In this document: one piece after another, positions 1 to 38,156 of the stretch
Position numbering within the stretch: position 1 is the stretch's first letter
How the letters are laid out: the number at the start of each line of letters is the position of its first letter
IMG/VR virus record: IMGVR_UViG_3300036770_000748
Coordinates: 1-38,156 of that record
DNA from: a virus
Length of the DNA stretch: 38,156 nt
Reading direction: 5' to 3' (one strand)
The notes under the pieces: model-generated
What the model was told of the DNA's origin: nothing
The model's database searches: none
What the model saw: only the letters and a program-made list of their open reading frames with translations
Position numbers and translations under genes: made by a program

Positions 1-74
1 GTCGGAAGTTGTGGCACGCCACCGAATGCGACGAGCGCAAGCACGACCGCCGCGATGATTCGTGCGTAGGTCAT
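1..74 (-). CDS. Partial: N-terminus of the small membrane-anchored protein complete at 37084..37554
   Basis: Only the first 24 codons are here, reading MTYARIIAAVVLALVAFGGV onward: a hydrophobic signal or anchor segment. The gene runs off the left edge. The same sequence, identical over this stretch, opens the complete 156-residue gene at the right end. Its ATG overlaps the stop of the preceding gene (ATGA), so the two are probably translationally coupled. Confidence 0.8.
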   Translation of the reverse strand, partial: MTYARIIAAVVLALVAFGGVPQLP

Positions 75-343
75 TTCTTCGCCTTGGGTTGGTTGCCCAA
101 CATCACGTCGAGCAGCTGCTGACACAGCGCCACGCCGTCCACCAGGCCCGCAGCCCGCAGCTTGTTGGCAAGCTCGAGGACCGTACGCATTTCTGCGATG
201 CCGACTCCGGTGGCTTCGGGGGCGGCTTCTGGTCGACTCTCTCGGAGCCAGGCGGATGCTTTGCGGTAGCCAGCCATGATTGCTGGCGAAGCAACGAGAG
301 CCAGAGCCGCCAGCCCGGCAACAAGTCGAAGCGCATCGGTCAT
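71..343 (-). CDS. Small single-pass membrane protein, holin/spanin-region candidate (90 aa)
   Basis: The start is taken at 343, where the ATG overlaps the TGA of the upstream gene (ATGA). An in-frame start 11 codons earlier would lie inside that gene. Residues 1-25 form one hydrophobic helix (MTDALRLVAGLAALALVASP), followed by a charged Pro/Glu-rich linker and a helical C-terminus ending in basic PKAKK. I do not recognise the family. Its place just before a run of membrane proteins, a peptidase and a lipoprotein suggests the lysis or envelope module (inference). The right-end allele differs at 6 residues, mostly conservative changes in the membrane helix. Confidence 0.75.
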   Translation of the reverse strand: MTDALRLVAGLAALALVASPAIMAGYRKASAWLRESRPEAAPEATGVGIAEMRTVLELANKLRAAGLVDGVALCQQLLDVMLGNQPKAKK

Positions 344-642
344 CGCTTGAGCGCCTCCACTTGCAGCAGGCACCAACGAACCAATGCCTCGCCTTCGGGT
401 GTCCGCAGGACTGCTGCGACGTGCCGCACAAGCTCGTCATCGACGCTGGAGTTGGTCTTGCTGGCGAGCCACTCGCAGGCGTCGGCGATGATGAGTCCAC
501 GCTTGAAAGGATCTGACTCCTGGGTGAACCGCTGCCCGTATCCGATCAGCGGTGCAAACGAATTGAGCAGGGCGATTTTCTGCCAGATGGACAGCGAATC
601 GCCGTACTGCTGGGCTTCGCTGGCGGTCATCTCAAAACTCAT
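340..642 (-). CDS. Conserved hypothetical protein (100 aa)
   Basis: A soluble, probably all-helical protein (MSFEMTASEAQQYGDSLSIWQKIALLNSF...). There is no recognisable domain or catalytic motif. The ATG overlaps the stop of the preceding gene by four bases (ATGA), and the stop overlaps the next start in the same way, so it belongs to a tightly coupled cluster. The second allele at the right end carries 12 base changes but only 2 residue changes (S65A, V67A). This indicates purifying selection and supports a real gene. Confidence 0.78.
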   Translation of the reverse strand: MSFEMTASEAQQYGDSLSIWQKIALLNSFAPLIGYGQRFTQESDPFKRGLIIADACEWLASKTNSSVDDELVRHVAAVLRTPEGEALVRWCLLQVEALKR

Positions 643-908
643 GCGGCACCTCCGTCCTTTGAGTCTGCCGCAGAATCGTCATCCTCTTGCAGTTCCGGGT
701 TCATTGACTCGTTGAGGTACTGAAACAGAAAGTGAAACGTGTCCGCCGTCTCGTCTTTGGCGTCCTTTGTGTCGAGCCGAAACGGGTAGCGAAAATGGTC
801 GAAATCCTTGATCACACCGTCGCCTTCGCACAGGTACAAGCTCACGTACTTGCGTGAAAAGTCGATGACGATCTTGCCCAAGATCGGATCGCATTGCGGA
901 TCATTCAT
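639..908 (-). CDS. Hypothetical acidic protein (89 aa)
   Basis: Begins MNDPQCDPILGKIVIDFSRK and ends in a strongly acidic, probably disordered tail (QEDDDSAADSKDGG). The N-terminal half looks like a small alternating beta fold with several aromatic residues; I recognise no family. The start overlaps the stop of the upstream HTH gene by 8 bases, and its own stop forms ATGA with the next gene. Being second in a coupled run suggests a minor accessory role. Confidence 0.72.
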   Translation of the reverse strand: MNDPQCDPILGKIVIDFSRKYVSLYLCEGDGVIKDFDHFRYPFRLDTKDAKDETADTFHFLFQYLNESMNPELQEDDDSAADSKDGGAA

Positions 909-1260
909 CGACAGGCTCCGTGACGATGTCGATGGCTTCGTCAGGCGTCGAAAAGACGTGCAGCCGGTACGGGGTCAGCTTCACCACGCGCCGGTCCTGT
1001 TCGGTGCGATCGTCCCACCGCGACCGGATCTCGGCTGAACGCTGGATGATCTCCTTCGGCGTCGGGTCTCGGTACTCGCTGCGTTTTGGCTTGAAGCGAA
1101 ACCGCCTGTCATGGCGTGGCTCCAGCGGCACGACGGCCTTCAGCCTGATCAGTTGATCCTTCGTGATCGACCAGTGCGTACAGATCGCCGCCATCGCCGA
1201 GTGGGAATCCCACTGCAACTTGAGCGTGGCGAAGTCAATCTTTGTCGTGTTCCCCGCCAT
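901..1260 (-). CDS. Small HTH-type DNA-binding protein (119 aa)
   Basis: Residues about 8-45 resemble a helix-turn-helix (MAAICTHWSITKDQLIRLK). The C-terminal half is basic and polar (KEIIQRSAEIRSRWDDRTEQDRR). The architecture, an N-terminal HTH followed by an R/E-rich helix, is the same as the 106-residue protein at 2662..2982, so the two may be distant paralogues. The start overlaps the end of the glycosyltransferase gene by 26 bases. A role as a phage transcriptional regulator is plausible but inferred from the fold pattern only. Confidence 0.65.
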   Translation of the reverse strand: MAGNTTKIDFATLKLQWDSHSAMAAICTHWSITKDQLIRLKAVVPLEPRHDRRFRFKPKRSEYRDPTPKEIIQRSAEIRSRWDDRTEQDRRVVKLTPYRLHVFSTPDEAIDIVTEPVDE

Positions 1261-2125
1261 CGTTCACCCACGACATGACGCACCGCTGCGCCGGATTCAG
1301 ATACAAGTGCTGCCCTGTCGCCTTGGCAATCGACTCATGAAAAGGCACGTGTTCGCAGTCTGAACCGTCGTACGTGCCAGCCAGAAACGCTTCCGTGCGA
1401 TAGATCGCCAGCCCGCCCATGGCCGACTTCACCAGCACAGGCGGCGAACCGACAGGCGGCAGCCAGTGGTGCTTCCAGCCGCCGCAGCCAGCGGTGTAGT
1501 CATCCCAGTAGGAATTGAGACGCAACGCCCACGCATCGTAATGCAGCCATGCGTTGGTTCTGCGTGTGTGCCCTTCGGCGTTGGTCTCAAAGGCAGGGTG
1601 TTCCATGAGCGACACGCTCGCCATGCCATAGGCGCCCGGCAGTTCCACGAGCCAGCCGATGCCGTTCAGCACGCCGACGTGTGACCACCCGCCCCACTGA
1701 TCGAAATCGATGACCACGACGTAGTCGGAGTCGGCGGCGTAGTCTCTCACCCACCGCTGGCAGGCATCTCGGTACTCGGCAAGTGCCTGCGTCCGGCGAC
1801 CGGCGAACTCGGTGCTGTACTGTTTTCGATCCAGCCGCTGGCTTGTGAACGTCGCACGCTGGTGCTGACGGCAGAAGTCCGCAAGCACCTGATCGGTCTG
1901 GTCCGTGTTGTCGTTGGTCTCGATGTGAAGCCACCATTCGGCGCAGGCTTCCGAAAGAAACAACAGCCGCTGAAGGTTGGCGGCAAGCCGCTTGGCACAG
2001 TTGCGGGCCAGCCCGACAAACGTGACCTTCGAGAATCCCAAGTTTGCCTTGCCTTCGCGCACGCGAAAAGCGAAGTCTTCGGCGAACGGCTCGAGCGGGT
2101 AGATCAGCTGGTCTGGCACGTTCAT
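1235..2125 (-). CDS. Glycosyltransferase-like protein, GT-A type (296 aa)
   Basis: Central motif VVVIDFDQWGGW (D140-F-D142) is a DxD nucleotide-sugar/metal site. It is preceded by an N-terminal part resembling a Rossmann-like region with ETNDNTDQTDQ and an arginine-rich helix. Downstream is SAMGGLAIYRTEAFL...DCEHVPFH, the acceptor-side pattern of GT-A glycosyltransferases. It probably transfers a sugar from an activated donor to a phage or host target; the substrate is not predictable. It sits between the RusA gene and small accessory genes, away from the two other glycosyltransferase genes in the structural region. Its ATG overlaps the RusA stop (ATGA). The family call is strong, the target unknown. 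Confidence 0.78.
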   Translation of the reverse strand: MNVPDQLIYPLEPFAEDFAFRVREGKANLGFSKVTFVGLARNCAKRLAANLQRLLFLSEACAEWWLHIETNDNTDQTDQVLADFCRQHQRATFTSQRLDRKQYSTEFAGRRTQALAEYRDACQRWVRDYAADSDYVVVIDFDQWGGWSHVGVLNGIGWLVELPGAYGMASVSLMEHPAFETNAEGHTRRTNAWLHYDAWALRLNSYWDDYTAGCGGWKHHWLPPVGSPPVLVKSAMGGLAIYRTEAFLAGTYDGSDCEHVPFHESIAKATGQHLYLNPAQRCVMSWVNDGGEHDKD

Positions 2126-2526
2126 GTGATTCGCACGGTCGTGCGTGCCTCGCCGCCGTAAGACTTCTCGATCACCAACCGCTTCACCTGCGTGTCATCG
2201 CCAAGGACCGGCCCGATAGCGTCGAGTACCGCCTTGCCGATGTTGTCCACGTCGGGCCTCGGCAGCTGCGGCGCGGTCTTCCTCGTGGCACCCTTGGCGG
2301 TCAGGTGGCTTTTCGGTCTGGCGAAGACGGCATCAATGATCACCTCGACGGTGCCGGTGTACGGACGCAGACCGGCATCGACCGCCGCCAGTTGGATCGA
2401 CTTGCGGTAGGCGTGGATGGGGTGCTTGGCTTCGACGTAGGCACGACCGAAGCCGCCGCGTGTCGAAATCTTTGGGCGCGGCTGCGGCACGGGATCGCCT
2501 GGAACGGAGAACGTGACCGTTTTCAT
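2122..2526 (-). CDS. rusA: RusA-type Holliday junction resolvase
   Basis: Endonuclease that resolves Holliday junctions and branched DNA during phage recombination and before packaging. At 134 residues it has the usual RusA length. It opens with the family's substrate loop VPGDPVPQPRPK and carries the metal-binding acid cluster RPDVDNIGKAVLDAI (D92, D94, D102), with D110/D111 in LGDDTQV. It lies in the replication/recombination operon with RecT, an SF2 helicase and the sliding clamp. The glycosyltransferase gene follows with an ATGA overlap. Confidence 0.92.
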   Translation of the reverse strand: MKTVTFSVPGDPVPQPRPKISTRGGFGRAYVEAKHPIHAYRKSIQLAAVDAGLRPYTGTVEVIIDAVFARPKSHLTAKGATRKTAPQLPRPDVDNIGKAVLDAIGPVLGDDTQVKRLVIEKSYGGEARTTVRIT

Positions 2527-2548
2527 TCCGCCGAGAATGGCGGCGGTG

Positions 2549-2695
2549 TCAAGTTTTCGCGGCGTAGTACAGCCCGATGTTCGCGAATGCGTAGCCGATG
2601 TATGCGACGGCCAGCGCGTACCGTCCGTGGTACATCAGGTCACAAGCGACATAGGCGTAGATCACGCCTGTGATTGCGATAAGCGACGGAGCCAT
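2549..2695 (-). CDS. Small two-helix membrane protein (48 aa)
   Basis: Reads MAPSLIAITGVIYAYVACDL, then a short loop with basic residues, then a second hydrophobic helix (VAYIGYAFANIGLYY). It has an excellent ribosome-binding site, AGGAGG seven bases before the ATG. It overlaps the end of the upstream HTH gene by 34 bases and ends 22 bases before rusA. Tiny two-helix proteins of this form (ITGVIY...GYA..N.GL) are frequent in environmental phages; no function is known to me. The good Shine-Dalgarno and coherent membrane topology support a real gene. Confidence 0.68.
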   Translation of the reverse strand: MAPSLIAITGVIYAYVACDLMYHGRYALAVAYIGYAFANIGLYYAAKT

Positions 2696-2982
2696 GCTTG
2701 ATCCTCCTGCCACACGCGACAGCGTGTCTGGTCTTCTGTTTCGCCACGACGCTTTGCGAAGTGTGCCGCCCTTACTTCAGCCTTTCGTTCCTCGATCTCG
2801 TCAGGCGTCGGATCGTTCGTCGGTGCCGCGTACTGCCGTGGCCGGTTTGGCAGCTTGTGCCGTTCCTTGAGTTTGTGAATGAACGACTCAGTGACGCCAA
2901 GGCAGGCGGCGATCTCGCTATAAGACGCGCCGCCTGCCCATAGGCGAAACAAATCCGTGACGCTGTAGGCAGTTCTCCGCAT
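2662..2982 (-). CDS. HTH DNA-binding protein (106 aa)
   Basis: Residues about 8-45 form a helix-turn-helix: VTDLFRLWAGGASYSEIAACLGVTESFIHKLKERHKLP. The pattern A..LGVT.s.i..l...H.LP is typical of GcrA/transposase-like HTH domains. The C-terminal half is charged (EEIEERKAEVRAAHFAKRRGETEDQ). It begins four bases after the sliding-clamp stop, so it is co-transcribed with replication genes. Likely a phage regulator or DNA-recognition factor; the DNA target is unknown. It is similar in layout to the protein at 901..1260. Confidence 0.7.
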   Translation of the reverse strand: MRRTAYSVTDLFRLWAGGASYSEIAACLGVTESFIHKLKERHKLPNRPRQYAAPTNDPTPDEIEERKAEVRAAHFAKRRGETEDQTRCRVWQEDQAWLRRLSQSQA

Positions 2983-2986
2983 GTCC

Positions 2987-4093
2987 TCAGTCGGTGGCTA
3001 GTGGCATGATCACCGAAGCGATGCTTTCGGCTCGAAAGATCACCGCGTCTCCGGGGCCAGCCGCCTCGATCGTGATCGGCTCGGCGTCATCCACGCTACG
3101 AAGCAAGTCAACCACGAACGCAGGATCGAGCTTCACCGTCGCGGCCTGCCCGAAGTCCACCAGCGGGCAGGTCACACTCGACTGCCCAGCCTCGGAACTC
3201 TGTGCCGTCAGGTGCATCCCGTCCGCAGTGATGGCAAAAGTGACTCCCTTGCTCTGCTCGCTGGTGACTATTGCCGCCTGACGGGTAGCCGCCAGAAGTT
3301 CTGGCACTGCCACAGCCGAAGGCTTGGCGTCACGCTCGGGAAACACGTCACGCCACCGTGGGAACCGCCCTTCCACAAGCCGTGCCGTCACCGTCGTGCC
3401 CTCGATGCTGGCGACCACTTCGCTAGTCGTGGCTTCAAGCTGCACGCTCCACTCAGCGTTCCACGCCAGTGATGCCATCGCGTTGATCGCCCGGTCAGGA
3501 ATCAACGTGGTGCCATCGTCGGTCGCCTGATCCACGTCAATCTCGTAGGTGGCAAGCCGCCTGCCATCCGTTCCCACGAGCGTTACAACGCCGTCCTTCA
3601 TCTCGACGAGCACCGCCCCCAAGGCATAGCGGCTCGACTCGCTGTCGGTCGCGTAGGACACTGCCCGCACCGCCCGGACGAACTGATCCGCAGGAAGTCG
3701 GCAGATCGGCTTCGTGTCTGTCGGCTCCCACGTCGGAAACTCGGCGGCGTCCTCAGTCGGCAACGTCCACGTGCCGCCGCCGACGTTCACCGTGCAGCTG
3801 CTGCCACTCGGCGTGATCGTCACCTCGTCGGCGTTGGGACAGGCGTTGAGGATCGCCTGCAACCGCGCGAACGGCAACAGGATCGGATCGCCGTGCCAAT
3901 CAAGTTCGACCTGAATCTGCAACTCTAGGTCGGTGGCAGTCAGAAGTCCGTCACCAAGCCGGACGTTTTGCAGGATCGGCTTGGGGCTGCGAGTTGGCAC
4001 AGCCGTTTTTACGGCAGCCAGCGCCGCCTTCAGGTTGCTGGCTGAAAGCGACGTGCCAGTTCTTTTTTTCGTCTTCGTTGCTGTTGCGGTCAT
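2987..4093 (-). CDS. dnaN: DNA polymerase III beta sliding clamp homologue
   Basis: At 368 residues it has the full three-domain length of bacterial beta clamps. Recognisable signatures in order are PTRSPKPILQNVRL and TATDLELQI (domain 1), RYALGAVLVEM with LVGTDGRRLATYEI (domain 2), EGRFPRWRDVFP, and a C-terminus ending SVIMPLATD, matching the family's terminal IMP-L motif. The clamp ring tethers polymerase to DNA. I found no polymerase or clamp loader here, so it must be loaded by host machinery (inference). The start at 4093 has AAAGGAA seven bases upstream. About 14 extra N-terminal residues (MTATATKTKKRTGT) precede the normal clamp start. Confidence 0.93.
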   Translation of the reverse strand: MTATATKTKKRTGTSLSASNLKAALAAVKTAVPTRSPKPILQNVRLGDGLLTATDLELQIQVELDWHGDPILLPFARLQAILNACPNADEVTITPSGSSCTVNVGGGTWTLPTEDAAEFPTWEPTDTKPICRLPADQFVRAVRAVSYATDSESSRYALGAVLVEMKDGVVTLVGTDGRRLATYEIDVDQATDDGTTLIPDRAINAMASLAWNAEWSVQLEATTSEVVASIEGTTVTARLVEGRFPRWRDVFPERDAKPSAVAVPELLAATRQAAIVTSEQSKGVTFAITADGMHLTAQSSEAGQSSVTCPLVDFGQAATVKLDPAFVVDLLRSVDDAEPITIEAAGPGDAVIFRAESIASVIMPLATD

Positions 4094-4199
4094 GTCTCGA
4101 TTCCTTTCGTAGAGATGCGCCCACGGCAATGCCGAGAGCGAAAGTCAGTCCGTTCACCATCACTCCCACGCCGACAAGCGTGAGTTGTTCGATCGTCAT
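3951..4199 (-). CDS. Small membrane protein overlapping the clamp gene (82 aa)
   Basis: Starts with an ATG overlapping the previous stop (ATGA) and opens with a clear hydrophobic helix, MTIEQLTLVGVGVMVNGLTF onward to residue 28, then RKESRHDRNSNEDEKK. The first 35 codons lie in otherwise non-coding space before dnaN and look genuine. The remaining 47 codons run out of frame through the first 143 bases of dnaN and have low-complexity, shadow-like composition. An authentic gene with an unusually long overlap is my preferred reading; function unknown. Confidence 0.5.
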   Translation of the reverse strand: MTIEQLTLVGVGVMVNGLTFALGIAVGASLRKESRHDRNSNEDEKKNWHVAFSQQPEGGAGCRKNGCANSQPQADPAKRPAW

Positions 4200-4444
4200 G
4201 CCGCCCCGCCTTTCTGACCGGCGAGCGACTTGATGTACGCAGCCATGCGTGCTGCGTCGGCCTCGATCTTCTCGATCAGCCTCGCCTGACGCATCAGACG
4301 CACGTTCATGCCACGGATCGTGTCAGCACCCATCTCGCACAGCAGGCGGGTGTCATCGTCAACGTCATCGTCCCACGAGCGGATCGCCAGCATGTCGGCG
4401 ACGATCAGCGGCGGCTGCAAGTCGTATGGCTTCTCCTCGTTCAC
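4196..4444 (-). CDS. Hypothetical protein (82 aa)
   Basis: A soluble acidic/helical protein (NEEKPYDLQPPLIVADMLAIRSWDDDVDDDTRLL...) with a C-terminal helix rich in alanine and lysine. It starts with GTG whose last bases form the TGA of the upstream LexA-like gene (GTGA), and its own stop overlaps the next ATG. I recognise no domain. It sits between the LexA-type DNA-binding protein and the clamp, within the replication operon. Confidence 0.65.
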   Translation of the reverse strand: MNEEKPYDLQPPLIVADMLAIRSWDDDVDDDTRLLCEMGADTIRGMNVRLMRQARLIEKIEADAARMAAYIKSLAGQKGGAA

Positions 4445-4686
4445 TTCACACCTCCGATGGGGCGGATCGTGCGGCAGTGCCTATCGCTCCACGTCAGCCA
4501 ACCCTTCTTTCGCAACGGGTGCAGGTGGCACATTGCACCGTTCGGCGACCGGAAACTAAACGCCGCCATGAGTTCACGGATCGTCGGCGAGTAGCCTCGG
4601 CTCTCGCAGTACTCGACCACCCAGTCGTACACGGCGCGCTGCTTGGCAGTGACTTCGGACGGTGGCTTCTCGATGGTTTCGGTCAT
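4441..4686 (-). CDS. LexA-type winged-helix DNA-binding protein without peptidase domain (81 aa)
   Basis: Nearly the whole protein is a LexA N-terminal winged helix: VTAKQRAVYDWVVEYCESRG, then YSPTIRELMAAFSFRSPNGAMCHL, then the wing. LexA proteins continue with an S24 self-cleaving domain of roughly 120 residues; here translation stops at the end of the DNA-binding domain. It therefore could not be cleaved through RecA in the usual way. It may be a constitutive repressor of SOS-like boxes, or a competitor of host LexA (inference). The leader around the start codon is shared word for word with the gene at 8161..8484. Confidence 0.85.
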   Translation of the reverse strand: MTETIEKPPSEVTAKQRAVYDWVVEYCESRGYSPTIRELMAAFSFRSPNGAMCHLHPLRKKGWLTWSDRHCRTIRPIGGVK

Positions 4687-4700
4687 GGGAATCCTTTCCG
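4683..4700 (-). promoter_or_regulatory. Shared translation-initiation element, copy 1
   Basis: The 18 bases CGGAAAGGATTCCCATGA (minus strand) contain the Shine-Dalgarno AAAGGA and the start codon of the LexA-like gene. The identical 18 bases recur at 8481..8498 at the start of another winged-helix gene. The identity extends past a minimal ribosome-binding site, suggesting recent duplication of the leader or a shared control element. Confidence 0.6.
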
Positions 4701-5516
4701 CTAGGTTGTGACCTTCGATGCAAGCGCACGACGTGTACGCTCGAATGCCTCTGCTGCCTCGCCAGTGAATCCACGAGGCGGCGGCGGTTCTTCGCCAAAG
4801 TCGGCACGACGCTTGCCGCCTTTCTTCTCGTCGTACGTGCCGCCAAGGCAGTGCAGCACGAACTCAGGACCGCAGAACTGCGACAGCGATACTGGCGTGT
4901 CAAAGTACCGGCACCGCTTCAGACGCTCGATCGCGTCTGGGTACATGGCAACCCAGTCGGGATCGGCCAGCCGGTCAACGGCCTTGGGTGGCGGGTTGAC
5001 AGGCTTCCACGGCTTGCCGCTGCCGTGGTTCCAGAGTTTCCTCAGTGCCTGCCACGCCTGCTTGTCGAAGCCATCACGCGGAAGAGGAGGAATACTCTTC
5101 TTCTTCTCTTCTTCTTCTCTGGTCCGGTTTCTGTCCGGTTGCGAACCGGACAAAATCCGGACATCACCCGGACAGGCCCTTTCTGCGGCCTTCCGTTTGG
5201 CGTCAAGTGCCCTAGATTTCGCGGTGTCGCTGCAATGCCGGTCAAAGCGCGGGAATGACAATCCGCCGTCGCATTCAGCCAGCCAGCCCACCCTGACAAG
5301 GGCGGCACCGAATCCTTCGCACCGAGCCAAACGATCAACCCAGCCGAGTCCAACGCCTTCGGCGTGCCCGTCGTGGGTGTGCCTGTCCGCCCATGACCAT
5401 AGGCGGAACAGTTTTCCGATCACGGCGTCGTCATCGAGCTGGACGATGTCGGCCAGGCGGATGACGGCAGGGTCATCAGCAAGGTCGTGCCGCATTTTCA
5501 GCCACTCACCGGCCAT
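4701..5516 (-). CDS. Replication initiation/replisome organiser protein (271 aa)
   Basis: The start at 5516 overlaps the upstream stop by 11 bases. The N-terminal domain, MAGEWLKMRHDLADDPAVIR then ADIVQLDDDAVIGKLFRLWSWADRHT, is the winged-helix pattern of phage replication proteins (O/DnaD-like), followed by WVDR and FPRFDRHCSDTAKSRALDAKRKAAERA. A low-complexity linker (about TREEEEKKKS) separates a C-terminal domain of unknown type. Known relatives bind the phage origin and recruit the host helicase. Here it sits between the SF2 helicase region and the clamp, as expected for an initiator. The origin itself was not identified. Confidence 0.75.
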   Translation of the reverse strand: MAGEWLKMRHDLADDPAVIRLADIVQLDDDAVIGKLFRLWSWADRHTHDGHAEGVGLGWVDRLARCEGFGAALVRVGWLAECDGGLSFPRFDRHCSDTAKSRALDAKRKAAERACPGDVRILSGSQPDRNRTREEEEKKKSIPPLPRDGFDKQAWQALRKLWNHGSGKPWKPVNPPPKAVDRLADPDWVAMYPDAIERLKRCRYFDTPVSLSQFCGPEFVLHCLGGTYDEKKGGKRRADFGEEPPPPRGFTGEAAEAFERTRRALASKVTT

Positions 5517-6138
5517 GGCCGATTTCCTCCATGAACGTGCGGCGGTCGGCATCCGATGCCTTGGCCCATAGCTTGCGAAGTTGATCGAGCACGCTGGGCA
5601 ACTTGACGATTCCAGCGGCGATGGCGGCGCGGCGGACGCTGCCAAACTCGCCGGCCTCGTAGCGGTCGAGCCAATCGCCACCGAGACGGGCAAGGCGACG
5701 CAGGAGGTATGCAGAGCCTGTGCCCTGCGTTGCCTCCTCATTATCTGATAATGGGGAGCGGTGTTTTCCAGGCACGACCGTCTCGGCCTGCATTCTGGCC
5801 GTACTAGCCTGATGCCTTCGCACGTCGTCAGCAGTCACTGTGCCCGTGTGGCCGACGGCGACGAGGCTCGCGTAACCGTCACGCAACTGCTGAACGAACG
5901 CCGGGCTTATGCGGCAGCGGTTCTCAACCAGCCGCTCCATGTCGGGCTCGCTAAGGTACTTCCACGCTTGATGCGTCCGCAGATCGTCGAGGTACTCAAA
6001 AGCCTTTCGCAGGTCCGTCTCAAACAGCGAGCGGAGCCGCCAGACCTTCTTCTCTACCACTTGAGCGCGAACGTCCTCTGGCACCTGGTCCAGCGGCATG
6101 GACTCGTCGGCGTCGGTTGTGACTTTTAGTCGAGCCAA
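5506..6138 (-). CDS. Conserved phage protein of unknown function (210 aa)
   Basis: I place the start at a TTG (6138) because AAGGGGGTG lies just upstream; the first ATG, at 6099, has no good site. It overlaps the helicase stop by 13 bases. The N-terminal half is helical and charged, the middle includes a polar linker, and the C-terminus (WLDRYEAGEFGSVRRAAIAAGIVK then LRKLWAKASDADRRTFMEEI) resembles a small helical domain common in phage replication regions. Placement between helicase and initiator suggests a replication accessory role (inference). Confidence 0.68.
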   Translation of the reverse strand: MARLKVTTDADESMPLDQVPEDVRAQVVEKKVWRLRSLFETDLRKAFEYLDDLRTHQAWKYLSEPDMERLVENRCRISPAFVQQLRDGYASLVAVGHTGTVTADDVRRHQASTARMQAETVVPGKHRSPLSDNEEATQGTGSAYLLRRLARLGGDWLDRYEAGEFGSVRRAAIAAGIVKLPSVLDQLRKLWAKASDADRRTFMEEIGHGR

Positions 6139-8030
6139 GGCAGCACCCCCTTGCCTTCTACTCGGTCGCGGATCGCACAGCCCCATGCGTGGAGGATTCG
6201 GCCAGCACGATCAAAGTCCTCGTCAAGCCATGCCTCTCTGGCGCGGCCAATCGCCGCCTTAAGGTTGCCGTTGATTTTCTTTGCAAGCTTGCCAATCAAT
6301 TTGCCCGTGATCTCTTCTCCCGTTGATCGCGAAACGATTTTTGCGCCGTGGCTCGCAAGCCTGCCAACTTCAGATTCAAACGCTTGGGCGCGTTGCTCAA
6401 GTTGCGCCTGCGCGTCCATCTCAGTTGCGTGCTTGTTAGCTACGGCCAGATACGCCTGCTTGGCATATTCCATGTGCTCTTCATTGTTTTCCACGTCCCA
6501 TTGAGAGGCTGAGTCAACAACTCCAGAATTCATGTGCGAGACAAACTTCATGAAATGCTCCTTCATGTCGTCGGTGACCTCGGTCAACTCAGCATCTCGT
6601 CGAACTACAACTGACAGAAAGTCCTCCGGGGCAGGGCGAAACTCTCCTTCGGCTGGAGGCTGATCGTCGCCGCGCTCATCACAACTCGATCGAGAGCAAT
6701 CTCCATCGATCCAGTCAGTAAGGCTCAGCCCAACAAAGCCTTCGTCTTGCCCCAAGCCCGCAAGCTTCGCGTCCGACGGCACGTTGACGTTGCAATGCTG
6801 GTGCTTGTCTGCAAGCCCTGGAATAATGCGACTCCCGCGAAAAAGAAATTGCTTCAGCTGGTTCGCAGCGCCGTCAATGTTGGCGAGAGCTAGATCGACG
6901 ATCTCGCAAACCATTACCGAATCGCTTCCCTCGCCAACCTTCTGGACCTGGACAAGAACATCGAGTTCGGGATCCGATCCAGCTGCTGGAACAAACTTTT
7001 CAATGACTGACGAATTGACATCATCCGTCCGGCCAGACGGTCCGCTCCCAACCCAGTCAACACGCAGGCCAGGAGATACCTTTTGAATGACATCACAAAC
7101 GTGCTTAGCGTGCCTGCATGACATTGCACGCACCAACATCTGCAATGGCTTTCCGGCCTCTGCCCTTCGATTCTGAAGCCGCATCAAGGGCTCCAGAATC
7201 ATTGGGTGTATGTAACGGGTCGTGTAACGAAGTCCTACTCGCTCCTCAAAGTCACTCAACGATTCATTGTCCAGCTGCTGACGCAATTCATCTGTCGTGT
7301 ACTCGACCTGATTGCCATTTCCGGTTGTCGCTTTGACTGTGTAGTGATAGCGACGGAGCCAGAGCTTCTTGACAGCCTTTTGGTCAACGGCTTCTCTGTA
7401 GGTCACGACAAGATCGGGATCTCCAAAAATAGTTGCGTTCCCGTCCCGCGTTGGCGTTGCTGACATGGCAAGGCTGAATCGCACGTTGTCGCAAACTCGC
7501 TGAAGCGATTTCCCCCAGTCTTTTTCCTGTGCGTAATGGTGATACTCGTCGGCGGCCAGCATCCAATGATTGCCGTCGCCAATCAGGTCCAGCAGCGTGT
7601 CAGTCTGCTTTTTGTTTGTTGCGCTCACCATCTGGATAGTTACAACAAACACCTCGCACCTGTTAAACATCGACATGCGCACGGCCCTGGCGCTTTTGTC
7701 GAACTCCCAAACGCAGTCTCCTTTGATAGCAAGGCCAATGCGTCGGCATGTGCCAGGAAAGTCCCTGCGAAACTGCGAACGCTGCTGGTCGTTAGCAACG
7801 ACTACAAGCAGCCTATTTACCCTGCCGAACTGGCGAAGAATCATGTAGGCCAGTGCAATGCCAATCGTTTTCCCGTAGCCGCCAGGCCATCGCACGCAAA
7901 GCTTTAGCGCAGACTCTACGTGATCTAGCATCCATTCAATCAAGCGCGACTGGCCCGGGCGAGGCGTGAATCCGCTTTGGTTTTCACCGCGTGACAGGTT
8001 GCGCAGAGAAGCTGCAAATTGCTCAAACAT
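6126..8030 (-). CDS. SF2 DEAD/DEAH-box helicase (634 aa)
   Basis: ATP-dependent helicase or translocase. Walker A is WPGGYGKT (48-55), motif II is ADEYHHY with D161-E-Y-H164, motif III is MSATPT (189-194) and a motif VI-like QFLFRGSRI follows near residue 400. The last 200 residues are a helical accessory region ending EGKGVLPWLD with no known domain. It could remodel replication or recombination intermediates, like phage UvsW-type helicases, or belong to an accessory nuclease/helicase unit with the HNH gene it overlaps. The start has AGGAGG six bases upstream. Several stretches (for example 7561-7620, about 45% GC by my count) look AT-richer than the neighbours, possibly marking acquisition. 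Confidence 0.85.
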   Translation of the reverse strand: MFEQFAASLRNLSRGENQSGFTPRPGQSRLIEWMLDHVESALKLCVRWPGGYGKTIGIALAYMILRQFGRVNRLLVVVANDQQRSQFRRDFPGTCRRIGLAIKGDCVWEFDKSARAVRMSMFNRCEVFVVTIQMVSATNKKQTDTLLDLIGDGNHWMLAADEYHHYAQEKDWGKSLQRVCDNVRFSLAMSATPTRDGNATIFGDPDLVVTYREAVDQKAVKKLWLRRYHYTVKATTGNGNQVEYTTDELRQQLDNESLSDFEERVGLRYTTRYIHPMILEPLMRLQNRRAEAGKPLQMLVRAMSCRHAKHVCDVIQKVSPGLRVDWVGSGPSGRTDDVNSSVIEKFVPAAGSDPELDVLVQVQKVGEGSDSVMVCEIVDLALANIDGAANQLKQFLFRGSRIIPGLADKHQHCNVNVPSDAKLAGLGQDEGFVGLSLTDWIDGDCSRSSCDERGDDQPPAEGEFRPAPEDFLSVVVRRDAELTEVTDDMKEHFMKFVSHMNSGVVDSASQWDVENNEEHMEYAKQAYLAVANKHATEMDAQAQLEQRAQAFESEVGRLASHGAKIVSRSTGEEITGKLIGKLAKKINGNLKAAIGRAREAWLDEDFDRAGRILHAWGCAIRDRVEGKGVLPWLD

Positions 8031-8164
8031 GTTTCGCCTCCTATGGCGTAAAGGATGATGTGGTCTGCCGGATCACTGACGGAAAGTTGCTTGTTACATG
8101 CGGCACAGAGGCCGGATTGCTTGACGAAGAGGTATGCCTTTTGTTCATCGCTCGCTAACCTCAC
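7940..8164 (-). CDS. Small HNH endonuclease (74 aa)
   Basis: Starts at a GTG overlapping the upstream stop (GTGA), with GGAGG five bases before it. The zinc and catalytic elements are LCAACNK, then DPADHIILYAIGGE, then LLCATCHAVK: two Cys pairs framing a DH...I/N-type core, as in minimal HNH nucleases. It overlaps the helicase start by 91 bases, an unusually long overlap, yet both genes have strong ribosome-binding sites. It may be a homing or accessory nuclease, or work with the helicase. A much longer open frame running upstream to 8515 is rejected as a start because it lies within the previous gene. Confidence 0.75.
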   Translation of the reverse strand: MRLASDEQKAYLFVKQSGLCAACNKQLSVSDPADHIILYAIGGETCLSNLQLLCATCHAVKTKADSRLARASRA

Positions 8165-8484
8165 TTCACCCTCCAAACATCCGCCTTCCGCCCTGATGCG
8201 GTCTTCCGCGTGCCGCTCGTGACGATCAGACCGCGCCTCGCAAGTTCGCCGCGTCGTGGCCGCTGGGTACTCGGGTTCATGCCAAGCCGACGTTGCATCT
8301 CCTCGTCCGTGAGTCCTTCGGGCGTTGCCTGAAGCAGCTCGAGGACCTTCCGCTGCATGGCGTTCAGCGTCTGCGGCGTCAGCGAGTCGGCAGCCGCCGC
8401 CGATGTCATTGAGCCGTTGACGCTCGGGGCGCGCTGCGTAAACAGCGGCAGCACAGTCTCGGCAGGTGGGTAGTAGTCGCTCAT
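8161..8484 (-). CDS. Winged-helix DNA-binding protein (107 aa)
   Basis: After about 35 polar, disordered residues comes a winged helix: LNAMQRKVLELLQATPEGLT, then DEEMQRRLGMNPSTQRPRRG and ELARRGLIVTSG with a beta wing RKTASGRKADVWRV. This fits MarR/replication-type wHTH domains that read duplex DNA. The start codon lies in the 18-base element shared with the LexA-like gene at 4441..4686. The 173-base stretch upstream (8485-8657) holds no gene that I can support. Likely regulator or origin-binding factor; the target is not predictable. Confidence 0.72.
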   Translation of the reverse strand: MSDYYPPAETVLPLFTQRAPSVNGSMTSAAAADSLTPQTLNAMQRKVLELLQATPEGLTDEEMQRRLGMNPSTQRPRRGELARRGLIVTSGTRKTASGRKADVWRVK

Positions 8485-8498
8485 GGGAATCCTTTCCG
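8481..8498 (-). promoter_or_regulatory. Shared translation-initiation element, copy 2
   Basis: Identical over 18 bases to 4683..4700, covering Shine-Dalgarno AAAGGA, spacer and start codon of the winged-helix gene 8161..8484. Bases outside the 18 diverge immediately on both sides. Confidence 0.6.
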
Positions 8499-8657
8499 TG
8501 TATTTGCGGCGTCACGTGCCGCTGCCGGTCACGCCTTGGCGTAGGAGGTGTGCCTTGCGTGACTGCCAGCGTTGGTCCGCACTGGGCTGGCGTTACGGGC
8601 GAATGTGGCCGGATGATTGGCAGCCACTACGGCGATCGCGTGCCGGGCGAAATGCTC

Positions 8658-8918
8658 CTATCCGTCGCTCATTGGTCCAGGTTTGCCGCCCGGTCTGCAT
8701 CCGATGTACTCGCCTGTTTGCTCTTTCTGTCTCAGCTCTGGTTGGTTCTCCCGCACCCATGCCTGCAAGAGCCGGGCATACTGAATCGCCTCTACGAGAC
8801 ACCGCGAGCCAGCGTCCCGAGGTTGCGAGGCGATGTATTCGAGCCGCCCGACCACGATGTCGATCGCACCGCCAACGCCGATCACGCTCTGCTCGCCGGA
8901 CTTGATTAGCCAGTTCAT
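8658..8918 (-). CDS. Hypothetical protein (86 aa)
   Basis: Begins MNWLIKSGEQSVIGVGGAID with a mildly hydrophobic N-terminus, continues with a helical middle (CLVEAIQYARLLQAWVRENQPEL) and ends in a polar, glycine-rich tail. No recognisable motif. The ATG overlaps the preceding stop (ATGA), so it is coupled to the gene downstream of RecT and probably expressed with recombination functions. Confidence 0.62.
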   Translation of the reverse strand: MNWLIKSGEQSVIGVGGAIDIVVGRLEYIASQPRDAGSRCLVEAIQYARLLQAWVRENQPELRQKEQTGEYIGCRPGGKPGPMSDG

Positions 8919-9187
8919 GCCGTCACCTCCGCTGGTGCGTCGGCTTCCGCCCGGACCCGCGCAGCCTGGTCGAGAAGCCGGTGCCCCAACTGCTCGATGC
9001 GGTCAGCCGCCGCACGCACGGCGTCGGCACGGCTCTCGTGCCAGCCTTCAGCCGGGAAGATCCCGTGCTTCAAATGCACGTGAGGCTCGCCGTCCACCGT
9101 GCGGGCCTCGCCAAACGACACCCACCATCCGAGACCATCAGCGCGAATCCACGAGTCGTTGACTTCCGCGTGATAGAGCTTGCTCAT
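8915..9187 (-). CDS. Hypothetical protein (90 aa)
   Basis: An N-terminal beta-rich part (MSKLYHAEVNDSWIRADGLG then WWVSFGEARTV) is followed by a helical, alanine/arginine-rich C-terminus (RADAVRAAADRIEQLGHRLLDQAARVRAEAD). No family recognised. The start overlaps the RecT stop by four bases (ATGA). It might assist single-strand annealing, by position only. Confidence 0.65.
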   Translation of the reverse strand: MSKLYHAEVNDSWIRADGLGWWVSFGEARTVDGEPHVHLKHGIFPAEGWHESRADAVRAAADRIEQLGHRLLDQAARVRAEADAPAEVTA

Positions 9188-9849
9188 GCCGTCACCTCCT
9201 CGCCCTCGTAGGCGTCACCGTGTTCGACGGTCTCCGCTTCCACGACCTGCGGTGCTGCTATCCTGTGCAGCTGGTGTCGCGTCTGCTGGACGTTCACAGC
9301 GACGTTGACGCTCGGACGCATCCGATCCGCTTCGTCAGGGTCCACGATTCCAGAGAACCCGAAGGCGTAGCGAATCGCCTGAATCGCGGCCTTGTGACGA
9401 AGCATGCGAGCCGGCCATTTCTTCCAAGGCTCCGTGCCTTGGCGACACTCGGCGAGATACTCCGTGACCTCGACAGGGTGCGCCCGATCCTTTCGATGCA
9501 CCTGCGCGGTGATCGCCACCAACTGCCCGTCATCGCTAAGACGATCGACAAACGTGATGCCGTCATACGCAGCGTGGTTGTTCGCCATCGTCATCCAACC
9601 GTCGATGCCGACGATTGGCTGAATGCCGCCGCCACGAGTCGGGAAAGCGTAGATTTCCTTTGTGACCGGGTTCAGACCGTACTCGTTGGCCACCAGCAGA
9701 AACGCAGCGAACTGTTCCTTCGTCGCCTTGTCGCAGCCGCACGTTGACCGCACGGTCGCCTCGAACGCTGCTGGCTCCATGCCAAACTTCGTCGCCATCG
9801 AAAGCAGGATGCTCTTGCGATCCTGCGTGGTTGCAATCTGCGATGTCAT
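9184..9849 (-). CDS. recT: RecT-family single-strand annealing recombinase
   Basis: Binds single-stranded DNA and anneals complementary strands in phage recombination. The conserved RecT core is clear: FAAFLLVANEYGLNPVTKEI then YAFPTRGGGIQPIVGIDGWM, then ARMLRHKAAIQAIRYAFGFSG. At 221 residues it is somewhat shorter than E. coli RecT. The start at 9849 has AAAGGAA six bases upstream. RecT proteins usually accompany a 5'-3' exonuclease (RecE, lambda Exo or YqaJ); none was recognised here. It is the first large gene after the early promoters. Confidence 0.92.
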   Translation of the reverse strand: MTSQIATTQDRKSILLSMATKFGMEPAAFEATVRSTCGCDKATKEQFAAFLLVANEYGLNPVTKEIYAFPTRGGGIQPIVGIDGWMTMANNHAAYDGITFVDRLSDDGQLVAITAQVHRKDRAHPVEVTEYLAECRQGTEPWKKWPARMLRHKAAIQAIRYAFGFSGIVDPDEADRMRPSVNVAVNVQQTRHQLHRIAAPQVVEAETVEHGDAYEGEEVTA

Positions 9850-9921
9850 GCCGAGTTCCTTTCGTTGTGAAAATGCCCGCTTTGCGTCCTGCTCCACGGG
9901 TAGTCGTTGCGTCCTTGCCAC

Positions 9922-9936
9922 CGGGGCTCCGCCCCG
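9922..9936. other. Short GC hairpin in the recT leader
   Basis: CGGGGC-TCC-GCCCCG, a perfect six-base-pair stem with a three-base loop, lies in the 133-base space between the genes at 9983..10273 and 9184..9849. There is no T-run after it in either direction, so it is more likely an mRNA-stabilising or attenuating hairpin than a classical terminator. Confidence 0.35.
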
Positions 9937-9982
9937 CTCCTTCCGCCTGACGGCTCCACCGCCAGCCGGTCCTTTCCGAAGT

Positions 9983-10273
9983 TCAGAAAATCAGTACGTC
10001 TCGGTTCAGCACGGCAAAATGCTGGCGACCTCGCCCAGGCACGTGGGCTGCGATGTGGTACTGACTTAGCTCGCCGTCATCGACCAGCACATCTATGATC
10101 GTGCCGATCAGTTCGCCGTGATCGGCGTGGCGAAACTTCACTCGCTCGCCAACATGCCACGTCGTGACGAGGTGGCCGCTGTCGTCGAGCGTCGTGGTGC
10201 CGTGGCTCGGCGTGCCATACGTTTCCGTCATGCCTTCGACTGCTGCTGCGTATTCAGCGTGATGTGCGTCCAT
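9983..10273 (-). CDS. Hypothetical early protein (96 aa)
   Basis: Reads MDAHHAEYAAAVEGMTETYG and continues into a beta-rich core (HLVTTWHVGERVKFRHADHGELIGTIIDVLVDD...YHIAAHVPGRGRQHFAVLNRDVLIF) that resembles a small SH3-like or KOW-like barrel. I recognise no exact family. The ATG has AAAGGA six bases upstream. It is the first gene after two tandem promoter candidates (10323-10350 and 10408-10435) and precedes recT, so it is probably the leading gene of the early operon. Confidence 0.65.
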   Translation of the reverse strand: MDAHHAEYAAAVEGMTETYGTPSHGTTTLDDSGHLVTTWHVGERVKFRHADHGELIGTIIDVLVDDGELSQYHIAAHVPGRGRQHFAVLNRDVLIF

Positions 10274-10322
10274 CGTGTGTCCTTTCGTGAGTGAACAGGC
10301 GTTCAATGCTCGCAGGTGGGGC

Positions 10323-10350
10323 AGTGTACGTCCGTGTAGGGGTATGTCAA
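10323..10350 (-). promoter_or_regulatory. Promoter candidate P4 (early operon)
   Basis: On the minus strand: -35 TTGACA (10350-10345), a 16-base spacer, -10 TACACT (10328-10323). The -35 matches the sigma-70 consensus exactly and the -10 matches four of six. The start of the 9983..10273 gene lies about 50 bases downstream. Unlike P1-P3, the spacer lacks the GTTCC..TCGG operator. Confidence 0.55.
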
Positions 10351-10375
10351 CGGGCCAGAAAAAGTTTTGCGGAAC

Positions 10376-10393
10376 GGTTCCGTTTTCGGAATC
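10376..10393. promoter_or_regulatory. Operator-like site between P3 and P4
   Basis: GGTTCCGTTTTCGGAATC contains the perfect inverted repeat TTCCG-TTTT-CGGAA. It matches the GTTCC...TCGG element found in the spacers of P1-P3 but is oriented on the plus strand and is not placed inside a good promoter. GGAACGGTTCC, a second palindrome, overlaps its left edge (10371-10381). Probable extra binding site for the same regulator. Confidence 0.5.
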
Positions 10394-10407
10394 AGTTGCG
10401 TGTGCGA

Positions 10408-10435
10408 GTTGTACCGAAATCGGAACCAGTGTCAA
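10408..10435 (-). promoter_or_regulatory. Promoter candidate P3 with embedded operator
   Basis: Minus strand: -35 TTGACA (10435-10430), 16-base spacer CTGGTTCCGATTTCGG, -10 TACAAC (10413-10408). The spacer is filled by the GGTTCCGATTTCGG element, so a bound regulator would cover the polymerase site directly. It begins at the stop codon of the 46-residue gene and would drive the early operon together with P4. Confidence 0.6.
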
Positions 10436-10572
10436 CCAAGGATGCCTCCGAGCGTCAGCACAAGCGTGATCCAATCGTGGACCAACCGTGCCAGCCTAGA
10501 GTCGGTGCCGAGTTCCTGTCCGAGCCTGACTAGCACCATCGCTCTCATGAGTTTGTTCCATCGAAGATTCAT
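10432..10572 (-). CDS. Micro-protein with C-terminal membrane helix (46 aa)
   Basis: Reads MNLRWNKLMRAMVLVRLGQE, then LARLVHDWITLVLTLGGILG, a basic N-terminus with a hydrophobic C-terminal helix (tail-anchored topology). Its Shine-Dalgarno, AAGGAGGG seven bases before the ATG, is among the best in the window. It sits between P2 and P3 in the lysogeny/early control region. No family recognised. An exclusion, immunity or host-takeover peptide would fit the position, but that is inference. Confidence 0.65.
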   Translation of the reverse strand: MNLRWNKLMRAMVLVRLGQELGTDSRLARLVHDWITLVLTLGGILG

Positions 10573-10655
10573 CGTCGTGCCCTCCTTGGCGTGAAAAAGA
10601 TTGCCACCCGTTTCGCAGCTGGTCGGCAGGCCGGGTGGCCCCACCCATTGTTCGA

Positions 10656-10820
10656 TCAGCCACCCGCGTCTCGCGGGCAATCCCAAATCACGTTGCAGTC
10701 AATCCAACGCTGCATCGCGCCGATCGACCAGAAGCCAGGAGCACCGGCAACTCCGATAATGCAAAACCGTCCGTCGATCTCGTGGTACTTCACGCCCTTG
10801 TAGTTTCCAGTGCCAAGCAT
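10656..10820 (-). CDS. Small hypothetical early protein (54 aa)
   Basis: Reads MLGTGNYKGVKYHEIDGRFC, then IIGVAGAPGFWSIGAMQRWI and DCNVIWDCPRDAGG. AGGAG precedes the ATG by six bases, and the stop of an 11-codon upstream frame overlaps that ribosome-binding site. Aromatic-rich with three cysteines; composition looks coding, not random. The 3' end contains the hairpin CCCGCG-AGA-CGCGGG (10663-10677). No family is recognised. Downstream of promoter P2, it is likely under the same control as the excisionase-like gene. Confidence 0.62.
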   Translation of the reverse strand: MLGTGNYKGVKYHEIDGRFCIIGVAGAPGFWSIGAMQRWIDCNVIWDCPRDAGG

Positions 10821-10829
10821 GTTCATCTC

Positions 10830-10865
10830 CTAGTTAGCGTCTCGCGGCTCACCCGTCCGCGTCAT
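10830..10865 (-). CDS. Possible leaderless 11-residue leader peptide
   Basis: MTRTGEPRDAN, starting at an ATG six bases after the -10 box of P2 and therefore at the predicted transcription start. Its TAG is part of the TAGGAG Shine-Dalgarno of the next gene. Translation of this frame would directly affect ribosome access to the 54-residue gene. No protein-level evidence is available, so the call rests on geometry only. Confidence 0.35.
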   Translation of the reverse strand: MTRTGEPRDAN

Positions 10866-10871
10866 GCCCCA

Positions 10872-10899
10872 ATGATACCGATATCGGAACCATTGGCAA
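10872..10899 (-). promoter_or_regulatory. Promoter candidate P2 with embedded operator
   Basis: Minus strand: -35 TTGCCA (10899-10894), 16-base spacer ATGGTTCCGATATCGG, -10 TATCAT (10877-10872), then TGGGGCATG. The spacer contains the perfect palindrome CCGATATCGG. The layout, spacer length and the downstream TTGGGGCATG are shared with P1. CCAATG and CATTGG half-sites also flank the element symmetrically. Confidence 0.62.
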
Positions 10900-10931
10900 G
10901 GGGAGTTCAGAAAAAATCTTTTGGGCGTTTT

Positions 10932-10949
10932 CCCCGCAGAAAAGCGGGG
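10932..10949. terminator. Terminator-like hairpin after the excisionase-like gene
   Basis: CCCCGC-AGAAAA-GCGGGG, a six-base-pair GC stem with a six-base loop, starts two bases after the stop of the gene at 10952..11191. On the minus strand the tract AAAACGCCCAAAAGATTTTTT follows, so the T-run is displaced by about 15 bases. It probably separates the excisionase-like transcript from P2, but is not a textbook intrinsic terminator. Confidence 0.42.
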
Positions 10950-10951
10950 GA

Positions 10952-11191
10952 TTAGCCAGCCTTGAACTGTTCCGCCTTTGGCTTGTGGCGGCCTTTGCCC
11001 TTGGCGACCTGGGCCTTCAGCCGCTTCACGTCGGCCTCGGACACAAAATAGCTGCCGCCGACCGTCTCGGAGGCTAGTTTCCCCTCAAGAGCCAGCCGCC
11101 GCATGTACCGCATCGAGCAGCCGTAGAGCTTGGCTGCGTCGTGACAGGACAGCATTTTCCGCCCGGTATCGTCTTTCATCAGCGCGATCAT
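10952..11191 (-). CDS. Excisionase-like MerR-type HTH protein (79 aa)
   Basis: The core KMLSCHDAAKLYGCSMRYMR, then RLALEGKLASETVGGSYFVS and EADVKRLK is the HTH_17/excisionase fold: HTH, a short wing with V(G)GSYFV, and a terminal helix. The tail is basic (KGKGRHKPKAEQFKAG). Divergent from the adjacent integrase, as expected for an Xis-type directionality factor or small lysogeny regulator. The ATG lies six bases after the -10 box of P1, so the message may be leaderless. An alternative start at residue 5 has no Shine-Dalgarno either. Confidence 0.78.
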   Translation of the reverse strand: MIALMKDDTGRKMLSCHDAAKLYGCSMRYMRRLALEGKLASETVGGSYFVSEADVKRLKAQVAKGKGRHKPKAEQFKAG

Positions 11192-11197
11192 GCCCCA

Positions 11198-11225
11198 ATA
11201 GTACCGATTGGGGAACGGCAGTCAA
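11198..11225 (-). promoter_or_regulatory. Promoter candidate P1 with embedded operator variant
   Basis: Minus strand: -35 TTGACT (11225-11220), 16-base spacer GCCGTTCCCCAATCGG, -10 TACTAT (11203-11198), then TGGGGC and the ATG of the excisionase-like gene. The spacer carries GTTCCCCAATCGG, one base away from the GTTCCG..TCGG form. CCCCAAT...ATTGGGG forms an inverted repeat across the -10 box (11193-11213). Confidence 0.62.
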
Positions 11226-11307
11226 ACCGCCGCCACCCGTCTTTTGCCTATCTTCCCACGCCCGCCGTATCATTTAGCGGTTGCGGGTACGAGCGGAGGG
11301 CACGGGA

Positions 11308-11321
11308 GTCCCGGACGGGAC
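11308..11321. promoter_or_regulatory. Palindrome upstream of the integrase
   Basis: GTCCCG-GA-CGGGAC is a perfect 14-base palindrome about 55 bases before the integrase ATG, in the 184-base divergent region. It may be an operator for integrase expression or an arm-type recombinase site. No clear integrase promoter or attachment core could be assigned in this region. Confidence 0.35.
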
Positions 11322-11375
11322 CATTGATCGCTTGTACAGTATGTGGCAAAATCGGTCAGCACAGGAGAACCGGCG

Positions 11376-12284
11376 ATGACACTAAGGGAACTGTTGGCGG
11401 CATACGAAGTTTTGCACGGGCTCAAGGCCCGCACAATCGAGCTTATCGGCCAGACGATCGACAGGCTTGCGGATTTCCTAGGACGGGAGCCCACGCTCGA
11501 TGATCTCGACGATATGGTGATCGCCCGATTCTCTCGCTGGAGGGCGCAGACGCCCCTCAGAGGGCGAATCCCGGCCCCGGCGACCGTCCGCAAGGATCTG
11601 AGCCATATCACCGCCATATGGAACCACGCAGCCCGTAAACGCATGAAGCGGTCGACGGGCGAACTTCTTGAGTTCCCAAGCCTCCCGAGGGGTCTGGTGA
11701 AGGTTCCGCATAGGGCACCGAAGGGGTACACGATCGAGGAGATCGCCGCGATGCTGGAGGCGTCGAAAAACCGACTGAGCCGGATCGGCCCGATGCCGGG
11801 CTGGGTGTTCTGGCCTACCCTCATCCTCGCGGCATGGGAAACGGGGGCTCGGATCGGCTCGCTGCTGGGTGTCCAGTGGCAGGATCTATCTGCCGAGTCG
11901 GTGTATTTCCGACCGGAGAACTACAAAGGCGGGTTGAAGAGCATCACTAGGCCGATCTCGCCGGAACTGTCCGCCCAGTTGGAGCCACACCGGAAAGAGC
12001 CGACAGACCTTGTCTGGCCGTGGACTGACTACCGCAGGAAAAACTCGATCTTCCAGGCGTTACGCATGATCTGCCACGAAGCCGACGTGACGCCTCGGGG
12101 CTTCCACGCGATCAGAAAAGCCGCTGGCTCATATGTGGCAGCCGCAGGTGGCGAGTCGGCTGCACAGCAATTCCTTGCCCATGAGAACGCTCGCACGACC
12201 AGAGCCCACTACCTCGACCCTTCGATCGTGAAAGAGCGTAGCGGGCTGGAGTTCCTGCCGAAGCTGCCGACGAAGCCACGCTGA
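11376..12284 (+). CDS. int: Tyrosine recombinase (phage integrase)
   Basis: Site-specific recombinase for integration and excision, and the only plus-strand gene. The N-terminal SAM-like core-binding domain (about residues 1-110) is followed by the catalytic domain: ETGARIGSLLGVQW (R159), GGLKS (K188), HAIRKAAGSY (H244, R247), LAHENARTTRAHYLDP (H269, nucleophile Y279). All catalytic residues are present in the 302-residue form. I start at the ATG (11376) because AGGAG lies eight bases upstream; a GTG 33 bases earlier would add 11 residues. It is divergent from the excisionase-like gene and convergent with the late operon. This makes the phage temperate, or recently so. Confidence 0.93.
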   Translation: MTLRELLAAYEVLHGLKARTIELIGQTIDRLADFLGREPTLDDLDDMVIARFSRWRAQTPLRGRIPAPATVRKDLSHITAIWNHAARKRMKRSTGELLEFPSLPRGLVKVPHRAPKGYTIEEIAAMLEASKNRLSRIGPMPGWVFWPTLILAAWETGARIGSLLGVQWQDLSAESVYFRPENYKGGLKSITRPISPELSAQLEPHRKEPTDLVWPWTDYRRKNSIFQALRMICHEADVTPRGFHAIRKAAGSYVAAAGGESAAQQFLAHENARTTRAHYLDPSIVKERSGLEFLPKLPTKPR

Positions 12285-12296
12285 CCGGCTAGCGGG

Positions 12297-12331
12297 GGCG
12301 GCGCGGGTGAAAGGTGAAGCCCCGCGCCGCC
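12297..12331. terminator. GC-rich hairpin between convergent operons
   Basis: GGCGGCGCGGG (12297-12307) pairs perfectly with CCCGCGCCGCC (12321-12331) across a 13-base loop. It lies 13 bases after the integrase stop and 15 bases after the end of the convergent gene 12347..12547, so it can serve both strands. There is no T-run on either side, so termination would depend on the stable 11-bp stem or on another factor. Confidence 0.62.
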
Positions 12332-12346
12332 GCACCCGCCGCCGGA

Positions 12347-12547
12347 TCAGTCATGTGGCTGGAGCCAATACGGCGTCCGCTCGTCACGCCTCGCCAACTC
12401 CACCTTGAGTCGGTCGATCTCGTAGCACAGCCGGATCACGTCCGCAGCCAGACCGCCAGTCAGGCCCGTCCACTGCCCGGTGCCGAAGCGATAGGCCCGC
12501 TTGCGAGCGTCGGCGATGTACTCGGGTGTCAGCGGCTCACGATTCAC
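12347..12547 (-). CDS. Hypothetical protein at the end of the late operon (66 aa)
   Basis: GTG start at 12547, with GAGG six bases upstream and an 11-base overlap with the previous gene. Sequence: MNREPLTPEYIADARKRAYR, then FGTGQWTGLTGGLAADVIRL and CYEIDRLKVELARRDERTPY. Mostly helical with a final coiled-coil-like segment. A longer open frame reaching 12808 lies inside the MazG-like gene and is not used. It is the last minus-strand gene before the terminator hairpin. Confidence 0.65.
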   Translation of the reverse strand: MNREPLTPEYIADARKRAYRFGTGQWTGLTGGLAADVIRLCYEIDRLKVELARRDERTPYWLQPHD

Positions 12548-13001
12548 GCTGGGCCTCGTCAAACAGGACGATCGCCAGCAGGCTATACGCTGAAAGATCA
12601 AGCAACGTGTCGCGGACCCCCTCATGCACGAGACGCCCGGTGCGGCAAAATGTGCGAAGCCGTTGAACTTTGTCGGCAATCCGCACCATGCAGCCGCGCC
12701 AGTGTTCGATGTCCACGAACTCCGCGCCCTGGCGAATGTTCGCGAGCGGGTCATCCTCGCTGCCGTAGTCGGCACTCTTGCTCTCGTGCAGCCGACGCAT
12801 CTCGTCAAGCAGGTCGATGAATGCTGTGCTGCTCGGGTGGCGTCTGTTCTCCATCAGCGAATCCCCACGCAGCCGCACCTGTTTGAGGTCCTCAGTCGTG
12901 ACGCAATCCTCGCCGTCGTCCACGATCCCGGCCGCAAGGCGAGTCTCGACAACAGATCGCAGTGCAGCGTTCGATTCCTCGAGCGTGAATCCTGGCATCA
13001 T
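12537..13001 (-). CDS. MazG-like/DUF1599-type nucleotide pyrophosphohydrolase candidate (154 aa)
   Basis: The C-terminal 95 residues fit the all-alpha NTP-pyrophosphatase superfamily: LLDEMRRLHESKSADYGSED, PLANIRQGAEF, MVRIADKVQRLRTF, and HEGVRDTLLDLSAYSLLAIV. The acids in KSADYG and the E/D pairs of HEGVRDTLLD would coordinate magnesium. Known relatives hydrolyse nucleoside triphosphates, possibly modified ones. Two consecutive ATGs are possible; the first forms ATGA with the phosphoesterase stop, so the two are coupled and may act in the same nucleotide pathway. Confidence 0.72.
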   Translation of the reverse strand: MMPGFTLEESNAALRSVVETRLAAGIVDDGEDCVTTEDLKQVRLRGDSLMENRRHPSSTAFIDLLDEMRRLHESKSADYGSEDDPLANIRQGAEFVDIEHWRGCMVRIADKVQRLRTFCRTGRLVHEGVRDTLLDLSAYSLLAIVLFDEAQRES

Positions 13002-14077
13002 TTCCCTTTCTTGAGATCGCGATCACAAAACAACGGATACGCTCGCGTCACCTCTTGCCTGCCGCTGTCGATGATCGCCATCCCTTGGCATGGTCTCTCT
13101 GGTGAAGCGATGCGATCAGCGTATGGACTATGTCCAATCACCGATCCATTGGCGATGTAGCGAGCGCCACGCAACCAGCCCCACGAGTGGTAGTGCCCGA
13201 AGATGGTGAGGTCCGCTTTGCGTCCTGCGTCCCACGTCGCAATCTTTTTGCTCGCCGGCAGCGCGACACCGTAGACGCCGCCTGCGTACCGAATTGCATG
13301 ACCGTGGCAGTGGCGAACGAGAAACCCGTCAATATCAACGTAGCCCAAGTGCCCTTCTGCAATTTGCCACTGCACGTTCTTGTTGGTCTCTTCGCGGGCC
13401 AGCGTGAAGTACATCATCTGCTCCCACGAGTGATCGAGTTCGGTGGCAATGCGATTCTTCTCAGTGCTGCGTCCGTGGTTTCCGGCGTTAGTGCAGACAA
13501 TCACGCTGCCGACGTTCGCGGCGATCGTGTTGATGAGTGCCCGCAACCGCTCGGCGATCCATCGCGTGGCGTTCATTGGTGAGAGTTGAGCAACCTCGGC
13601 ACAGTCCGGGTGAATGTGACCAGTGATGAAGTCGCCGCCGAGCCAGACCAGAACCCGGTCGATGTCGGCTTGGTTCCGCTCGTGCTGGAGACAGTTGAGG
13701 AATCGCTCCTCCAACTCCGCGAGCCGCAGTTGACATACGTCAAGCGAGTAGTCGTTTTCGCCGTTGACGGTCTCAGGGAGAACCCGCTCCTCGCAGTGAA
13801 CGTCGGACAGCATTAGCACCGCCGTCGCGGAATGCTTTGCCCGTTTCTTGCCTTTGACAGTCTTGGTCAATGGCGATGCCTTGATGCCACGAAGCGATCC
13901 CATCGCGTCGGCACGCTCACGCTCGCGGTCGATCTGTGCGAGCGCCGCCTTGTAGCGTCCCTTGAGCGATGCAACCTCACTCCGCAGGCGGGCAACCTCG
14001 GCATCGGCGTGCAGCTGCTCGACAGACGCCAGTTCGTCCGCTACTTCTGCGGCGAGACTTTTGCTTTTTCGAGCCAT
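12998..14077 (-). CDS. Calcineurin-like metallophosphoesterase (359 aa)
   Basis: Residues 1-60 form a charged coiled coil (EVARLRSEVASLKGRYKAALAQIDRERERAD). The phosphoesterase domain follows with all blocks: LMLSDVHCEE (D92, H94), WLGGDFITG (D149), NAGNHGR (N200, H201), RHCHGH (near 257-260) and FGHYHSWG (H295, H297). It would hydrolyse a phosphomonoester or diester with two metals; the substrate is unknown (nucleotide, DNA end or second messenger are options). The start at 14077 follows a 37-base overlap with the upstream gene. It is coupled to the MazG-like gene downstream. Confidence 0.85.
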   Translation of the reverse strand: MARKSKSLAAEVADELASVEQLHADAEVARLRSEVASLKGRYKAALAQIDRERERADAMGSLRGIKASPLTKTVKGKKRAKHSATAVLMLSDVHCEERVLPETVNGENDYSLDVCQLRLAELEERFLNCLQHERNQADIDRVLVWLGGDFITGHIHPDCAEVAQLSPMNATRWIAERLRALINTIAANVGSVIVCTNAGNHGRSTEKNRIATELDHSWEQMMYFTLAREETNKNVQWQIAEGHLGYVDIDGFLVRHCHGHAIRYAGGVYGVALPASKKIATWDAGRKADLTIFGHYHSWGWLRGARYIANGSVIGHSPYADRIASPERPCQGMAIIDSGRQEVTRAYPLFCDRDLKKGK

Positions 14078-14298
14078 TCGGAAACTCCCGCAGGATTGAT
14101 CGTGACGCCACGTGCGGCGAGTGACTTGGACAAAGACTTCCCTAGCGCAGACTTCGTCGCCTTGAGTTCGCCGCTTGCCCACTGGCTGCGTATCGCTTCC
14201 ATTTCCGCCAGCAGCTTGCGATCAAGTCGCTCGTACCACGGCGCTGGGCCACGTCGAGTCGGCAAGCCAGCCATTACTTCATCGAGCAGCTTGCCCAT
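14041..14298 (-). CDS. Small HTH-like hypothetical protein (85 aa)
   Basis: The ATG overlaps the upstream stop by one base (TGATG). After a basic N-terminus (LPTRRGPAPWYERLDRKLLA) comes a helical segment, GLPT..KSALGKSLSKSLAARGVTINPAGVSEWLEKAK, whose alternating helices and AARGV...VSEWL resemble a helix-turn-helix. DNA binding is therefore possible but not demonstrated. Located between the HEXXH protein and the phosphoesterase. Confidence 0.6.
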   Translation of the reverse strand: MGKLLDEVMAGLPTRRGPAPWYERLDRKLLAEMEAIRSQWASGELKATKSALGKSLSKSLAARGVTINPAGVSEWLEKAKVSPQK

Positions 14299-14579
14299 CA
14301 CTCCTCCGTGAACCGTAGGCCCAGTTGCCACAAGACCTTTGCCAAGTCCTTCGCATGACGCACGACGACCTGCTCGTCATAGGCGGGGTTCAGTGCGTGG
14401 TACACCTCGTGAATCAAAAGCTCGAGGCTCGCCCGGTTGCGTTTCTTCCACACGCCTTCGTCGATCAAAATCTTCGATTCGTCGGCGTAGATCGTCCAAC
14501 CGTTCGCAGACCCACGCAGGCGGGTGATCCTCACCACCCATACACGACCGTCGATCGAGAAATGATGCGTCTCGCCCAT
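14298..14579 (-). CDS. HEXXH-motif mini-metallopeptidase-like protein (93 aa)
   Basis: Contains LLIHEVYHAL: H57-E58-V-Y-H61, the zinc-peptidase signature in an amphipathic helix. It follows beta strands (RVWVVRITRL, GWTIYADESKILID) and precedes a further helix with H75. The fold order, strands then HEXXH helix then a third candidate ligand, resembles a minimal SprT/zincin core, although the third ligand cannot be fixed. Known phage proteins of this size have unproven activity. It may process a host or phage protein, or be a degenerate, binding-only zincin. Confidence 0.68.
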   Translation of the reverse strand: MGETHHFSIDGRVWVVRITRLRGSANGWTIYADESKILIDEGVWKKRNRASLELLIHEVYHALNPAYDEQVVVRHAKDLAKVLWQLGLRFTEE

Positions 14580-14600
14580 GACCGCACCATCTCAAAGGTG

Positions 14601-14684
14601 TCAACCGTAGATCCAACCGTCATCGGTCAGGATGCCGATCAGGTCTTCGTCATCGTCCGATTCCAACTCGTCTACCCAGTGCAT
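14601..14684 (-). CDS. Possible acidic micro-protein (27 aa)
   Basis: MHWVDELESDDDEDLIGILT followed by DDGWIYG, with AGGA seven to eight bases before the ATG. It fills the 70-base gap between the HEXXH gene and the gene at 14650..14943 and overlaps the latter by 35 bases. About 40% of residues are Asp/Glu. Acidic peptides of this kind can act as DNA mimics, but only sequence coherence supports it here. Confidence 0.38.
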   Translation of the reverse strand: MHWVDELESDDDEDLIGILTDDGWIYG

Positions 14685-14943
14685 TGAGTTGTTCCTGACG
14701 CTTGGCACAGCCGCAGTCGCCGCCCACGAGATTGCTCACACGCTCCTTCGTGATACCGACCGACGACAAGCCAGCAGCGACTATGTCGCCCAGTCCTTGC
14801 TTGGCGTGCGGGTAGGCCGCATGCGTCTCGTCTACGGTAATCGTGTCTCCGTTTTCGCTGACGATGCACTGAATCACCTGCTCCCATGCGTAGCCACGCT
14901 CTGCGGCTCGCTGCTCCAGATGATGGCGGTGGCATGTGATCAT
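14650..14943 (-). CDS. Conserved hypothetical, possible metal-binding protein (97 aa)
   Basis: Starts at an ATG overlapping the upstream stop (ATGA). The N-terminus MITCHRHHLEQRAAERGYAW is His/Cys-rich; the middle (VIQCIVSENGDTITVDETHAAYPHA) resembles a small beta unit; the C-terminus has GGDCGCAKRQEQLNALGRRV, a CxC..R...LN motif I have seen at the ends of phage tail-operon proteins. The Cys/His pattern suggests zinc binding. Position at the end of the tail module suggests a minor virion or assembly role. Confidence 0.65.
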   Translation of the reverse strand: MITCHRHHLEQRAAERGYAWEQVIQCIVSENGDTITVDETHAAYPHAKQGLGDIVAAGLSSVGITKERVSNLVGGDCGCAKRQEQLNALGRRVGIGR

Positions 14944-15497
14944 GGCAGCGGATTCAGCCCAGGCCACGCAATCTGAATATCGGCACTGCCCCTACAGCCG
15001 CTGGTTTGCGTGTACATCACACCGCGTAGTGTCGTGGCAGACTGAAGCCCAGCGGCAGACACTGATTGAAAGTTCGGCAAAAAAAGACCTGTGATCGTGA
15101 AAAACCTTGTCCCACGAAGCCGCGCCTCAGCAAACGAAGACAACGAGAGCTGTCCGCCGATTACGGAGCATTCAATGTCAACGCGAACAAAGTCGCCAGC
15201 GAAGAAAGTTCCAGCGGCTGATGGAAAATCAACTCGCCAGCGGCAATTCTCACACGCACGACCGTCGAGAGCGGCGCGTGGGACAGCGACCTGAAAAAAC
15301 GGCCCGACTGTATTTACCGGCCCTGAATACCACCAGCTGAAAGGTTCGGTCGCCCGTAGCTGACTTTCGCATGCGGCAGTGTTCCCAAACACGTCAGCGT
15401 TGATGCTGGTGATTTGCGACGTTATCTGATTGGGAAACCGAGACACGAGCGAATCGCATGACACGCAACATGGCGAGCAAGAGCTGCCTAGCATCAT
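14940..15497 (-). CDS. Tail-module hypothetical protein, cysteine-rich N-terminus (185 aa)
   Basis: Opens with MMLGSSCSPCCVSCDSL, five cysteines in eight residues or so, and continues as a beta-rich protein (AGDFVRVDIECSVIGGQLSLSSFAEARLRGTRFFTITG). Other cysteine pairs (ACENCRW, SGCRG) could also bind metal or form disulfides in the extracellular virion. It follows the tape measure and two tail proteins, so a distal tail or baseplate component is likely (inference). One base separates the previous TGA from the first of two ATGs. Confidence 0.65.
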   Translation of the reverse strand: MMLGSSCSPCCVSCDSLVSRFPNQITSQITSINADVFGNTAACESQLRATEPFSWWYSGPVNTVGPFFQVAVPRAALDGRACENCRWRVDFPSAAGTFFAGDFVRVDIECSVIGGQLSLSSFAEARLRGTRFFTITGLFLPNFQSVSAAGLQSATTLRGVMYTQTSGCRGSADIQIAWPGLNPLP

Positions 15498-15498
15498 G

Positions 15499-15825
15499 TC
15501 AGCACTGTGCGGCGATCAGATACCACGCCGTCCCGTCTCTGGCGATTGCACAATTTCTGGCACCAGACGGTGCCGAGATCGCAGCAAACAGATTCACCGC
15601 CGCCACCGTATTCGGCGTACTTGTCACACCGCGAAACGTCACCGTCTTTGAACTGTTGATGCTCCACGCGCCAGTGAAGGTGCAGACGCGGAACACTTTC
15701 CGCCCAAGCATGGGCGGCTGATCCCACGTCGGACCTTCCTGCGTGCGATTGCCAATCTCAACCTGACGCACGGCATTGGCAATGCGGTCAGCGGAGTCGC
15801 GAGTGAAGGTGATCCGATCGCTCAC
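15499..15825 (-). CDS. Tail-module hypothetical protein (108 aa)
   Basis: GTG start with AGGGA five bases upstream. Sequence begins MSDRITFTRDSADRIANAVR and continues beta-rich (VFRVCTFTGAWSINSSKTVTFRGVTSTPNTVAAVNLFAAIS). It ends with a small unit around GARNCAIARDGTAWYLIAAQC. The N-terminal phrase is typical of small tail-tip-adjacent proteins in environmental siphophages, but no biochemical role is known to me. Lies between the 291-residue tail protein and the cysteine-rich protein. Confidence 0.62.
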   Translation of the reverse strand: MSDRITFTRDSADRIANAVRQVEIGNRTQEGPTWDQPPMLGRKVFRVCTFTGAWSINSSKTVTFRGVTSTPNTVAAVNLFAAISAPSGARNCAIARDGTAWYLIAAQC

Positions 15826-15833
15826 GTTTTTCC

Positions 15834-16709
15834 CTACGTAGGCGGCGTGCCGAAGTAACTCGAAAAGTCGATCTGTTTGTAGATGCGACGATTCAGGATT
15901 GCCGGAGCGCCGCTGGTCTGGGCACCGCTGCCGTTGAGAGCCACGGGATTCGCCGATGCGACGTACTCGCCGTTCTCTTCATCCTTCACGGTAGCCCGCT
16001 TTTTCTCGCCGCCTTCAAGGTAGTTGAAGCCGATGTCAGGCAGCAGCAGGTTCCAGCCCGTCTGGCGATAGAGCAACTCGGCTTTCACTTCCCAGTATTT
16101 GATCTGCACGCTGTTGACGAGTTCGTACTTGACCGTGCCGCTGATGCCCTGGCACTTCCACGTATTTTCTCCACCGCCCAAATATGCCGAGCCGTTCACG
16201 CAGTTTGTGACCGCAGCAGCGATGGCGCTGGGAAACGTGGCCCGATTTCCGGTGATGATCACCTTCGTCTGAGCTTCGTCGACCGTCAGCCCCTGATAGA
16301 AGTCATACGCAGAGTTGGTCAGCGGCTTTTTTGTCGCGCCGTCGAAATAGAAAAACGCAGGCACAGCTGCGCCCTGCGTCTGGAACGACCACTCGTCTGG
16401 TCGCGTCAGCGGACTCGGCGTCCACGATGACTGCTCGACCTCGCCTGCGGCTGGCAACTCATACTCTGCCGTCAGGAGAGCGTGATACCGGCTGCCCTCG
16501 TACTGCTCCTCGAGTTCCAGGTTGTGGACGAGCATCAGCGCCCACTCTGGATGAGCCGCGCCGTGGGCGACACCACACGCCGTCACCATGTCGGTCGATG
16601 CTGTCTCTGGCGTATCCAGCGTGCAGACGAACTGCCGCCGATAGATCGGCGACTCGCCAAACCGATGCGTGTTATTGCGGGCGAGTTCCCGATACGAGAT
16701 GACTGCCAT
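15834..16709 (-). CDS. Probable distal tail/tail-tip structural protein (291 aa)
   Basis: Starts in a TGATG overlap with the tape-measure stop, the usual location for distal tail or baseplate proteins. It is beta-rich with many aromatics (WNLLLPDIGFNYLEGGEKKRATVKDEENGEYVASANPVALNG) and lacks hydrophobic segments. C-terminus RRIYKQIDFSSYFGTPPT. No named family recognised; the structural call rests on gene order and composition. Confidence 0.68.
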   Translation of the reverse strand: MAVISYRELARNNTHRFGESPIYRRQFVCTLDTPETASTDMVTACGVAHGAAHPEWALMLVHNLELEEQYEGSRYHALLTAEYELPAAGEVEQSSWTPSPLTRPDEWSFQTQGAAVPAFFYFDGATKKPLTNSAYDFYQGLTVDEAQTKVIITGNRATFPSAIAAAVTNCVNGSAYLGGGENTWKCQGISGTVKYELVNSVQIKYWEVKAELLYRQTGWNLLLPDIGFNYLEGGEKKRATVKDEENGEYVASANPVALNGSGAQTSGAPAILNRRIYKQIDFSSYFGTPPT

Positions 16710-19543
16710 CAGCCTACTCCTCCAAGGATTTCGGCCTTTTGTGTCGCCAGTTCATCGAGCTTGCGGTTCATCGCCTGAAGCTCGCGAGTCTGACGCCGCG
16801 ACTCAGCAATGGCAGGATCTTCCGCACCGCTGGCAAGATTCAAAAACGCCGCAGCACCCTCTGCGGTCCTGAGATCGCCGACCTCGATCGGGCCACCACG
16901 AACCGTCGCCAACTCGCGGGCACGATCAAGTTCAATCTCAAACCGACGTTCATCAATAGCCTCTTGCTGCTGGGCAATCTGCTGCCCCAGCTGCTCTGCC
17001 TTCCGCAGCTGCTCGACGCGCTCCTCAAACAACTCCTGCTGCCGACGCACTTCGTTGTCGAAAGCCGTCTTTGTCAGGATGCCGTCGCGCACCTTGTCCT
17101 GTGCGGCGGCGATGCCTTCCTGCAACTGTGAAGCAGCGACGGCACCGGCATTACCAAACTCTGCCGCCTTGTTGATCAGTGAGTTGATGCCGTTGTCAAC
17201 ATTGGCGAACGCGGCGTCAAAGCCTTGCGAGAACCCTTGAGCGATTTCGTCGGACTGCTGATCGAGATTGGCTTGAAGCTGATCAAGTTGGGCGAGCCGA
17301 GCCACGAGCGAATCAGCCTGCTCCTGCTGCCCCGCCTGCCGGGCCGCGACAATCGCCGCCTCAACGCGGGCAATCTCAGCTTGCACGGCGTTGATGTCCT
17401 GCTCGATCCGTGGCAGTTCGTTGGCCTTCTCCAGAAGCCCATCGACACGCCGCGTGATAGCCTCGGTTTCGGCGGCAGCGTCTTTAAGCGTTTGGATCTG
17501 TGCCCGGAATGCGGCGTCGGCTTTTTCTGCCTCGCGGCGGAATGCGGTCTCGTTCAGGATGCCACGGTCAAACTGATCCTGAAGCTGTGCGATCGCCTCC
17601 TGATACTGAGCAGCGGCATCGAATCCAGACTCGCCAAATTGCAGTGACAGGTCGATAGCGTCGGAGAGCTTCGCCCGTACGTTGTCGATCGCCTTGGCGT
17701 TGGCGTCTGCGAGTGCCGTCTCTTCCTTGGCAAGTTCATCGGCAAGGCGAGTCACTTCGTCCGCCGTGCCTTGTGCAGCTGCTTGGGTGCCTCCGAGTTT
17801 TTCAGTTGCCGCGTCTGAAGCGAACGCCCACTCCAGCAGCTTTCCGGCAGCAAGCCCGACAACAACCGGAATAGCACCTATGCCGGTCGAAAGAAGAGCG
17901 CCTCGGATGGCAACGCCGAGAGCAGCTGTCGACACAGACGCCGTTGCTGCGGACGTTGAAAAAGTGATAACCGCCCGCGATGCCGCCGTGAAGAAGTTGG
18001 CGAGATTGCCAATCGCGCCAATGATGATCTGCCGGTTGATAAACGCCAGTCCGGCACCGATCGCTGGCAACAGGCTCCCGCCCAGCGGTTCGAGAATCGT
18101 GGCAAGACCATCGAACGCCAGCACGAACAGACGCCCGACGCCTTCCGCGACAACGCCGACAGCCTGGAAGGCTCGCCCAAGCGTGTCGAGTTCTGGACCG
18201 AGAATCTGCCCAAGTGCTTCCGTGATCTCTGCGGCGATGCCTATCAAAGTCGAGAAGACGTTGGCAACGGAATCGACAATGCCGATAAACGGCAGCAGAA
18301 CCTCCTGGCCCAACGCCCGCACCGCCACGCTGACGCCATCAAACGACGCGCCGAGTCCGTCGATCCTTTGCCTATCGACCTGGCTGAGCGTGGAGCCAAA
18401 CCGTTCAACGTCGTTTGCGGCACCCTCAAGGTTGTTGAAGAACGGCAGAAGCTGCGCCCCACTGCGACCAAACAACTCGACCGCCGCAGCCGTCCGCTTA
18501 GCCGGGTCTTCGATCGCGGCAATCTGCCGACCAATCAGTTCAATCTGCTCTTCCTGCGACAACTGATTCAACTGATCGACCGAGATGCCAAGTCCAGACA
18601 GGGCACGCTGTGCTGCCTTACTCTCTTCGCCAGCCCCCACCAGCGTCCGTTGCAGTCGCGTGAACGAACCTTGCAGGGACTCTACAGAGACGCCGCTGCG
18701 GTTGGCGGCTTCCTCAAGAACCTGCACGAACTCAAACGACACGCCAAGTTGATCAGCAAGATTGCCAAGCCTTTCGACGCGGTCCTCAAGCGACAGCAGC
18801 CCGCTGGTGATGCCAGCTGCCGCAGCCCCGACGCCAGCAATGCCAGCCGCAGCGATCGTCGCCGGGTTCGCCAGCGCAGTGAATGACGCCGCGACGTTGC
18901 TAATACCGCTAGTGAATCCCCCAGCGAAGACGCGATTCAGCCCCTCGGCGGCACTGGACAGTCCCGACAGCCGACCTGCGATGTTTCCGATCGGGCCTGG
19001 CAGGATCGAGAACACGCCAGAGAGTTCATTGAACTTCAGCGTGTTGTCCGCAACGCTCTCGACTGCCGTATCAAGCCCGCGAGCAGCACGCTCGGCATCG
19101 GTGAGTGACCGGCCAGCCCTTGCCACGGCACGATCGAATGTCTCCTGGCTGATCCGGCACGCCTCAAGGTGCCCGCGAAGTTTGACCACCTCTTGGTCAT
19201 ACCGTTCCAGCGGCGATCGGTTTGCCTCAATGATTCGCCCGGCACGCCCGTACTCCTCGGCAGACGCGGCAACCTCTTCCTGCAACGCCTCAAACGCACG
19301 TGTGTACTCTCGCGGATCGAGTCCTTCGCCTAACTGCCGCGACAACTCTGCGAAGCGTGCGTTGAACTGCTCCTGGGCTTGCGCTGCCGCTTCGCTCTGC
19401 TCGGCCAGCGGATCAAAAACGCTGGTCGTTTTGGCGATTGCCTTCTCAAGAGACTGAAACGCCCGCTCGGCAGGCGTGAGCGACTGCTGAACGCTGGAAG
19501 CGTCCGCAGAAATCTTCATCGCCAAACTGAGCACGTTTGCCAC
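16709..19543 (-). CDS. Tail tape measure protein (944 aa)
   Basis: The largest gene of the window. Long alpha-helical, coiled-coil N- and C-terminal regions (AQAQEQFNARFAELSRQLGE; AFRREAEKADAAFRAQIQTLKDAAAETEAITRRVDGLLEK) flank a central glycine/alanine-rich hydrophobic part (GIAGVGAAAAGITSGLLSL; GAIPVVVGLAAGKLL), typical of TMPs that span the tail tube and insert in the membrane. By the usual 1.5 angstrom per residue the tail would be near 140 nm (estimate). It starts with GTG overlapping the TAG of the frameshift extension. It directly follows the chaperone pair, the canonical order in siphoviruses. Confidence 0.93.
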   Translation of the reverse strand: MANVLSLAMKISADASSVQQSLTPAERAFQSLEKAIAKTTSVFDPLAEQSEAAAQAQEQFNARFAELSRQLGEGLDPREYTRAFEALQEEVAASAEEYGRAGRIIEANRSPLERYDQEVVKLRGHLEACRISQETFDRAVARAGRSLTDAERAARGLDTAVESVADNTLKFNELSGVFSILPGPIGNIAGRLSGLSSAAEGLNRVFAGGFTSGISNVAASFTALANPATIAAAGIAGVGAAAAGITSGLLSLEDRVERLGNLADQLGVSFEFVQVLEEAANRSGVSVESLQGSFTRLQRTLVGAGEESKAAQRALSGLGISVDQLNQLSQEEQIELIGRQIAAIEDPAKRTAAAVELFGRSGAQLLPFFNNLEGAANDVERFGSTLSQVDRQRIDGLGASFDGVSVAVRALGQEVLLPFIGIVDSVANVFSTLIGIAAEITEALGQILGPELDTLGRAFQAVGVVAEGVGRLFVLAFDGLATILEPLGGSLLPAIGAGLAFINRQIIIGAIGNLANFFTAASRAVITFSTSAATASVSTAALGVAIRGALLSTGIGAIPVVVGLAAGKLLEWAFASDAATEKLGGTQAAAQGTADEVTRLADELAKEETALADANAKAIDNVRAKLSDAIDLSLQFGESGFDAAAQYQEAIAQLQDQFDRGILNETAFRREAEKADAAFRAQIQTLKDAAAETEAITRRVDGLLEKANELPRIEQDINAVQAEIARVEAAIVAARQAGQQEQADSLVARLAQLDQLQANLDQQSDEIAQGFSQGFDAAFANVDNGINSLINKAAEFGNAGAVAASQLQEGIAAAQDKVRDGILTKTAFDNEVRRQQELFEERVEQLRKAEQLGQQIAQQQEAIDERRFEIELDRARELATVRGGPIEVGDLRTAEGAAAFLNLASGAEDPAIAESRRQTRELQAMNRKLDELATQKAEILGGVG

Positions 19544-19854
19544 TACTGCACTCCCAACTCTCGACGCAACTGCTCAATCACGGCAATCACCTGATCCTGA
19601 TGCTGCGGCGGCTTCTCCAGCGGAATGAAGTCTTCGCTTTTCGGGGCCTTGCCCTTTGGACAGTAGGGAGCCAGCACGCTCGATGCCAGCAAGCCCGTCT
19701 GCCGCCACGGGTCAGGCAACGCCTCGTAGTACTTCGTGTATGCGATCCACTCCGTCAGTTCCTGCGAGTCCATCCGTTCCGACAGTTCCCGCACCGTCAT
19801 TTTCAAGTGACCCGCCAGACGAAATAGGAAACGTCTCGTCGGGCGGAGATTCAG
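19543..19854 (-). CDS. Tail assembly chaperone, frameshift extension (gpGT-like C-terminal part)
   Basis: Read after a -1 shift at 19854, the frame is open from LNLRPTRRFLFRLAGHLKMT through VRELSERMDSQELTEWIAYT to the stop, with no stop codon between. That core resembles the T-domain (DUF4035-like) of phage tail chaperones. The joined product would be 217 residues: 114 from the upstream gene and 103 from here. A separate start would need a TTG at 19806 without a strong ribosome-binding site. The long form is expected to bind the tape measure during tail assembly. Confidence 0.85.
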   Translation of the reverse strand: MNLRPTRRFLFRLAGHLKMTVRELSERMDSQELTEWIAYTKYYEALPDPWRQTGLLASSVLAPYCPKGKAPKSEDFIPLEKPPQHQDQVIAVIEQLRRELGVQ

Positions 19855-20195
19855 TTTTTTGCCAGTTCGTCCACGTCCGATTCAGTCATGTTGTTGTGGG
19901 CCAACGCTTTGTCGAAGAGTTTGCCCATGACGGCACCGCTCTTCGCCGACAGCGAGTCAATCTGGTCGCGCGTGAAGAGCAGTTTCCCCTCTTCGTCGCA
20001 CAGCACTCGAGCCAGGTACTCGGCCCGGAAGTTCGCTACGCCGGTCTCCCGCTTGCCGATCCACAGCCGCTCGTACTCGTCACGCTCCCGCACGCTCATC
20101 ACGCGGATGAACACGTCGCCACCCCACTCCTTGACCATGACCTTCAGGAGCCCGAGGTCATCTGCCGCCAAAATCTGGTCTGCCGTAAGTGCCAT
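19851..20195 (-). CDS. Tail assembly chaperone, short form (gpG-like, 114 aa)
   Basis: MALTADQILAADDLGLLKVM, then VKEWGGDVFIRVMSVRERDE is the recognisable opening of Siphoviridae tail assembly chaperones, with EWGG and the MS..ERD.YE block. The protein ends DVDELAKN directly after the slippery site, so most ribosomes terminate here and some continue into the -1 frame. Start at 20195 is preferred over an upstream in-frame start that overlaps the previous gene. Lies immediately before the tape measure. Confidence 0.88.
   Translation of the reverse strand: MALTADQILAADDLGLLKVMVKEWGGDVFIRVMSVRERDEYERLWIGKRETGVANFRAEYLARVLCDEEGKLLFTRDQIDSLSAKSGAVMGKLFDKALAHNNMTESDVDELAKN
19854..19860 (-). promoter_or_regulatory. 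Programmed -1 ribosomal frameshift site
   Basis: Minus-strand heptamer A-AAA-AAC in the correct phase (GCA AAA AAC) followed at once by the TGA stop of the short chaperone. This is a classical X-XXY-YYZ slippery sequence. Slipping back one base joins the two chaperone frames without an intervening stop. Confidence 0.88.
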
Positions 20196-20205
20196 CTTTG
20201 CCTCG

Positions 20206-20568
20206 TTACACTGGGAATGAACCTGCACCGACCGTATCCATCACCCTAAACGAGAAGGCAAATTGCCAGACGTTGTTGAGTTCGCCCTTGACGCTGACGC
20301 CTTGGTAGACGCAGTCGCTTTCCCACAGTGTTTGCAGGGTGTTCGACTCGTCGCGGTACTGAATGTTCAGCACCTTCCGCTTGCCGTACTCTGCCATCGA
20401 GAGCGCAGAGTTCAGGTGAGACAGCACGGTGATCGTGCCGAGGTCTAGCGTCCACACGACGGATCGCCCGACAGGCAGTCCGCGTTGCAGGTCTAGTTCA
20501 ACATCGACCGGCTCAGAGACGGTCGAGCCGCCCCAAGTGATCTGCACGCCCTGCACGCGAATTGCCAT
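20206..20568 (-). CDS. Probable tail tube protein or tail structural protein (120 aa)
   Basis: Beta-rich protein (MAIRVQGVQITWGGSTVSEP...VWTLDLGTITVLSHLNSALSMAEYGKRKVLNIQYRDES...NNVWQFAFSFRVMD) with no hydrophobic helix. GGAGG precedes the ATG. It lies between the tail terminator region and the chaperones, where the tail tube gene is usually found. Either this protein or its 128-residue neighbour could be the tube subunit; the strand-rich pattern and duplicated edge strands fit both. Confidence 0.65.
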   Translation of the reverse strand: MAIRVQGVQITWGGSTVSEPVDVELDLQRGLPVGRSVVWTLDLGTITVLSHLNSALSMAEYGKRKVLNIQYRDESNTLQTLWESDCVYQGVSVKGELNNVWQFAFSFRVMDTVGAGSFPV

Positions 20569-20589
20569 GACGGGCCTCCGTCACAGCAA

Positions 20590-20976
20590 CTAGACGCGGG
20601 CGATGCGGATCGTCGCCTGGCCCCGGATCGCGTCATTCGTGGCGAGCGTCAGCGTCGAAGACTGCACGGTGCCGGCCACGGCATTGAGCAGCGTCGTGCC
20701 GCCCGTCGTGAGGCTGATGCTGCCCGTCGAAGCATCGGCGATGATCGTCTTGCCGAGGTAGTCGAACTGAACGCTCCGCCCGGTGTCGCCGGTCGCCCCA
20801 GCCAGCGGGCGAGACATGGTCAGCACGCTGTTGCCAGCGGTCAGGCCGAGATGCGACACGTCGATGTTGTCATCGGCAGCCGGGTTCTCGTTGGTGATCA
20901 CGATGTTCGTGACGGTGTAGGTCGTGCCCGCCCACGTCAGAACTGTTCCGGTCGAATCATGCGGAGTTGCGGCCAA
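20590..20976 (-). CDS. Probable major tail protein/Ig-like tail protein (128 aa)
   Basis: TTG start with AGGAG nine bases upstream. Sequence reads MAATPHDSTGTVLTWAGTTY then TVTNIVITNENPAADDNIDVS and SVLTMSRPLAGATGDTGRSVQFDYLG. The NIDVSHLG-like block and Thr/Ser-rich strands are typical of small major tail proteins. The second half (TIIADASTGSISLTTGGTTLLNAVAGTV) could be an Ig-like or decoration part. Follows the tail terminator by three bases, the normal order for a major tail protein. Confidence 0.7.
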   Translation of the reverse strand: MAATPHDSTGTVLTWAGTTYTVTNIVITNENPAADDNIDVSHLGLTAGNSVLTMSRPLAGATGDTGRSVQFDYLGKTIIADASTGSISLTTGGTTLLNAVAGTVQSSTLTLATNDAIRGQATIRIARV

Positions 20977-20979
20977 GGT

Positions 20980-21396
20980 TTAGGTCTCCTGCCAGCGGAT
21001 TGAGTATGTTTGCGTGACGACGTACACGGGAGGGAGGTCACCGCCCGCCAACTGAACGAAGCCGTCTGCCTCGTTGTCGAGCGAGACGTTCTTCACTTCC
21101 GTATTTTCGACGGTTGCCCCGTACCCATCCAGAACCACGCGCACCATGTCCGCCAGTTCTCTGACAGCCGCGTACGTCGTGTCATAGAGTTCGACCGCCA
21201 GGCTCACGGTAGCCATCCCCATCGGGCCGCCGAGCGTCTGCTCGCGGGCCACCGCCACCCGACGCCACGCGATAAACGGCAACTCGGCAGTCGCCGGGGC
21301 GAGAACAGGGTAGATCCGCTGCCCCACCTCGGCAGCCACCGAGGCGTCGTTTTCCAACGCCGAAACCAGCACCGCTTCCGGGCTTTTGAAGGCCAT
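20980..21396 (-). CDS. Tail terminator/completion protein (DUF3168-like, 138 aa)
   Basis: Starts MAFKSPEAVLVSALENDASV AAEVG.R, the opening pattern of DUF3168/gp17-type proteins that cap the tail tube and join it to the head. The middle (ELPFIAWRRVAVAREQTLGGPMGMATVSLAVELYDTTYAAVRELADMVRVVLDG) shows the family's beta strand followed by an alpha helix. Strong GGAGGAG ribosome-binding site; begins three bases after the gp10-like gene. An upstream start 40 codons earlier would lie inside that gene. Confidence 0.8.
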   Translation of the reverse strand: MAFKSPEAVLVSALENDASVAAEVGQRIYPVLAPATAELPFIAWRRVAVAREQTLGGPMGMATVSLAVELYDTTYAAVRELADMVRVVLDGYGATVENTEVKNVSLDNEADGFVQLAGGDLPPVYVVTQTYSIRWQET

Positions 21397-21398
21397 GA

Positions 21399-22190
21399 CT
21401 ACTCCTCCGTGATCGAGCCGGATTCGTTGAACGTGAGCGTCTGGAGAACCCGCTCGTAGCTCGCCGACAGTTCGCGGGTGAGGATCTCGGCCACCTGCGA
21501 CCGGGTCTGCTCCCACGCCGTCTTCACAGGCGGGATTCCGGCATCGCCGCCGACCGGCATCGGATCGATGACGATCGGATTTTTAGACTTCTGGAAAAAT
21601 GCCCTTGGGTAGCCGGGCTGCGTCCGCACCTCGTTTCGATCGCCCTGCTTGACGAACTGGAAAGGGCCAAGCCGGTTGAAGCTCGACGCGATGTAGGCGT
21701 TCTGACCCGTCACCCAATGCACGGTGCCCTTGCCGCGAACCACTTCAGGCTGCCCTTTGCGGATTCTGATGAACGGCGTTGACGGGCTGCGCCGCTGGTA
21801 TGGCTTGTTCGCAAACTTGGATACCTCTCGGCCCTTAGTTCCACGCTCGAGCCACCATTGATGAAAAGCCCGGTCCTTGCTCGCCTGTACCGAGCCGCCT
21901 GCCGCACTCGTAGAGTCAGCCCGCCCGGTCCGGCGATAGCCGACCAGTGCAACCGCGCCTCCGTCCTTGGTGTACGTCTTCACCTTGGACGTTGCAGCAC
22001 GCTTCAGGTTGCCAGTAGGACCGACCGGCGTGAGTTGACGCAGCCTCTCTAGGGAAGGCTTGATCGCTTTGCGGAGAGCGTCACCGAGCAGCTGGGCCGA
22101 CACCCTTTTGTTGCCGATGTTCTGGATACCCTCCCGCAGTCGCACAAGGTCGGGGAAGTCACCGCTGATCCGAATGCCAGCGACAGCCAT
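21399..22190 (-). CDS. HK97 gp10-like tail completion protein (263 aa)
   Basis: N-terminal ISGDFPDLVRLREGIQNIGN, then RVSAQLLGDALRKAIKPSLE and LTPVGPTGNLKRAATSKVKT is the HK97-gp10 family signature (helix, then TP.GPTGNL). At 263 residues it is longer than the usual 120-190, the extra being a basic insertion (FIRIRKGQPEVVRGKGTVHWVTGQNAYI). It probably completes the head-tail interface. Overlaps the head-closure gene stop (TGATG), keeping the joining genes together. Confidence 0.83.
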   Translation of the reverse strand: MAVAGIRISGDFPDLVRLREGIQNIGNKRVSAQLLGDALRKAIKPSLERLRQLTPVGPTGNLKRAATSKVKTYTKDGGAVALVGYRRTGRADSTSAAGGSVQASKDRAFHQWWLERGTKGREVSKFANKPYQRRSPSTPFIRIRKGQPEVVRGKGTVHWVTGQNAYIASSFNRLGPFQFVKQGDRNEVRTQPGYPRAFFQKSKNPIVIDPMPVGGDAGIPPVKTAWEQTRSQVAEILTRELSASYERVLQTLTFNESGSITEE

Positions 22191-22507
22191 CAGCGAGCCT
22201 CCTGGCAGATCGCCTCATGCTCGGATCGGTTGTTGTGTTCGAGCAGGCTGACGATCTCGAGCGTCCGCCCCCGCCACGAGAAACGCATCTGATTGGTCAG
22301 CGTCGGCAGGTATCGCATGCGCACTCGGTGGCTAACCTCAGTCTGCTGCTGCCCTGACAGAAGCACCTCTCTGGCCGACAGTCCCTGCACGCTAGCCCAT
22401 ACGGCAGTCGAGTCAGACCACGAGAATGTGGTTTCGCCGAGGGCATTGCGGCTGCCGCTGGCGACTTGGACCGTCACACGCTCGCGGAGTTCGCCGGGTC
22501 GGATCAT
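22190..22507 (-). CDS. Head closure/head-tail adaptor protein (SPP1 gp16-like, 105 aa)
   Basis: The Phage_H_T_join pattern is plain: MIRPGELRERVTVQVASGSR, W(A)SVQGLSAREVL, and SHRVRMRYLPTLTNQMRFSWRGRTLEIVSLLE. It seals the portal-connector channel and docks the tail. In most HK97-like phages it directly follows the gp6-type connector; here that connector is 5.2 kb upstream, with the fibre cassette in between. Confidence 0.9.
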   Translation of the reverse strand: MIRPGELRERVTVQVASGSRNALGETTFSWSDSTAVWASVQGLSAREVLLSGQQQTEVSHRVRMRYLPTLTNQMRFSWRGRTLEIVSLLEHNNRSEHEAICQEAR

Positions 22508-22571
22508 TCCCCTACGGTAGACGGCAGGGGCGGGCTACTGGCAGTTTCGACGCTACCTGACGGCAGTAGGG

Positions 22572-22721
22572 TCATTCGGCGGGCGATGCCAGCGATTTGC
22601 CGCACCAGTAGCAAGCGTGGTTGCATGGTATCCACCCAGCCCGCAGGCCAGCACAGAATGACAGAAAGCACAGCGAGAGGATTGCAACCGTTGCCAGCAC
22701 AGCATTATCTCGGATGCTCAT
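22572..22721 (-). CDS. Small membrane protein with C-terminal cysteines (49 aa)
   Basis: MSIRDNAVLATVAILSLCFL then SFCAGLRAGW and PCNHACYWCGKSLASPAE: one membrane helix followed by a C...C..C metal-binding-like segment. AGGTG lies six bases upstream of the ATG at 22721; a start at 22754 lacks a site. Function unknown. Possibly a membrane-attached zinc or Fe-S motif, or an accessory lysis or exclusion protein; located just before the head-closure gene. Confidence 0.58.
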   Translation of the reverse strand: MSIRDNAVLATVAILSLCFLSFCAGLRAGWIPCNHACYWCGKSLASPAE

Positions 22722-22742
22722 TGCATCACCTAAGGTGAGTAT

Positions 22743-22787
22743 GGTATTTCGCAATTATTGCCCGACACGCAATCTGCAAGAAATACC
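22743..22787. repeat. Inverted repeat between small genes
   Basis: GGTATTTC (22743-22750) and GAAATACC (22780-22787) are perfect complements 29 bases apart, with GCA/TGC bases extending the pairing imperfectly and a GCAATTATTGC palindrome inside (22751-22761). It lies in the space between genes 22572..22721 and 22800..23018 and is AT-richer than its surroundings. It could be a transcript hairpin or an operator. Confidence 0.5.
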
Positions 22788-22799
22788 GTACCCAGTTCC

Positions 22800-23018
22800 T
22801 TACGCCAGCAACTCTATCAACTCATGCGGCAACTGATCGCGGATCGCCTCAAGTTCCTGCCGGGCCTCCGCGCCCAGTTCGCCGTATTTGAGCCTCGCCC
22901 GAATCGTCTCGTCGATCTTCTCCAGAGCGATCAGAGCCTCACGGCCCGCCAGGGCGTAGCGATGTTCCCTCTCATCGTCGGCGTCGGCCAGATCGTAGCG
23001 CAGGATCGCGATTGCCAT
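22800..23018 (-). CDS. Conserved small phage protein (72 aa)
   Basis: MAIAILRYDLADADDEREHRYALAGREALIALEKIDETIRARLKYG... is a charged helical protein whose opening (ILRYDL.D.DD...H..AL.G..A..AL..ID..IR..LKYG) I recognise as a short family frequent in environmental phages; function unknown. It lies in the accessory stretch between tail fibres and head closure. The 145-base gap upstream holds two hairpins and only a doubtful 34-codon frame. Confidence 0.72.
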   Translation of the reverse strand: MAIAILRYDLADADDEREHRYALAGREALIALEKIDETIRARLKYGELGAEARQELEAIRDQLPHELIELLA

Positions 23019-23042
23019 GCCTCACTCGCCTTCTGTAGCGTC

Positions 23043-23067
23043 TTCTGCCGACATCCATGCGGCAGAA
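23043..23067. other. Hairpin 1 in the 23.1-kb gap
   Basis: TTCTGCCG (23043-23050) and CGGCAGAA (23060-23067) form a perfect eight-base-pair stem with a nine-base loop, 25 bases upstream of the gene at 22800..23018. The TTCTGCCG word recurs in the second hairpin 75 bases away on the minus strand. No T-run follows. Confidence 0.5.
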
Positions 23068-23134
23068 CCTCGCCGCGTCATCGTTTTTGCCGTGTGCCAG
23101 CGCGTTGGCTGCGTGTTATGCCGCATCCGCCGGG

Positions 23135-23154
23135 TTTCTGCGGAACGGCAGAAA
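23135..23154. other. Hairpin 2 in the 23.1-kb gap
   Basis: TTTCTGC (23135-23141) and GCAGAAA (23148-23154) pair perfectly around a six-base loop, about 10 bases after the stop of the gene at 23164..23364. It may stabilise the 3' end of that message or attenuate downstream genes. It shares its stem word with hairpin 1. Confidence 0.5.
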
Positions 23155-23163
23155 CAATGGTTC

Positions 23164-23364
23164 TCAGCCTAGTCGCTCCAGTAGTTCGCGCAGCGTAGCC
23201 GCCTCTTGTGCATCGCGGCTGCCATCGCCTAGCGCAGCCTCCGCGTCCAGCGTTGCAATCGCCCACTGGATCGCATAACGCTCGGCGTCGGTGAGCGTGA
23301 ACGGCGTGAGGGTGCAGTAGCGGGTCACGTTGCCGGTGATGTAGGGGCAGGGTTGTTCGTCCAT
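23164..23364 (-). CDS. Hypothetical protein (66 aa)
   Basis: MDEQPCPYITGNVTRYCTLT then PFTLTDAERYAIQWAIATLD and a C-terminal helix (RDAQEAATLRELLERLG). The second half resembles a small helical domain (ER.AI.WAI..L......D...A..LR.LL.RL) seen in many phage accessory proteins. The start at 23364 has GGAAA nearby. It follows the zinc-motif gene 23382..23606 by 17 bases. No function known. Confidence 0.65.
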   Translation of the reverse strand: MDEQPCPYITGNVTRYCTLTPFTLTDAERYAIQWAIATLDAEAALGDGSRDAQEAATLRELLERLG

Positions 23365-23381
23365 AGTTTCCGCCTGTAGTG

Positions 23382-23606
23382 TCAGTCGCTTAACGCCGCG
23401 ATCTTGGTGTCCAGTTCCCGCAGCCGCTTCAAGTGCGTGGCGTCCAGCCACTCTTGTAGCCGCACCCTCTCGGCCAACGCCTCCTCAAGTTTCGCTTCGC
23501 GGTAATGGTGCGAGCATAGATCACGCTCGCTGCCGATGTCTCGCTTTGCGTCGGCGGCTGGCATCTTCAGCCCGCACACATCGCACGTAACGCTTGCCGT
23601 TGCCAT
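23382..23606 (-). CDS. Small zinc-binding-motif protein (74 aa)
   Basis: MATASVTCDVCGLKMPAADA, then KRDIGSERDLCSHHYREAKL: a C..C...C.HH pattern, probably a single zinc site, followed by a long charged helix (EEALAERVRLQEWLDATHLKRLRELDTKIAAL). AAAGGAG stands seven bases before the ATG. Similar short zinc/coiled-coil proteins occur in phages without known function; possibly a regulator or structural adaptor. Confidence 0.68.
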   Translation of the reverse strand: MATASVTCDVCGLKMPAADAKRDIGSERDLCSHHYREAKLEEALAERVRLQEWLDATHLKRLRELDTKIAALSD

Positions 23607-23700
23607 GAGCCGACTCCTTTCGGCCCACATTGTACGCCCGTCCACAAACTCACGCCATCGTCGTTCCACGGTGGCGTGGCATTACCTTGCTGGAGTAGCG

Positions 23701-24015
23701 TCACTCGGCAGGCGGCGCGATCACGCCCGCTTCGATGCCCTTCTTGGCAACGTATGCCATGAGCCTCGTCACCACCGCCGCCAGGTCAGGATCGCTCTCG
23801 GCCCCGGCAAGCAGGCTGTCGACCTGAAGCCACTCGCCAGCCTCGGGAGCGAACTCGCCCGTGCCGTCTTCCAGCGTGCGGAACTTGCGGAGCCGCACGC
23901 GGGCGCTGAAGTCGCCGTTGAGTTCGCCAGAGATGACCACCTCTTCAATAAAGACTGACGGGTAGGTGGCGTTGATCACCGTGGGGTTAGCGGCTGCGAG
24001 AGTAGGGACTGCCAT
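23701..24015 (-). CDS. Hypothetical protein following the tail fibre (104 aa)
   Basis: Starts MAVPTLAAANPTVINATYPS VFIEEVVISGELNGDFSARV: beta strands with alternating hydrophobics, then an acidic turn (EDGTGEFAPEAGEWLQVDSLL) and a C-terminal helix. Position immediately after the second fibre suggests a fibre chaperone, trimeriser or small baseplate piece (inference). The start at 24015 avoids overlap with the fibre stop, and the encoded protein is uniform in composition. Confidence 0.65.
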   Translation of the reverse strand: MAVPTLAAANPTVINATYPSVFIEEVVISGELNGDFSARVRLRKFRTLEDGTGEFAPEAGEWLQVDSLLAGAESDPDLAAVVTRLMAYVAKKGIEAGVIAPPAE

Positions 24016-24023
24016 GATTGCTC

Positions 24024-25238
24024 CTAGTGTAGATCGACCCAAGAGGTTCCGTTGTAGACGCGGAGTTTGTTGTTTGCGGAGTTGTAATAAACGTCGCCTG
24101 TTTCGCCTGTTGCTGGGTCGGCAGCGAGTGGCACAAACCGCACAGCGCCTGTCGCCTTGATTACCATCCGGCTCGTCGCGCCATGATCCGCAAAGTCGAT
24201 GTATCCATTTTCCGGCCCGCGAAACTGCATATAGGCGGCGCGGGAGTTGATGTATCCATACCGCGTAGCGCCGTCGTTGCTGGTCATGTGGATGTCAGAG
24301 ATGCCATCAGAAGCGCGTCCGCGAACCTGCAAGCCTCTGGCACCAGAGTCGGCAACAACCGTCAGCGGAAACGTGCCGGTCGTCGCTCCTACGAGTAGCC
24401 GCCCAGACGAGTCCACCCGCACCCGTTCCGTCCCTGCGGTCGATATCGCCACGGCATCGGCGGCGGGCCAGTAGATTCCACTGTCGCTCGTCCCCGTCCC
24501 GCTTACCAACGCCGGAGCTGCCGCGCTGCCTGCGGCGACGGTGATGACGCCTGCAACGTCTAGGGCGGATGCGGGTGATGTAGTGCCGATGCCGACTCGC
24601 CCTGTTCCAGTAATCCGCATACGCTCGGCCACATTTGTGCCGAACAAAATTCCGTTGCTGCCGGTTGTGCATATGCCAACCGGACGCGCCGCGCCATAAA
24701 TTACAAAGCCACCAGCGCCTATGCCCATGAGTGATGACGCCGTGTAGGAATCACCGTACAGGAGATTTTCTGCCGCTATGGTTGTTCCGCTCGCGGCGAG
24801 CAACGACATTCGCGCGACGCTGGTGCCGTCAGGAGGCTGCAATACGCGAAGGCCGCTATCAATGCGGAGGCGATCATCTCCAGCCGTCTGGACGCTCACG
24901 GCATTATCCGCAGAAAAACGAATGGATGTGTCAGAGTCCCCAGCGTGAACGATCTTATCAGGTATCGTCACGTCGCCCGTGAACGTCGGACTCGCCGCCG
25001 GTGCCGCGTCCGTGATCCCGTAGCCTGACAGCGTGGTCGGCGTCGATGTGATCGTTGACCATGCCTGCGTATGCGATGCAGCAGCGTAATCCGCGAATAC
25101 AAACGACTGGATAGTGTTGGAGCCGTCCTTGAAAAACAGTTTCTTGTCGGCGTAGTTCAGCGCCAACTCGCCATGCTCAAGCGACGATGGCGTGGCAGAT
25201 GCGGTTCCTGATCGCTTGACCTTCACGGTGTTTGCCAT
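24024..25238 (-). CDS. Tail fibre/receptor-binding protein 2 (404 aa)
   Basis: N-terminal MANTVKVKRSGTASATPSSL EHGELALNYADKKLFFKDG is an attachment domain paralogous to that of the first fibre (26131..27114). It is followed by typical fibre repeats: SGYGITDAAPAASPTFTGDV, TGRVGIGTTSPASALDVAGV, TERVRVDSSGRLLVGATTGT, and a terminal TGDVYYNSANNKLRVYNGTS W. These are classic environmental-phage fibre motifs. The start is joined to the glycosyltransferase stop by TGATG. Confidence 0.85.
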   Translation of the reverse strand: MANTVKVKRSGTASATPSSLEHGELALNYADKKLFFKDGSNTIQSFVFADYAAASHTQAWSTITSTPTTLSGYGITDAAPAASPTFTGDVTIPDKIVHAGDSDTSIRFSADNAVSVQTAGDDRLRIDSGLRVLQPPDGTSVARMSLLAASGTTIAAENLLYGDSYTASSLMGIGAGGFVIYGAARPVGICTTGSNGILFGTNVAERMRITGTGRVGIGTTSPASALDVAGVITVAAGSAAAPALVSGTGTSDSGIYWPAADAVAISTAGTERVRVDSSGRLLVGATTGTFPLTVVADSGARGLQVRGRASDGISDIHMTSNDGATRYGYINSRAAYMQFRGPENGYIDFADHGATSRMVIKATGAVRFVPLAADPATGETGDVYYNSANNKLRVYNGTSWVDLH

Positions 25239-26119
25239 CAGCCGTCCTCCCTGCGTTCAAGCCAATAGTCCATCGCTCGAGCTGCACCGACAGACCACTT
25301 CAGCAATCCGTCATCACGGCGGTACACAGGCACTTCGCCATCCACCATCGGCGGAAAAAACTCTTCGCGGGTGACATACTTCCGATCGCCGCGATCGCCA
25401 TGCCACAGGTGCTTGACCTTTACGCCTGGCGGATAGCCAATACGAAAACGCTGAGCCAAAGCGTTCTCGCGGTACTTCGCAAACGACTGGCATCCGACGT
25501 TTAGTCGCCCTAGTTTCTGCTGGCTGTCCAAAAGGCTTTCCATCTCTGGATGATCCGACAACGCGAACGCGAACGCAGCGTCACCGCCACCGCCCCTGAC
25601 GTTCAGGTCGTAGATTCCGCCAAGCCGGTCGTATGCGTCTCTGGTCATCGCCCACGAGAACCCTACGTGGCAGCGGTGCAGGTGCGGCGCTCTGCCATCA
25701 ACCATGTCAGCCGCTGCGGATGGCCTGTCTTGAAAGATGTTGCCATGCCTGTCCAGCCAATAGCAGGTCTCAAACGGCTGGCAGATGTCGCACTTGTCCA
25801 ACAGGCGATCGCACTTCCGCAGCCAATCACGACTCAGCCGCAGGTCGGCGTCGAGAAACACGAGCTTGTCGGCCTGCGGCACCAGCTGCACGCCGAGATT
25901 CCACAGGTTTTCCTTCAGGAACATCACGTCGGCGTCGGCGTATGTCCGATCGGCATAGACGCCCGCAGGAATCGGCTGCGACTGCTGGCCCGGTAGCGTG
26001 GCCTGCGTAATCGCAACCGTCGCGCCCTGGTCAACCAACAACTCGACCGTAGTGCGAAAGTGCTGCTTCGGCAGTTCGTACTCGCATGGCGAGAAAAACG
26101 ACAGGATGACCGCGAGCAT
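25238..26119 (-). CDS. Glycosyltransferase, GT-A family 2-like (293 aa)
   Basis: After the N-terminal VILSFFSPCEYELPKQHFRT come LVFLDADLRLSRDWLRKCDR (DxD at 90-92), and GFSWAMTRDAYDRLGGIYDL followed by GGGGDAAFAFAL, matching the acceptor loop (GG.yD....G.GD...A.A) of phage GT-A enzymes. It lies between the two fibre genes and is coupled to the second (TGATG), so it may glycosylate fibres or modify the host receptor. An ORF 76 codons longer overlaps the first fibre and is not used. Confidence 0.82.
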   Translation of the reverse strand: MLAVILSFFSPCEYELPKQHFRTTVELLVDQGATVAITQATLPGQQSQPIPAGVYADRTYADADVMFLKENLWNLGVQLVPQADKLVFLDADLRLSRDWLRKCDRLLDKCDICQPFETCYWLDRHGNIFQDRPSAAADMVDGRAPHLHRCHVGFSWAMTRDAYDRLGGIYDLNVRGGGGDAAFAFALSDHPEMESLLDSQQKLGRLNVGCQSFAKYRENALAQRFRIGYPPGVKVKHLWHGDRGDRKYVTREEFFPPMVDGEVPVYRRDDGLLKWSVGAARAMDYWLERREDG

Positions 26120-26130
26120 CAGGCACCTCG

Positions 26131-27114
26131 TCAGAAGGTGCCGCCGTCGATGGTCGCATTGTCGATCGTCGCCGACCATGTGCCGCTGGTGATGGTGCCA
26201 ACGCTGGTCAGGCTTGAGGACGTGACGCCGCTGCCGAGTGTGTTGGATGACAGCACGCTGGTGCCGTTGATCTTGTATTCCTTGCCAGTGAGCAGGTTCA
26301 GATGCTCGCTGGAAGTCCAGGCGTCGGTGGCATCGACCCACTTCCACTCCTTGTCTGTCGTCCCTTTCAACGTCAAGCCGCCCCCGTCCGCCGTGGCATC
26401 GGACGGCGAGTACGTGCTGCCGAGTTCGATGTTCTTGTCATCGACCGTGACGGTCGTGCTGTTTACGCTCGTCACCGTGCCGTTGACCGTCAGATCGCCA
26501 CCGACAGTAAGCGAACCTGACAGCGTGCCGCCCGTCAGCGGCAGATACGTACCAGACAGGCTGGGGATGTCGGCGGCGGTCAACGCCCGAAACGCTGGGG
26601 CACCGTTGCCACCAGACGCTGGAGCAGCGAATACGTAGTTCTGCGTCTGGCTGGCGAGCGTGGCACTCAGCGTGCCGCTCGATGTGACAGGCGAACCGCT
26701 GACCGTGAAAATGTCAGGAAGTGACAGTCCCACGCTCGTGACGGTGCCGCCAGCAAGCCCGGCGATTTCGTCCTGAACCCACGCCGTGGTCGCGACTCGC
26801 GTCGAGTCATCGTCAGCACTTGGCGTGGTCGCCGTAGCAGCACCCAGTGCCGTCGTGCCAGAGAACGTGACGCTGCCGCTAAAGGTGTAGGTGCCAGCAA
26901 CTGTCTGCGTCAGGCCGCTCGACAGCCCGAGGTACGCGCCTTCGCCGCCGATCGCAATGACGCTGGTGGCAGATCCGCCAGCACCGCCAGTGCCAGTGCC
27001 GTAGTAGAGGATGTTCGACGCTTCGTTGAACGCGAGTTCAGCGTTCGCCAGCGTGCTGGGTGCGCCCGCGCCGCCAGCAGCTGCACGACGCTTGATTCTC
27101 AAAGTGTTTGCCAT
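26131..27114 (-). CDS. Tail fibre/receptor-binding protein 1 (327 aa)
   Basis: The N-terminus, MANTLRIKRRAAAGGAGAPS TLANAELAFNEASNILYYG, is the virion-attachment domain also found in fibre 2. Then come serine/threonine/glycine-rich repeats (GTYTFSGSVTFSGTTALGAA; RVATTAWVQDEIAGLAGGTV; GTYLPLTGGTLSGSLTVGGD) and ENNLL-type beta segments, ending TIDNATIDGGTF. Such low-complexity beta repeats are characteristic of trimeric fibres that bind receptors. Ser/Thr richness would also suit O-glycosylation by the neighbouring enzyme (inference). Confidence 0.85.
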   Translation of the reverse strand: MANTLRIKRRAAAGGAGAPSTLANAELAFNEASNILYYGTGTGGAGGSATSVIAIGGEGAYLGLSSGLTQTVAGTYTFSGSVTFSGTTALGAATATTPSADDDSTRVATTAWVQDEIAGLAGGTVTSVGLSLPDIFTVSGSPVTSSGTLSATLASQTQNYVFAAPASGGNGAPAFRALTAADIPSLSGTYLPLTGGTLSGSLTVGGDLTVNGTVTSVNSTTVTVDDKNIELGSTYSPSDATADGGGLTLKGTTDKEWKWVDATDAWTSSEHLNLLTGKEYKINGTSVLSSNTLGSGVTSSSLTSVGTITSGTWSATIDNATIDGGTF

Positions 27115-27129
27115 GATCGTCTCCTAGCT

Positions 27130-27399
27130 TCAAAAATTTCCGCCATCTGTAAGGTTTGCGTCAGCGTAGTTCCGCCATTTGCTCGATGAGTACCGCAGCA
27201 CGTCGCCATCAGTCAGGCTGGACAGCAGCACGTCGGACGATCCGGCAATCGACGGCGAGCCAGCCGGTCCTGTCGGCCCCTGAGGCCCGACGCCACCGCT
27301 GGCACTCGCCGTCACTGGTGACGAGCCAACCGCCGCCGTCACCGACGAGCCGCTGACACTGGCAGTGATCCGGTTGCTGCTGACGCTCGCCACTATCAT
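27130..27399 (-). CDS. Collagen-like small fibre/tip protein (89 aa)
   Basis: MIVASVSSNRITASVSGSSV begins a serine/valine strand repeat, followed by a short collagen-like stretch, GPQGPTGPAG, then a C-terminal module SSLTDGDVLRYSSSKWRNYA DANLTDGGNF. The ending resembles that of fibre 1 (DGG[NT]F). Gly-X-Y repeats commonly mediate trimer formation in phage fibres. The ATG overlaps the stop of the beta-sandwich gene upstream (ATGA). Confidence 0.75.
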   Translation of the reverse strand: MIVASVSSNRITASVSGSSVTAAVGSSPVTASASGGVGPQGPTGPAGSPSIAGSSDVLLSSLTDGDVLRYSSSKWRNYADANLTDGGNF

Positions 27400-27719
27400 C
27401 CCACGACCTCCACCATGCCTTGCAGGGCGGTGCGCTTCACGTTGCCGGGCGCGTCCCACTCCAGACGCCAGCCGTAGGTGCCGACCGGAATCGCCGCCGT
27501 CTGCGTCTCGGTCAGTCCGAGAGACACGACGCCATTCGGACCATCGCTCACGCTGGTGGCAATCGTCTCTATAAGCTCGCCAGTGACCAGCGATGTGATT
27601 ACCGCACTGACGGTGTAGCCGGTCATCGTTGTGGGCGAGAAGTCGATCGTCGTGCCGAGTTCGTCGCCACGGCGAAGCGACAGCCCAAGCGATCCTGGCA
27701 GTTGCGTGTAGGTACTCAT
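27396..27719 (-). CDS. Beta-sandwich protein, baseplate/fibre-adaptor type (107 aa)
   Basis: MSTYTQLPGSLGLSLRRGDELGTTIDFSPTTMTGYTVSAVITS... then VGTYGWRLEWDAPGNVKRTALQGMVEVV: a two-sheet beta pattern with a GTYGW.L.W edge, as in the N-terminal region of BppU-like receptor-binding adaptors. Such proteins hold fibres onto the tail tip or capsid. It is the first gene after the gp6-like connector and opens the fibre cassette, coupled at both ends by ATGA. Confidence 0.65.
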   Translation of the reverse strand: MSTYTQLPGSLGLSLRRGDELGTTIDFSPTTMTGYTVSAVITSLVTGELIETIATSVSDGPNGVVSLGLTETQTAAIPVGTYGWRLEWDAPGNVKRTALQGMVEVVG

Positions 27720-28324
27720 CGGTACGATCCCCAGCGGCAGGAATCCAATAGCGACTTCACGCCAAACGGCACGTCGTTGCCGCCCATGTTGTCAGCGGCT
27801 AGTCGACGCTCGTACCAGTGCGCTGCCAGCATCAGGATCGCGTGCCGGATTTGTTGCGGCACACTGCGTCCATCTTCTCCGTAGCCGGCCCACCATGTGA
27901 CTGACGCACTGTTGTTGTCTCGAAGGTGCGGACGCCAAGCGTAGCCGTAGAGCGTCGAGATCGTGCCGGGCGTCGAGTTGCGGTCCACCCGGTAGGCGAA
28001 CGTGTCATAGACCGCCGTAGTGCCGTTCTCAAAGGTGAACGTGATCGTCGTGGCAGTCTTGTCGGCTGCCTGTGCCATCGGCGGGCGCGGCAACTCGATA
28101 GAGTCCAAGCTGCTATCCGGCAGCTTGTCGAGTCGCATCGTCCACTGGGTATGCACCAGTGTCCGATCTAGATACTCCTCGACCCAGCCACGAGCCGCCG
28201 CAATCAGCGACATGATGTAGGCGTTGTCATCGTCGCCATCGACTCGCAGGTGAGCCTTCGCCTCGGTCAGCGTGACTGGTTCAACGACAGGCTGCGTGGT
28301 GCGGGTGAGGCTGCGGTACTTCAT
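27716..28324 (-). CDS. Head-tail connector protein (gp6-like, 202 aa)
   Basis: The classical opening VVEPVTLTEAKAHLRVDGDD DNAYIMSLIAAARGWVEEYLDRTL belongs to the gp6/phiE125-gp8 connector family, whose helical ring sits beneath the portal. A beta insertion (LPRPPMAQAADKTATTITFTFENG) follows, and the C-terminus RHAILMLAAHWYERRLAADNMGGND... is again typical. Starts with an ATGA overlap and forms the last gene of the head module before the fibre cassette. Confidence 0.88.
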   Translation of the reverse strand: MKYRSLTRTTQPVVEPVTLTEAKAHLRVDGDDDNAYIMSLIAAARGWVEEYLDRTLVHTQWTMRLDKLPDSSLDSIELPRPPMAQAADKTATTITFTFENGTTAVYDTFAYRVDRNSTPGTISTLYGYAWRPHLRDNNSASVTWWAGYGEDGRSVPQQIRHAILMLAAHWYERRLAADNMGGNDVPFGVKSLLDSCRWGSYR

Positions 28325-28521
28325 GCCTTCCTTCGTCTCCGCTTCGGCGTGGCGTCTGCCGTCTCGACGATCGGTTCAATCGCCGCCGTCTCGATCAGAC
28401 GCCGCTGAATGTCCTCAACCGCAAACTTCCGGGCGATCAGTTCCGCCGCCATGCCACCCGGCACATCGACAACCTGACCAGGACGGTACACACGCCACGG
28501 ACGTACAAACTTCAGTTTCAT
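28321..28521 (-). CDS. Small head-module protein (66 aa)
   Basis: MKLKFVRPWRVYRPGQVVDV PGGMAAELIARKFAVEDIQ: a short beta/alpha unit (RPWR.YRPGQVVDVPGG.A..LI...FA), a recurrent little protein beside phage capsid genes, with a basic tail TPKRRRRKA. It may bind DNA or assist capsid or connector assembly; no function is established. Both ends overlap neighbours by ATGA. Confidence 0.7.
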   Translation of the reverse strand: MKLKFVRPWRVYRPGQVVDVPGGMAAELIARKFAVEDIQRRLIETAAIEPIVETADATPKRRRRKA

Positions 28522-29255
28522 GATTCAGGCAGTCTCCATGCAGTTTCGGGCGGTTTGTTTGTCTTCATGTAGTCGCCAACGAACTGGAAAACAGGCTTTC
28601 CGAGATCCTTGCCGGGCCACGTCACCACGTACTCGCCATGCCCGATTGACACTCTAGGCGTGATGTAGACCTTGTTTCCAGACTCGCGCCACGTGCGCCA
28701 AAAGCCGATATCAGAGTCCACCCGGCCTTCGCCGTAGCTGCCCTGTGCATCGGGCTTCTCCCAGAACCACGGCTTTTTCATTCGCTTGAGCGCCGCCGTG
28801 GACAGGATCGTGCAGCCGAAGTGCGCCGTGTCCACCTGCTGTACAGGCTCGGCGAACCACGACGTAGGCAGTGTGGTCTTGCCGTCTTCTGGCGGGTTGT
28901 CGAGCGTGTTCAGCAGCGTGAGCATTGGCCTGCCGTCTTCACGCTTCACCTGGAGCGGGGCCAGTGCATCGCACTGAAACGTCATCGCCATCGCAAACAT
29001 CTGCTCGATGGATTCGCGGGAGACGAACGTGTCGAAGTCGAGCGTGATGATGTACTCACACTGATCTACAAACTGCTCGAGCATGCGTGTCAGGGTCTGT
29101 GACCAGAAGGCACCCTGCCCAAGCGTGGGGCGGATGCCGAGTGGCATCAATGCCTGTGCCCATCCGAAGAGGTTCGCCAGCGGCCCAAAGCGTGGCCCGG
29201 AGAGAATCGCCTCGGCACGGATCTCGACTTCTGTGCCACCGACCTTGACGATCAT
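28518..29255 (-). CDS. Glycosyltransferase-like protein in the head module (245 aa)
   Basis: The core is YIITLDFDTFVSRESIEQMF (D73-F-D75), followed by HFGCTILSTAALKRMKKPWF and DSDIGFWRTW...ITPRVSIGHGE, the order of GT-A glycosyltransferases (DxD, acceptor loop, catalytic acid and His). Activity is likely on sugar nucleotides. It lies between the major capsid and the 66-residue gene, so it may decorate the capsid or be a stable fellow traveller. Strong GGAGG site before the ATG. Confidence 0.75.
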   Translation of the reverse strand: MIVKVGGTEVEIRAEAILSGPRFGPLANLFGWAQALMPLGIRPTLGQGAFWSQTLTRMLEQFVDQCEYIITLDFDTFVSRESIEQMFAMAMTFQCDALAPLQVKREDGRPMLTLLNTLDNPPEDGKTTLPTSWFAEPVQQVDTAHFGCTILSTAALKRMKKPWFWEKPDAQGSYGEGRVDSDIGFWRTWRESGNKVYITPRVSIGHGEYVVTWPGKDLGKPVFQFVGDYMKTNKPPETAWRLPES

Positions 29256-29330
29256 GCAACCTCCAAAAGCGAGAGCGGGCGGCCCCCTTGCGAGAGCCGC
29301 CCGCCCATGGTTGCAACTGTGTCAAGCCGA

Positions 29331-30662
29331 TCAGGTGGCGTCAGCCGCACCGACCAGAGCGATCACCGGCCCGGCGACGGTGTCGCTGCCAAGCGTGTGG
29401 TGATTGATCGCAACGCGGGCTGTCGCCCGGATCACGGTCTGATCGCTCAGGAAGTTGACCTGATCGCTGCTCGCCAGTTCGATACCGGCACGGCTGCCGT
29501 AGATCGACGAGTTCATCAGGTTGGCGTAGAGACACATCACCGCACCGCTGGAGTCCGCACCGGACGGCAGCTGGTCGGTCAGCACGACCTCGGAGCCGAG
29601 GAACGAGAGACCCATGCCGCCCGTCATGCCAGCAGACCCGCCTTGATTCAGGTCGAGGTTCTGCATGCAGGTGGCGAAGAAGTACGGCGAGCAGTACCAC
29701 TTGGCACCCTGACGGCTGTGCTGCGGCATCTTGGCGATCATCTTCAGCATGTTGGCCTTGGTGACCTCTTCGGGAGTGTCACCGGCAGCCGTCACGAGCG
29801 AAGCCGCGTAGGTGGCAGCCGACCCGGCGAGGATGCCGCCCGTGTAGGTGGTCACGAGACCAGCTACAGCAGGGGCGTTCGACGGGTTGCCGTTCCACGC
29901 AGCGGTCTCGACCGCGTTGCTAAGAGTCAAAGCCAACTCCGCAGCAAGCCAGTCGCTGACGCTCACGATCGAGTCGGCCAGCAGTTCGCTGGCGATCACG
30001 ACCGCACCCGTCACCTTCTTGGCCGTGCAGGTCACCTGCGTGCTGGTGGGGTCGCTGGCCGTGATCGCGGTGTTCTCCGCGATCCAGTAGGCCGTGGCGC
30101 CCGCCGTCCGCTTGGGGAACAGCACAACGTCCGAAGGCATCTGCACTGCCATCGCGTTGTTGGCGAAGGCTGAGTACTGATCGACGAGACGCAGCACCGT
30201 GCTGGACAGGATGTCGGGCACGAACGCTGAGCCGGTCGTGGAGCCAGTGGAACCCTGGGCACGAGCCTCGACGCCGTGGTCATGGCACCAACGCTTGGCG
30301 TCGGCGTCACCCATCCGGCCACGCAGCCACATGCCGACCTTGTAGGCGTCCTCGACCTTGGAGAAGGCCCGGAGCCGACCGCTGAACGGCACCGCCTCGA
30401 CGCGGACAGCCTGACGCTCCTCGGTCACTTCGGCGGCAGGGGCACACCGATCGACCACCGCACGCAGGCTCTTGGCCGACTCGACAACCTTCTTCTCGAA
30501 CTCGATCTTGGCGGCAATCTCGCCGGCCCGCTTGTTCATGTCTTCAAGGTCGAGATCACGCTGAGCGATCACGTCCTTGTCTTCCGACTCGATCGCACGC
30601 ACGGCGTCGATCCGGTTCGCAAGTTCGACGGCCTCGTCCTGAAGTTTCTTGAGCTTGTCCAC
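29331..30662 (-). CDS. Major capsid protein (HK97 gp5 fold, 443 aa)
   Basis: An N-terminal delta-domain coiled coil (VDKLKKLQDEAVELANRIDA...) is followed by the capsid core with STTGSAFVPDILSSTVLRLV, ITASDPTSTQVTCTAKKVTG, ASELLADSIVSVSDWLAAEL, GNPSNAPAVAGLVTTY and the C-terminal TVIRATARVAINHHTLGSDT. I place the start at GTG 30662, nine bases after GCGGAG, because the upstream ATG (30719) lies inside the zinc-ribbon gene and has its Shine-Dalgarno abutting the ATG. That longer start would add 19 residues. Capsid proteins of this family are cut by the adjacent protease. Confidence 0.93.
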   Translation of the reverse strand: MDKLKKLQDEAVELANRIDAVRAIESEDKDVIAQRDLDLEDMNKRAGEIAAKIEFEKKVVESAKSLRAVVDRCAPAAEVTEERQAVRVEAVPFSGRLRAFSKVEDAYKVGMWLRGRMGDADAKRWCHDHGVEARAQGSTGSTTGSAFVPDILSSTVLRLVDQYSAFANNAMAVQMPSDVVLFPKRTAGATAYWIAENTAITASDPTSTQVTCTAKKVTGAVVIASELLADSIVSVSDWLAAELALTLSNAVETAAWNGNPSNAPAVAGLVTTYTGGILAGSAATYAASLVTAAGDTPEEVTKANMLKMIAKMPQHSRQGAKWYCSPYFFATCMQNLDLNQGGSAGMTGGMGLSFLGSEVVLTDQLPSGADSSGAVMCLYANLMNSSIYGSRAGIELASSDQVNFLSDQTVIRATARVAINHHTLGSDTVAGPVIALVGAADAT

Positions 30663-30708
30663 GTGGAATATCTCCGCAGGCGGTATTGCCTTGGAGTCCA
30701 CGATGCCT

Positions 30709-30879
30709 TCAGCGGGCATCCCTCTTGCAGTAACGCACTTCAGAAAGTGTTGTTTTCACAAACACGACGCCACGGGCACCGCACCTTGGGCACCTGACGT
30801 ACCGCTGCCGCTCGTCACCGCAGGCGCGGCTCGACCGGGTACGCAGACGCTCGCCACATTGGCAACGCGGTTCAGCCAT
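30709..30879 (-). CDS. Small zinc-ribbon-like protein (56 aa)
   Basis: MAEPRCQCGERLRTRSSRACGDERQRYVRC PRCGARG... has CxC and CxxC knuckles (C6, C8, C30, C33) around arginines, like the Ogr/NrdR-type zinc ribbons. TGAGG lies seven bases before the ATG, which overlaps the protease stop by eight bases. The gene bridges protease and capsid, an unusual place for a regulator. It could bind single-stranded DNA or nucleic acid during late expression, but this is inferred from the ribbon alone. Confidence 0.7.
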   Translation of the reverse strand: MAEPRCQCGERLRTRSSRACGDERQRYVRCPRCGARGVVFVKTTLSEVRYCKRDAR

Positions 30880-31543
30880 TCCGCAGCCTCAGAGACCATG
30901 CAGCAGCTGCGTCACGCACGAGCGAACGCATAGCCTTTTTCACTTCCGGCTCGGCGTTGTGGTCGGCGTCCACCGCAGCCGCCTGTGCCGCCAGCCACGC
31001 TTCATACGAACGCTGGGCCACCACCGCAGACGTGGCGCTGCCATACGCTGGCACGTTCACCGGCCCAACCTCGTACAGCCCGGACGCCTCGACGATTTCG
31101 CGGATCGCCTTGCCGCCTTCGTCCGTGGTGAACCTCTCGCCCTTCTGGCTAACGGTGAACGCAAACGAACTGCCACGCAGATTCCGAGACCGCACGAGAG
31201 CAAGCACGTCACGACCGGCAGACGTGTCTGGCGGTTCCACGACGTACGAGATACCGCGATCGTCGGCGATGATCTCAAGCGTGCCAGCCGATTCCCGGCC
31301 CAGCAGCATGTCGCTGTTGTGGTTGTAGTACGAAAGGATCTCGCCTTTACCACGCTGGCGGTTCAGCACCTTGTCAAAGGCCCCCGGCAGAATTCGCTCC
31401 CGAAAGCCGCCGAGATCAAGCGACAGCCGATTGTACGGCACCGCCAGCCCACGGATCGCCTCGCGACCGCTGGCACGAGTCTCGATCTGAAGCTCGCATT
31501 CAGGGGCTTCGTCTACGGTCAGGCAACGGCGTTCAAGTTCCAT
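30872..31543 (-). CDS. Prohead maturation protease (HK97 family, 223 aa)
   Basis: Start at 31543 has AGGAGG nine bases upstream and overlaps the portal by 11 bases. The U35/S78 serine-protease markers are present: RGLAVPYNRLSLDLGGFRER ILPGAF, YYNHNSDMLLGR with H75, and RGSSFAF with S126 as nucleophile, then EVGPVNVPAYGSATSAVVAQR. It cleaves the capsid delta domain and scaffold after assembly, so it must act just before packaging. Order portal-protease-capsid is canonical. Confidence 0.9.
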   Translation of the reverse strand: MELERRCLTVDEAPECELQIETRASGREAIRGLAVPYNRLSLDLGGFRERILPGAFDKVLNRQRGKGEILSYYNHNSDMLLGRESAGTLEIIADDRGISYVVEPPDTSAGRDVLALVRSRNLRGSSFAFTVSQKGERFTTDEGGKAIREIVEASGLYEVGPVNVPAYGSATSAVVAQRSYEAWLAAQAAAVDADHNAEPEVKKAMRSLVRDAAAAWSLRLRNG

Positions 31544-32819
31544 CTGTGCTGTCCTCCTGTTCGTCCTCGGCGTCATCCGCCGGGCTGTTTTCTTCCTCGG
31601 CTGGCGGCTGGGGCATCGGCTCCGTCGCCGGTGCCTCTTCGCCTACCTTGTCGAGCGTGGTCATATTGAGTTGCACGAAGTGCTGGTCACCTTCCGGCCC
31701 GATCGGGTTCAGGTTCTCAAGCTCGCGGATCTCGTTGATCGTCATCCAGCCGTTCTGGAGTGCCGACACGTAGTACGCCGACCGGCTCGCGTGGTCGCCG
31801 CGCAGCAATCCGCTGACGCTGTGTTCCGCAAAGTACCGCTCATCGTCCACGATCAGGTCACGGCTGATGGCGGCTTCCCATCGCTTCAGGTGCGGCAGCA
31901 GGCAGTGCTGCACGAACTCCGTGCCCTGCACCTCGATGTTGCTGTAGGTGGATCGCGTCAGGTCTTGGATCATGTGCGGAGGCACACGGAACGCCCGACA
32001 GATCTCAATGACCTGATACTGCCGAGTTTCAAGGAACTGCGCCGCCTCATTGCTGCCGCTGAGTTCGTGGGCTTTTACGCCGTTGGGCAGCACCGCTGTG
32101 CGGAACGCCCGATCGGGTCCACGGTGCATGCGCTCCCACTGCTCGCGGAGACGCTCGGCGGCTTCCACCGGGATCGGGTTGTCAGACTCAAGGACAATGC
32201 CCGGCCTAGCTCCATTCCCGAAGTACGTTGACCCGTGTGCCTCAAGCGCCTGCGCCAGCCCGATGGCATTTCTGAAAAGCTGATACGTCGGCACCGGCTT
32301 CACGCCGTCCTCGGTCGTGAACCGCAGGGCGAAGATCTGCTCTTGGGCGTAGACCGTCTGGCGTCCGTTCGGCTCGCGGTACAGATACCGCAGCCTGCCG
32401 TCCTCGAGCCTCTCCACGTCCATTCGGCTACTGTGCAGCGGCCACAGTTCCGACACGGCACCACGGGCACCCGGGCGAATCTCGGCGTAGCTCGCGCCGT
32501 AGTGCAGGTACATGCCCGTCATCCAATCGCGGAACTCCTGCGCCGTCTGCCACGGATTCGGCTGCATGTGCAGCAGCCGATAGACTGGATGCTGCGGTGC
32601 CTTCTGCTTGCCGCCGTTCGCCATCCGCTCAAAGACGTGCAGCGGCAACGCCGAGACCGCGTCCGAGATCACACGGATGCACGCCGTGTACGCTGAGCAG
32701 GCCATGCTGTTGTCAGCGTTGACACGGATGCCGCTGGGTGTACGGGTGCTGGACACATCGGACCACTCGATGCCACGCAGGTCGTACATGCGATAGTCGG
32801 CAAGTGCGTTGTCACTCAT
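31533..32819 (-). CDS. Portal protein (HK97-like, 428 aa)
   Basis: Motifs VNADNSMACSAYTACIRVIS DAVSALPLHVFER, LLHMQPNPWQTAQEFRDWMT and LHYGASYAEI match Phage_portal proteins; the C-terminus is acidic, Pro/Glu-rich (APATEPMPQPPAEEENSPAD). The dodecameric ring is the DNA entry gate and docks the terminase. The start at 32819 forms ATGA with the terminase stop, so the packaging motor and its channel are coupled. Confidence 0.92.
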   Translation of the reverse strand: MSDNALADYRMYDLRGIEWSDVSSTRTPSGIRVNADNSMACSAYTACIRVISDAVSALPLHVFERMANGGKQKAPQHPVYRLLHMQPNPWQTAQEFRDWMTGMYLHYGASYAEIRPGARGAVSELWPLHSSRMDVERLEDGRLRYLYREPNGRQTVYAQEQIFALRFTTEDGVKPVPTYQLFRNAIGLAQALEAHGSTYFGNGARPGIVLESDNPIPVEAAERLREQWERMHRGPDRAFRTAVLPNGVKAHELSGSNEAAQFLETRQYQVIEICRAFRVPPHMIQDLTRSTYSNIEVQGTEFVQHCLLPHLKRWEAAISRDLIVDDERYFAEHSVSGLLRGDHASRSAYYVSALQNGWMTINEIRELENLNPIGPEGDQHFVQLNMTTLDKVGEEAPATEPMPQPPAEEENSPADDAEDEQEDSTDGT

Positions 32820-34420
32820 AGCGTGATGATGTCCCACGATTGATCAGGCGGTGCTGCCGTCGCTGTGGCGTGAAGCCCAAGACCCATGACCAGCGACACA
32901 ATGCCGTCGATGCGTTCGGTTGATTTCGCCTTGCTCGGTTTGATGTTGCCCTGATGGTCGCTCTGCACCGCCACGTTCGCAGCCATCCACGACAGCACCG
33001 GATGTCCTGCGTGCCGGATCTTTTCCGACAGCACAAGGTTTTCGAGTTGCTTCGCAGGGCTCGACATTGAGCCGTAGCCCTGCCCGAATCCTGTCACATT
33101 GATGCCATCTCCTTGCAGTTGCGTGGCGAGTTGCGTGGCGTTCCAACGGTCAATGCCAAGCTGCCGAATGTTGTATTTCTGCGACAGTTCGACGATGTCT
33201 CGCCGGATCACGTCGTAGTCGGTGCAGTTGCCATCCGTGACCCGGATGTACCCGTCGCGTATCCACCCGATGTAGTCCACCTTGTCACGCTGCGTCCGCT
33301 CGGCGGCGTTCTGTTCTGGCACCCAAAAGAACGGCATCACGTCAAAGGTGCCGTCATCGTCCTGGCTGACCAGCACCAGCGCCGACAGGTCCGTAGTGCT
33401 TGCCAAGTCCAGACCGGCATACCACTCCCGCTTCTCCAGATCGTCACGCAACGGCCCGCCACACTTGGCCCACGCATCAGGCGAAAGCCACCGCACGTCC
33501 TGCGTAGTCCAGACGTTGAGCCGGTAGCGCAGAAACGAGTTCAGCTTCGACGGCGACTGATCGGCTTCGCGGGCATCAGCGGCAAACGACTCCACCGTGA
33601 TCGTTTCGCCGAGCGACGGGTTCGCCTTGTGCCACGTTTTCTCGTCCTTCCAATCGTCCTCGGGTGACGCCGCATAGATGCACCCGAAGAAGGCCGGGTC
33701 TACTGACGGGTCTGCAATGCACCGCTCGGCGTAGGCGTGCTGTTCCCAGCAGATGCTCTTGCGGTCATACCCTGCCGTAGTGATTGACAGCAGCAAGGGC
33801 TGTCGCCTCGCCGCACCGCCATACCGCAGGGCATCCCACAGCCGCCGGTCTCGCTGGGCGTGCAGCTCGTCGAAGAGCAGAGCGTGGATATTCAGTCCTT
33901 CGGCCCGGAACGCATCGGCACTCAGCACCCGATAGAACGAGTTACTCGCCTTGTGGACGATGGTCTTCCGGCTGTCGATCACCTCAAGATGCCGCGACAA
34001 TGCAGGCGAAGCCCGCACCATACTTGCCGCCTCGCGGTAGATGATGCCTGCCTGCTCGCGGTCGCAAGCCGCACCGTACACCTCGGCACCAGGCTCCGAG
34101 TCGAATGCCGTCATGTACAGGGCGATACCGGCAAGCGTGGTTGACTTGCCCTGCTTCTTGGGAAGCTCGATGTACCCAACGCGATGCTGCCGCGTGCCGT
34201 CCGGGTTCAGCCTGCCGAAGAGTTCACGCAAGACGTGGTGCTGCCACGGCAACAGGATGAACGGCTTGCCAGCGTTCTGGCCCTTGCTGTGTCGCAAGAT
34301 CTTCTCGAAGAAGTGAACGACACGCTCGTACTTCTTCTGCCCTTCCGGGCAGAGATCACGCGCCGTGGAGCTTGAAGAAGTCTTCGACTTCGTCGGTTGG
34401 CTTCTCTTCCTTGCCACCAA
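32816..34420 (-). CDS. terL: Terminase large subunit (534 aa)
   Basis: The packaging ATPase domain has Walker A LPKKQGKS (86-93) and Walker B ALLFDELHA (D184, E185). The nuclease domain begins GLDLASTTDLSAL (D338) and continues with GIDRWNATQLA and DGIVSLVMGL, acidic metal ligands of the RNase H-like fold. The start is TTG (34420) or the adjacent GTG, because no ATG lies in the first 100 codons and AGGGTGAG stands just upstream. It overlaps the small subunit by 65 bases. Terminase_1/YmfN-like. Confidence 0.93.
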   Translation of the reverse strand: MVARKRSQPTKSKTSSSSTARDLCPEGQKKYERVVHFFEKILRHSKGQNAGKPFILLPWQHHVLRELFGRLNPDGTRQHRVGYIELPKKQGKSTTLAGIALYMTAFDSEPGAEVYGAACDREQAGIIYREAASMVRASPALSRHLEVIDSRKTIVHKASNSFYRVLSADAFRAEGLNIHALLFDELHAQRDRRLWDALRYGGAARRQPLLLSITTAGYDRKSICWEQHAYAERCIADPSVDPAFFGCIYAASPEDDWKDEKTWHKANPSLGETITVESFAADAREADQSPSKLNSFLRYRLNVWTTQDVRWLSPDAWAKCGGPLRDDLEKREWYAGLDLASTTDLSALVLVSQDDDGTFDVMPFFWVPEQNAAERTQRDKVDYIGWIRDGYIRVTDGNCTDYDVIRRDIVELSQKYNIRQLGIDRWNATQLATQLQGDGINVTGFGQGYGSMSSPAKQLENLVLSEKIRHAGHPVLSWMAANVAVQSDHQGNIKPSKAKSTERIDGIVSLVMGLGLHATATAAPPDQSWDIITL

Positions 34421-34829
34421 GTCTCACCCTGCTTGAAGGCGTCAGCCCAAACTCAGCCATTAGCGAAGCCTGGAGGCTCACTAATCCGCGATATAGCGGG
34501 CCTGCGGGGTTGGGTTTCACGCCACCCAAGTCGGTGTGCATCACCGGACCACTGGACCGCAACTCCAAAAGACACGCCTGCGTAGCAGCGTACACCTCGC
34601 ACAAAGTCGCCAACGCCTCGCCATCGGCCATCGTCAGCGTGCCGAGATCGAGCAAGATCGGCACGAGTTCCTGCCACTTCTCCACCGCGACCGGCTCGAC
34701 CATCAACCGCTTCGGCATCAGCGGCGCGCCGGGCGGCGCTGGCAGGTCGGGCCTGATCTTCCGCTTGCCGGGGTTGCCGAGCAGCTTCTTGACGCTCGCC
34801 GGTTGGGGCTTGGGTCCACGTTTTGCCAT
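34356..34829 (-). CDS. terS: Terminase small subunit (P27 family, 157 aa)
   Basis: MAKRGPKPQPASVKKLLGNP GKRKIRPDLPAPPGAP is the P27/Terminase_4 opening (K..LGNPGKR), followed by the helical core VEKWQELVPILLDLGTLTMA DGEALATLCEVYA. It binds the packaging site and regulates the large subunit. Followed at once by terL, in the standard order; an HNH gene precedes it, as in many HK97-like phages. Confidence 0.9.
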   Translation of the reverse strand: MAKRGPKPQPASVKKLLGNPGKRKIRPDLPAPPGAPLMPKRLMVEPVAVEKWQELVPILLDLGTLTMADGEALATLCEVYAATQACLLELRSSGPVMHTDLGGVKPNPAGPLYRGLVSLQASLMAEFGLTPSSRVRLGGKEEKPTDEVEDFFKLHGA

Positions 34830-34884
34830 GCGAAAAACCTATTTCAAACCTGCGGCCGCGCACGCGCGATGGAAACTGTTGGTT

Positions 34885-35235
34885 TTACTCGTTGCCACCC
34901 CCGATGATCCGACCCACCCCACAATCGACGCACTTTGCCGCGCTCTCCCTGCGTGTCTTCCTGCTGTGGCACCTGATGCACAGCGTCTGTCCATTCGCCA
35001 CGTCATACCGTTCGCCACCCGCTGCGACAGGCACGATGTGGTCAGCATGGTTGGCCTGGTCGATGCGTCCGCACTGCACACAGGCCCACGAGTCACGAGT
35101 CAGCACAGCCTGCCGCCACTTCCTGTGTCGCTTGTCGCAGTAGCCACGCTGGGCAGCGTTAGGCCGGTTGGTGTCATCACGCCTAATGGATGACCTCAAC
35201 CTGATCGGTCTGTGCGTTGGGATGCGTTGTGGCAT
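34885..35235 (-). CDS. HNH endonuclease upstream of terminase (116 aa)
   Basis: The nuclease core is CVQCGRIDQANHADHIVPVA AGGERYDVANGQTLCIRCHS RKT with zinc cysteines (CxxC, CxxCH) and the catalytic HADHIVP. A basic N-terminus (RRDDTNRPNAAQRGYCDKRHRKWR) contacts DNA. HNH proteins beside the terminase are often required for cohesive-end cleavage with the large subunit. A second zinc-like pair near the end (CVDCGVG) is unusual. Overlaps the previous stop by TGATG. Confidence 0.88.
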   Translation of the reverse strand: MPQRIPTHRPIRLRSSIRRDDTNRPNAAQRGYCDKRHRKWRQAVLTRDSWACVQCGRIDQANHADHIVPVAAGGERYDVANGQTLCIRCHSRKTRRESAAKCVDCGVGRIIGGGNE

Positions 35236-35513
35236 CAGTTCTGTGGCTTGTCCTCTGGTGTTACCACGCTCGATGTATACACACGCTCGCCAGTGCGTGG
35301 CTGGAGTGCATACAGCAGCCGCGTCTGCTCGCTGATGGCTGTAGAGATCTCCTTCTGTGTCTCGGCCACATCACGCAGGAACTCCCTGTGAGCTTCAACC
35401 ATTGGAAGGATGATGTCCTGCCTGCCGACGTACAGCAGGGCAATGGCGAGCATGGTGACAAACCCATAGTCACGCAGGATTCCCAACGCCGTGTCCTTCA
35501 CTTGGTCAGTCAT
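35235..35513 (-). CDS. Holin-like membrane protein (92 aa)
   Basis: MTDQVKDTALGILRDYGFVT MLAIALLYVGR carries one membrane helix (about residues 17-33), and the rest is an amphipathic coiled coil (VEAHREFLRDVAETQKEIST AISEQTR). This topology resembles small class-III or BhlA-like holins, but no conserved family signature is certain. Position between other membrane proteins and the HNH/terminase pair supports a lysis role (inference). Start uses ATGA with the upstream gene. Confidence 0.62.
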   Translation of the reverse strand: MTDQVKDTALGILRDYGFVTMLAIALLYVGRQDIILPMVEAHREFLRDVAETQKEISTAISEQTRLLYALQPRTGERVYTSSVVTPEDKPQN

Positions 35514-35869
35514 CGTGTTAGCTCGTACTGGAGTGCGATGAGAATTGCCCGATTGGCCCGACGCTCCAACCACCATTTCAGCATCCATTGCACTATCCCT
35601 GTGACCAAGGCTTGCAGAAGCAGGTTCCAGACGACGCCGTATGACACGCCGTCAACATTCGTGCATAGGTGATGCAGACGCTTGACCGATCGCTCGACTT
35701 CTTTGGCGACTACCTCACGTTCGGTGTCGCTCGTGGCGTGAGTCATGTACTCAACGGGCCATGATTCGACGGCGAGTTGCACGAGGTCGTTGATCGTGTC
35801 GCGGCCCGCGATCCGCTTGCGTATTGGCAGGTCGTGCCATATCTGGGATTGCAACTCGTGGAGCGTCAT
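35510..35869 (-). CDS. Membrane protein of the lysis region (119 aa)
   Basis: Start at 35869 (ATGA with the lipoprotein gene); the upstream longer frame lies within that gene. MTLHELQSQIWHDLPIRKRI begins a soluble helical domain; the C-terminus has one membrane helix (VVWNLLLQALVTGIVQWMLKWWLERR) near residues 90-112, with a short basic tail. No family recognised. It may partner the adjacent lipoprotein as an i-spanin/o-spanin-like pair, though the topology is inverted relative to usual i-spanins. Confidence 0.58.
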   Translation of the reverse strand: MTLHELQSQIWHDLPIRKRIAGRDTINDLVQLAVESWPVEYMTHATSDTEREVVAKEVERSVKRLHHLCTNVDGVSYGVVWNLLLQALVTGIVQWMLKWWLERRANRAILIALQYELTR

Positions 35870-36183
35870 CGAGGAAGGCACCTCCCGTCTGGGCAGTCGG
35901 GCTGCAGAACGACGCTTTTGAGTTTCTTCCCGGTGCCCTTGCACTCAGGGCATTGGATCTTGACCCTGCCGTCGCCGATGATGCCAGTCCCGGCACAGTT
36001 GTCGCACTGGTCTGACTTCGGTGGCGTTGGCGTTGGTGCGATCTGGCTGCGGATCTTCAGGACCGCATACCCAGCCTCACACGCGAGATCGGCATAGATG
36101 CCGTTGTAATCAGCCGATGGCTGGCAGCCTGCACACAGCAGGATCAGAAGGCACATAAGTCTCACAGCTGGCCTCCAGTCCAA
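35866..36183 (-). CDS. Lipoprotein with DnaJ-type zinc finger (105 aa)
   Basis: MDWRPAVRLMCLLILLCAGC, a lipoprotein signal ending at Cys20 (lipobox LLCAGC, with Cys at -3), is followed by a linker and CDNCAGTGIIGDGRVKIQCP ECKGTGKK: two CxxCxGxG knuckles (C60/C63 and C78/C81), the zinc module of DnaJ. The TTG start at 36183 gives a normal signal length; an ATG nine codons later would shorten it to 11 residues. Likely an outer-membrane or periplasmic lipoprotein in the lysis/envelope set. A DnaJ zinc module on a phage lipoprotein is uncommon. Confidence 0.72.
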   Translation of the reverse strand: MDWRPAVRLMCLLILLCAGCQPSADYNGIYADLACEAGYAVLKIRSQIAPTPTPPKSDQCDNCAGTGIIGDGRVKIQCPECKGTGKKLKSVVLQPDCPDGRCLPR

Positions 36184-37082
36184 TCAGGCATCTTGGATGC
36201 CTTGAACCCCGTGAAGCCTGCGTAAGCGTAGGAGTCCTTGCCGGAAAGCATCTTGTCGCACGTGTCGGCATCCACCCAGAACGAGCAAACCTTGACCTCG
36301 TCAGGGATGTTCTGCGGGAAGTGCTTGCCGACCGTATTCGATCGCCCCCATGAGTTGCAGCACAGCAGGCCCGGACGCTTGCCCCAACGCAGACCGGCAA
36401 ACGTCATGCAGTGCCACCACACGCCGCCCGGCTTGCAAAAGCCATCCTCGTCACGGCTCATCGAAAAGCCTTGACCGCTGCACACGACCACCGGGTATCC
36501 GTTGCTGATCGCCTTGGCGGCTTCCATGAACGACGTGACCAATGTGGTCTCGGTGCATACCCGCTGCTTGGCAAACTGCTCGAGCGAGTCTGGCACGCCG
36601 CTGCGGCCCCACTCACGCTCCCGGCTTGATGAATGCGAGTCGAAACGCTGCCCGACGTAGTCCTGGCCGTAGTGCAAGCAGCCAAAGTCGCGGACGCTCT
36701 TGGCAGCGTGAAAGCCTGTCGATCCGTCGCCGCCTGTGTTTACACGCTGGCCGCGAGCCTCTACCCGGCTGAATCCGTAGATGCTGGCTTCAATCGTCCT
36801 GCCGCCCCACTGCTCTGGCTCTTTCCGCCAGTGAATGTCGCAGGCTGCGAGCAGGTCGATGCCGAGAGCCGATCCCCAGCCGACACATGAGCCTACGGAA
36901 CCTTGGCTACCGCGCTTCCATGACGGCATGCACCGCAGAAGCGACTGGTAGAGAAACACATCGGTCTTCTCGTCGGTCTTGAGATCAGGACCGGCGCTGG
37001 CGATCGTCGGGTGCGGCAGAGACGAAACGAACGCCTCGGCACCTGCCGGGTCTGGATCGTAGCCAAAGGCGTGAGGCTCCAT
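36162..37082 (-). CDS. Papain-like (C1-type) cysteine peptidase (306 aa)
   Basis: The catalytic set of papain is complete. SQGSVGSCVGW places Gln60 (oxyanion) and Cys66 six residues apart, as in papain's QGSCGSC. VWWHCMTF gives His224. CCNSWGRS gives Asn243 in the family's NSWG motif. No propeptide or signal sequence is visible. GGAAAGGG precedes the ATG at 37082. It sits in the coupled run of membrane proteins before the terminase, where an endolysin would be expected and where no lysozyme or amidase was found. It might cut cell-wall peptides or a host envelope protein. The C-terminus overlaps the lipoprotein by 22 bases. Confidence 0.85.
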   Translation of the reverse strand: MEPHAFGYDPDPAGAEAFVSSLPHPTIASAGPDLKTDEKTDVFLYQSLLRCMPSWKRGSQGSVGSCVGWGSALGIDLLAACDIHWRKEPEQWGGRTIEASIYGFSRVEARGQRVNTGGDGSTGFHAAKSVRDFGCLHYGQDYVGQRFDSHSSSREREWGRSGVPDSLEQFAKQRVCTETTLVTSFMEAAKAISNGYPVVVCSGQGFSMSRDEDGFCKPGGVWWHCMTFAGLRWGKRPGLLCCNSWGRSNTVGKHFPQNIPDEVKVCSFWVDADTCDKMLSGKDSYAYAGFTGFKASKMPDWTGGQL

Positions 37083-37083
37083 G

Positions 37084-37554
37084 TCAGCCCTTTCCGATGC
37101 CAGCCCATGCAATCGCCCGGCACACCTCGACGTAGGCTTTTCGCGTGTCCTCGTCCACCGGCTTCACCTCAAGACTCAGCACGCTTTCCATTGCCTTCTC
37201 AACGCCGTCGCGAAGCCCTTGGTAGCCGCCCGGCTTGTTCTCGCCGATCCGACGCCAGCCGATGTCGAGAGCAAGAATCGTGAACGCCCGCAGGCTGCGG
37301 GTGTCGGTAAAGACCACCTCGGTCGCGACGGCGTCACCGGCCACGACCACGGCAGCCTTCTCCCACAGTTGCTGCCACAGCAGCTTGTCCCCAATCGGGG
37401 CGGCTTTCAGTGCGTCGGCGATCGGCGTCACAAGGCGTTGCATCTCGTCACTCGGCGTAACACGGTCTAGCGTTGGCAGCGTCGGAAGTTGTGGCACGCC
37501 ACCGAATGCGACGAGCGCAAGCACGACCGCCGCGATGATTCGTGCGTAGGTCAT
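37084..37554 (-). CDS. Signal-anchored protein of unknown function (156 aa)
   Basis: MTYARIIAAVVLALVAFGGV PQLPTLPTLDR is a hydrophobic signal or anchor (residues about 5-20) with a Pro/Leu linker. The mature part is helical, LWQQLWEKAAVVVAGDAVAT EVVFTDTRSLRAFTILALDI GWRRIGENKPGGYQGLRDGV. I recognise no family. It lies just upstream of the peptidase (one base between stop and start) and downstream of the small membrane protein (ATGA), so the three are coupled. A periplasmic or membrane role is likely. Confidence 0.75.
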   Translation of the reverse strand: MTYARIIAAVVLALVAFGGVPQLPTLPTLDRVTPSDEMQRLVTPIADALKAAPIGDKLLWQQLWEKAAVVVAGDAVATEVVFTDTRSLRAFTILALDIGWRRIGENKPGGYQGLRDGVEKAMESVLSLEVKPVDEDTRKAYVEVCRAIAWAGIGKG

Positions 37555-37823
37555 TTCTTCGCCTTGGGTTGGTTGCCCAACATCACGTCGAGCAGCTGCT
37601 GACACAGTGCCACGCCGTCCACCAGGCCCGCAGAACGCAGCTTGTTGGCAAGTTCGAGTACCGTACGCATTTCTGCGATGCCGACTCCGGTGGCTTCGGG
37701 GGCGGCTTCTGGTCGGCTCTCTCGGAGCCAGGCGGCTGCTTTGCGGTATCCAGCCATGATTGCTGGCGCAGCAATGAGAGCCACAGCCGCCAACCCGGCA
37801 ACAAGTCGAATCGCATCGGTCAT
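37551..37823 (-). CDS. Second allele of the small membrane protein (90 aa)
   Basis: Same gene as 71..343, differing by 13 bases and 6 residues: L5I, L14V, V17I, S19A, S30A and A64S. Most changes lie in the membrane helix and keep its hydrophobicity. Start by ATGA overlap at 37823; the downstream gene start (37554) also overlaps its stop. Confidence 0.75.
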   Translation of the reverse strand: MTDAIRLVAGLAAVALIAAPAIMAGYRKAAAWLRESRPEAAPEATGVGIAEMRTVLELANKLRSAGLVDGVALCQQLLDVMLGNQPKAKK

Positions 37824-38122
37824 CGCTTGAGCGCCTCCACTTGCAGCAAGCACCAACGGACCAATGCCTCGCCTTCGGGTGTCCGCAGGACCGCTGCAAC
37901 GTGCCGCACAAGCTCGTCATCGGCGCTGGCGTTGGTCTTGCTGGCGAGCCATTCGCAAGCGTCGGCGATGATCAGTCCACGCTTGAACGGATCTGACTCC
38001 TGCGTGAACCGCTGCCCGTATCCGATCAGCGGTGCAAACGAATTGAGCAGGGCGATCTTCTGCCAGATGGACAGCGAATCGCCGTACTGCTGGGCTTCGC
38101 TGGCGGTCATCTCAAAACTCAT
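37820..38122 (-). CDS. Second allele of the conserved hypothetical protein (100 aa)
   Basis: Same gene as 340..642 with 12 base changes but only S65A and V67A at protein level. The predominance of silent changes shows the locus is under selection in both variants. Translational coupling (ATGA) is retained at both ends. Confidence 0.78.
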   Translation of the reverse strand: MSFEMTASEAQQYGDSLSIWQKIALLNSFAPLIGYGQRFTQESDPFKRGLIIADACEWLASKTNASADDELVRHVAAVLRTPEGEALVRWCLLQVEALKR

Positions 38123-38156
38123 GCGGCACCTCCGTCCTTTGAGTCTGCCGCAGAAT
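38119..38156 (-). CDS. Partial: C-terminus of the acidic hypothetical protein (complete at 639..908)
   Basis: Only the last 11 codons and stop lie here (SAADSKDGGAA). The sequence is identical to the end of 639..908, and on the circle the missing part is supplied by bases 677-908. The break has no biological meaning; it is the end of the contig. Confidence 0.8.
   Translation of the reverse strand, partial: SAADSKDGGAA

Follow-up and report, generated by a model that had tools for sequence, protein, structure and literature searches.

A predicted papain-fold peptidase as candidate enzyme of a lysis or egress module in phages of probable planctomycete hosts

The lysis genes of phage lambda stand before those of the terminase. 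Papain-like enzymes have also been recorded in phages. Tailed phages of the class Caudoviricetes have acquired xylellain-type C1A genes (PMC10380794), and BFVD holds Caudovirales protein models labeled "Peptidase_C1." The N5 domain of mycobacteriophage LysA is C39-like and belongs to the papain clan (PMC3314691). Here, we describe a papain-type peptidase encoded in a virus record of 38,156 bases (referred to as the window, meaning the whole stretch of DNA analyzed) and compare its locus with these systems.

A sequence-only reading of the window had proposed that one open reading frame (ORF) encodes a papain-type cysteine peptidase with the four expected residues, Q60, C66, H224, and N243 (in NSWG). 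We confirmed their positions in the 306-residue product, whose start codon is the ATG at 37082:

36162-37082, minus strand: papain-type (C1A) peptidase, 306 aa, assigned from the ORF, the AlphaFold2 (AF2) model and its fold matches, the C1 profile match, and residue conservation
36903-36905, minus strand: codon of catalytic Q60, from the sequence
36885-36887, minus strand: codon of catalytic C66, invariant and aligned with the C1 Cys
36411-36413, minus strand: codon of catalytic H224, invariant and aligned with the C1 His
36354-36356, minus strand: codon of N243, in NSWG, aligned with the C1 Asn

Peptidase relatives were found on at least 184 virus contigs, with none in INPHARED. The number of these contigs and the conservation of the residues indicate that the ORF is not a chance one. 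Conservation was counted over about 350 aligned family rows, many of them redundant; the cysteine and the histidine were invariant, the glutamine differed in 2 rows, and the asparagine was changed to glutamine in 3 prophage copies. The most diverged prophage copies still hold the catalytic residues. A search for variants without the tryptophan after GSCVG returned none. The prophage homologs in which QSW replaces NSW are those of loci L358, L359, and L360, and their activity may be altered.

A DNA-pattern search reached two more distant clades. Members of the first have about 310 residues at 54 to 59% identity. Those of the second, clade b, have about 370 to 410 residues at 33 to 38% identity and carry an N-terminal signal or transmembrane (TM) anchor. 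In clade b, the block lies between the head protease and capsid genes, and in some clades the peptidase adjoins tail-fiber genes. The peptidase of this phage has no N-terminal TM or signal-anchor segment, the criterion for a SAR endolysin.

Used by itself as a query, the peptidase had no match in Pfam, PHROGs, NCBIfam, or the PDB sequences. The C1 profile PF00112 matched nothing in this genome up to an E value of 10 and none of 45 family members; such a match is a detection threshold and not a defining feature of MEROPS C1. The CHAP and NlpC/P60 Pfam profiles left the peptidase family unmatched at E values up to 1. Because curated profiles were blind to the peptidase, we gathered relatives. 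From 14 close ones, AlphaFold produced a poor model (pLDDT of 40); it was superseded by a 45-sequence AF2 run, which gave a pLDDT of 90.6 and a pTM of 0.90. The top Foldseek match of this model was xylellain (E value of 1e-9), with cathepsins next. VIA-align returned a Z score of 21.9 over 238 residues for xylellain (3OIS), 19.6 for cathepsin B1, and about 18 for pro-papain, the cathepsins and papain ranging from 17 to 20. C1A entries filled both the Foldseek and the VIA lists, and the absence of CHAP and NlpC folds there is no proof. In the model, C66 is located at the start of a long helix and N243 after a strand, as in papain.

Profiles were also compared directly. Using hhalign, the peptidase family aligned with planctomycete proteins that are positive for Pfam C1 (probability of 92.7, P = 4.4e-7; five controls at 0.6 or below), and its Gln, Cys, His, and Asn were paired with the same residues of those proteins. 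At the profile level, this points to shared ancestry with recognized C1 proteins, although PF00112 is silent. A true papain fold (C1A, MEROPS C1) with the active site in place is thus well supported by the predicted structure, as the sequence-only reading had supposed.

That reading had also stated that the genome contains no other endolysin candidate. The ends of the window match without gaps, with 25 mismatches:

37481-38156, no strand: terminal overlap, 96.3% identical to positions 1-676

The genome can consequently be closed at about 37.5 kb and is near complete, which makes the hunt for a second endolysin meaningful. Pfam scans of about 48 proteins and PHROG scans of several further ones detected no other lysin (lysozyme, amidase, CHAP, M15, or M23); together they covered every protein except the small terminase subunit and a few short ORFs. 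The statement is thus supported for a near-complete genome. The mismatches between the ends are best read as strain variation within the assembly. As a result of the overlap (1-676 and 37481-38156), two genes are present twice in slightly different versions.

The remaining profile matches in the genome corresponded to head, tail, replication, recombination, and regulation proteins. The match of the tape-measure protein to the PHROG "lytic tail protein" was rejected as a lysin, being confined to the middle region and weak beside the tape-measure matches. Among the other genes, 2987-4129 codes for a complete DNA polymerase III beta clamp with three Pfam domains. The small product of 4441-4686 has a LexA DNA-binding domain, whereas no LexA protease domain can be seen in it. 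A 93-aa protein (14298-14579) has an HEVYH (HExxH) motif and is weakly SprT-like, possibly metalloprotease-like. Three ORFs appeared glycosyltransferase-like by eye (1235-2125, 25238-26347, and 28518-29255), only one of which had even a weak Pfam match; in relatives, the ORF at 1235-2125 recurs upstream of the cassette.

The peptidase gene belongs to a block whose order on the coding strand is B, A, peptidase, C, D, E, HNH, terminase small subunit (TerS), and terminase large subunit (TerL):

37551-37823, minus strand: protein B, 90 aa, one TM segment near the N terminus by hydropathy, no family match
37084-37554, minus strand: protein A, 156 aa, N-terminal signal or anchor followed by a helical domain, homologous to the gene upstream of prophage peptidases
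35866-36165, minus strand: protein C, small lipoprotein with an LCAGC lipobox, a CxxCxGTG zinc ribbon, and a C-terminal CPDGRC, from the sequence
35510-35869, minus strand: protein D, 119 aa, C-terminal hydrophobic segment, ATGA-coupled start, conserved in 82 of 84 loci
35235-35513, minus strand: protein E, 92 aa, one TM segment followed by a coiled-coil-like region, ATGA-coupled start, conserved in 82 of 84 loci
34885-35235, minus strand: HNH endonuclease, next in the block, by Pfam HNH and PHROG 589
34356-34829, minus strand: terminase small subunit, by position; conserved, preceding TerL in relatives
32816-34420, minus strand: terminase large subunit, by tblastn to annotated phage terminases

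The TGA stop of A and the ATG of the peptidase are separated by 1 base. The GTG start of lipoprotein C overlaps the peptidase stop, and the starts of D and E overlap the preceding stops (ATGA). These overlapping and abutting starts and stops bear out the coupling to membrane proteins and a lipoprotein that had been noticed from the sequence. When we looked for the same gene at the same place in related phages, we found a fixed block: the order A-peptidase-C-D-E is retained in 83 relatives, except for members that were undetected or lost at contig ends. A single hydrophobic segment is present in each of the proteins B, A, D, and E. Pfam and PHROG profile searches of B, D, and E gave no match to holin families, so these proteins are "holin-like" by architecture alone. 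With respect to a possible Rz/Rz1 spanin role, protein C has a lipobox, but it also holds a zinc ribbon.

Scanning bacterial genomes with the close relatives only revealed no host. With the distant clades added, a scan in which each bacterial species was represented by one genome led to Blastopirellula marina DSM 3645 and one metagenome-assembled genome (MAG). In B. marina, the gene is part of a prophage whose packaging genes, Terminase_6N and a lambda-type portal, differ from those of this phage. Of 392 planctomycete genomes, 13 carried peptidase homologs, most of which adjoined phage genes; in 7 of these 13 genomes, the distance to a phage portal gene was 9 kb or less. Several of the prophage copies carry an N-terminal signal or TM anchor. 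Upstream of the planctomycete homologs, there is usually a homolog of A, and a gene for a secreted thioredoxin often comes after them. Judging from these relatives, at about 41% identity, the host of this phage is probably a member of the Planctomycetota.

The partners of the peptidase were compared between phage and prophages. Protein A and the product of the gene immediately preceding the prophage peptidases are homologous (probability of 90, P = 1.6e-6; controls below 5). It was detected in 8 of the 392 planctomycete genomes, always adjoining the peptidase (chance of the genome overlap, 1e-13). We sought A beside some other enzyme in the phylum sample and found it only next to the peptidase, so there is no enzyme swap that could be used as evidence; no case of a canonical endolysin replacing the peptidase in the same cassette was found. 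Protein C is homologous, over its zinc-ribbon half, to one prophage lipoprotein with a zinc ribbon and a CGPC motif (probability of 96, P = 2.6e-9; controls below 1). The CGPC part of the latter had no Pfam match, and the zinc-ribbon lipoproteins showed no homology to stand-alone thioredoxins (probability of 2.2). This single prophage protein, in which the two motifs are joined, is the sole link between the lipoproteins and the thioredoxins. The secreted proteins encoded 3' of the prophage peptidases have significant thioredoxin domains by Pfam in 4 scanned loci, and two more were recognized by eye as close homologs of these. Secreted proteins following the peptidase often end in C-x4-C (CSSGRC, CEGGQC, CAGGQC, CDGRQC, and CPDGRC, in loci L359, L364, L365, and L366 and in protein C at 35866-36165).

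The sequence-only reading had envisaged a host with an atypical envelope. This agrees with the hosts of the relatives, which are Planctomycetota with a cysteine-rich wall protein. Cysteine-rich YTV proteins are present in planctomycete wall preparations (PMC8567305). They are confined to the class Planctomycetia, and Planctopirus limnophila can dispense with many of its peptidoglycan synthesis genes (PMC10632474). YTV domains were encoded by 13 of 13 peptidase-bearing genomes of the phylum sample, and also by the MAG, compared to 42 of 392 overall (Fisher test, 4e-14, not phylogeny-aware). Since YTV is limited to Planctomycetia, shared taxonomy alone can explain this association. Among genomes with a lambda-type portal gene, the peptidase was found in 12 of 30 with YTV and in 0 of 53 without it (P = 9e-7). 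The portal-gene control lessens the taxonomic confounding of the association but does not remove it.

We consider it somewhat probable that the peptidase is the enzymatic component of a planctomycete-phage lysis or egress module and cuts an envelope protein, most likely of the YTV layer. A fixed, coupled block before the terminase genes and the lack of a second lysin candidate argue for lysis. The position of clade b, between head protease and capsid genes, would be an unusual site for lysis genes and counts against it. The signals and anchors of clade b and the prophage homologs would place the catalytic domain outside the cytoplasm. The peptidase of this phage has no signal and would need a membrane-opening partner. 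According to our model, the C1A endopeptidase would reach the periplasm late in infection, with the small membrane proteins B, D, and/or E opening the inner membrane; in other clades, the peptidase would be anchored or secreted by itself. There, it would cut a host envelope protein, most likely the cysteine-rich YTV-type wall layer, either in place of peptidoglycan or in addition to it. A secreted thiol partner (zinc-ribbon lipoprotein C here, thioredoxin in the prophages) may reduce the disulfides of the wall protein. Alternatively, the partner may keep the catalytic cysteine reduced in an oxidizing compartment. The analysis showed the fold and active site, the conserved module with its gene order, the signals or anchors of relatives, and the planctomycete hosts of relatives; lysis itself is inferred. 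Of the earlier idea of an envelope hydrolase in lysis position, the C1A fold, the block, and the host envelope stood; its identity as a lysin is suggested by position, partner type, and the signals or anchors of relatives. We infer a host wall protein as the substrate, and the export route and the redox role of the partners are likewise putative. It is possible, though doubtful, that the module represents a new lysis type, in which a secreted or holin-released papain-type protease and a disulfide reductase or zinc-ribbon lipoprotein dismantle a cysteine-rich, disulfide-linked protein wall of the planctomycete host, with no reliance on peptidoglycan hydrolysis.

The same module could deliver an endolysin that cuts the stem peptide or cross-bridge of peptidoglycan, which we regard as rather unlikely. 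Planctomycetes possess peptidoglycan (PMC4432640), some phage lysins use papain-clan domains to cleave peptidoglycan peptides (PMC3314691, PMC10318531), and the position of the gene is lysis-like. However, the nearest folds are protein-cutting C1A endopeptidases and not CHAP or NlpC (with the caveat on list absence given above), no cell-wall-binding domain was recognized, and redox-type partners suit a disulfide-rich protein target better.

Somewhat less probable still is a nonlytic envelope protease, serving receptor removal, superinfection exclusion, or cutting of a surface layer for exit without lysis. Secretion or anchoring of the relatives, the occurrence of the peptidase in prophages, the presence of Cwp84, a surface-layer protease of Clostridioides difficile, among the structural matches, and the chronic release without lysis reported for a planctomycete phage (PMC10945688) would all fit. 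Against it, the peptidase is coupled within a block before the terminase genes as the only lysin candidate found, and the signal-less forms would require a membrane-opening partner. Action in the cytoplasm, by degrading host proteins or defense factors, would account for a copy without a signal or TM segment but is improbable, given that many homologs are secreted or anchored and that signal peptides or lipoboxes are present in the neighbors A and C. A role as a protease of virion maturation or of the tail is very improbable: in some clades the peptidase gene has tail-fiber genes beside it or is flanked by those for head protease and capsid, but this phage already encodes a Peptidase_S78 prohead protease (30872-31576), and signal-bearing homologs do not suit assembly in the cytoplasm.

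If the lysis reading with a wall-protein target is true, these phages lyse their hosts by a protease aimed at wall protein. As phages evolve enzymes against the load-bearing layer, this would put the long-standing question of what makes planctomycete cells strong to a separate, biological test. It would also provide a tool for opening planctomycete cells, which are hard to lyse, reveal a lysin class overlooked by current profile libraries, and make the peptidase a metagenome marker for planctomycete phages. In the literature, with subscription papers thinly covered, we found no report assigning a C1A enzyme to phage lysis or describing this module.

A papain-type enzyme in the lysis position of a phage had been called unusual. 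This needs qualifying for the gene as such, since C1A genes in tailed phages are documented in PMC10380794 and by the Peptidase_C1 models in BFVD. What is new here is the module and its likely target. In the passages on them, the recorded Caudoviricetes C1A genes are given no role, whereas the gene described here belongs to a fixed cassette with A and C in phages of Planctomycetota. Xylellain (3OIS) is the best structural match and shares the order QGxxGSC, His, and NSWG; the phage enzyme is only about 15% identical to it, lacks a PF00112 match, and has a different region after NSWG. Cwp84 (4CI7; Z score of 17.4) is likewise of the C1A type and acts on a protein layer at the bacterial surface, but it is a host enzyme with a lectin-like domain and not a phage protein. 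CHAP and NlpC/P60 endolysins share Cys-His catalysis and clan CA with the phage peptidase, which has no match to their Pfam profiles and yields C1A enzymes in the fold search. The LysA N5 domain also belongs to the papain clan and to a phage lysis enzyme directed at an unusual envelope; it is a C39-like domain of a modular peptidoglycan lysin, whereas the enzyme here is a stand-alone C1A protein. The lambda lysis cassette (holin, endolysin, and Rz/Rz1 spanins) resembles the present block in combining a soluble enzyme with a small lipoprotein and small membrane proteins, all coupled and upstream of terminase. It differs in that no part of the block described here matches a known lysis family in the profiles run, and in that the lipoprotein of this block carries a zinc ribbon.
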